The position numbers were made by a program, and so were the translations under genes. The notes under the pieces are model-generated. The model made no database searches, was not told the origin of the DNA, and worked only from the letters and a program-made list of their open reading frames with translations. This document shows positions 1 through 33,484 of a stretch of 33,484 nucleotides of DNA, one piece after another (position 1 is the first letter of the stretch; each line of letters opens with the position of its first letter). The stretch comes from a virus. The stretch is from positions 1-33,484 of the IMG/VR virus record IMGVR_UViG_3300007509_000031; one strand, given 5' to 3'.

Positions 1-13
1 AATGTGGACATAA
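1..13 (+). CDS. 3' end of an upstream gene (partial)
   Basis: The first bases read ATG TGG ACA TAA in the frame of positions 2-13. The TAA overlaps the ATG of the next gene as TAATG, an overlap seen many times in this window. This is therefore most simply the tail of a gene that starts outside the window. Nothing can be said about its product. Confidence 0.35.
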
Positions 14-168
14 TGGCTGATTTTTGTAAAGAATGTAGTATTGAAGTCTTTGGCGAAGATATGGGTGATTTAGCTGGTCTATGTAAAGAAGATGAAGTCA
101 CTAAAGTTATTTGTGAAGGTTGCGGAATTATTTGGGTAGATTATAAAGGAGTAAGAAAAGATGATTAA
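13..168 (+). CDS. small zinc-ribbon-like protein (51 aa)
   Basis: Product of unknown role. Two CxxC pairs, C5/C8 (FCKEC) and C34/C37 (CEGC), are spaced as in a zinc ribbon, with one further cysteine at C24. The rest is acidic and ends in RKDD. The start is the ATG in a TAATG overlap with the preceding stop. The stop lies in the sequence ATGATTAA, so it overlaps the next gene's start. The cysteine pattern is seen directly; zinc binding is inferred. It could be a small regulator or an inhibitor of a host protein, but nothing here decides that. Confidence 0.6.
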   Translation: MADFCKECSIEVFGEDMGDLAGLCKEDEVTKVICEGCGIIWVDYKGVRKDD

Positions 169-343
169 AAGATTTAAGTGGTTTGTTAGACGAGTTTTTG
201 GGATTATACTGTTTACCCCAGTATTACCTTTTATGATAGTAACTGAGTGGGTAGTAGAAGATAATAAAACTTTAGTAGAGGCTTTCAAAAAGGTTTGGAC
301 TGACTATAAAGAGTTTGCTTGGGGTATTGTAAGTGAGCAATAG
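161..343 (+). CDS. small single-pass membrane protein (60 aa)
   Basis: Unrecognised. A basic N-terminus (KRFKWFVRR) is followed by a hydrophobic stretch at about residues 13-30 (GIILFTPVLPFMIV), then a charged, amphipathic C-terminal part. The positive-inside rule suggests the N-terminus is cytoplasmic. A good ribosome site (AAAGGAG) lies about 9 nt before the ATG. The start overlaps the previous stop, so the three genes at 13-515 look like one translationally coupled unit that ends at the terminator at 521-546. Confidence 0.6.
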   Translation: MIKRFKWFVRRVFGIILFTPVLPFMIVTEWVVEDNKTLVEAFKKVWTDYKEFAWGIVSEQ

Positions 344-515
344 TTGGCATGAAATCAAAGATTGGGAATTTATTAAAGATGTAATATCAGATGCTTTAAT
401 GGCAATATTAGGACTATTTTCAGTTATTGCTTTAGTAGGAGTATTAAGCATTTTATTCCTACTAATGATACCTTTTATGACTACTAGTATAGTATATAAT
501 TACTTTGATAGATAA
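333..515 (+). CDS. small membrane protein, GTG start (60 aa)
   Basis: Unrecognised. A soluble N-terminal helix of about 20 residues (NSWHEIKDWEFIKDVIS) precedes a long hydrophobic region at about residues 21-50 that could span the membrane once or twice. The GTG start overlaps the end of the upstream gene by 11 nt, and no ATG is available in frame. It is the last gene before a strong terminator. It could be a small inner-membrane protein such as a superinfection-exclusion or holin-type factor; nothing in the sequence decides between these. Confidence 0.55.
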   Translation: MSNSWHEIKDWEFIKDVISDALMAILGLFSVIALVGVLSILFLLMIPFMTTSIVYNYFDR

Positions 516-520
516 CCTAA

Positions 521-546
521 AGCCTACACTTGTTGTAGGCTTTTTT
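521..546 (+). terminator. intrinsic terminator
   Basis: The arms AGCCTACA and TGTAGGC surround a short loop and are followed by six T's. The element ends the 13-515 transcription unit, 22 nt before the -35 box of promoter P1. Confidence 0.85.
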
Positions 547-567
547 GTGCAAAACTGAAAAAACTTC

Positions 568-596
568 TTGACATTTTGCTATATTTATAGTATAAT
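568..596 (+). promoter_or_regulatory. promoter P1, sigma-70 consensus
   Basis: TTGACA at 568-573 and TATAAT at 591-596 with a 17-bp spacer. The expected start is near 603. The leader carries TTTGGGAAATTT at 608-619 and then a ribosome site AGGAGA before the ATG at 653. It drives the operon 653-2950. Confidence 0.9.
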
Positions 597-652
597 ATAT
601 TTTTGAATTTGGGAAATTTATCAAAAATTTTCACCAAAATTTAGGAGATACT

Positions 653-964
653 ATGGGTTCAATATATAAAAGATTACCTAACGGAGATATTGATACACAA
701 TACAGTACTAAATTCTCTTTAGAATCTCAAGTACTAGATATGCAAGAGTATATCTATGCTCAAGAGGAAAGAATAGAACATATTCTAAATGCTTTAGAAA
801 CTTTAGCTAAAGCAAGTAAGGAAACAACTTTAATGCAAGCAGAACAAATAGACTACTTAGAGAAACGAATTAAGTTGCTAGAAAAAACTTCTGGTTGGCA
901 GGATAAAGATTTAAGCAATATAGATAATTTAATACAGGAGTTACAGGATGGATACAATAATTGA
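653..964 (+). CDS. coiled-coil protein (103 aa)
   Basis: Unrecognised. After a short N-terminal segment (MGSIYKRLPNGDIDTQ), residues 22-80 form a heptad-like helix rich in E, K, L and I (for example EERIEHILNALETLAKA and DYLEKRIKLLEK), consistent with a coiled coil or helical bundle. It is the first gene behind promoter P1, with an AGGAGA ribosome site, so it should be well expressed. It overlaps the next gene by 17 nt. No transmembrane segment or catalytic motif is visible. Confidence 0.65.
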   Translation: MGSIYKRLPNGDIDTQYSTKFSLESQVLDMQEYIYAQEERIEHILNALETLAKASKETTLMQAEQIDYLEKRIKLLEKTSGWQDKDLSNIDNLIQELQDGYNN

Positions 965-1274
965 TAGGGTAATTGAGTTTAATAATAAAAGAAATTTAAT
1001 TAAACCTGTGAATTGGTCTAAAGAATTTAGTTTCATTGCGGAAGAATTATCAGAAGGTCTTAGAGCTAATGCTGATATTGATAGAGTAGATGCTATGGCA
1101 GATATAATTGTATTTGCTATTGGGGCTATTAAAAAGGCTGGGTATGATCCTACTATTATTATGGAAGAAGTATTAATGCATATCGAGTCTGATACTGGTT
1201 ACTACGATGAAGCTCAGCAGAAGTGGATTAAAACAGAAAGAAGTTATACTCCTAATTTCGGAAATGCTAAGTAA
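948..1274 (+). CDS. MazG-like nucleotide pyrophosphohydrolase (108 aa)
   Basis: Predicted all-alpha NTP pyrophosphohydrolase, a family that hydrolyses (d)NTPs to the monophosphate plus pyrophosphate. Visible signature: A-E-E-L-S-E at 31-36 (E32, E33, E36), followed about 12 residues later by D48-x3-D52 in DAMADIIVFA. This corresponds to the metal-binding EExxE...ExxD motif, with D in place of the usual E. The length of 108 aa fits single-domain phage members. In a phage it could trim the nucleotide pool or lower host alarmone levels; the substrate cannot be told from the sequence. A ribosome site AGGAG is 7 nt upstream. The family call is fairly secure, the substrate is not. Confidence 0.7.
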   Translation: MDTIIDRVIEFNNKRNLIKPVNWSKEFSFIAEELSEGLRANADIDRVDAMADIIVFAIGAIKKAGYDPTIIMEEVLMHIESDTGYYDEAQQKWIKTERSYTPNFGNAK

Positions 1275-1717
1275 TGGCTAAGTATGATTATAGATGTGAA
1301 AATTGTGGGCATGAGTTTGAAGCTACACAAAAAATGACAGATGATAAATTAACTACTTGCCCAGAATGTAATAAGGAAACTTTAAAAAGGTTGATAGGTG
1401 GTACAATGGTAGTAAGCAGTAATAACGAATTAGCTTTAAATGTGGCAGTATTTTGTCATAACGAGTTAGAGTTAGAAAGAAGTATAGATATTCAAGTAAA
1501 ACCTTTAGATGTAGATGGCTTTTGTTACTCTAATGGGTTAATAGAGATTGATGAATCTCTAGAAGCTGTAGATATGATAATGGCAGTATGTCACGAAATG
1601 GTACACGCTAAACAATATGAAACAGGAGGAGTTGCTGATGAAGATGAGGCTTATACTAAAGAGTTAGAGCTGCAACGAGCTTACATTACACATTATAATT
1701 GGAGAAAAAACAAATGA
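1274..1717 (+). CDS. FmdB-type zinc ribbon fused to an HExxH metallopeptidase-like domain
   Basis: Two domains in one 147-residue frame. Residues 1-45 match the FmdB zinc-ribbon family: YDYRCENCGHEFE, C8/C11 and C29/C32, then LKRLIGG where FmdB domains usually end. Residues 50-147 contain VCHEMVHAKQYETGG with H107-E108-x-x-H111, the zinc-binding motif of gluzincin-type metallopeptidases, followed by a likely third ligand in ADEDEAYTKE (E125 or a neighbour). It probably binds two metal ions and may be a small protease or a catalytically repurposed fold. ATG at the TAATG overlap with the MazG-like gene. No signal peptide, so it should act in the cytoplasm. Both motifs are seen directly; peptidase activity is inferred. 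Confidence 0.65.
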   Translation: MAKYDYRCENCGHEFEATQKMTDDKLTTCPECNKETLKRLIGGTMVVSSNNELALNVAVFCHNELELERSIDIQVKPLDVDGFCYSNGLIEIDESLEAVDMIMAVCHEMVHAKQYETGGVADEDEAYTKELELQRAYITHYNWRKNK

Positions 1718-2004
1718 GCACTATTAATGTAGAAACTGTAGAAGAGCACGAAGATGGGAGTGCTACAATGTCTTTTGAGTTTGATGATGAAACTACTCGT
1801 TTAATTCTTAAGCAAGGATTTAAAGCTATTATGGAAGAAGAAGGTATTAAAGATATAGTTATTTGCGATCCTATCGAGCCTCTTAGTAAGGAAGCTAGAA
1901 CATACGAATTATCTGATGATGAATATCAACTTTTAATACATATGGGAGTAATGAGTGCCCTTAAGCTAGGTATGGAATATGCAGAGGAGTCTGCAAGGTG
2001 TTAG
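1714..2004 (+). CDS. conserved-looking small acidic phage protein (96 aa)
   Basis: Unrecognised. The strongly acidic N-terminal half (EEHEDGSATMSFEFDDE) is followed by helices with alternating hydrophobic residues (RLILKQGFKAIMEEEGIKD; LLIHMGVMSALKLGMEYAEE). The ATG at 1714 is preferred over a TTG at 1699 because GGAG at 1701-1704 is correctly spaced for it and the ATGA overlap with the previous stop is retained. No enzyme motif or membrane segment is visible. Confidence 0.6.
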   Translation: MSTINVETVEEHEDGSATMSFEFDDETTRLILKQGFKAIMEEEGIKDIVICDPIEPLSKEARTYELSDDEYQLLIHMGVMSALKLGMEYAEESARC

Positions 2005-2219
2005 CCGATAAATCTAAGGATGAGTTATTAATTTTATTAGAGCGAGAGCGTCAAGAGCGTATCTTTTTAGAGAGTGAGTACTCCAAATTAAGTGCCAAAT
2101 ATGACAGTGTATGCGCGTCTATCAAATTAAATACTATTTCTAGTAAGATGGCAGAAGAGGATGATTTCCTTAGAAACCATTATTTAAGTACATATATTCA
2201 GAGGATGAAAAATATATGA
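1998..2219 (+). CDS. small coiled-coil protein, GTG start (73 aa)
   Basis: Unrecognised. Residues 5-30 (SKDELLILLERERQERIFLE) form a strongly amphipathic charged helix. The C-terminal half is less regular. The GTG overlaps the previous stop by 7 nt and is the only plausible upstream start in frame; translation is probably coupled. The C-terminus overlaps the next gene in an ATGA arrangement. It may be a small DNA- or protein-binding accessory factor, but no motif supports a specific role. Confidence 0.5.
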   Translation: MLADKSKDELLILLERERQERIFLESEYSKLSAKYDSVCASIKLNTISSKMAEEDDFLRNHYLSTYIQRMKNI

Positions 2220-2404
2220 GGTTACACACAGATGAACAGTGTAAGATTAAAGTAGAAGCTGTAAAAAGTTTATTGGGGCAAATTATGCGTAGTACTAAAG
2301 AAGTTGAATTTAACTCTTATGTTTTAGCAGAGAGTGCAGTTCAGCTATGTGATGAACTATTAAGGGAGTTTCCTACCAATGACAATGTTAGCTACACAGA
2401 ATGA
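2216..2404 (+). CDS. hypothetical helical protein (62 aa)
   Basis: Unrecognised. Predominantly helical by composition (CKIKVEAVKSLLGQIMRS; LAESAVQLCDELLREF), with two cysteines (C9, C45) that do not form a zinc motif. The start is part of an ATGA overlap and the 3' end overlaps the next small gene by 26 nt. It lies in the middle of a run of coupled small genes behind promoter P1. Confidence 0.5.
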   Translation: MRLHTDEQCKIKVEAVKSLLGQIMRSTKEVEFNSYVLAESAVQLCDELLREFPTNDNVSYTE

Positions 2405-2555
2405 AGAAGTATTTGAGCAAGTTATGTTGGGCAAATCTTTACTACAACTTTATATCGAAACTAAGTTAGAGTTAGATAAATACAAAATAATTGTAGATAG
2501 ATTTAATGCTGAAGAATTACCTTCAGACGATGATGCCGAGTGGGTGTGGGACTAA
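2379..2555 (+). CDS. small acidic protein (58 aa)
   Basis: Unrecognised and short. Reads from ATG 2379 (MTMLATQNEEVFEQVML...) to the TAA at 2553-2555 and ends in an acidic tail with tryptophans (ELPSDDDAEWVWD). A GGGAG ribosome site at 2364-2368 is about 10 nt upstream. The stop forms TAATG with the next gene. The good ribosome site and coupling on both sides support it as a real gene despite its size. Confidence 0.5.
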   Translation: MTMLATQNEEVFEQVMLGKSLLQLYIETKLELDKYKIIVDRFNAEELPSDDDAEWVWD

Positions 2556-2950
2556 TGTCTTCATGCCATTCTAAGTGGTGTAGCTGGTTACAAGCCTTAG
2601 CTCAAGTATCTGTTGCAGCAGTTATAGTATATGCGGGATTAATTGTTAATTCTCATATGGAGTCTTGGACTCATTCTTTTTCGCAAGGCACCGAAGACCT
2701 TCACAGTATTAGGACAAATATGAATTCCATAGCCTACTCTATGGAGTCTATTAATAACGATATGGAGGATATTAAAGAGCGTATGGAAGTTATGGCTAAT
2801 ATTGGAGCAGATATGAATCATAATGTTGCTACTATAGAAACCGATATAAGCATTTTAAATGAGCAAATCAATTATATGAACTATAGTGTAGGCGGTATCA
2901 ATAACCGTTTTAACCCTTCTGGTATGATGCGGGGCTTTATGCCATTCTAA
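2555..2950 (+). CDS. membrane-anchored coiled-coil protein, methionine-rich C-terminus (131 aa)
   Basis: Unrecognised. One hydrophobic segment near residues 14-32 (QVSVAAVIVYAGLIVNS) is followed by about 90 residues of repeats in which M or I recurs every 3-4 residues (NMNSIAYSMESINNDMEDIKE). This is typical of a long coiled coil resembling the stalk of chemoreceptors or t-SNARE-like proteins. The end is FNPSGMMRGFMPF. The anchor position predicts a periplasmic or cytoplasmic coil depending on topology; the N-terminus has few charges, so orientation is uncertain. ATG 2555 in TAATG is chosen over a GTG at 2540. Last gene of the P1 unit; no clear terminator follows. Confidence 0.6.
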   Translation: MSSCHSKWCSWLQALAQVSVAAVIVYAGLIVNSHMESWTHSFSQGTEDLHSIRTNMNSIAYSMESINNDMEDIKERMEVMANIGADMNHNVATIETDISILNEQINYMNYSVGGINNRFNPSGMMRGFMPF

Positions 2951-2986
2951 TTCCCACATATTCTGTAGGGAGATTAAAAATAATTC

Positions 2987-3015
2987 TTGACATTTAGCAA
3001 AAAATTCTGTATAAT
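2987..3015 (+). promoter_or_regulatory. promoter P2, sigma-70 consensus
   Basis: TTGACA 2987-2992, TATAAT 3010-3015, 17-bp spacer, preceded by the A-rich AAAAATAATTC seen before several promoters here. The expected start is about 3022. The leader GAGTTTTGGGAGTTTT contains the TTTTGGGA element also found in the P1 and P5 leaders. It reads into the broken GIY-YIG gene and the small genes after it. Confidence 0.9.
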
Positions 3016-3040
3016 ATACATAGAGTTTTGGGAGTTTTTT

Positions 3041-3323
3041 ATGCAAATAAAAGATATACCTACAGGTAGTTACGGGGTATATAAATTAGTATTCACTAAT
3101 GGGATTTTTATGTGGGCAAATCTTATGATTTAAGACAAAGACTTTATCAACGTTACATAAAGGTACACACAAAAATTACTTAATGCAAGAAGCATTTAAC
3201 AAATATAATACTTTTAGTATAGAGATTATTGAATATACTAAAGCCTGTGATATAAGAGAAAACTACTGGATTAAAACATTAAATCCTCCCTTAAACTTGA
3301 AAAGAACTTTCTCTAATAAATAA
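3041..3323 (+). pseudogene. GIY-YIG endonuclease, interrupted by two frameshifts
   Basis: Three consecutive frames together spell one GIY-YIG nuclease. Frame 1 from ATG 3041 gives TGSYGVYKLVFTNGI and stops at 3131-3133. The next frame gives FYVGKSYDLRQRLYQRYIKV and stops after IT. The third gives NYLMQEAFNKYNTFSIEII, then RENYWIKTLNPPLNLKR to the TAA at 3321-3323. The catalytic elements are all present across the frames: GVY, YVG, the arginine in LRQRL and the glutamate in RENYW. The breaks fall at a T5 run (near 3106-3110) and an A5 run (near 3171-3175); restoring one base at each would reopen a protein of about 94 aa. Either a recently dead homing-type endonuclease or sequencing error. Confidence 0.75.
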
Positions 3324-3333
3324 AGGAGCTATT

Positions 3334-3570
3334 ATGCGTAGAAGTGCAAAAGCAAAGAGTGGGCCACGCAGGACTATTCAGGTATGGGGAGTCGTTTTAG
3401 ATGATGGCTCTAAGATCGATGCTGGAGATATAAATTCAGATGGAAAAGAAATTGTATCAGTATATAATCTAGGAGGTAAAGACGGTCACGGATATAAGAC
3501 AGTCTTTAGTGATAACTCTTATGATGTTATTGAAGCTAATGTAGTTAGTGCAAACCCTAGGTTTAACTAA
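3334..3570 (+). CDS. hypothetical small beta-rich protein (78 aa)
   Basis: Unrecognised. The basic N-terminus (MRRSAKAKSGPRR) is followed by alternating beta-type segments (TIQVWGVVLDDGSKID; EIVSVYNLGGKDGHGYKTVF). This could be a small SH3- or OB-like fold with nucleic-acid contacts from the basic tail, but that is a guess from composition. A strong ribosome site (AAAGGAG) is 7 nt before the ATG. Its stop overlaps the next start in TAATG. Confidence 0.6.
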   Translation: MRRSAKAKSGPRRTIQVWGVVLDDGSKIDAGDINSDGKEIVSVYNLGGKDGHGYKTVFSDNSYDVIEANVVSANPRFN

Positions 3571-3734
3571 TGAATGGGGAGCAAAAAGACGCCATACGAA
3601 GGGCTGAAGTAACCTCCCTAAAATATCACATTAAACAACTGTCCGAATATGAGGACATTAAGCGAATTGCAAGGATGTATTATGACCACAGAACAACACA
3701 GAGCCATTGCACAGTGGCACAATCAACAAGCTGA
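3570..3734 (+). CDS. hypothetical small basic protein (54 aa)
   Basis: Unrecognised. Starts in a TAATG overlap (MNGEQKDAIRRAEVTSLKYH...) and forms a charged helix up to about residue 38. The C-terminal 18 residues are read from sequence that also encodes the start of the next gene in another frame, a 53-nt overlap that is unusually long for this genome. The ribosome site is poor (only TAGG). Either a coupled microprotein, or the gene is real only in part. Confidence 0.4.
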   Translation: MNGEQKDAIRRAEVTSLKYHIKQLSEYEDIKRIARMYYDHRTTQSHCTVAQSTS

Positions 3735-3840
3735 TCTACATGAAGAAGAAGACGGACACTCTTGTGGCTGTCCCGTAGATCATCATCAAACTAAAACTAA
3801 TTCAGAGATTCTACAGGAGATGAATGTAGAGCATCACTAA
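3682..3840 (+). CDS. small His/Cys-rich acidic protein (52 aa)
   Basis: Unrecognised. Begins MTTEQHRAIAQWHNQQ and carries a metal-ligand-rich stretch EEEDGHSCGCPVDHH in the middle, which could bind a single zinc or iron ion. ATG 3682 is chosen over an in-frame upstream ATG at 3649 because AAGGA lies 6 nt upstream of 3682. No membrane segment. It belongs to the run of microproteins at 3.3-4.5 kb. Confidence 0.5.
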   Translation: MTTEQHRAIAQWHNQQADLHEEEDGHSCGCPVDHHQTKTNSEILQEMNVEHH

Positions 3841-3852
3841 AGAGGGACTACA

Positions 3853-3924
3853 ATGTTAGAAAAAGTATTAGTATGGGCATCTGCCATTCTAATAGTATCT
3901 GCATTAATGATAATTTATGGCTGA
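3853..3924 (+). CDS. 23-residue single-span membrane microprotein
   Basis: Reads MLEKVLVWASAILIVSALMIIYG, i.e. almost entirely one transmembrane helix. A ribosome site GAGGG is about 6 nt before the ATG, and the stop overlaps the next gene's ATG by 8 nt, which argues that it is translated. Function unknown; toxin-like or regulatory membrane peptides have this form. Confidence 0.4.
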   Translation: MLEKVLVWASAILIVSALMIIYG

Positions 3925-4072
3925 CACAGAATTTCAACTACGAATTGACTTAAAAATACTAGAACTATTAGAACGAATTTTAAATAACGAAGATAATTGG
4001 GAAGTTTCACATGACTTAGAGCGTGTGAAATATTTACTACAAGATAAACTAAATAATAAGGACTACGAATAA
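3917..4072 (+). CDS. hypothetical helical protein (51 aa)
   Basis: Unrecognised. Starts at ATG 3917 inside the end of the preceding microprotein. Strongly helical and charged (FQLRIDLKILELLERILNN; DLERVKYLLQDKLNN), probably a two-helix hairpin. Translation is likely coupled to the upstream frame because no independent ribosome site is present. The next ATG follows 2 nt after its stop. Confidence 0.45.
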   Translation: MADTEFQLRIDLKILELLERILNNEDNWEVSHDLERVKYLLQDKLNNKDYE

Positions 4073-4074
4073 AC

Positions 4075-4398
4075 ATGGGAAAACAAGTAAAACACGCGCT
4101 TCCTAGAGGCGTAAATAGAGCAACATTCAATCCTCCAAAAACATCATCTCACGCAACTTATCGTTGCCAGAGAAAACCAAATAGTCCTTTATGTCGTACA
4201 GGATTTACAAAAAAGACACTCACTAACCGAGTTCTTAGTAAAATGTCTAAGAAAGAGTTATTTAATGTTATTGAAATTAATCCAGTCAAAGTTAATAAAC
4301 ATATCGCCCACACTGCAGCGTCTGGCCTAACGGCCAAGTACGCTGAAGATAAGGCAATTCACACACTAGAGGAGCGTATTAATGATTTTGCAGGATAG
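4075..4398 (+). CDS. hypothetical basic protein (107 aa)
   Basis: Unrecognised. Very basic first half (GKQVKHALPRGVNRATF; ATYRCQRKPNSPLCRTGFTKK), with two cysteines at about C30 and C40, then a helical C-terminal half (SKKELFNVIEINPVKVNKHI; KYAEDKAIHTLEERINDF). The composition fits a nucleic-acid-binding protein. AAGGA about 15 nt upstream is distant, so coupling to the preceding gene is likely. It overlaps the following gene by 17 nt. Confidence 0.55.
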   Translation: MGKQVKHALPRGVNRATFNPPKTSSHATYRCQRKPNSPLCRTGFTKKTLTNRVLSKMSKKELFNVIEINPVKVNKHIAHTAASGLTAKYAEDKAIHTLEERINDFAG

Positions 4399-4531
4399 TA
4401 TAATTATGCATACACTGTTAATTGCTATCATGGGATATTCTTTTTACAAAATTGGTATCCAGACAGGGATTAATCGAACAGTGGATTATATGGAGGAAGC
4501 TGGGTTTATCGAGCTAGAGGCTGAAGGCTGA
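4382..4531 (+). CDS. small membrane protein (49 aa)
   Basis: Unrecognised. ATG 4382 has a good ribosome site (GAGGAG, about 6 nt away). Residues 8-24 (IMHTLLIAIMGYSFYKIG) are hydrophobic, and the C-terminus is acidic (EEAGFIELEAEG). Predicted single-pass membrane protein with N-terminus out or in undecided. An internal in-frame ATG at 4406 lacks a ribosome site. It ends 10 nt before the -35 of promoter P3. Confidence 0.5.
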   Translation: MILQDSIIMHTLLIAIMGYSFYKIGIQTGINRTVDYMEEAGFIELEAEG

Positions 4532-4541
4532 AAAATTTCAC

Positions 4542-4570
4542 TTGACATTTTGGTTAAAATATAGTATAAT
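4542..4570 (+). promoter_or_regulatory. promoter P3, sigma-70 consensus, abutting a start codon
   Basis: TTGACA 4542-4547, TATAAT 4565-4570, 17-bp spacer containing TTTTGGTTAAAAT. The only usable start codon of the next gene (4574-4576) begins 3 nt after the -10 box, i.e. at about -3 to -1 relative to the expected transcription start. Confidence 0.88.
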
Positions 4571-4573
4571 ATC

Positions 4574-4783
4574 ATGGTATTTAAAAATAAAACTGATGTA
4601 TATTCTGTAATTAAAGTTGGCACACACTTTGTTATCGAGGTTGACACAGGAAGGGTTAAGTATGATTTCTTCATGCCGTTTCGCTCAAGAGAGGAAGCCC
4701 AAAGTTATTTAAAATATCATATAGGACCATATCCTTCTTTGTCTTTAGACGAGTGGAAATACCACTCATACTTAGAAGAATAA
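4574..4783 (+). CDS. hypothetical protein with a start codon at the promoter (69 aa)
   Basis: Unrecognised. Soluble, beta-rich N-terminal half (DVYSVIKVGTHFVIEVDTG) and a FMPFRSREEAQSYLKYH segment. No alternative ATG, GTG or TTG occurs before residue 34, so ATG 4574 is the only reasonable start. There is no Shine-Dalgarno sequence in front of it and promoter P3 ends 3 nt upstream. It would have to be translated from a leaderless transcript or from read-through mRNA without a ribosome site. It ends 34 nt before a terminator hairpin. Confidence 0.5.
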   Translation: MVFKNKTDVYSVIKVGTHFVIEVDTGRVKYDFFMPFRSREEAQSYLKYHIGPYPSLSLDEWKYHSYLEE

Positions 4784-4817
4784 CACCTTTAGGAATTTAC
4801 CCGACCCCCAAGGTTTC

Positions 4818-4853
4818 GCTACTGTACCTTTCCACCAAAACAGTAGCATTTTT
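4818..4853 (+). terminator. intrinsic terminator
   Basis: The perfect 8-bp arms GCTACTGT (4818-4825) and ACAGTAGC (4840-4847) with a 14-nt loop are followed by ATTTTT. The A/T-rich sequence up to 4900 holds no gene that I can support. Confidence 0.75.
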
Positions 4854-4914
4854 AAAAAATTTTTTCATAATTTGAGAGAATTTTTTAAAAATCTACACGG
4901 AAGAACTTAACCCG

Positions 4915-5100
4915 ATGCGGGAATCGTGCGATATAATCGTTCACTTTAGACCGGAAAAAGACTACATAATTCTCCGTGTAGTACCTTTTAATTTGCAATA
5001 TTTTGATAATTACTCGACCCCACTACTAATATCATATATGGCAGATACAACAAAAAAGAAAATTTTATTTCCAACAGAGGTATATAAAATTCACTTTTAA
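4915..5100 (+). CDS. hypothetical protein (61 aa), weak start
   Basis: Unrecognised. Reads MRESCDIIVHFRPEKDYIIL..., mainly beta-type, ending TEVYKIHF. The ribosome site is doubtful (GGAAG about 11 nt upstream), the gene sits behind a terminator, and no consensus promoter precedes it. The ATG lies in the loop of a tiny CCCG/CGGG hairpin. It could be real and expressed by read-through, or chance coding. Confidence 0.35.
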   Translation: MRESCDIIVHFRPEKDYIILRVVPFNLQYFDNYSTPLLISYMADTTKKKILFPTEVYKIHF

Positions 5101-5134
5101 AACCCACTGTCTTTAGACAGTACAAAAAATTCAC

Positions 5135-5163
5135 TTGACATTTAGAGTATTATCAAGTATAAT
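5135..5163 (+). promoter_or_regulatory. promoter P4, sigma-70 consensus
   Basis: TTGACA 5135-5140, TATAAT 5158-5163, 17-bp spacer. The expected start is about 5170. The transcript would run directly into the hairpin-terminator RNA at 5170-5264 and, on read-through, into the gene at 5284. A small ACTGTC/GACAGT hairpin at 5106-5121 lies just upstream. Confidence 0.9.
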
Positions 5164-5169
5164 ATACTA

Positions 5170-5264
5170 AGGGTCGAGACTTTTATTGGATACACAGTCT
5201 CACTTTTACACACATTTATTGAGAAAAGGACTGGTATGATCTAATAAAGGTCTCGGCCTTTTTT
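5170..5264 (+). ncRNA. candidate ~95-nt small RNA or attenuator leader
   Basis: From the expected start of promoter P4 the RNA folds almost at once. Positions 5172-5187 pair with 5243-5258 over 16 consecutive base pairs (two of them G-U), enclosing a 55-nt loop with a smaller hairpin (CAGTC 5195-5199 with GACTG 5229-5233). The 3' arm is followed by six T's (5259-5264). The whole unit is promoter, stem-loop and U-tract, as expected for an independent small RNA. Alternatively it is a leader attenuator for the gene at 5284. No ribosome site and no convincing reading frame lie inside. Confidence 0.6.
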
Positions 5265-5283
5265 ATCGCCTAAAGGAATCAGC

Positions 5284-6633
5284 ATGGCTAAAAATAAAAC
5301 TTTCGAAACTGCATGGGCTCAAATCATAGAGCAAACAGCAAAAAACTATGATAACAAGCAGGACCACCCAAGTAGTACAAGAATAACCTTTAGGTCCTTA
5401 AGTGAGGCTGAAGTACATGTGGTGGACTTCGGTAAGGTAGCTATGCGTAAAGAGCAGCTATCTGAAGAAGCTCGTAACTTGATTACAAGGTTCCTTTCCA
5501 CTAATGCAGGTTTAAAATATAAAAACAAGCTAACAGACCCTAAGTCTGAACTATCTTTTAGCCAAGTAAAAAGGGAGCTAACCAACTTAAGGGACGAAAT
5601 TAATGGGTGGGAGGCTGCTGCAGGTAATACAAACGTAGCACATAGACGAGACTCTTCAGCATCTGCTAGAGGTATTTTAAAAGCATATACGCATTTAGGT
5701 GTGGGGCTATATGAGTCCGGGGGTATTAATAGCCTCACAATAGGTAAAATGGGCAGCTTAGGGAGAGAACAGCAAGATATTGTAGATATTAATAAAGCCT
5801 TTATACAAAGTAACTCTAAGAAGATAGAAAGTGATGTTATTAAAGCTATGGGAGTATTTAATAAAGTACTAAAAGGCCAAAAAGTACACATACGAACCTT
5901 CGTAAGACAATTAATTAAGGCCAATGCTTCTAACAAGCCTGTACTAACAGTATCTTTAGGTAGTGAGGGATTTAACAAGGCTTTAGGCGGTTTAGAGGGT
6001 AATTTAAATAAAGCTTTAACTAAAGTATTAACAAACTTCACAAAGGAACTGGAAGCCAACCTAGTAAGTAAGTTAGGTGTGGATATTACGGAACTACAGG
6101 CATCTCCTTCCTTAAAAGACAACATAGGTACGGAAATAGTTAATATCTTAGCAGATAAGAAAACTCCCACTAAAGATCTCAATAAGTCTATAAAACCTAA
6201 AGGAATTAAGCTGAAGAAGCCTAGAGTCAAGGCAAAAAACTCTGCTATAAAGGTACTAGCAGCAGTAAAAGGGGCTAAAAAGAAAGGCCAAGTACAAGCC
6301 CAATTGAGTCCTATAGCTCTTAGGCAGTTGTTAAACTCTGCTATTCATGACGCTATACGAAAGAATATGGGTAAGGGTAGAGCTACTAAAGTTTTGAACT
6401 ATCGTACAGGTAGATTTGCACATAGTGTAGATATTAAAAATGTTGTTCAAACTAGAGATGGAGCTACGATGGCTTATTATTCTTATATGAATAATCCATA
6501 TGAGACATTCGCACCAGGAGGCGCTCAATACAATCGAGGCCCTACACGCGATCCAAATTTATTAATTAAAAAGAGTATGAGGCAGATTGCCGCCGCTGCG
6601 GCAATTGTCCGATTCTTCCCACAGGAGGCATAA
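5284..6633 (+). CDS. probable virion/morphogenesis protein (449 aa)
   Basis: Not firmly identified. Mostly helical, lysine-rich protein with a very basic linker near residues 300-325 (KPKGIKLKKPRVKAK). The C-terminal 80 residues have the pattern NYRTGRFAHSV ... YSYMNNPYETFAPGG ... RDPNLLIKKSMRQIA. I associate this with structural or head-tail morphogenesis proteins of tailed phages, from memory of the pattern only. AAAGGAATC precedes the ATG. It is the first gene after the P4 small-RNA element, so expression depends on read-through of that terminator. It is the only structural-looking gene in a window of early functions. It could instead be an ejected internal protein. Confidence 0.45.
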   Translation: MAKNKTFETAWAQIIEQTAKNYDNKQDHPSSTRITFRSLSEAEVHVVDFGKVAMRKEQLSEEARNLITRFLSTNAGLKYKNKLTDPKSELSFSQVKRELTNLRDEINGWEAAAGNTNVAHRRDSSASARGILKAYTHLGVGLYESGGINSLTIGKMGSLGREQQDIVDINKAFIQSNSKKIESDVIKAMGVFNKVLKGQKVHIRTFVRQLIKANASNKPVLTVSLGSEGFNKALGGLEGNLNKALTKVLTNFTKELEANLVSKLGVDITELQASPSLKDNIGTEIVNILADKKTPTKDLNKSIKPKGIKLKKPRVKAKNSAIKVLAAVKGAKKKGQVQAQLSPIALRQLLNSAIHDAIRKNMGKGRATKVLNYRTGRFAHSVDIKNVVQTRDGATMAYYSYMNNPYETFAPGGAQYNRGPTRDPNLLIKKSMRQIAAAAAIVRFFPQEA

Positions 6634-7076
6634 TGAAAATCTTAGTATCAGCATTATTAATTCTAGGTTTAACTGGGTGCTCCCCACTAAGTGTAATAAA
6701 GGGAGATATAGAATCAGTTAAACCTAGAAATCTTATTAAAACAGGAGCAACTACTGCGGTAACTTACGCAGTAGCCGGGCCGATTCCAGCTGCGCTGAAT
6801 TTGGCCACTTCTGTAGCGGTGGATGAAACTTTACCACCGCCTGAACCAGAAGTGCCTGAGATTGATCCTGGAAACAAGGAGCAAATGTGGGCATATATCT
6901 GGAAAGAAACCCAAGAAATGATTTTATATGGGTTTATCGCTTTCCTTCTATTTACTACAGTAGTAGCCCCTTGGGCAGTACAGCGTAGAGCTAGACGTAA
7001 GAGAAAGTACGATCAATATAAGTATGAAGCAAAACTTGCTAGAGAACAAAATGCGCAGAGTAACGAAGGTTCATAG
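6633..7076 (+). CDS. lipoprotein with C-terminal membrane span; predicted unimolecular spanin
   Basis: Signal sequence with lipobox LTGC (C16 would be lipidated), a periplasmic region of about 75 residues with a proline-rich stretch (PPPEPEVPEIDPG, 68-80), then one transmembrane segment at about 97-116 (ILYGFIAFLLFTTVVAPW) and a very basic tail (QRRARRKRKYD). An outer-membrane lipid anchor at one end and an inner-membrane span at the other is the defining topology of unimolecular spanins such as T1 gp11, which fuse the two membranes at lysis. The 147-aa length is suitable. AGGAGG ribosome site; TAATG overlap with the gene before. No endolysin or holin was recognised nearby, so the role stays a prediction. 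Confidence 0.5.
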   Translation: MKILVSALLILGLTGCSPLSVIKGDIESVKPRNLIKTGATTAVTYAVAGPIPAALNLATSVAVDETLPPPEPEVPEIDPGNKEQMWAYIWKETQEMILYGFIAFLLFTTVVAPWAVQRRARRKRKYDQYKYEAKLAREQNAQSNEGS

Positions 7077-7099
7077 TACCTTCTAACACAGGAGATTAT

Positions 7100-7210
7100 A
7101 TGTTTCCACGCAAACAAAGTCCTTGGGACGAAGATAATTTAACCAGTTGTAAAGTATGCTGGTTTTTATTAATAACAGTGTTACTAGTATGGCTTGGTCA
7201 GGTCTTATAG
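7100..7210 (+). CDS. 36-aa membrane microprotein, possibly the N-terminal part of the next frame
   Basis: Reads MFPRKQSPWDEDNLTSCKVC followed by a hydrophobic end (WFLLITVLLVWLGQVL). A strong ribosome site (AGGAG) is 6-7 nt before the ATG. It overlaps the frame at 7156-7389, which itself has no ribosome site. Adding one T to the T5 run at 7163-7167 would join the two into one 96-aa protein with a cytoplasmic N-terminus, one membrane span and a charged tail. It may thus be half of a frameshifted gene rather than a complete microprotein. Confidence 0.45.
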   Translation: MFPRKQSPWDEDNLTSCKVCWFLLITVLLVWLGQVL

Positions 7211-7389
7211 TAGCAAGTATTCTCTACCTTAATTCGGTCAGTGTAGAGAATGACATAAAACCGGTCAGACCGAAAGAGATAAAACAAGAAGAAAAATATC
7301 AGCATAAACTTCCTAAAGAAAAACGTAAACATTTAAGATGTGAGCCTACTTGGGATATATACCATCAACCTTCTTGTATAAAAGTTTAA
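7156..7389 (+). CDS. single-pass membrane protein with charged tail (77 aa), start uncertain
   Basis: Unrecognised. A hydrophobic segment (AWSGLIVASILYLNSV, about residues 13-28) is followed by a long basic, soluble tail (KEIKQEEKYQHKLPKEKRKH) ending with two cysteines (LRCEP...PSCIKV). Neither ATG 7156 nor the in-frame ATG 7189 has a ribosome site. See the 7100 gene: a single-base difference would give this frame the well-signalled start at 7100. Confidence 0.45.
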   Translation: MLVFINNSVTSMAWSGLIVASILYLNSVSVENDIKPVRPKEIKQEEKYQHKLPKEKRKHLRCEPTWDIYHQPSCIKV

Positions 7390-7405
7390 GGAATAGTTTA
7401 AGAAA

Positions 7406-7744
7406 ATGAAAGAAGCATTAGATGTAAGTACATTTTCCTTACAAATTGGAGAATTAATAACCCCATTTATTGCTATGATGACAGTAGTAATTGTAGGGTT
7501 ACTAGTAAAAGATATAGCAGGGGATATTGCTAATGGAATATCCTTTAAATATTTTGGTCCCTTTAAAGAAGGGGACAAAGTTATGCTAGATGGACACAAA
7601 GCAGTTATAGTTAAAATAGGCTTAACTACTAGTGTCTTTGGGTGTGATGACCCAGAAAGAGGTTATATTTGGAGGTATGTTCCAAATGACCGTATTGGTA
7701 TGTTAAAACTAGGAAAAATAATTTCTAGTAGTAAAAAGATATAG
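7406..7744 (+). CDS. minimal MscS-like mechanosensitive channel protein (112 aa)
   Basis: Resembles the pore helix plus beta domain of MscS channels. One membrane segment (about 17-38) leads through GDIANGISFKYFGPFKEGDKV (written in parts: DIANGISFKYF, then GPFKEGDKVMLDG at 51-63), comparable with MscS AAGVLLVMFRPFRAGEYV. Then come KAVIVKIGLTTSVF and IWRYVPNDRI at 88-97, corresponding to the IPNG...I strand. The outer helices TM1/TM2 and the C-terminal alpha/beta cage are absent. It could form a small channel, mix with host MscS subunits or block them; these are inferences. The ribosome site is weak (AAGGA is distant). Neighbours are envelope proteins. Confidence 0.6.
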   Translation: MKEALDVSTFSLQIGELITPFIAMMTVVIVGLLVKDIAGDIANGISFKYFGPFKEGDKVMLDGHKAVIVKIGLTTSVFGCDDPERGYIWRYVPNDRIGMLKLGKIISSSKKI

Positions 7745-7752
7745 GAGTATAA

Positions 7753-8217
7753 ATGAAATTTACTTATGATAAAATGCCTGCAATGATGCCTTTACCTATC
7801 CCTACTAAAGATAAAGGATTTTTTGGGGCTATTATTTTATGGATTCTAACAACTAGAAAATGGAAGTTAGTAGAAGATTGGGTTTACAATATTGATGGAA
7901 CACAATATAAAGTTCCTGCAGGATTTGTATTTGATGGAGCTTCAGTTCCTAAATACTTTAGAAGTTGGCTATCTCCAATGGGAGTATTGTTAATTGCAGG
8001 GTTAGTCCATGATTATGGTTACAAACATGCTAAATTGAAGATGTATAATGGTGTAGCTACAGAAGTTAATAATCAAAAATATTTCGATAAGTTATTTAGA
8101 GATATTGCTATTGAAATTAATGGGTTCAAACTTATTAACTACATCGCATATTATGCTCTTAGACTTGGAGGATTTATTGCATGGAGAGGTCATAGAAAGC
8201 GTGATGCAGAGCTATAA
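7753..8217 (+). CDS. DUF1353 family protein (154 aa)
   Basis: Matches the DUF1353 pattern common in phages and prophages: YKVPAGFVFDGASVPKYF (52-69), then LVHDYGYKHA (84-93), a helical region (KLFRDIAIEINGF) and a C-terminal RLGGFIAWRGH. The conserved D61, H86 and D87 suggest a metal or catalytic site, but the biochemical function of the family is not established. No signal peptide; mildly hydrophobic segments near 24-33 and 76-85. Clear ribosome site (AGGAG, 6 nt). In many phages DUF1353 genes sit close to tail or lysis genes, which fits the spanin-like gene upstream. Confidence 0.75.
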   Translation: MKFTYDKMPAMMPLPIPTKDKGFFGAIILWILTTRKWKLVEDWVYNIDGTQYKVPAGFVFDGASVPKYFRSWLSPMGVLLIAGLVHDYGYKHAKLKMYNGVATEVNNQKYFDKLFRDIAIEINGFKLINYIAYYALRLGGFIAWRGHRKRDAEL

Positions 8218-8277
8218 GTTTTTTGATCACAGACCTTGTCGCAATAAAACTATATTAGCGTTTCCTTAAATAATGTC

Positions 8278-8306
8278 TTGACAAATCGGTAAAAATTTGA
8301 TATAAT
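8278..8306 (+). promoter_or_regulatory. promoter P5, sigma-70 consensus
   Basis: TTGACA 8278-8283, TATAAT 8301-8306, 17-bp spacer. The expected start is about 8313. The transcript meets a terminator about 60 nt later. The sequence 8218-8277 between the DUF1353 gene and this promoter holds nothing that I recognise. Confidence 0.9.
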
Positions 8307-8312
8307 ATATTC

Positions 8313-8374
8313 AGATTTTGGGAAATTTCCAAATTTTATTTTTATAGGAGGTCGTAAAAACCCTCCTATTTTTT
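8313..8374 (+). ncRNA. candidate ~62-nt RNA ending in a terminator (leader attenuator or sRNA)
   Basis: Runs from the expected P5 start to a U-tract. It contains TTTTGGGAAATTTCC with the perfect palindrome GGAAATTTCC (8321-8330), then the terminator: ATAGGAGG (8344-8351) pairs with CCTCCTAT (8362-8369), followed by a run of six T's. The 5' arm is itself a full Shine-Dalgarno sequence locked in the stem. Either an independent small RNA or an attenuator upstream of the secreted-protein genes starting at 8424. Confidence 0.5.
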
Positions 8375-8423
8375 GACACAACTATATTAGAATTTGCTAA
8401 TATACTTTTATGAGGAATTTAAA

Positions 8424-8756
8424 ATGACTAAGACTATTTTTACCACTACTATCGCCCTGGCTCTTTTCGCTGGATCTGCTTCTGCATTCTTTGGAAGTGA
8501 CGATAACAATACTGATGGTTACTTTGCTAACAATACTGATGGAGCATTCGATGGCCGCGGACGCGGCAAAGGCTATGGACGCGCTGATGCTGAAGGTAAT
8601 TTTTCTATGACTATCAATGCTTCTGGCTCTGGTAGTTCTAAGATGAACGCTGATATTGACGGGGATACTAATTCTCGCTTTAATGGAGTAAATGATACAC
8701 GATTTGCATCTACTCCACACTACTATGGCCTTGCCCCTTATGGCACAGCCAAGTAA
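8424..8756 (+). CDS. secreted Gly/Asn/Asp-rich protein (110 aa)
   Basis: Clear Sec signal peptide (MTKTIFTTTIALALFAGSASA, cleavage after residue 21 predicted). The mature part is rich in G, N, D and S with low complexity (GRGRGKGYGRADAEGNFSM; INASGSGSSKMNADIDGD) and ends YYGLAPYGTAK. Composition and the GYGR/FSM.../APYG pattern remind me of small secreted proteins annotated as sulfur-globule proteins in sulfur-oxidising bacteria; this is a resemblance, not an identification. ATG 8424 with GAGGA upstream is chosen over a TTG at 8394. It uses more CGT/CGC/GGC codons than neighbours, suggesting high expression. It would act in the periplasm or outside. Confidence 0.6.
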   Translation: MTKTIFTTTIALALFAGSASAFFGSDDNNTDGYFANNTDGAFDGRGRGKGYGRADAEGNFSMTINASGSGSSKMNADIDGDTNSRFNGVNDTRFASTPHYYGLAPYGTAK

Positions 8757-8783
8757 TTTTTTAACAAAATATAGGAAATGATT

Positions 8784-9056
8784 ATGAAGAAAATTTTAGC
8801 AATGGTAACACTTTTAGTAACTGTAGGTTCAGCAAATGCATTTGATATGCCTTGGGACAACGATAACTATGGTTACGAAGATAATGGCATTTTCGCCTTT
8901 AACGGTTATGACTATTTCGATCCTCGTTGGTTCTCAACTGAGTTTACAAATATGATTAATGAGTTTGATGATGATAATGACTATCCAGTGCATACAGCTC
9001 GTGGCACTTATTGGAATCCTGCTTCTACACACAATTTTAGTGTTGTAGAAAAATAA
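8784..9056 (+). CDS. secreted aromatic/acidic protein (90 aa)
   Basis: Sec signal peptide (MKKILAMVTLLVTVGSANA) followed by FDMPWDNDNYGYEDNG. The mature region is rich in N, D, Y, F and W and lacks cysteine. ATG 8784 is preferred over 8778 because AGGA lies 7 nt upstream of 8784 and only 1 nt from 8778. Same signal-peptide layout as its two neighbours, so the three probably act together. The AFDMPW start of the mature chain resembles the secreted sulfur-globule-type proteins mentioned for the preceding gene. Unknown function; exported by inference. Confidence 0.55.
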   Translation: MKKILAMVTLLVTVGSANAFDMPWDNDNYGYEDNGIFAFNGYDYFDPRWFSTEFTNMINEFDDDNDYPVHTARGTYWNPASTHNFSVVEK

Positions 9057-9103
9057 AGAAAGAAGGAGGAGGGAACCCCCTTTAATTTATTATGGAGAAT
9101 ATA

Positions 9104-9325
9104 ATGAAAACTTTATTTTTAGCACTCGCTCTTGTAGTAACATCTGCTTCAGCTAATTGGATGGATGTTTATGATGGTGCATGGTTTGTTCCAGAACCGC
9201 TTACTGAGGAAGAGAATTACCTTATGTTTGATGAGGAACTATATAAGCCTCTACCAGTACTGCTTATAGAGGCAGATCCTGAAGTGGAAGCTTGGCGTGA
9301 AACTAACGGATACTGGGATTACTAA
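9104..9325 (+). CDS. small secreted acidic protein (73 aa)
   Basis: Sec signal peptide (MKTLFLALALVVTSASA) followed by an acidic, tryptophan-containing mature part of about 56 residues (NWMDVYDGAWFVPEPLTEEE ... RETNGYWDY). ATG 9104 is chosen over ATG 9092 because GGAG (9094-9097) is well placed for it. A G/C-rich potential hairpin (AAGGAGG with CCCCCTT, 9061-9082) lies before it but has no T-run. Third of three adjacent genes for small exported proteins. Function unknown. Confidence 0.55.
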   Translation: MKTLFLALALVVTSASANWMDVYDGAWFVPEPLTEEENYLMFDEELYKPLPVLLIEADPEVEAWRETNGYWDY

Positions 9326-9432
9326 TGCAAACACTAAGAGCGATTTACACAATCTGGCTAATGAATTGTCCTTTACCTAGACTATATAGATGGACTAAGG
9401 GGAAGGCTAATGAACGAAGCCTTAACAATTAA
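9325..9432 (+). CDS. 35-aa microprotein
   Basis: Starts in a TAATG overlap with the previous stop and has GGGA about 8 nt upstream. Reads MQTLRAIYTIWLMNCPLPRL then a basic end (YRWTKGKANERSLNN), possibly a short membrane-associated amphipathic helix. Overlaps the next microprotein by 23 nt. Function unknown. Confidence 0.35.
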   Translation: MQTLRAIYTIWLMNCPLPRLYRWTKGKANERSLNN

Positions 9433-9523
9433 ACAGAAGTTATTCATAGGTGTACTAGTTCTACCTCCTGCCGCTGCAATGTTATTAACTTTCATTGTAG
9501 TAGTTTTGGAGCTACTTAGTTAA
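9410..9523 (+). CDS. 37-aa single-span membrane microprotein
   Basis: Reads MNEALTIKQKLFIGVLVLPP followed by a hydrophobic stretch (AAAMLLTFIVVVLELLS). A strong purine-rich ribosome site (AAGGGGAAGG) lies just upstream, supporting translation. The gene ends 23 nt before a strong terminator and is the last of the P5 unit. Function unknown; a small holin-like or regulatory membrane peptide is possible. Confidence 0.45.
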   Translation: MNEALTIKQKLFIGVLVLPPAAAMLLTFIVVVLELLS

Positions 9524-9546
9524 ACACTTAAGGATGAGTAGTTTAG

Positions 9547-9570
9547 CCCCTCTTTTGGGAGGGGTTTTTT
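9547..9570 (+). terminator. intrinsic terminator
   Basis: CCCCTC (9547-9552) pairs with GAGGGG (9559-9564) and is followed directly by TTTTTT. It closes the unit of secreted and membrane microproteins. Confidence 0.85.
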
Positions 9571-9577
9571 ATTGTCG

Positions 9578-9603
9578 AATTTGTTGCGAAAATGCAACAA
9601 ATT
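9578..9603. promoter_or_regulatory. perfect 10-bp inverted repeat upstream of the porin promoter
   Basis: AATTTGTTGC (9578-9587) and GCAACAAATT (9594-9603) are exact reverse complements around GAAAAT. The repeat ends 26 bp before the -35 box of P6 and has no following T-run, so it looks more like a protein-binding site than a terminator. A second dyad, TTTTCG (9645-9650) and CGAAAA (9667-9672), flanks the -10 box itself. Confidence 0.5.
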
Positions 9604-9629
9604 ATTTGCACTTTTACAACAAAAAGTTC

Positions 9630-9658
9630 TTGACATCGAGGTTATTTTCGTGTATAAT
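9630..9658 (+). promoter_or_regulatory. promoter P6, sigma-70 consensus (porin gene)
   Basis: TTGACA 9630-9635, TATAAT 9653-9658, 17-bp spacer. The expected start is about 9665. The -10 region is embedded in dyad symmetry (CGTGTATAATATACG and the outer TTTTCG/CGAAAA), suggesting repression by a dimeric regulator. The gene at 9706 has AGGAG 7 nt before its ATG. Confidence 0.9.
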
Positions 9659-9705
9659 ATACGAGTCGAAAATGACAAATTAATATAATTTTATTAGGAG
9701 TAAAA

Positions 9706-10545
9706 ATGAATAAAAAGTTAATTACAGCAGGTTTAGTAGCTACTACATTAGGTTTAGTAGGCTGTGGAGCAAATGATGCAGAAGCAGGATTTTTCGGATC
9801 TGTAGAGAAAACTTGGAACAACAGTGCCGAAGTTTTAGACACTGAAGATACATATTTAGGTTACACAATTAATGAAGATTTAGGTAATGGCTATTCAGCT
9901 ATTGGTGAATTATCAGTAGATATCGATAGTTCAGTAACAGAGCGTAAGTCTTACGCAGGTATCGCTAATACAGCAGGTCAGGTTGCTTTAGGTAAGCAAG
10001 CATCTGTTCAAGGTTTTGTAGGGGATACTACAATTGATATCTTTGAAGGTCCAAGTTTTGATGTTAATAATGCATCTAACATTGATAATGCCGCTACTGG
10101 TAAGGTCAATTTAGGTAATATCACAGTACTAGGATCTACTATTCCTTCTGCTGGGGATGATTCTTATGAATTAGGTGCTACACTTGATTTAGGTGCTATT
10201 AATTTAGTAGGCGCATATGCAGAAACTTCTGCAGATGTTAAGAATACTATTTTAGGTGCTACAACAAACTACAATGGAGTAGCTTTGGGCGGAACGCTTG
10301 AAACTGAAGAAAGTGCTGCTGGCGTAGAGGTGGATACTGCTACAGTCGTAGCTGCGGTCTCAGCTGGTTCAAACACTTTGAAAAGTGGTTTCCAAGATGT
10401 AGAAAATACTAAGGAAACTTATACTGTAGAGGGAATTCATGACTTCTCTAAGCAGACTTCAGCTTATATCAATTATCAGACTTCAGAGACTGATGCTGGT
10501 GTAGAATCTGATACAACTACTTTAGGTTTCCGCGTTAAATTCTAA
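9706..10545 (+). CDS. phage-encoded Gram-negative porin-like outer-membrane protein (279 aa)
   Basis: The signal sequence has a lipobox-like LVGC (C20) and a possible signal-peptidase site after DAEA (residue 27). The mature chain shows the porin layout: alternating amphipathic beta-strands, ERKSYAGIANTAGQVALGKQ (80-99), comparable with the RqayvGL...fGtvtlGrq motif of Gram-negative porins, then an acidic DTTIDIFEG loop region. The last strand, TTLGFRVKF, ends in F, as needed for outer-membrane assembly by the BAM complex. It is shorter than typical 16-stranded porins (300-370 aa). It has its own promoter and terminator, i.e. a self-contained cassette, as expected for a gene altering the host surface. 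A related precedent is the Lc porin of phage PA-2. Confidence 0.7.
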   Translation: MNKKLITAGLVATTLGLVGCGANDAEAGFFGSVEKTWNNSAEVLDTEDTYLGYTINEDLGNGYSAIGELSVDIDSSVTERKSYAGIANTAGQVALGKQASVQGFVGDTTIDIFEGPSFDVNNASNIDNAATGKVNLGNITVLGSTIPSAGDDSYELGATLDLGAINLVGAYAETSADVKNTILGATTNYNGVALGGTLETEESAAGVEVDTATVVAAVSAGSNTLKSGFQDVENTKETYTVEGIHDFSKQTSAYINYQTSETDAGVESDTTTLGFRVKF

Positions 10546-10565
10546 GCTCAACCCTATGTAGTGAG

Positions 10566-10588
10566 AACCCGCCTTGTGCGGGTTTTTT
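10566..10588 (+). terminator. intrinsic terminator after the porin gene
   Basis: AACCCGC (10566-10572) pairs with GCGGGTT (10578-10584), loop CTTGT, followed by a T-run to 10588. The 85 nt up to promoter P7 hold no recognisable feature. Confidence 0.88.
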
Positions 10589-10673
10589 ATTGTCCAAATT
10601 TTCTCAAGGTTGCGCCTATTACCATCACAGTATAGGTTCCAAATATTACATATGAGTATATAAAAAATATTTC

Positions 10674-10702
10674 TTGACAAATTAGGTTATTTCTAGTATA
10701 AT
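10674..10702 (+). promoter_or_regulatory. promoter P7, sigma-70 consensus
   Basis: TTGACA 10674-10679, TATAAT 10697-10702, 17-bp spacer. The expected start is about 10709. The leader contains ATTTGACAAAT (10711-10721), a perfect dyad with a central A. Confidence 0.9.
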
Positions 10703-10751
10703 ATACGCATATTTGACAAATTTTTAGATTAGCGAAGGAGGTTAGAGTGTT

Positions 10752-11021
10752 TTGAATTGGTACACTTGGTACTTAATATTTGCAATATCAGGAGGTATAA
10801 CTTCCTATTTAGCATTATTTAGTCCAGCTAAACAAATAGCTTTAGAACTAAACCCTTGTTGTGTTTGTTCAACTAATCCTATACTTACAGCAATTATATG
10901 GGTATTACTATCCGCTTTAGTGATACCCGTTTTAATAATACCATTACTTATACCTAGTAAGCAATATATCTTTGTTGCTACACTAGGTAAATCATTAGCA
11001 GAAAGGAGAAAACAAAAATGA
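10752..11021 (+). CDS. polytopic small membrane protein, TTG start (89 aa)
   Basis: Unrecognised. Two or three hydrophobic segments: about 3-22 (WYTWYLIFAISGGITSYLAL), 46-68 (AIIWVLLSALVIPVLIIPLL) and a weaker one between. The middle region has CCVCSTNP and the tail is basic (KSLAERRKQK), so the C-terminus is probably cytoplasmic. The start is a TTG with a full AAGGAGG ribosome site 10 nt upstream; a nearer GTG at 10747 hits a stop after two codons. It overlaps the next gene by 4 nt. Confidence 0.6.
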   Translation: MNWYTWYLIFAISGGITSYLALFSPAKQIALELNPCCVCSTNPILTAIIWVLLSALVIPVLIIPLLIPSKQYIFVATLGKSLAERRKQK

Positions 11022-11227
11022 GTGAAGAAAAAAATGTAATTACAATCGAAGACAAAGAATACACTATAGATGAGTTGACAGACGAGCAAAGAAGTTTAGT
11101 AGGAATTTATAGATCATGGTCTTCAGAACTTAACGAGTTAAGACTAGAAGTAGCGAAAGTTGAAGCAGCGCTAAGAGATTTAACACGCGAAATTACTTCA
11201 TCTGTAACCGAAGAGGTTGAGGACTGA
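11018..11227 (+). CDS. small coiled-coil protein, DUF6447-like (69 aa)
   Basis: The N-terminus has the pattern VITIEDKEYTIDELTDEQRS, followed by a helix (LNELRLEVAKVEAALRDLTR). This matches my recollection of a family of short proteins (DUF6447) in marine phages and cyanophages, in which a beta-hairpin precedes a coiled coil. Function unknown. Starts in an ATGA overlap with the membrane protein gene and has AGGAG about 9 nt upstream; the pair is probably co-translated. Confidence 0.55.
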   Translation: MSEEKNVITIEDKEYTIDELTDEQRSLVGIYRSWSSELNELRLEVAKVEAALRDLTREITSSVTEEVED

Positions 11228-11238
11228 AAAAATAATTC

Positions 11239-11267
11239 TTGACAACTTGGTAAAATTTCTGTATAAT
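11239..11267 (+). promoter_or_regulatory. promoter P8, sigma-70 consensus
   Basis: TTGACA 11239-11244, TATAAT 11262-11267, 17-bp spacer containing TTGGTAAAAT, preceded by AAAAAATAATTC. The expected start is about 11274. Drives 11300-11797. Confidence 0.9.
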
Positions 11268-11299
11268 ATACATTATAAAATCGAAAAAGGAAAAATATA

Positions 11300-11581
11300 A
11301 TGAAAATAATGCAGTTTGACTATCGTAAAAATTCAAATGATACCTCACATAGAGAGTTCATAGCACTTACTACTCCAACTAAGAATTATTTTGGGTTAGA
11401 TATTTCAGAACTTGAAGATGAAGAGGTAGCAGAAGTAGTGTATGGAGTTTCTAGGTTTGACGACTTAATTAAAGAAGCTCTAGAGCACAGAACTCAGTGG
11501 CTAAAAGAAAAAGGTTATGGTACTTATTATCGTAACTTTAGCCCTGAGAAGATGGGAAAAATCATTACCGAGGAACTATAG
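11300..11581 (+). CDS. hypothetical protein (93 aa)
   Basis: Unrecognised. The N-terminal half is beta-type (IMQFDYRKNSNDTSHREFIA; KNYFGLDISELEDEE), the C-terminal half helical with aromatic residues (DDLIKEALEHRTQWLKEKGY; TYYRNFSPEKM). AAGGAAAAA precedes the ATG. It is the first gene of its own strongly promoted unit. No catalytic or metal-binding motif is visible. Confidence 0.6.
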   Translation: MKIMQFDYRKNSNDTSHREFIALTTPTKNYFGLDISELEDEEVAEVVYGVSRFDDLIKEALEHRTQWLKEKGYGTYYRNFSPEKMGKIITEEL

Positions 11582-11584
11582 AGA

Positions 11585-11797
11585 ATGACACCCGAAAAAG
11601 AAAGTTTAGTAAATGCTCTACTGAGCTTATTTGATATGAACCCTAATATGCGAACAAGTATGGGGAACACATCCTTAAAAGTTCTAAATGCTTTTTTAGA
11701 GGGAGCAAGAGTAAATGCTGATGCGTATTATGAATTAAAGAAAAAACATGACGATTATCGGAAAAGATTAGCGAACTATGAATCAGTCATAGATTGA
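11585..11797 (+). CDS. hypothetical helical protein (70 aa)
   Basis: Unrecognised. Helical throughout, with SLVNALLSLFDMNPNMRTSM and a charged C-terminal helix (YYELKKKHDDYRKRLANYE) that may form a coiled coil. The ribosome site is GAG-rich (GAGGAACTATAGAGA) across the end of the upstream gene. It ends directly at a strong terminator. Confidence 0.55.
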   Translation: MTPEKESLVNALLSLFDMNPNMRTSMGNTSLKVLNAFLEGARVNADAYYELKKKHDDYRKRLANYESVID

Positions 11798-11801
11798 TGT
11801 T

Positions 11802-11827
11802 GAGGAGGCGAAAGCCTCCTCTTTTTT
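11802..11827 (+). terminator. strong intrinsic terminator
   Basis: GAGGAGGC (11802-11809), tetraloop GAAA, GCCTCCTC (11814-11821), then TTTTTT. The GNRA-type loop and 8-bp GC-rich stem make it one of the strongest terminators in the window. Confidence 0.93.
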
Positions 11828-11841
11828 CCTTGAGAAAAATT

Positions 11842-11997
11842 ATGAATTGGGTAATACTTTTATGTAAAACTTTTGGTGGTAAATGCCACGAAGATAAAGA
11901 CATAGCAGACAGGTGTTGCTATTTTAGACTATTTTGGTATGCGATGGAAATGATAGCAATGGTGGCTATTATAGCGAACGCAATACATCAATGGTAA
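11842..11997 (+). CDS. small cysteine-containing membrane protein (51 aa)
   Basis: Unrecognised. Reads MNWVILLCKTFGGKCHEDKD, then ADRCCYFRLFW, and ends in a hydrophobic helix (AMEMIAMVAIIANAI). Four cysteines and one histidine cluster in the first 30 residues and could bind a metal. An upstream in-frame ATG at 11794 would read through the terminator stem and is rejected. The ribosome site is weak and no consensus promoter lies after the terminator, so expression would rely on read-through. Confidence 0.4.
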   Translation: MNWVILLCKTFGGKCHEDKDIADRCCYFRLFWYAMEMIAMVAIIANAIHQW

Positions 11998-12010
11998 CAA
12001 AAATTATTTC

Positions 12011-12070
12011 AACCCTTACCATAGTGCCGCCCTCGATGCTAATGCATATATGGCGGACTGGTCAGGGGTT
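12011..12070. other. 60-nt imperfect inverted repeat, probable structured RNA or site
   Basis: Nested complementary blocks: AACCC 12011-12015 with GGGTT 12066-12070; ACC 12018-12020 with GGT 12060-12062; AGT 12023-12025 with ACT 12057-12059; CCGCC 12027-12031 with GGCGG 12052-12056; ATGC 12036-12039 with GCAT 12044-12047 around TAAT. About 20 base pairs in one long arm, without a T-run, in a gene-free interval just before P9. It is notably G+C-richer than its surroundings. It may be an RNA element at a transcript end, a protein-binding or origin site, or part of an untranslated RNA. Confidence 0.5.
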
Positions 12071-12090
12071 AACCTTTGAAAAAATAATTC

Positions 12091-12119
12091 TTGACAAAAT
12101 GGTAAAACTTTAGTATAAT
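12091..12119 (+). promoter_or_regulatory. promoter P9, sigma-70 consensus (replication region)
   Basis: TTGACA 12091-12096, TATAAT 12114-12119, 17-bp spacer containing ATGGTAAAAC. The expected start is about 12126. The leader begins with a weak hairpin (CTTGTGA with TCACGAAG, one bulged base) and an A/T run, then AAAGGA before ATG 12181. Drives the DNA-binding protein and ligase genes. Confidence 0.9.
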
Positions 12120-12180
12120 ATGTCTTGTGAAATTGAGAAATCACGAAGAAAATTTTTTATAACAACTAAAAGGACGCAAA

Positions 12181-12540
12181 ATGGCTTGGACAGATGAATT
12201 GAAAGCAGAAGTAGTTGGTGAGTATGAGGCTCGTGAGCCTACTCCCGAAAATAGTATGGATATCGTAAAGGAGCTTGCTGAAGAGTATGAGCAGACTCCA
12301 AATGGTGTTCGTATGATTCTGACAAAAGCTGGAGTTTATGTAAAGAAAGCTCCTGCAGCAAAGTCTAGTTCTTCAGGTGATAAGCCTGCTAGAGTTAGCA
12401 AGGCAGAGCAGATCGAAAAACTTACTGGAGCTTTGACTGATGCTGGAGTTGAAGTAGACTCTGACATTATCGAGAAGATGACTGGTAAGGCAGCTCTGTA
12501 CTTTTTCAATGTAGTTTCACAAATTACTAAGGACGATTAA
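12181..12540 (+). CDS. HTH/SANT-like DNA-binding protein (119 aa)
   Basis: The N-terminal domain (WTDELKAEVVGEY, then DIVKELAEEY and GVRMILTKAGVYV) looks like a SANT/Myb-type helix-turn-helix similar to the repeats in the protein at 15308. A short linker rich in A, S and K (residues 56-72) joins it to a C-terminal helical part (EQIEKLTGALTDAGVEVD; MTGKAALYFFNVVSQI). First gene behind P9, with AAAGGA upstream; likely abundant. Probably a phage regulator or DNA-organising protein of the replication module. No enzymatic motif. Confidence 0.6.
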   Translation: MAWTDELKAEVVGEYEAREPTPENSMDIVKELAEEYEQTPNGVRMILTKAGVYVKKAPAAKSSSSGDKPARVSKAEQIEKLTGALTDAGVEVDSDIIEKMTGKAALYFFNVVSQITKDD

Positions 12541-13223
12541 TGGCATCACGAGGTGTTAAGACTAAAGAAGGCGAGTTACTAGACGATGAGAATCTGGATA
12601 AAGTAACAGCCTTATTGAACGCAAGTGATCCTATCACTAAGAAGGAAGCTTGTAAGATTCTCAACATTAGTTACAACACAACTCGTCTTGCTAAAATTCT
12701 GGAACAGCATGAGGAACGAAAAGCACAGATAAAGAGGATAAAAGCCAAGAAGCGTGGAACTTCTGCTACTCCTATGGAGCTACAAGGTATCCTTGTAGAC
12801 TATCTTAAGGGAGAATCTATTACTGAACTTTCTAAGCAGAACTATCGCTCAACTGGCTTTATCAAAGGCATACTTCGTAAGTATAATGTGCCTCTGCGTT
12901 CTAAAGCTACCGATTATTTCAATCCAGAAATGATCCCAGATGGTGCTCTAAAAGAGGACTATGCAAAAGATGAAATCTGCTGGTCTGCTAGATATAATAC
13001 AATGGCTCAAGTGGTTGGGCATGTAGCGACTGAAAAGAAGTTCGAACACTTTAATAGTGACGGACTTTATGAGACCCACCCAGAACACGGTAAAGTATAT
13101 CGTTTATGGGTATTTGGAGATCACTGTCGTTATGCTTACCAACCTTGGTATGAGCTAGGAAATTTAGAACATCTAACAGAACTTGGCGTTAATCTAACGG
13201 AACATAGTGCTTCTATGGTGTAA
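12540..13223 (+). CDS. putative DNA-binding protein with two HTH segments (227 aa)
   Basis: Residues 25-50 (NASDPITKKEACKILNISYN) and 77-118 (ELQGILVDYLKGESITELSK, then STGFIKGILRKYNVPLR) each look like helix-turn-helix units that recognise DNA by a tri-helical fold, as in resolvase-type or transposase-type HTHs. The C-terminal half (120-227) is a distinct domain with aromatic and histidine residues (HPEHGKVYRLWVFGDHC; YAYQPWYELGNLEHL). TAATG overlap with the preceding gene. Likely a transcriptional or replication regulator, co-expressed with the ligase. Function not established. Confidence 0.55.
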   Translation: MASRGVKTKEGELLDDENLDKVTALLNASDPITKKEACKILNISYNTTRLAKILEQHEERKAQIKRIKAKKRGTSATPMELQGILVDYLKGESITELSKQNYRSTGFIKGILRKYNVPLRSKATDYFNPEMIPDGALKEDYAKDEICWSARYNTMAQVVGHVATEKKFEHFNSDGLYETHPEHGKVYRLWVFGDHCRYAYQPWYELGNLEHLTELGVNLTEHSASMV

Positions 13224-13226
13224 GAA

Positions 13227-13535
13227 ATGGAACAAAACAACGATATTTATAATCGTATAATATATGAAAATGAAGCAAAAGGACAACAATATAGGCTAAC
13301 CGTTAGTGAATTTAGAGAGCAGATGTACTTACATATCCGTAAGTATTATCTTAGTTTTGATGAAGGGTATCTTCCCACAAAAGAAGGTGCTTGTATACCG
13401 TTAACAATCGGTACAGTAGCAGAACTATTCGATGCTCTAGTAGATTTACTATCCGAAACAGAAGTAAAGTTTAAATTTGCGAAAGAACTAAAGAAAGAAT
13501 TGGAGGAAATAGTAAATGACGGACATCTTGACTAA
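13227..13535 (+). CDS. PC4-like single-stranded DNA-binding protein (102 aa)
   Basis: Residues 20-75 match the PC4/Sub1 ssDNA-binding fold: YRLTVSEFREQMYLHIRKYY (beta-strands with the conserved IR-x-Y), then PTKEGACIPLT (PTKKGISL-type motif) and the helix VAELFDALVDLL. PC4-type proteins bind single-stranded DNA as dimers and act in transcription or replication. N- and C-terminal extensions are acidic or helical. Overlaps the ligase gene by 20 nt, so it is co-translated with a replication enzyme. Fold call from motif pattern; the role is inferred. Confidence 0.6.
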   Translation: MEQNNDIYNRIIYENEAKGQQYRLTVSEFREQMYLHIRKYYLSFDEGYLPTKEGACIPLTIGTVAELFDALVDLLSETEVKFKFAKELKKELEEIVNDGHLD

Positions 13536-14475
13536 ACTGCGAACAGCTAGTAAGGCTTACTATGAAGGTAATCCTATTATGTCAGATGAAGAATTCGACC
13601 TTTTAGCTGAAGCCGCTAACTTTGATGAAGTTGGTGCTCCAGTAGAGGAAAGAGTTAAACACCCGTATAGACTATTCTCCCTTCAAAAATATTATGTTGG
13701 TGAAGGAAAAGATCCCTTAGAGAGTTACTCTAAAGAGATTGTTGAAACAACTAAATTAGATGGAGCAGCAATCGCTGTGTCTTACCTTAACGGTAAGTTG
13801 CACAGAGTTCTTACTAGAGGAGACGGTATTGAGGGGTTAGATATTACTAGTAAATTTTTGAACAGTAATGTTGTACCTAGAAATATTGGATTTAATACTG
13901 AAGATATTCTGCAAATTACGGGCGAAGTAGTAGCCCCTAAAGAAATTCCTAATGCTAGAAATTATGCAGCAGGAGCATTAAACTTGAAAGATCAAGTAGA
14001 GTTTAATAGTAGGGATATTACTTTTATCGCTTATGGTATGCAAAATGAACAATCTTACAAATCGGACAGTTATAGACAAGATATGGAGTATCTTAGGAAG
14101 TTCGGCTTCAATACTGTCTTGGATTCTGCTTGGGATATATTTCCTAATGATGGTCGTGTTTTTAGGGTAGATAGTAATAAAGACTTTAATGAATTAGGTC
14201 ATACTGCTAAACACCCTCGTGGAGCTTATGCTCTAAAAACTAGAACTGAAGGTATACCAACTAAATTATTAGATGTAGTTTGGCAAACAGGTAAGAGTGG
14301 AAAAGTTACTCCTGTAGCTATTCTTGACCCTATCGAAATTGATGGGGCTAACATTTCTCAAGCTACACTTAACAATATTAAGTATATCGAAGATTTGGGG
14401 TTAGAAATTGGCTGTACTGTAGCAGTCGAAAGAGCTGGTGGTATCATACCGCGAGTCTTGAAAAGAATTTTATAA
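13516..14475 (+). CDS. ligA: NAD+-dependent DNA ligase, adenylation and OB-domain subunit
   Basis: N-terminal two-thirds of a bacterial-type LigA (319 aa compared with about 670 for a full ligase). Residues 14-28 (AYYEGNPIMSDEEFD) form the NMN/NAD-binding Ia region. K80 in TTKLDG is the lysine adenylated by NAD+. RGDGIEGLDIT and GEVVAPKE follow. The OB domain lies near 245-319 (DVVWQTGKSGKVTPVA; GCTVAVERAGGIIPRV). It ends where zinc-finger, HhH and BRCT domains would follow; those are in the next gene. Coliphage T5 also has its ligase as two subunits. GGAGGA ribosome site. Seals nicks in phage DNA. Confidence 0.88.
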   Translation: MTDILTKLRTASKAYYEGNPIMSDEEFDLLAEAANFDEVGAPVEERVKHPYRLFSLQKYYVGEGKDPLESYSKEIVETTKLDGAAIAVSYLNGKLHRVLTRGDGIEGLDITSKFLNSNVVPRNIGFNTEDILQITGEVVAPKEIPNARNYAAGALNLKDQVEFNSRDITFIAYGMQNEQSYKSDSYRQDMEYLRKFGFNTVLDSAWDIFPNDGRVFRVDSNKDFNELGHTAKHPRGAYALKTRTEGIPTKLLDVVWQTGKSGKVTPVAILDPIEIDGANISQATLNNIKYIEDLGLEIGCTVAVERAGGIIPRVLKRIL

Positions 14476-14493
14476 CCTCGGTAAAAATAATTC

Positions 14494-14522
14494 TTGACAA
14501 AATGGTTAAAATTAAGTATAAT
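14494..14522 (+). promoter_or_regulatory. promoter P10, sigma-70 consensus, between the ligase halves
   Basis: TTGACA 14494-14499, TATAAT 14517-14522, 17-bp spacer containing AATGGTTAAAAT. It sits exactly between the two ligase genes. The expected start is about 14529, leaving only about 7 nt of untranslated leader before ATG 14536. Confidence 0.9.
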
Positions 14523-14535
14523 ATACATATATAAA

Positions 14536-15306
14536 ATGAAAAAAGAAATTTATAAAAAAATTGTTTCCCCTACTAACTGCCCATCTTGTGGTGGGTTATT
14601 GGTAAGAGTAAAAGACCAATTATTTTGTAAAAATACTGATTGTGAGGCTCAGTCCTCTAAGAAATTAGAGCATTTTGCTAAGGTATTAAAGATTAAAGGT
14701 CTTGGTCCCGCAAGCATAAACAAACTTGGTATCACAACAGTTAAAGAACTATACGAATTAACTGAGCATGATTTGGAGTCAGTGTTAGGAAAAAATGGAT
14801 TAAAGATTTATTCTAATATTCAAATCAGCAAGCGTGCTGAATTAGGAACACTACTACATAGCTTCTCAATTAATTTAGTAGGATCTACTGCTGGTAAGAA
14901 AATTGCCTCAGTAGTTAAACATATCGAGCAATTCGATAATGAAAAAGGTAAGGAAGCTGGGTTAGGGCAGAAAACTATTGATTCTGTTTTGACTTGGATT
15001 TCTGAAGAGTATTTCGGCAAAGGTTTGAATGAACTGCCTTTAAGCTTTAAATCTTCTGAAACAAAAAGTAGCCCAACAGTAAGTAATGGGCTTAAGGTTT
15101 GTATAACAGGAAAGCTAAAAGACTTTAAGAACAGAACTGAAGCGGGCAAATATTTGGAGTCTAAAGGATATACTATTGTATCTGGCGTTAGCAAGAACAT
15201 AGATATTCTGATAGACGAAGAAGGAAAACAATCTAGTAAACGCACAAAAGCCGAAAAATTAAACATTAAAATTGATACAATCAAAAATCTTATAGGAGAT
15301 AATTAA
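14536..15306 (+). CDS. ligB: NAD+-dependent DNA ligase, zinc-finger/HhH/BRCT subunit
   Basis: C-terminal third of LigA as a separate 256-aa protein: four-cysteine zinc finger (C15, C18, C31, C36 in NCPSCGG...FCKNTDCEAQ), helix-hairpin-helix repeats at about 50-170 (KIKGLGPASINKLGI; NLVGSTAGKKIASVV), and a BRCT domain at about 178-256 (LKVCITGKLKDFKNRTEAG; YTIVSGVSKNIDILI). It should pair with the upstream subunit to wrap and seal nicked DNA. The ATG at 14536 is chosen; a TTG at 14494 is the -35 box of P10 itself. No Shine-Dalgarno is present and the leader is about 7 nt, so initiation is near-leaderless. Confidence 0.85.
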   Translation: MKKEIYKKIVSPTNCPSCGGLLVRVKDQLFCKNTDCEAQSSKKLEHFAKVLKIKGLGPASINKLGITTVKELYELTEHDLESVLGKNGLKIYSNIQISKRAELGTLLHSFSINLVGSTAGKKIASVVKHIEQFDNEKGKEAGLGQKTIDSVLTWISEEYFGKGLNELPLSFKSSETKSSPTVSNGLKVCITGKLKDFKNRTEAGKYLESKGYTIVSGVSKNIDILIDEEGKQSSKRTKAEKLNIKIDTIKNLIGDN

Positions 15307-15307
15307 T

Positions 15308-16051
15308 ATGGCAATCCCTAAGTGGACAGACGAAAGAACTGAAACTCTTACATCACTGGTTGACGACGAGTCACCAGTATCACAGGCTACTGTAGCATCA
15401 GCTGCTGAATCTTTGGAAACTACTGCTCGCAGTGTTTCTTCAAAGCTACGCAAGATGGGCTACGAAGTAGAGTTAGCTGCAACAGCTAACAAGCGCACTT
15501 ATACCGAAGCTCAGGAAGCTGAGTTAGCAGATTTTGTAAATGACAACTCTGGTCGTTACACTTATGCTGAAATCGCTGCGATGGTATTAGATGGCGAGTT
15601 TAGCCCTAAGTCAATTCAAGGCAAGCTATTGTCTATGGAACTAACTGGCAAGGTTAAACCAACTGTACGAGAAGCTGCTGCTCGTACTTACTCAGAGGAA
15701 GAGGAAGCAACTGTACTTGAGATGATCGGGGACGGTGCTTTCGTTGAGGATATTGCAGATGCACTTGGTAAGAGCATCAACTCTATCCGTGGAAAGGCTC
15801 TTAGTCTTTCTCGTACTCACGGCATTTCTATGCCTAAGCAGCGTGAGTCACACGCTAAAGCGAAGACCGACGCTTTAGAAGCTCTTGGTGATATCACCAA
15901 TATGACCGTTGAAGACATTGCTGATGCTATCGGAAAGACCGTTCGTGGCGTTAAAACAATGTTGACACACCGTGGTCTTCTTTGCTCTAACTATGATGGA
16001 GCTAAGAAGGCGGCTCAAGCTGCTGCTAAGCGCGAAGCTGCTACTGCGTAG
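15308..16051 (+). CDS. D5-like DNA-binding protein with four HTH repeats (247 aa)
   Basis: Four tandem helix-turn-helix (SANT/Myb-like) units, each starting with an acidic helix and ending in a basic recognition helix: about 6-52 (SVSSKLRKMG), 64-112 (SIQGKLLSME), 127-170 (SIRGKALSLS) and 185-224 (GVKTMLTHRG). Length and position, between ligase and replicative helicase, agree with T5 D5, an early DNA-binding protein acting on replication and transcription. The tail is Ala/Lys-rich. 12 of its 13 arginine codons are CGN, whereas neighbours prefer AGA, indicating strong expression. A terminator follows 33 nt after the stop. Confidence 0.65.
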   Translation: MAIPKWTDERTETLTSLVDDESPVSQATVASAAESLETTARSVSSKLRKMGYEVELAATANKRTYTEAQEAELADFVNDNSGRYTYAEIAAMVLDGEFSPKSIQGKLLSMELTGKVKPTVREAAARTYSEEEEATVLEMIGDGAFVEDIADALGKSINSIRGKALSLSRTHGISMPKQRESHAKAKTDALEALGDITNMTVEDIADAIGKTVRGVKTMLTHRGLLCSNYDGAKKAAQAAAKREAATA

Positions 16052-16084
16052 TAGTTGATAGCTTAATTATTAGCTTGGAGGGTA

Positions 16085-16110
16085 GGTAGGCAACTGCCTA
16101 CCCTTTTTTT
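16085..16110 (+). terminator. intrinsic terminator after the D5-like gene, probably leaky
   Basis: GGTAGGC (16085-16091), loop AACT, GCCTACC (16096-16102), then a run of seven T's. No consensus promoter follows before the helicase operon, so essential downstream genes must be reached by read-through or antitermination. Confidence 0.85.
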
Positions 16111-16124
16111 CGTCTGGAGGATGT

Positions 16125-16424
16125 ATGAAAGTTATTGTGGAATATGAAGATACAGATAGTCTAGTACCCGATGAGGTTGCTACCCATAATATAGACTATT
16201 TTGGCCCAGGCACTACAGTTAAGATAAGTCCTACACATGAGGATCCCTTATCACACATATATTTCGGAATTCAAGGGTTAGTTACATTTGAACAAATTCA
16301 GCTGTTTCACGATTCGGGGCCGCTGTACAAACAACACTTGAACCAACTAAGAGAAGAAATTCTTGATAAATTAGAAATTGAACTAAACCGCGTTATTATT
16401 GATAATGAGGCAAAATTAAGGTAA
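16125..16424 (+). CDS. hypothetical protein (99 aa)
   Basis: Unrecognised. Begins with beta-type sequence (MKVIVEYEDTDSLVPDEVAT; TVKISPTHEDPLSHIYFG) and ends in a charged helix (LNQLREEILDKLEIELNRVI). GGAGG is well placed before the ATG. The gene is directly upstream of the helicase, so it may be a small replisome accessory factor such as a helicase loader or primase partner; only position suggests this. Confidence 0.55.
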   Translation: MKVIVEYEDTDSLVPDEVATHNIDYFGPGTTVKISPTHEDPLSHIYFGIQGLVTFEQIQLFHDSGPLYKQHLNQLREEILDKLEIELNRVIIDNEAKLR

Positions 16425-16433
16425 GATCATGTT

Positions 16434-17810
16434 ATGGCTGATATTGGAAGTGTCGTATTACATAAACTTCTTAACGAAAGAAGTTTAGGAGCGTGGACAA
16501 GGCTTAAACTAGCTTTTTTCAGCTCTTCGCACGCCTCAATATATAGTGCTATTAACAAGTATTATATTAAACATCAAGCGATACCTAACTTTGAAGACCT
16601 GCTCCTTATCACTAGGGACGGCCCGCTCAAACGAGCACTCAAAGCATTAGAATCCCTAGAAACCCCTGATGTAGACATTGATCTAGCTATGGAGGCATTG
16701 ATTAATGAGTTTACTCAGAATGAGGCGTTACTACAAATAGATAAATTTGTAGACAGAATTACTATGATGGATGTGCAAGAAGTCAAAGACGAAATTGCGC
16801 ATATATTACTACACTTGGATGAAAAGACGCATACAAGTGAGAAAATTGCAACTATGTCAGATGTTCAATTATTTGATATAGATGAATCAGAAACATTGTT
16901 CCCTATGGGACTAAATAATAAATACGATGCCACACTCGGTGGAACAGCCTCGCAAGAATTAGTGCTATTTGGAGGTTATCGAGGATCAGGTAAGTCAGTA
17001 ATAAGTACAAACCTGATGGTAAATCAATACTTAATGGGTAATTCATCAATTTACTTTAGTATTGAAATGAGAGCACAAGAAGTATTCACTAGAACTATGA
17101 GTATTCTAGCAGATGTGAATAATACCAATCTGACTAGAGGTCTTAGTTCAGATAATGAAGTTATGACATTGGCTCAAAAACGAGCAGATATGTTCGTAGA
17201 TGGGCAAGACCTATTAGAAGAATATTTAGTACATAAAGATTATACTAAGTTTGAAAAAGAACTAAATCGTACTAAGATACTAAAACCAGATAACCAAATG
17301 GTTATTATTGATGACCAAGGGCTTACTATCCCTAGTATTGATCTCCACTTGCAGAATTTTAAAGCACAGTTTGGAGATAAACTAAAATTAGTAGTGGTGG
17401 ATTATGTTAATCAGATTGTAGCAGAAGATATGTACAACTGGCAAACACAGCTAACGCTAAGTAAAGAGTTAAAGAACTTGGCAAGGAAACACAACGTTTG
17501 TGTAGTTGCCCCATATCAGATTGATGCTACTGGAGAGGCAAGATATTCTAAAGGTATTCTTGATGCTGCAGATAGAGCATTTATCCTTAAACCACAGGAT
17601 CATGACACAGGAGTGTTTAGTTTCGAAACTACTAAGATGAGAAACGGAACCCCTATGAACTTCTCTAGTACAATTAATTGGAACTCATTAAAGATTTCTC
17701 CAGTTGATGTACCTTACGAAGATAAAGACCCAAAAGCTAAAAAGAAAGTAACGAAGAAAGAACCTAAAGTAAAAGAACTTAAGAAAATGTCAGATGACTT
17801 GGAGTTTTAA
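16434..17810 (+). CDS. replicative DNA helicase, DnaB-like (458 aa)
   Basis: RecA-fold hexameric 5'-3' helicase unwinding the phage fork. Walker A GGYRGSGKS lies at about 180-188; the Walker B region is KLVVVDYVNQ at about 317-326; IYFSIEMRAQEV (about 207) and the helicase-4-type tail VCVVAPYQID with TKMRNG at about 400 are DnaB-family features. The N-terminal 150 residues are the helical primase-interacting type (HQAIPNFEDLL). The lysine-rich C-terminal tail (KAKKKVTKKEPK) is phage-specific. Corresponds in position to T5 D6. Start ATG 16434; the primase follows with its ATG directly after the stop. Confidence 0.85.
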   Translation: MADIGSVVLHKLLNERSLGAWTRLKLAFFSSSHASIYSAINKYYIKHQAIPNFEDLLLITRDGPLKRALKALESLETPDVDIDLAMEALINEFTQNEALLQIDKFVDRITMMDVQEVKDEIAHILLHLDEKTHTSEKIATMSDVQLFDIDESETLFPMGLNNKYDATLGGTASQELVLFGGYRGSGKSVISTNLMVNQYLMGNSSIYFSIEMRAQEVFTRTMSILADVNNTNLTRGLSSDNEVMTLAQKRADMFVDGQDLLEEYLVHKDYTKFEKELNRTKILKPDNQMVIIDDQGLTIPSIDLHLQNFKAQFGDKLKLVVVDYVNQIVAEDMYNWQTQLTLSKELKNLARKHNVCVVAPYQIDATGEARYSKGILDAADRAFILKPQDHDTGVFSFETTKMRNGTPMNFSSTINWNSLKISPVDVPYEDKDPKAKKKVTKKEPKVKELKKMSDDLEF

Positions 17811-18653
17811 ATGATACCAGAAGAAGTACTAAAAGAGAAAGGGGTTCAGTATTCTTCGCAAGGGGGCGACTTAGTAATTAAATGTCTTAACCCAGAGCAT
17901 GATGATAGTAACCCTTCAATGAGAATTGATAAAATTACTGGAGCATATCATTGTTTTAGTTGTGGGTTTAAAGGAAGTATTTTTAAGTATTTTAATATTG
18001 CTTCTGATTTTAAGGAAATACGAGTACAGCAAATAAAGAAGAAAATCTCTAAATTACTAGCTAAAGCTATGGATATGCCTTTAGGGGCTATTCCGTTTAG
18101 GGACGATTTCAGAGATATTAGTTTAGATACTTTAACTAAGTTTGAAGCATTTACACATAAAGATTACGAGAATAGGATAGTATTCCCTGTAAGAGATATT
18201 TTAGGAGATATTATAGTATTTATTGGAAGACATATGCATAGTAATGTTAACCCTAAGTATATGATTACTCCACCTAAGACATCTCCTCCTTTACATCCTG
18301 CAGCTCCTAAGATGATTAGAGGTTCCATTATTTTAGTAGAGGGTATATTTGATATGCTGAATCTACACGATAAAGGGTTGGACAACGCAGTATGTGTATT
18401 TGGCACACAAACTTTAATTAAACAATGGGAAGAAAAACTAGCTCCATATAAATTACAAGGTTTATCAAAAATTTATATACTATTTGATGGCGATTCTGCA
18501 GGGCAGATTGCTGCAAATAAGTTAGAAAAAGAAATACAAGAACAATATATTACAGAAATAATCAAACTACCTGATGGAGTAGATCCAGGAGACTTAGGTA
18601 AGGATGATGTACAAGCATTAAAGGAATTAGTTTATGACAGTAGCGATAATTGA
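17811..18653 (+). CDS. DNA primase, DnaG-type with CHC2 zinc finger and Toprim (280 aa)
   Basis: Makes RNA primers for lagging-strand synthesis. CHC2 zinc site: C25, H30, C48, C51 (KCLNPEHDDSNPSMR; YHCFSCG). Toprim domain: LVEGIFDML at about 174-182 (catalytic Glu) and LFDGDSAG at about 222-229 (metal-binding DxD), followed by LPDGVDPGDLG, a typical DnaG sequence. At 280 aa it is less than half of E. coli DnaG (581) and lacks the helicase-interaction domain. Overlaps the polymerase gene by 20 nt, and directly follows the helicase, giving a compact helicase-primase-polymerase operon. Confidence 0.88.
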   Translation: MIPEEVLKEKGVQYSSQGGDLVIKCLNPEHDDSNPSMRIDKITGAYHCFSCGFKGSIFKYFNIASDFKEIRVQQIKKKISKLLAKAMDMPLGAIPFRDDFRDISLDTLTKFEAFTHKDYENRIVFPVRDILGDIIVFIGRHMHSNVNPKYMITPPKTSPPLHPAAPKMIRGSIILVEGIFDMLNLHDKGLDNAVCVFGTQTLIKQWEEKLAPYKLQGLSKIYILFDGDSAGQIAANKLEKEIQEQYITEIIKLPDGVDPGDLGKDDVQALKELVYDSSDN

Positions 18654-20883
18654 TAAAGCTCCCTCAAATTTAAAGTATGAAAAATACTTTGAGTTTGAGT
18701 TTGAAAACTTACATATGTCTGATGTAAAAGTAAAGAAACTTTTAAAGAAAGATATTACTTTAGAAGTTGATTTAGATAACTATGACTATGTAATCTTAGT
18801 TGGCTCAGAAGCCGCTAAAAATTATGCTAAGATTTCTTCTGTTACTCAGTATCAGGGACACTTAGTGGATGATAAGTTTATGCCTATTATCAATCCTGCT
18901 ATGTTGGCGTTTAAGCCAGAAGGTAAGCCTGCTTTTGAACAAGCTGTAAAAAAGATACATCAGTATATTAAAGGTGATATTCAAGAGATGGGAGTAGGAG
19001 ATTATGAAGGTATTGAGGATGTAGATGTAGCTAAGAAACATTGCGAAATGTTATTGAGTCTAAGTACAGATTTGACTGATACTATTGCAGTGGATACGGA
19101 AACTACAGGGCTATATCCAAGAGATGGTTATGTTTTAGGAATTTCATTATCTTATAAACCTAATCAAGGAGTATATATTTCAACTGATATTATTGATGAA
19201 GAGTTGGAAGCATTACTTCAAAAAATCTTTATGAAGTTTAACATTGTGATGCATAATGCTAAGTTCGATTTACATATGCTAGAGTATCACTTTAACTTTA
19301 AATTTCCTAAGATTGATGATACTATGCTAATGCACTATGACTTGGATGAAACTCCAGGTACTCATGGTCTGAAACCTTTAGCAATGAAGTATTGTGAACG
19401 ATTAGGGGATTATGATAAAGCTCTAGTAGATTTTAGAACTGACTACTGTAAAACTCATAAAATAAAACAAGCAGATTTTACATACGATTTAATTCCTTTC
19501 GATGTACTATCTGAATATGCTGCTATGGATACAGCTGCAACTATTGAACTATACCGAAAGTTTAAGCCAATTATTTATAAAAGCCCTAATCTTAAGAAAG
19601 TTTATGAAACTTTATTAGTTCCTGGGATGAGATTCCTTAAACAAGTAGAAGATAATGGAGTACCTTTTGATACAGAACGATTGGTTAAAGGACAAACAAA
19701 AATGGATGAAGAGATTAATAGGCTTCATCAAGAATTGTATAGCTTTTCGGAAGTACATACTTTTGAAGAGTTGCAAGGAAAAGTATTTAATCCTAACTCG
19801 CCAATGCAATTAAGAGTTCTTCTGTTCGATGTACTAGGATTGAAACCTGTACCTGGTAAGAAAACTGGGACTGGAGCAATTAGTACAGATGCGGAAGTCT
19901 TAGGAATTTTGTCTAAAGAACATCCATTGCCTGAAGCTATTTTAGGTATTAGAAAGGCTAGTAAAATTAAAAATACTTACTTGGATAAAATTATTCCAGC
20001 TCTTGATGCTGATAATAGACTAAGAACTGGGTTTAATCTAACTTCTACAACTTCAGGGCGGCTGAGTTCAAGCGGTAAGCTTAACATGCAGCAATTACCT
20101 AGAGATAATAAAATTGTTAAGTCTTGTATTAAAGCTAGACCAGGACACAAGATTGTTTCCCAGGATTTGGCAACAGCAGAGATGTATGTAGCTGCTGTAT
20201 TATCTGGAGATAAAGTACTTCAAGATGTATTTATAAGTGGAGGAGATTTCCACAGCTCTATGGCGCATCGTATCTTTGGGCTACCTTGTAAAGTTGAGGA
20301 AGTTAGTACTAAATTCAAGAAAAAACGTCAAGCTGCTAAAGCTATCTCGTTTGGTATTCTATATGGTTCCGGACCAGAGAAGGTAGCTGAAACTGCTGGA
20401 GTATCTCTCGAAGAAGCTAAAGACGCTATTACGGATTATTTTGAGACTTTTCATAAATTGAAGAAGTGGTTAGATACTTCTAAGAAAACAATTAAAGATA
20501 ATCAGTTCATTTATAGTATTTTTGGTAGAAAGCGTAGAGTTCCTAATGTTATTTCTACTGATAGAGGCATTGCAGGACATGAAGTACGAAGTGCAGTTAA
20601 TTTCTTAATTCAATCAGTAGCTTCTGATATTAATCTGCTAGCAGGGGTTGATATGCAGAATTATATTGAGGCTAGAGGAATGAAGGCTAAGATTTTTGGT
20701 TTGGTACATGACTCTATCTTAGCGGAAGTACCAGATGATGAAATGAATGAATATTGTGAGAAATTAGAGTATTATACTAAAATGGATAGAGGTTGCAATA
20801 TCCCAGGAGCTCCTGTAGGTATTGATCTAGAAATTGGGGATGATTATTCATTTACAGAGGAGGAAAAAGTATGGGGCAGCTAG
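18634..20883 (+). CDS. DNA polymerase, family A with 3'-5' exonuclease (749 aa)
   Basis: Phage replicative polymerase of the Pol I/T5 type. Exonuclease: D154 and E156 in AVDTETTGL, HNAKFDLHM (about 207-215), and the YAAMDTAAT motif near 295. Polymerase: motif A SQDLATAEMYVAA with D511, motif B KKRQAAKAISFGILYGSG (about 563-580), motif C LVHDSI with H692-D693. The usual third residue of motif C (HDE) is serine here. No 5' nuclease domain; that function is the separate flap endonuclease at 27291. The N-terminal 130 residues are extra compared with the Klenow core. AAGGA before ATG 18634. Confidence 0.93.
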   Translation: MTVAIIDKAPSNLKYEKYFEFEFENLHMSDVKVKKLLKKDITLEVDLDNYDYVILVGSEAAKNYAKISSVTQYQGHLVDDKFMPIINPAMLAFKPEGKPAFEQAVKKIHQYIKGDIQEMGVGDYEGIEDVDVAKKHCEMLLSLSTDLTDTIAVDTETTGLYPRDGYVLGISLSYKPNQGVYISTDIIDEELEALLQKIFMKFNIVMHNAKFDLHMLEYHFNFKFPKIDDTMLMHYDLDETPGTHGLKPLAMKYCERLGDYDKALVDFRTDYCKTHKIKQADFTYDLIPFDVLSEYAAMDTAATIELYRKFKPIIYKSPNLKKVYETLLVPGMRFLKQVEDNGVPFDTERLVKGQTKMDEEINRLHQELYSFSEVHTFEELQGKVFNPNSPMQLRVLLFDVLGLKPVPGKKTGTGAISTDAEVLGILSKEHPLPEAILGIRKASKIKNTYLDKIIPALDADNRLRTGFNLTSTTSGRLSSSGKLNMQQLPRDNKIVKSCIKARPGHKIVSQDLATAEMYVAAVLSGDKVLQDVFISGGDFHSSMAHRIFGLPCKVEEVSTKFKKKRQAAKAISFGILYGSGPEKVAETAGVSLEEAKDAITDYFETFHKLKKWLDTSKKTIKDNQFIYSIFGRKRRVPNVISTDRGIAGHEVRSAVNFLIQSVASDINLLAGVDMQNYIEARGMKAKIFGLVHDSILAEVPDDEMNEYCEKLEYYTKMDRGCNIPGAPVGIDLEIGDDYSFTEEEKVWGS

Positions 20884-21242
20884 ATATGTGGGAACATGAT
20901 TGTCCAGTAGAAAGGCATGTTATGCTAATAGGTAAAGGGCAACCTTGCAATTGGTGTGGTAGAGAAGAAAGTGATGAAAATCATGAATTTGGTAAACTAA
21001 TTGATATTACAAGAGAGCAGAAAATGAAAGTAGTAGACAGAATTAACCCTAATCATTATAAACAAGGCGAAATAGAAGTTATCGACTTTATCTTAGACCA
21101 AGATTTTAGTTATCTTGAAGGTAACATTATTAAGTATGTAAGTCGTTACAAATATAAAAATGGTTTAGAGGATTTAAAAAAGGCTCAGTGGTATCTCAAT
21201 AAATTAGTGGAAGAAACTAGTGATCCTAAAGACGCTGCCTGA
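20871..21242 (+). CDS. DUF3310 (T7 gp1.7-like) protein with N-terminal Cys cluster (123 aa)
   Basis: The C-terminal 65 residues match DUF3310: INPNHYKQGEIEVIDFI (59-75), then YLEGNIIKYVSRYKYKNG and LEDLKKAQWYLNKL. T7 gp1.7, in the same family, has nucleotide-kinase activity; whether that applies here is unknown. The N-terminus adds a possible zinc site (C11, H16, C26, C29 with PCNWCGREE). GAGGAGG ribosome site inside the end of the polymerase gene. It could help supply nucleotides to the adjacent polymerase. Confidence 0.7.
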   Translation: MGQLDMWEHDCPVERHVMLIGKGQPCNWCGREESDENHEFGKLIDITREQKMKVVDRINPNHYKQGEIEVIDFILDQDFSYLEGNIIKYVSRYKYKNGLEDLKKAQWYLNKLVEETSDPKDAA

Positions 21243-21726
21243 AATTAAATTCCCCATATATCCGTTAAGAAGTTACGACCGTTTAACGGATATTTATGGG
21301 GTGGTCAAGGTTTATACTATCTATAAAATGTATATCCTAGATGACCGAAATTTGGAGGGCGAAAATCTTGGTGAGCGCCGACTTCGAATAAAGAAGTACA
21401 AATATCCTTTACGTACGAGTGTATCTAGTGTTAAAGATTTACTATTTAGTAAGAATAAAACACGAGTCTATATTGATGATACTGGACAAATATTTAAGTA
21501 TCATAAAGTAGAAAAAGCTACTTTAAAATATCATAAAATAGCTTGGTTAATACCTACAGGATTTGGTAGTACCAAAGTTATCGTAAAAGGAATAAACACT
21601 CCCTTTTTAATGCACGAAGAAATTCCTCCAAACTTTAAGTATGCAGGAGTTCTAAAACTACAAGGTGGATATATACTATATGAAGTATCTACAACGAAGA
21701 AAAAAGATAGTTGGAGAAGAGTATGA
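21220..21726 (+). CDS. hypothetical basic beta-rich protein, GTG start (168 aa)
   Basis: Unrecognised. Beta-rich and aromatic (IYGVVKVYTIYKMYILDD; YIDDTGQIFKYHKVEKA), with many lysines and tyrosines; ends in a basic tail (TKKKDSWRRV). The GTG overlaps the DUF3310 gene by 23 nt with GGAAG about 8 nt upstream; no ATG is usable near the start. Ends in an ATGA overlap with the helicase gene. Possibly a nucleic-acid-binding accessory protein of the replisome; composition only. Confidence 0.55.
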   Translation: MILKTLPEIKFPIYPLRSYDRLTDIYGVVKVYTIYKMYILDDRNLEGENLGERRLRIKKYKYPLRTSVSSVKDLLFSKNKTRVYIDDTGQIFKYHKVEKATLKYHKIAWLIPTGFGSTKVIVKGINTPFLMHEEIPPNFKYAGVLKLQGGYILYEVSTTKKKDSWRRV

Positions 21727-23009
21727 AAGCTGTCCTTAGTAATAGAATTTATCTAGAAACGGATGACGATTTAGAAGAATTACTTATAAAAACTCTAACA
21801 TATGAAATAGAGCAGAAAGGGGTAAACCCACTTGATGCTCCAATGCTTACTATACGAAACGCTACAAAAATAAGAAAAGGTCTATACTCTATCCCTAGTG
21901 GTAGAACTGATTTAATTCCTGATACTTATTCTTTAGTAGATAAACGAGTTAATGATATAGTAGAATTTCCCAAGTTTAAATATAAACTAAGAGAATCACA
22001 ACAGGCGATTTATGACGAAGTAGAGGGCTCATGCTTAATAAACGCCCCAGTAAGTTACGGAAAGACTTTTGTAGGTCTTGCTATTGCTGGGAAACTTAGT
22101 ATGAAAACTTTAGTTATTGTTCACACAGTTGCGTTGAGGGATCAATGGGAAGAAGAAATAGAAAAATGTTTTGGTATAAAACCTGGTATTATAGGATCTG
22201 GTCGTTTCGAAACCGACAGCCCTATAATCGTAGGAAATATCCAAACCGTAAGGAAACAAGTAGCTAAAATAATGGAAAGTTTTGGTACTGTAATTGTAGA
22301 TGAGTGTCATCATACTCCTGCGAGTACATTTACTGATGTATTGAACAAAATTAAGGCTACTAATAAAATTGGATTATCTGGTACTCTACAGAGGAAGGAT
22401 AACCGACATGTTGTACTAAGAGATTATTTTGGTTTTAAACTTTTTCAGCCCCCAGTTGAAAATGCTTTAACTCCAACTATTTTCAGAATGAAAACAGATA
22501 TACCTTTTAGTAGTAACCGTAATATACCTTGGGCTGTACGAGTTAACGACTTAGTTAAACGAACTGACTATCAAACTTTGGTAGCAGATATAGCACAGAC
22601 TCAAGCTATAAAAGGGCATAAAGTATTAGTTGTAGCAGATAGAGTTCAGTTTCTAGAAAATGTTGCTGCTATTTGTGGTGATAATGCAATAGTTATCACA
22701 GGTAAGACAGATAATAGAGATGAACTTATGCAATCTATTTATGAAGATAAAGATATACTATGTGGAAGTATTAGTATTTTTTCTGAGGGCATTTCTTTAA
22801 ATGCTTTATCTTCTTTAGTTTTAGCAACTCCTATTAACAATGAGCCTATGCTAACACAGTTAATAGGTAGAGTTATACGAATAGACGAAGATAAACTAGA
22901 CCCTGAAGTTATTGATATTAATTTGAAAGGTTCTACAGCTAATAACCAAGCAACTGCTAGAGTGGGTTTATATATGAAGTTAGGATATAAAGTTCATAAC
23001 ATAACCTAA
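21723..23009 (+). CDS. SF2 DNA helicase, T5 D10-like (428 aa)
   Basis: UvsW/RecG-like superfamily-2 helicase. RESQQAIYDEV (Q-motif region), Walker A APVSYGKT (108-115), DECHH at 193-197 (motif II), LSGTLQRKD (motif III), and the C-terminal RecA domain with ISIFSEGISLNAL and QLIGRVIRID (motifs V and VI). Such helicases remodel forks and recombination intermediates. ATG 21723 is chosen over TTG 21711 because GGAGAAG serves as its ribosome site and the ATGA overlap is preserved. Position matches T5 D10. Confidence 0.85.
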   Translation: MKAVLSNRIYLETDDDLEELLIKTLTYEIEQKGVNPLDAPMLTIRNATKIRKGLYSIPSGRTDLIPDTYSLVDKRVNDIVEFPKFKYKLRESQQAIYDEVEGSCLINAPVSYGKTFVGLAIAGKLSMKTLVIVHTVALRDQWEEEIEKCFGIKPGIIGSGRFETDSPIIVGNIQTVRKQVAKIMESFGTVIVDECHHTPASTFTDVLNKIKATNKIGLSGTLQRKDNRHVVLRDYFGFKLFQPPVENALTPTIFRMKTDIPFSSNRNIPWAVRVNDLVKRTDYQTLVADIAQTQAIKGHKVLVVADRVQFLENVAAICGDNAIVITGKTDNRDELMQSIYEDKDILCGSISIFSEGISLNALSSLVLATPINNEPMLTQLIGRVIRIDEDKLDPEVIDINLKGSTANNQATARVGLYMKLGYKVHNIT

Positions 23010-23018
23010 AAATAATTC

Positions 23019-23047
23019 TTGACAAAATGGTTAATCTTTGGTATAAT
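23019..23047 (+). promoter_or_regulatory. promoter P11, sigma-70 consensus, abutting a start codon
   Basis: TTGACA 23019-23024, TATAAT 23042-23047, 17-bp spacer containing AAATGGTTAATC. The -35 box begins 10 nt after the helicase stop. ATG 23051 follows the -10 box by 3 nt, the same geometry as P3. It should mainly supply the SSB gene at 23433. Confidence 0.9.
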
Positions 23048-23050
23048 ATA

Positions 23051-23449
23051 ATGATAAAATATGATTGGGAAAAAATTAAACAACGCGCAAATGGCAATCC
23101 AAAAGGTATAATTGCTATTCTAAAGTATTTAACCACAGGGTTATGTACAAGGAGTACAAAGAAGTACCTTAAGGGTAAGGATTTAAGAGAAATTTCGGGA
23201 GATTCTTTTTTAAGAAATCCAGAAGCTTTGTGGGCAGATAAGTCTGCTTCAGAAAGTGAGATTCTTTTATATCTCCATCTAGCAAGTTTGAGAAATATTA
23301 TGTTTTATAACTTAAATGGTGAAGTCTCTTTACCGCTTATACATGCTGACATACATGAAAAATATATGACACAAAATAGACTACTAGCAATAGTAAACGA
23401 TAAAATACACTTTAAACACGAGGATAATAAAAATGGCAATTTCATTTGA
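23051..23449 (+). CDS. hypothetical protein with a start codon at the promoter (132 aa)
   Basis: Unrecognised. Basic N-terminal half (DWEKIKQRANGNPKGIIAIL; CTRSTKKYLKGKDLREIS), then a helical leucine-rich segment (SESEILLYLHLASLRNIMFY) and a charged end. ATG 23051 begins 3 nt after the -10 box of P11; an in-frame ATG at 23027 lies inside the promoter spacer. Neither has a Shine-Dalgarno. Overlaps the SSB gene by 17 nt. By position it might be an SSB partner; the sequence gives no motif to support that. Confidence 0.5.
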   Translation: MIKYDWEKIKQRANGNPKGIIAILKYLTTGLCTRSTKKYLKGKDLREISGDSFLRNPEALWADKSASESEILLYLHLASLRNIMFYNLNGEVSLPLIHADIHEKYMTQNRLLAIVNDKIHFKHEDNKNGNFI

Positions 23450-24083
23450 TAAAATTAATGGTAAGGCAAAGAAGGGCGGTGCAGATCTGCTAGCTTTGGT
23501 TGATGGGGATAACACTTTCCGTATGGTTGGTGATATCGTAGCACGATATAACTACTGGGTAAAGAACTCTGAGGGCAAGAATATGCCTATCGAGTGTCTA
23601 GGGTTTGACCGTGAGACTGAGTCCTTTAAAAATCTAGAGAAGGATTGGGTTCGCCACTACTTCCCTGACCTGAAATGTTCTTGGGCATATGCTGTAATGG
23701 CTATTGACCGTTCTGATGGTAAGCTTAAACTTCTAAATCTTAAGAAGAAGATGTTTGAGCAAATTCTAACTGTAGCCGAAGAGCTGGGCGATCCAACCGA
23801 TACTAAGACTGGTTGGGATATTACAGTTAGTCGTAAAAAGACTGGACCTCTTGCATTTAATGTAGAGTACACAGTTAAACAGATGAAGATTAAGGCTTCA
23901 CCTCTTTCTGAGGAAGATTTGGAGCTTATTAAGGATCTTAAGCCAATTGACGAGATCGTACCTCGTCCAATAGCAGACGATCAAAAGACTTTCATCGAAA
24001 GCAATATTTTAGGTGGTAATGATGATACAGCAAGTGCTGATGTACTTGATGAGTTCGAAACTGCAGAAGATATTCCAGCTTAA
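23433..24083 (+). CDS. single-stranded DNA-binding protein, gp32-like (216 aa)
   Basis: OB-fold ssDNA-binding protein pattern as in T4 gp32-like proteins: FRMVGDIVARYNYWVKNSEG, DWVRHYFPDLKCSWAYAVMA, the strand-helix KLLNLKKKMFEQILTVAEEL, GWDITVSRKKTGPLAFNVEY, and an acidic C-terminal tail (SADVLDEFETAEDIPA), the usual partner-docking tail of SSBs. All seven arginine codons are CGN, unlike neighbours, indicating high expression, as expected for an SSB needed in stoichiometric amounts. Behind promoter P11 and followed by a terminator hairpin. Only one cysteine-containing motif, so no gp32-type zinc site is evident. Confidence 0.65.
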   Translation: MAISFDKINGKAKKGGADLLALVDGDNTFRMVGDIVARYNYWVKNSEGKNMPIECLGFDRETESFKNLEKDWVRHYFPDLKCSWAYAVMAIDRSDGKLKLLNLKKKMFEQILTVAEELGDPTDTKTGWDITVSRKKTGPLAFNVEYTVKQMKIKASPLSEEDLELIKDLKPIDEIVPRPIADDQKTFIESNILGGNDDTASADVLDEFETAEDIPA

Positions 24084-24098
24084 TTAAGTTATATTTCT

Positions 24099-24126
24099 AT
24101 AAGGGGGCTTTATGCCCCCTTATTTT
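24099..24126 (+). terminator. terminator-like hairpin after the SSB gene
   Basis: ATAAGGGGGC (24099-24108) and GCCCCCTTAT (24114-24123) form a perfect 10-bp stem with a 5-nt loop, followed by only four T's (24123-24126) then A. Strong stem, weak U-tract, so probably partial termination; no promoter follows. Confidence 0.7.
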
Positions 24127-24139
24127 ATAGGAAAACATT

Positions 24140-25081
24140 ATGAAGATATTATTTAGTGCTGACTGGCATATTAAGCTAGGACAGAAAAATGTTCCTAGAG
24201 AATGGCAGAAAGATAGATTTCATATGTTCTTCGAAAAACTACACGAATTAGAGAAAAGTGTAGATTTGAATGTTATTGGCGGAGATGTATTTGACAAAGT
24301 ACCTTCTTTAGAAGAGTTAGAGTTATTCTTTGATTATGTAAAAGGATGTAATGTAGAAACAATTATATACGATGGAAACCATGAAGCAACTAAGAAAGGA
24401 CATACTTTCTTAACTCAACTACAGAAAGTAGTGAATGGTTTAAATAGTAAAGTTTCTATTATAACTAGTAGTACTTCTATTCATGGTTTAGATTTTCTGC
24501 CTTATACAGACTTAAAAACATTTAAACCAGAACAGTTCTCCAATAAGATTCTATTCACCCATGTTAGGGGCGAGATTCCTCCACACGTAACTCCTGAAAT
24601 TAATTTAGATAAATTAAATCATTGGGATTTAGTAGTTGCTGGAGATTTACACGCTCATTCTAATAGTCAGAGAAATATTCTATACCCAGGCAGTCCTATG
24701 ACAGTATCATTTCATAGGAATGAAGTAAAAACTGGAGTAGTAATTCTAGACTCTAAAGACTTGGAGTATGATTGGATACCTTTGGATTTACCTCAATTAA
24801 TTCGTAAAACAGTAGAAACAGAAGAAGAAATGGTGAAGACTGATTTTCATCATACAATATACGAGATCACAGGAGATTTATTAGCTCTATCAGGAGTAGA
24901 TATTGATAATGAACTGTTAGATAAAAAGATTGTAAATAAAAATACTGAAGCAGTATTAAACCTAAAAGATATGACTATCGAGGAGGAACTGTTTGAATAT
25001 TTACAAAATGTACAAAACTTAGATGCGGGTAGTATCGAAAATATTTTAGGAGTTTTTAATGATTTATATTCAGACGCTTAA
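24140..25081 (+). CDS. Mre11/SbcD-like recombination nuclease subunit, T5 D12-like (313 aa)
   Basis: Calcineurin-like metallo-phosphoesterase fold with all five signature motifs: SADWH (D8, H10), GGDVFD (D49), DGNHE (N80, H81), FTHVRG (H141) and GDLHAH (H171, H173). These residues bind two Mn ions in Mre11/SbcD. It pairs with the ATPase subunit of the next gene to process DNA ends; T4 gp47 and T5 D12 are counterparts. AGGAAAA ribosome site; overlaps the next gene by 23 nt. Its only upstream signal is the hairpin 24099-24126, so transcription comes by read-through. Confidence 0.9.
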   Translation: MKILFSADWHIKLGQKNVPREWQKDRFHMFFEKLHELEKSVDLNVIGGDVFDKVPSLEELELFFDYVKGCNVETIIYDGNHEATKKGHTFLTQLQKVVNGLNSKVSIITSSTSIHGLDFLPYTDLKTFKPEQFSNKILFTHVRGEIPPHVTPEINLDKLNHWDLVVAGDLHAHSNSQRNILYPGSPMTVSFHRNEVKTGVVILDSKDLEYDWIPLDLPQLIRKTVETEEEMVKTDFHHTIYEITGDLLALSGVDIDNELLDKKIVNKNTEAVLNLKDMTIEEELFEYLQNVQNLDAGSIENILGVFNDLYSDA

Positions 25082-26858
25082 ATGGAGCAATTGCTTTTCA
25101 TACGGAGAAAATAATTCAATTAATTTTACAGAAGCTCCAGTAACTCAGTTATTAGGTACAAATGGTACAGGTAAAAGTAGTATTCCTTTAATTCTTGAAG
25201 AAGTGTTATTTGGAAAAAATAATAAAGGGATTAAGAAGCAAGCTATTGCTAATAGGCATATAGACAAAGGTTATTATATTGAGGTTGACTTTGCTGTAGA
25301 TAATACTAACTATAAAGTAGTATTAGATCGAAAGAGCAGTATATCTTTAAAGCTATTAAAAGATGGAAAAGATATTAGTAGTCATACTACTACTGCCACT
25401 TACAAAACTATTGAAAATGTATTAGGTTTAAACTATAAAACTTTTTCACAATTATTCTATCAAAGTGCCTCCTCCAACTTAGAGTTTCTTAGAGCTACAG
25501 ATACTAATAGAAAGAAATTTCTTATAGGTTTATTAGGATTAGATAAGTATATAGAGTTATTTGAACTTTTTAAAGATAAATATAAAGAGTATAATTCTGA
25601 ATTAATCGCTATTGAATCTAGTTGTAATACTATTGAAGAGTGGTTAGATAAAAATACTTTAGAAGATTCTAAGAAAAAACGAATTGTAATAGTTCCAGAT
25701 GATCCTTCTGATAGTGTTGAAGAGTTTACTAAACTTAAAACAAAACTAGAAAATTCTGATAAAATTAATAAAGATGTAAATACTAATAATCAGTATAAAG
25801 AATTACTTTCTCAAATCGATATTGTCGAAGTAGTAAAGCAAGTGGACAAGCCGGAGTCTACGGACTCTCTGGTCAAAGAGAAGGGATCACTAGAATCGGA
25901 GATAACTTCTAGAAAAGCGTTAGTAACTAAACTATCTAAACTTAGTGGGCAATGTCCTACTTGTATGCAGTCTGTGGATGAAGAATTTGTATCAGATTTA
26001 ATAGATAGGGCAACTAAAGTTATTGAAGCTAACTCGGATAAAATTGATGGAATTGATGAAGTTATTTCTGAAACTAAAAACAAGCTGTTAAAGTATAGAA
26101 ACCATCAGAAATTAGTTTCTGAGTTTGAAAACTTAAACAGCTTAGTAGATAAAGATATGACTTCAGAGTTAGTTGATAGAGAAAGTGTAAAAGCTAAACT
26201 AGATCAATTAAAAACTACAATTACAGAAATTAGAGGCAAGATTAAAAAAGCTATTCAATATAATGAACAAGCTACTGCTTGGAATACTAAAGTTGATGTT
26301 ATTTTACAACAAACCGAAGAATTTCAAGAAAAATTAGAACAAAAGGCTAAAGAATTAGAAAATGCTAAAGAGATTATGGGTATTATTACTATACTTCGTA
26401 AGTCTTTCAGTACAAATGGTCTTATAGCGTTCAAGATTGAGTCGTTGGTAAAAGACTTAGAAGAACAAATTAACACATACCTATCTGAACTTTCTAGCGG
26501 AAGATTTCAGTTGAATTTTAATTTGAAAGGCGAAAAATTAAACATTCAAATAATAGATGAAGGTAGAGAAGTTGAAATCGAGGCTCTTTCTAGTGGGGAA
26601 TTTGGCCGAGTGAATACGGCTACATTACTTGGAATAAGAAAGATAATGAATATTCTTTCTAAATCTAAATTGAATTTGCTAATCTTAGATGAGGTTATGG
26701 GTGTGTTAGATGATGAAGGAAAAGAAAAACTAGTAGAGATTCTACTACAAGAACAAAATATAAACACATTTATTGTGTCGCATGAATACACACATCCTTT
26801 AATTAATAAAATTAATGTCATAAAGGAGAATAATATATCGAGGTTAGAAAATGGTTGA
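25059..26858 (+). CDS. Rad50/SbcC-like ATPase subunit, T5 D13-like (599 aa)
   Basis: ABC-type ATPase with split head and coiled-coil arms. Walker A LGTNGTGKSS at 32-41; arms from about 165 to 450; zinc hook CPTC at C299-C302 in the middle of the coil, which pairs two molecules; signature LSSGEFGRVN at about 509-518; Walker B LLILDEVMGVLDDEG at about 542-556; H-loop near 572 (IVSHEYTH). At 599 aa it is like T4 gp46 and T5 D13, shorter than E. coli SbcC (about 1050). Partner of the preceding gene. GGAG is 7 nt before ATG 25059. Confidence 0.9.
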   Translation: MIYIQTLKWSNCFSYGENNSINFTEAPVTQLLGTNGTGKSSIPLILEEVLFGKNNKGIKKQAIANRHIDKGYYIEVDFAVDNTNYKVVLDRKSSISLKLLKDGKDISSHTTTATYKTIENVLGLNYKTFSQLFYQSASSNLEFLRATDTNRKKFLIGLLGLDKYIELFELFKDKYKEYNSELIAIESSCNTIEEWLDKNTLEDSKKKRIVIVPDDPSDSVEEFTKLKTKLENSDKINKDVNTNNQYKELLSQIDIVEVVKQVDKPESTDSLVKEKGSLESEITSRKALVTKLSKLSGQCPTCMQSVDEEFVSDLIDRATKVIEANSDKIDGIDEVISETKNKLLKYRNHQKLVSEFENLNSLVDKDMTSELVDRESVKAKLDQLKTTITEIRGKIKKAIQYNEQATAWNTKVDVILQQTEEFQEKLEQKAKELENAKEIMGIITILRKSFSTNGLIAFKIESLVKDLEEQINTYLSELSSGRFQLNFNLKGEKLNIQIIDEGREVEIEALSSGEFGRVNTATLLGIRKIMNILSKSKLNLLILDEVMGVLDDEGKEKLVEILLQEQNINTFIVSHEYTHPLINKINVIKENNISRLENG

Positions 26859-27294
26859 TAGTCGAGCTAAAGGAGCAAGAAACGAATTAGTATGTAGAAA
26901 CCAAATGAGAAGTTTAACTGGATTATCTTGGGAAAGAGTCCCAAGTTCAGGAGCTCTCGGGGAACAACATAAACTAAAAGGGGATTTATACATTCCAGGA
27001 GAACACAATTTATATTGTGTAGAAGTAAAAGCATATAAAGATGACCACTTTAATAGTAAGATTTTGACTGCTGCTAAAAGTAATAATTGGCGACAATGGT
27101 GGGCACAAACTATTAGAGAATCAGACCAAGTAGGTAAAGAACCTATTTTAATCTTTAAATATGATAGATCAAAGTGGTTTATGACTGCTTTAATTGAACC
27201 AGTTGGGGATATTGAATATTTTAAGTTTTCAAATGGTACTTATACTGCTTTATTGGATGATTATATTCAATCAATAGAGGAGTGGATTAAATGA
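26851..27294 (+). CDS. PD-(D/E)XK nuclease, Holliday-junction-resolvase-like, D14-like (147 aa)
   Basis: Core motif of the restriction-endonuclease-like fold: SRAKGARNELVCRN with E12, KGDLYIP with D45, and VEVKAY with E58 and K60. Architecture and length resemble archaeal Hjc-type junction resolvases. Position between the Rad50-like subunit and the flap endonuclease matches T5 D14. It would cleave recombination intermediates before packaging. GAGG ribosome site; 8-nt overlap with the previous gene and 4-nt ATGA overlap with the next. The nuclease fold is well supported; substrate inferred. Confidence 0.7.
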   Translation: MVDSRAKGARNELVCRNQMRSLTGLSWERVPSSGALGEQHKLKGDLYIPGEHNLYCVEVKAYKDDHFNSKILTAAKSNNWRQWWAQTIRESDQVGKEPILIFKYDRSKWFMTALIEPVGDIEYFKFSNGTYTALLDDYIQSIEEWIK

Positions 27295-28136
27295 AGTGGG
27301 AAGATTTAAAGGCAAATGGAGATAGAAATAATTTATTAGTAGTTGACGGATTAAACCTTGCTTTCAGATATAAGCATAACGGGTCTACTAATTTTGCAGC
27401 AGATTATCTTAGACTAGTGCAAAGTCTAGCACAGTCCTACCAAGCAGGTAAAGTAATAATTGCTACAGATTGGGGAAAATCATCTTATAGATTAAGTGTA
27501 GATGAAGATTATAAAGGCAATAGAGCTAAATTGAGAGAAACTCAAACAGAAGAAGAAAAGAACGCCTTTATAGCCTTTATGGAAGAATTTAACAGAACTA
27601 TGGAACTAGTTGGAGAGGTATATCCAGTAGTTAAATTTAAGGGGGTAGAAGCGGATGATATTGCCGCATATATTTCTAAAAAGTTCCCTAAATCAGACCT
27701 AGAGCATTGTTGGTTAGTTTCCTCAGATAAAGACTGGGATCTATTAATAAACGATAATGTATCTAGGTTTTCTTATGTAACTAGAAAAGAAACTACTAGT
27801 GAGAACTTTGAAGAAATTCATAGTTGTACCCCGGAAGAATTTATTAGTATGAAGTGTTTAATGGGGGATTCTGGAGATAATGTTAAGGGAATTGCAGGAG
27901 TTGGCGCTAAACGCGCATATTGCCTGATAAGAGAATATGGTTCTGCTTTTGATATATGGGATCAGATTCCTCTACCTGGAAACTATGTATATATTAAAAA
28001 TGTAAATCAATCGGGCGATCTTATTTTAGATAATTATAAATTAATGGATCTTTTAAGTTACTGTGAAGAAGCTATAGGTGAGGATAATTTAAAAGAACTT
28101 GATAAAACTTTAGGGGGGTATATAGGTGCTAATTAA
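27291..28136 (+). CDS. 5'-3' exonuclease / flap endonuclease, T5 D15-like (281 aa)
   Basis: FEN family: VVDGLNLAFRY with D19, VEADDIAAYI (E120, D122, D123), SSDKDWDLL, then MGDSGDNVKGIAGVGAKRA with the helix-three-turn-helix DNA-binding segment and the second-site aspartates. Length close to T5 D15 (291 aa) and T4 RNase H. It removes RNA primers and 5' flaps, complementing the polymerase, which lacks this domain. ATGA overlap with the resolvase gene. The C-terminal 50 residues (LMDLLSYCEEAIGEDNLKEL) are helical. Confidence 0.9.
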   Translation: MKWEDLKANGDRNNLLVVDGLNLAFRYKHNGSTNFAADYLRLVQSLAQSYQAGKVIIATDWGKSSYRLSVDEDYKGNRAKLRETQTEEEKNAFIAFMEEFNRTMELVGEVYPVVKFKGVEADDIAAYISKKFPKSDLEHCWLVSSDKDWDLLINDNVSRFSYVTRKETTSENFEEIHSCTPEEFISMKCLMGDSGDNVKGIAGVGAKRAYCLIREYGSAFDIWDQIPLPGNYVYIKNVNQSGDLILDNYKLMDLLSYCEEAIGEDNLKELDKTLGGYIGAN

Positions 28137-30405
28137 GAAAAGGAATGGAAAACTAGAAGAACTTAATATTGATAACATTCATAGAATGTTAGAAGCCTGC
28201 AAGCGTGATGACTTAGACGTTTCAGTATCAGATACCGCAATTAATGCTCATATTAAATTTGCGGAAGGTATGTCTACCTCTGATATTCAACAAACAATTA
28301 TTAAGTCTGCTGCTGAAAAAATTACTACCAAAACTCCTGATTACTCTATTTTCGCAGCTAGACTATTAGTAACTGAAATGCGAAAAGAAGTATATGGTAG
28401 TTTCGAACCTCTACCATTCTTGGACTATATACATTTGAATGTAGAGCATGGGTTATACGACCCAGAAATTTTAGAATACTACTCAGATGAAGAAATTGAA
28501 ATTTTAGGCGATTTGTTAGATTATGAGAATGACCTACATCGCCCATATTCTTCAATTGTACAGATGGATAGTAAGTATTTAATTAAAGATGCTAAAACAG
28601 ATCGTCGTTTAGAGATGATTCAAGAAACCTTTATGTTAATTCCTATGGTTATCTTCGCAGAAGAAGAACACCGTATGATTTATATTAGAGACTTTTATAT
28701 GGCTCTAAAAGATGATAAGATTAGTTTACCTACTCCAATTATTAGTGGAGTTAGAACTAAACTTAAAATGTTTAGCTCTTGTTGTAAAATTAAGGTGGGG
28801 GATACTTCAGAGTCTATCCTATCTTCAGAATATGCATTATCTCTAATGACTGCTAATAGGGCAGGTATTGGAGTAGATATGGGGCCAGTACGAGGTATAC
28901 TTGCTCCAGTTAAAAGTAATACAGTAAAACATACTGGAGCACTTCCATTACTAAAAGCAGTAGAGGCCGCTAGTAAACAATTTACACAAAATAGTTTGCG
29001 TACTGGAGCGACAGTAGTAAACTACCCAATATTTAATTGGGAAATTATGGATATTTTAGAGTATAAAAATAATCAAGGTTCTAATACTAACCGTGCTAGA
29101 TTTATTGATTACTCTATAGGCATCCCAAACATCTTCTTCGAAAGAGTGCTAAAGAAGCAGGACTTTACACTTTTTAGTTCCGAGGATGTTCCACAACTAT
29201 TTGAGCACTATGGGGATCCTGTTAAATTTAAGGAATCTTATGAAGCTTACGAAAGAAAGAGTGGGATTAGAAAAAAGACCTTGCCCGCTAATGAAATGTT
29301 TAATAAACTCGTTAAAGAACGGGTTGGCACTGGGCGTATTTACATACATTTTATTGATAACGTTAATAATCAAGGCTTATTTGATGAACCAGTAACTCAA
29401 ACTAACCTTTGTAGTGAGATTTTCTTACCTACAAAGGAGATGAAATTTGAAGGACTTCGCCAAAATGAGTTTATTGATGTAGATGGGTATAATTTAGATA
29501 ATGGAATGATTAGTTTATGTATTCTTGGGTGCGTAAACTTTGGTAAACTAGAAGATATACACGAATTAGATGGGTTGACAGAAATTATGGTAAGGTTCTT
29601 AGATAATCTTATTGATGTTCAAAACTACCCATTAGATGCAGCAGAATGGCCTACAAAAGGTTATCGTTTCTTAGGTATTGGAATTAGTGATTTCGCACAT
29701 TTCTTAGCTAAGAATGAAGCTGTACTTGGCACAACAAAGGCGAAGCGTTTAACTCATGAGTGGGCGGAACGCTTCCAATTTGGACTTATTAGAGCTTCTA
29801 TTAATCTTGCAGAGGAGCGTGGAGCTTGTGAGTATTCAGACAGAAGTGCATACTCTAGAGGAGTTATGCCTGTAGATACCTATAATACTAATATAGATCA
29901 AATTTACCCAGATGAGTTATTATGTGATTGGGATTTATTAAGAATCAAAGCTAGAAAGTATGGAATCAGAAATATGGCACTTAGTGCTATTCCTCCAACT
30001 GCTAGTAGTTCTTTAGTTAGTAACTCAACACAAGGAATTGACCCAATTCAGTCTACTACTGATACTTTTGAAGCTTCTAATTTCACAGTTAAATCTTTAG
30101 TACCTGACTTTGATAAAGAACCTTATTATATGAAATCTTGGGAGTTGCCTGAAAATAACTCTGCTGAGTATTTAAAATTAATGGCTATCTTACAGAAGTT
30201 TATAGATCAAGGTATGAGTACCAACCAATGGTATGACTTAACAAAAATGCCTAATAAAATTTTAGACGCTAATAGAGTTAAACGAGATATATTTACTGCC
30301 TGGAAGTATGGTTTAAAGAGTTTATACTATATTAGAACCAAAGACAAAGAGAATAAAAGTGAAACAATTATCGAGGGCTGTGAAAGCGGCGCTTGTAGTA
30401 TTTAA
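28126..30405 (+). CDS. nrdA: class Ia ribonucleotide reductase large subunit (759 aa)
   Basis: Reduces NDPs to dNDPs, feeding phage DNA synthesis. N-terminal ATP-cone (LIKKRNGKLEELNIDN...). Active-site residues: C219 (redox, in FSSCCKI), N427/C429/E431 (TNLCSEI, thiyl radical), C465 (LCILG, redox pair), tyrosine pair in SLYYIRTK. The C-terminus GCESGACSI keeps the thioredoxin-reducible cysteines, nearly identical to the E. coli NrdA end. Length matches E. coli NrdA (761). GTG start with AGGGGGG upstream, overlapping the flap endonuclease gene by 11 nt. No intein or intron visible. Confidence 0.95.
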   Translation: MLIKKRNGKLEELNIDNIHRMLEACKRDDLDVSVSDTAINAHIKFAEGMSTSDIQQTIIKSAAEKITTKTPDYSIFAARLLVTEMRKEVYGSFEPLPFLDYIHLNVEHGLYDPEILEYYSDEEIEILGDLLDYENDLHRPYSSIVQMDSKYLIKDAKTDRRLEMIQETFMLIPMVIFAEEEHRMIYIRDFYMALKDDKISLPTPIISGVRTKLKMFSSCCKIKVGDTSESILSSEYALSLMTANRAGIGVDMGPVRGILAPVKSNTVKHTGALPLLKAVEAASKQFTQNSLRTGATVVNYPIFNWEIMDILEYKNNQGSNTNRARFIDYSIGIPNIFFERVLKKQDFTLFSSEDVPQLFEHYGDPVKFKESYEAYERKSGIRKKTLPANEMFNKLVKERVGTGRIYIHFIDNVNNQGLFDEPVTQTNLCSEIFLPTKEMKFEGLRQNEFIDVDGYNLDNGMISLCILGCVNFGKLEDIHELDGLTEIMVRFLDNLIDVQNYPLDAAEWPTKGYRFLGIGISDFAHFLAKNEAVLGTTKAKRLTHEWAERFQFGLIRASINLAEERGACEYSDRSAYSRGVMPVDTYNTNIDQIYPDELLCDWDLLRIKARKYGIRNMALSAIPPTASSSLVSNSTQGIDPIQSTTDTFEASNFTVKSLVPDFDKEPYYMKSWELPENNSAEYLKLMAILQKFIDQGMSTNQWYDLTKMPNKILDANRVKRDIFTAWKYGLKSLYYIRTKDKENKSETIIEGCESGACSI

Positions 30406-30414
30406 GGAATAATA

Positions 30415-31128
30415 ATGGAAACTAAAGCAATTAATAAACAAGAAAGCCTATATACAGGGGATACAACTAGTAAAGTTAGACTAATTTCATACTCAATGCC
30501 TTCCACAGAAATGGAAGGTCTAGGGTTAGAAAATGTACAAGATTTAATTGCGTATTGTGCTAGAGTATCGAATCCAAGTAACCAGCTAAATAAAGAAACT
30601 TCTGAAAAATTAATTAAGTATCTTATTAAGCATAAGCATTGGTCTCCTTTGGAAACTGTGTCTGCTTGCTTGGAAATCGAAACTACTAGGGATATTGGAA
30701 GACAGATTCTTCGCCATAGAAGTTTTAGCTTTCAAGAATTTAGTCAGCGTTATGCAGATCCTACTAAGGATATGGAATTTATGTTGCGTGAAGCTAGACT
30801 GCAAGACACAAAAAATAGACAAAATTCTATTAAAGTAGATGATGAGAAACTTTCAGCTATGTGGAGAATCCAACAAGAGAGAGTAATTAAAGAAGCTAAA
30901 AAGGCTTATCAGTTTGCTATAGACAATGGAATTGCTAAAGAGCAGGCTCGTTCTGTACTGCCAGAAGGGTGTACAATGAGCAGAATGTATATGAATGGCA
31001 CTCTTAGAAGTTGGGTACACTATATTGAACTCAGAAGTGCTAATGGTACTCAATTGGAGCATATGGAAATTGCACAAAAATGTGCACAAGTAATCGCAGG
31101 GATATTCCCTCTTATGGAGGCATTATGA
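30415..31128 (+). CDS. thyX: flavin-dependent thymidylate synthase
   Basis: Converts dUMP to dTMP using FAD/NADPH and methylene-tetrahydrofolate. ThyX signature RHRSFSFQEFSQRY at 100-113 (RHRxxSxxxxSxRY), with Q-AR-LP in EQARSVLPEG and the R in TLRSWVHYIELRS. 237 aa, as usual for the family; N-terminal 30-residue extension. Lies between nrdA and nrdB, so the three form a dNTP-supply cassette. AAGGAA upstream; ends in ATGA overlap with nrdB. Confidence 0.93.
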   Translation: METKAINKQESLYTGDTTSKVRLISYSMPSTEMEGLGLENVQDLIAYCARVSNPSNQLNKETSEKLIKYLIKHKHWSPLETVSACLEIETTRDIGRQILRHRSFSFQEFSQRYADPTKDMEFMLREARLQDTKNRQNSIKVDDEKLSAMWRIQQERVIKEAKKAYQFAIDNGIAKEQARSVLPEGCTMSRMYMNGTLRSWVHYIELRSANGTQLEHMEIAQKCAQVIAGIFPLMEAL

Positions 31129-32309
31129 GTTGTAAGATTTTTAACTTAGGCGAAACAGTAAATAGTAAAAGAACTAGACTATTTCTAGGTGAGGATTCTT
31201 GTAACCGAAATATTCAAACTTATCACGACCCAAAGTACCCTTGGATTATGGAATTTGCAGAAGAAATGCGAGCCATAGGTAATTGGAGTAAAAATGAAAT
31301 CGACTTATCTAAAGAAAAGGTACACTTCGACAGTCTGGATGAAGCTGGCAAGCACATCTATGAATCTGGGCTTAAGTTTGCTATTACTCTTGATAGCTGT
31401 GCAGGGCGTGCTCCCTTACAGCTTTTTAATAATGGTGGCATTAGTAATAATCCTGAGTGGGAGTTATACATTACAAACCACCAAAATAACGAACTTTTGC
31501 ATAGTGAGTCTTATACTGAGATGGTTCGTGCTATATATAATGATGTGGACGTATTCATCGAATCTATAATTGATGACGAACATATTCAGAAACGAGCAAC
31601 CAGTATCTTAGCAGCATTTGATTGGGCGACCTCTGTATTTGATAAGATGGATGCTAATAGAATTGCTAGAGATAATGGAGCTTCTTCAATGGATGGTACA
31701 TTACTAGTGCCTTTTCCAGAAATAGATGAGCGAGTAGTTAAAGAAGCAATATTTAAAGCTGCTTTAGTACTTAATATGTTTGAAGGTATTAGATTCTTTG
31801 CAACCTTCGTAACAGCTTGGAGCTTCAGTGAACAACCTGATAAATTAATGCCTGGGTCTAGTAATATCTTTAAGTTAATCGCTAGAGATGAGATGATTCA
31901 CTTAGATGTATTCCAACGAGTGATTAAAATGCTTAGAGAAGACCCTAGTGAAGGGTTTACTAGAGTTGCTGCTGACTTGGAAGATGAAACTTATGATATG
32001 TACCAAACTGCATATAATGAAGAAATGGAATGGATTGAGTTTCTATTTAGTAAAGGATCTCCACTTATTGGTATGAACGCTGCAATTCTTAAAGAGTATA
32101 TGGATTATATTTTTGCTGTTCGTATCACTAATATTGGACTTGACCCTTCCAGATTAGGGCTAACACTAGGAAACAATCCTCTTCCTTGGGTAGATAATTA
32201 TTTAGATAGTAGTCATATTAAGTCTGCTCCTCAAGAGATTGAGTCTGTAAACTATGTAGCAGCTATTGATAATTCAGTAGATGAAGAATTTGATTTGGAC
32301 GACCTATGA
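31125..32309 (+). CDS. nrdB: class Ia ribonucleotide reductase small subunit (394 aa)
   Basis: Diferric-tyrosyl radical subunit partnering NrdA. Iron ligands D90 (LDSCAGRAP), E123 and H126 (NELLHSESY), E220 (MFEGIRF), E256 and H259 (DEMIHLD); radical tyrosine Y130 in HSESYTEM. The acidic C-terminal tail (SVDEEFDLDDL) should dock on NrdA. ATG 31125 is chosen over an upstream in-frame ATG at 31080 because GGAGG is 5 nt upstream and the ATGA overlap with thyX is kept. Stop overlaps the next gene. Confidence 0.95.
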   Translation: MSCKIFNLGETVNSKRTRLFLGEDSCNRNIQTYHDPKYPWIMEFAEEMRAIGNWSKNEIDLSKEKVHFDSLDEAGKHIYESGLKFAITLDSCAGRAPLQLFNNGGISNNPEWELYITNHQNNELLHSESYTEMVRAIYNDVDVFIESIIDDEHIQKRATSILAAFDWATSVFDKMDANRIARDNGASSMDGTLLVPFPEIDERVVKEAIFKAALVLNMFEGIRFFATFVTAWSFSEQPDKLMPGSSNIFKLIARDEMIHLDVFQRVIKMLREDPSEGFTRVAADLEDETYDMYQTAYNEEMEWIEFLFSKGSPLIGMNAAILKEYMDYIFAVRITNIGLDPSRLGLTLGNNPLPWVDNYLDSSHIKSAPQEIESVNYVAAIDNSVDEEFDLDDL

Positions 32310-33484
32310 GTAGAGAAGAAAGGGTAAAAAACCACGCAGCAACAGTATTAGTAGATAATATAGGTAATTTAGAGTTTACTACTGAAAATATTATTACCCC
32401 ATTTGGAAGTTCCAAACTAAATACTTTAGCAAAGGTTCCCTCACCGGAAACTCCAGTTACTTTAAAGTATAATTTACAGTTATTTAAAGACTTACATCAA
32501 ATTAATGTAATTCTAACAAATGCCTGTAATTTATCTTGTACTTATTGTTATGAGCAACATAATAAAGATTTCGGTAAGTTTACAGTAGATAAATTATACA
32601 AAGTATATAAGTTCTTAGCTAGACTTAAAGGAACTCAACAAACTAAAAACTTCCAATTATTTGGAGGCGAGCCTTTAATCCATAAAAAACTAATACTAGA
32701 CTTTTTAGCTAAGTATAAAGATGAAATCGCTGAAAATTCTAGAGGACAATTTAGTACTGCGGTTTCAGTATGTACTAATGGAGTTTTACTAACAGAGGAA
32801 TTTATCGATGAATATTTCTCTTATGAAGGGACTTCTTTAGTTATATCTTTAGATACTATTGAAGCTGATTTAGATCATAGACAAATAGGGCAAGAGGACT
32901 TAAATAAAATTCTTAATTTTATTTCTTATATCCCACAAGAGATTAAAGACCAACATAGAGTAGTAGTCAGAACCACTTTAGCAGAAGAACACCTACCACA
33001 TCTATTAGACTTCGCAGAAGAAATTCATAAGCGCGGAGTTAAACATATGGTACTACATCCTTTAGTATTAGATTCAGGTAGAGGATTTATTCAATGGAAT
33101 AAAGATACTTGGAATAAACTTTACGAGGATATAACTAATATCTTAGATAAATATGATGATCTTATATTCCAATTTTCAGAGGGAGTTGGCAAAAAAGAGG
33201 AAAATAACTGTTTAATAGGTTCAGATATGTTAGCAATTGATGCTTCTGGAGATATTTCTGGATGCCACTTCTTTACTAATCTAAAAGATAATGGAGCAGA
33301 TATTGCTATACTAGGAAATATTTTTGATGATACTTTATACAAGAATAGATATAAAATTTTCCAAGATGCATATCTAGCAATGTTTGAAGAAGAAGATCAG
33401 TGTAAGTCTTGTAACTATAAAAGTTTATGCTATCAATGTCCTGCAGGTAATTTAGATGTAGACGGAAAGCTATTCCGTCCTGAT
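32306..33484 (+). CDS. radical SAM enzyme with SPASM-type C-terminal cysteines (3' truncated)
   Basis: The frame is open from ATG 32306 (ATGA overlap with nrdB) to the window end, 393 codons so far. Radical SAM cluster motif CNLSCTYCY with C74, C78, C81; GGEP at about 119-122 (SAM binding). The C-terminal part has C320 (SGCHFF), then C366, C369, C375, C378 (QCKSCNYKSLCYQCP), the layout of SPASM auxiliary [4Fe-4S] domains found in peptide- and protein-modifying maturases (anSME, PqqE, mycofactocin and RiPP enzymes). An N-terminal region of about 65 residues precedes the core. The substrate is unknown and may lie beyond the window. No internal stop; end missing. Confidence 0.8.
   Translation, partial: MSREERVKNHAATVLVDNIGNLEFTTENIITPFGSSKLNTLAKVPSPETPVTLKYNLQLFKDLHQINVILTNACNLSCTYCYEQHNKDFGKFTVDKLYKVYKFLARLKGTQQTKNFQLFGGEPLIHKKLILDFLAKYKDEIAENSRGQFSTAVSVCTNGVLLTEEFIDEYFSYEGTSLVISLDTIEADLDHRQIGQEDLNKILNFISYIPQEIKDQHRVVVRTTLAEEHLPHLLDFAEEIHKRGVKHMVLHPLVLDSGRGFIQWNKDTWNKLYEDITNILDKYDDLIFQFSEGVGKKEENNCLIGSDMLAIDASGDISGCHFFTNLKDNGADIAILGNIFDDTLYKNRYKIFQDAYLAMFEEEDQCKSCNYKSLCYQCPAGNLDVDGKLFRPD

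Follow-up and report, generated by a model that had tools for sequence, protein, structure and literature searches.

The locus described here lies on a 33,484-base IMG/VR virus contig (G+C = 34.6%), referred to here as the window. Its gene content marks the source phage as T5-like: the window encodes a T5 p143-type tail-completion protein (PF25747, 5e-10) and the D2 protein, together with a split NAD-dependent DNA ligase, a DnaB-type helicase, a DNA polymerase, SbcC, and ribonucleotide reductase. The phage is known from metagenomes only. Three more contigs are >99.9% identical to the window over the 14 kb compared, and carry an identical porin; all three stop at the base matching window position 6294, within the p143-like gene, which possibly reflects either a genome terminus or a repeat at which the assembly broke off. 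Further along are genes for a lipoprotein of phrog_19883 (6633–7076) and for a DUF1353/phrog_1158 protein (7753–8217); DUF1353 relatives are found on numerous IMG/VR phage contigs whose gene content varies. A search for tRNA genes as a clue to the host found none, and the closest bacterial porins are only about 30% identical to the phage protein. A SUP05-type host was considered from the low G+C and a related sample (3300001680, from the Kilo Moana hydrothermal plume), and is a candidate only.

The porin gene (P0001, positions 9706–10545, plus strand) encodes a 279-residue product with a terminal F and a predicted 16-strand barrel. It begins with a signal peptide (9706–9765) containing the lipobox LVGC, the cysteine of which (Cys20, codon 9763–9765) is the only one in the protein. 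The reading frame, its length, the signal sequence, and the final residue are all as the original prediction had described them. Upstream on the same strand we read a ribosome-binding site, AGGAG (9696–9700), 5 bases 5′ of the ATG, and a sigma-70 promoter, TTGACA-17-TATAAT (9630–9658), that agrees with the consensus at 12/12 positions. The cassette had been proposed to sit between two terminators, and both indeed fold: an intrinsic terminator ending the upstream unit (9545–9571, with a stem at 9545–9566 followed by a T-run; −14.2 kcal/mol, z −2.9) and a second, AACCCGC-CTTGT-GCGGGTT-TTTT, 3′ of the porin gene (10566–10590; −14.1 kcal/mol, z −4.7), both on the plus strand. An Rfam search of 8200–11300 returned no match.

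Three small exported proteins of no known family are encoded at 8394–9325 under one promoter (8278), and their relatives adjoin barrel genes in other phages. The first, which we term the FFG protein (8394–8756, plus strand), is matched by orthologues immediately 5′ of the porin gene in two further contigs of T5-like phages, L136 (51% identity) and L211 (59%); its match to sulphur-globule proteins was weak and below the cut-off, and that identification was dropped. The last, which ends in NGYW (9092–9325, plus strand), has similar-looking counterparts directly 5′ of the porin in the same two contigs.

Judged by its relatives, the product of the 9706–10545 frame is a genuine Gram-negative porin. 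The HMM check that had been proposed, against PF13609 and PF00267, would have failed by itself: P0001 has no match in Pfam at E 10, these two families included, and relatives were needed to make the connection. Searches of NCBIfam and PHROGs gave nothing useful, and a first scan of genome contigs gave no match. The orthologue in L136, which is 55% identical to P0001, matches PF13609 over nearly its full length (54.2 bits, 2.5e-14, against a cut-off of 27), and the porin of pelagiphage HTVC008M aligns with P0001 from residue 4 to 279 at 25% identity. The weak matches of P0001 itself were consistently to porins: all three PDB matches found by sequence are Neisseria porins, and all three plasmid matches with an annotated gene are porins as well. 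A small alignment (A1) led to 13 bacterial loci, of which the six that we checked all encode PF13609 porins. When P0001 was left out of a profile of 11 bacterial porins and then scored with it, it reached 79 bits, whereas the highest of 1000 shuffles reached 11.6; the score is somewhat inflated by the fact that the profile porins were partly picked for their likeness to P0001; the HTVC008M and L136 evidence is less open to this objection. The porin-like strand motif noted at the outset, SYAGIANTAGQVALGKQ, is present at residues 82–98, and alignment A2 shows both the EDLGNG...R..y.Gi...G.v.lG pattern of strands 2–5 and a C-terminal strand ending in F. The repeated amphipathic strands that were also invoked are by themselves only weakly supported (shuffle p = 0.08).

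These results bear on whether the product could be a structural or lysis protein that merely resembles a porin. Direct evidence for such a role is nil, the nearest hint being the lipoprotein gene at 6633–7076, 3 kb upstream; set against it are homology to porins over the full length and the lack of any match to tail, capsid, or lysis families. We regard this reading as very improbable. The best matches are to porins rather than to tail or capsid proteins, and the original identification stands.

Structure prediction points the same way. With a 19-sequence alignment, AlphaFold2 yields 16 strands and an L3 helix (pLDDT 83, pTM 0.75), within the 14–16 strands originally anticipated; the alignment consists of porins and the model depends on it, P0001 as a single sequence having failed to fold. 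The best PDB matches of the model in Foldseek are V. cholerae OmpU (4.8e-15) and Omp32, and its best viral match is a protein annotated as an OmpC-like porin. The predicted surface loops are strikingly short, at 3–6 residues, except for L1 (11) and L3 (25). The chain is correspondingly compact: the mature protein would have about 252–260 residues, where all chains among the 50 best PDB matches have at least 289, and the frame has 289 codons, where the apparently full-length frames among the bacterial PF13609 matches listed have at least 298.

The constriction loop itself is predicted to be intact. In the L3 core (residues 109–122, positions 10030–10071 on the plus strand, TIDIFEGPSFDVNN), 13/14 positions (93%) are invariant among the three phage porins, compared with 47% in the strands and 49% in the other loops. 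Since the L3 core is far more invariant than the strands, selection appears to act on the constriction, or channel, which favors a working pore. The calculated pI of P0001, 4.05, suggests a preference for cations.

The signal peptide suggests an unusual attachment to the membrane. Lipoboxes (LVGC, LTAC, and LTGC), each containing the only cysteine of its protein, are present in all three T5-like phage porins and in 0/38 other porins, bacterial and pelagiphage; the three orthologues also conform to the PROSITE-type bacterial-lipoprotein pattern (a lipobox, K/R in the first residues, and a cysteine at 15–35). P0001 is thus probably lipidated N-terminally at Cys20, although an alternative SPase I site, AEA|G (residues 25–27), beside the LVGC lipobox leaves lipidation unproven. 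The lipobox cysteine is followed by G, S, or A; none of the three has D at this position, which is compatible with sorting to the outer membrane.

To place the gene among related phages, we used the D2 protein as a landmark. A D2 scan gave 80 T5-like loci, L136 among them, and L211 was found by a scan with the P0001–L136 alignment. The porins of L136 and L211 are 55–60% identical to P0001 (59% for L211) and occupy the same place in T5-like phage contigs, with a common gene order: the FFG exported protein, an NGYW-type exported protein, the porin, relatives of the window genes at 11300 and 12181, and D2. In 55 of the loci the sequence reaches 4.9 kb or more upstream of D2; of these, only three carry the porin, counting the window’s own phage, and four instead carry, in the same general region, a barrel-like protein of a family that we call A4; one contig covered from p143 to D2 (L132) has neither. 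The porin is therefore an accessory gene, dispensable inasmuch as some relatives lack any such gene.

The A4 family comprises exported, barrel-like proteins of 286–301 residues with a terminal F, found at L012:7454–8314, L134:6467–7342, L139:1470–2333, and a set of 20 loci in related phages. It has no match in Pfam. Homology of the A4 barrels to porins is not supported (hhalign probability 24%, no PDB match). The A4 gene of L012 adjoins relatives of the window proteins at 8778–9056 and 9092–9325; that of L135 (6450–7339) is apparently split between two frames, by a frameshift or an assembly error; and a weak relative occurs in a 1.4-Mb bacterial genome (L234).

The sporadic distribution, together with the cassette’s own promoter and terminator, is what one would see if the porin were a moron, a host-derived passenger gene with no role in infection and kept by chance. 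However, the three orthologues, at 55–60% identity, all retain frame, length, lipobox, L3 core, and gene order; retention of these features at such divergence would require lasting selection, and we consider the passenger reading unlikely.

The claim that the cassette has its own promoter is correct in that a perfect TTGACA-N17-TATAAT lies at 9630–9658, but this does not set the gene apart. The window holds 11 such promoters with 17-base spacers (at 568, 2987, 4542, 5135, 8278, 9630, 10674, 11239, 12091, 14494, and 23019), all on the plus strand, where shuffles predict 0.015, and they have in common AAAAATAATTC upstream and a GTATAATATA core. With 11 perfect promoters on one strand, a private promoter is the normal style for this phage. 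The same applies to the dyad reported over the porin −10 box: CGTGTATAATATACG is there, with 6/7 pairs, but 4/10 of the other promoters score equally, because GTATAATATA is itself the shared promoter element.

Separate control of the porin is nevertheless plausible, through a different dyad, the position of which is conserved. This perfect 10-bp dyad, AATTTGTTGC-N6-GCAACAAATT (9578–9603), ends 26 bp upstream of the −35 element, just outside the segment originally highlighted (9630–10588), and is followed by an imperfect second copy, TATTTGCACTTTTACAACAA (9603–9622), in a block that is conserved in L136 and L211. All three porin genes are preceded by a terminator, then a dyad, then TTGAC(A/T)-17-TATAAT, and 26–28 bp separate the end of the dyad from the −35 element. 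The dyad sequences themselves differ, being TTGTTGC-N6-GCAACAA in the window and TGTATCA-N3-TGATACA in L136 and L211. In a redundant set of phage DNA, T5-like and DUF1353-related, that totals 1.62 Mb, TGTTGC-N6-GCAACA and TGTATCA-N3-TGATACA dyads occur at five distinct places, and the gene that directly follows always encodes a barrel: a porin in three cases (window 9578–9603, L136:1752, and L211:7838) and an A4-type barrel in two (L139:1426 and L218:2275). Because the patterns were picked from the porin sites, independent evidence comes only from the two A4 cases, and in these the dyad is placed differently, about 20–30 bp 5′ of the start codon rather than ahead of the promoter. Dyads before barrel genes would be explained by a regulator common to them or by a leader element in the RNA. 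When the phage operators were compared with the promoter of the bacterial A4-like barrel gene in L234, shuffles gave 1/100 for L136, 59/100 for L211, and 35/100 for the window, and the resemblance is only a lead.

Phage-borne porins are already known from lambdoid phages, pelagiphages, and oxygen-minimum-zone viruses (PMC8115048). Among the closest is the “outer membrane porin” of Pelagibacter phage HTVC008M (YP_007517908.1, as annotated by its depositors) with its IMG/VR relatives (58 loci): like P0001, it is a marine phage-borne, PF13609-type protein that is compact (285–289 residues in the HTVC008M type), acidic, and ends in F, but besides its low identity to P0001 it belongs to a T4-like (Kyanoviridae) phage, lacks a lipobox, and lies among late/structural genes. 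The oxygen-minimum-zone phages carry an OmpL-like viral porin of Flavobacteriales type downstream of glnK-amtB (PMC8115048), which resembles P0001 in being marine phage-borne and in forming a unit with promoter and terminator. Bacterial general porins of PF13609 (OmpU, Omp32, and PorB) share its fold, strand motif, and C-terminal strand; P0001 differs from them in its shorter chain, its pruned loops, and its lipobox. Phage PA-2 Lc, originally offered as the precedent, is a sound one in that lambdoid phages including PA-2 do carry 16-strand porins; these are, however, full-size, with roughly 64% identity to the OmpC of E. coli, and P0001 falls outside their subfamily: tblastn with OmpC retrieves 42 phage records at 60–80% identity (lambdoid OmpC/NmpC-type porins, PA-2 Lc), and tblastn with P0001 retrieves none of the 42. 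Within the range of our searches, four features are new: carriage by a T5-like phage, a probable lipid anchor, pruned loops, and a dyad common to unrelated barrels.

These precedents raise the question of superinfection exclusion, in which the phage porin would displace, dilute, or disturb a host porin used as receptor. Such a model has been proposed for PA-2 Lc, and T5 blocks its own receptor, FhuA, by jamming it with Llp, a small lipoprotein of the periplasm that has no barrel (PMC9586334). P0001 shares with Llp a lipobox, a T5-type phage, and a presumptive place at the outer membrane, and its surface loops, the sites at which phages bind, are nearly absent. Yet the 279-residue P0001, with its predicted barrel, is quite unlike exclusion lipoproteins such as Llp and Cor, and conservation is concentrated in the constriction loop rather than in any site of contact at the surface or in the periplasm. 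We view exclusion as possible, with clearly less than an even chance of being the main function; it could also act alongside solute influx.

Our preferred reading, to which we give roughly even chances, is that the cassette supplies a lipidated, loop-pruned 16-strand porin that keeps solute influx going during host shut-down. Host RNA polymerase would transcribe the gene from the cassette’s own strong promoter, and the product would be exported, probably lipidated at Cys20, and folded in the outer membrane as a channel with its constriction loop intact and minimal surface loops. Small-solute influx would then be kept up by the phage porin while host gene expression is shut down (a shut-off that we assume for this phage by analogy with T5), and the pruned loops would leave the porin unable to serve as a phage receptor. 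We prefer an influx pore because the constriction loop is the best conserved part and because a host-silencing phage would need a porin of its own.

On a broader and distinctly tentative view, the region would be an outer-membrane remodelling locus of T5-like phages, in which non-homologous barrels (the lipidated, loop-pruned porin or A4) are interchangeable under a shared dyad operator, maybe one that copies host porin control, and the lipidated porin would represent a new class of pore. Porins control entry into a Gram-negative cell and determine the phages to which it is open; that a T5-like phage brings a porin of its own, pruned of loops and possibly lipid-anchored, suggests that phages rebuild the outer membrane during infection.
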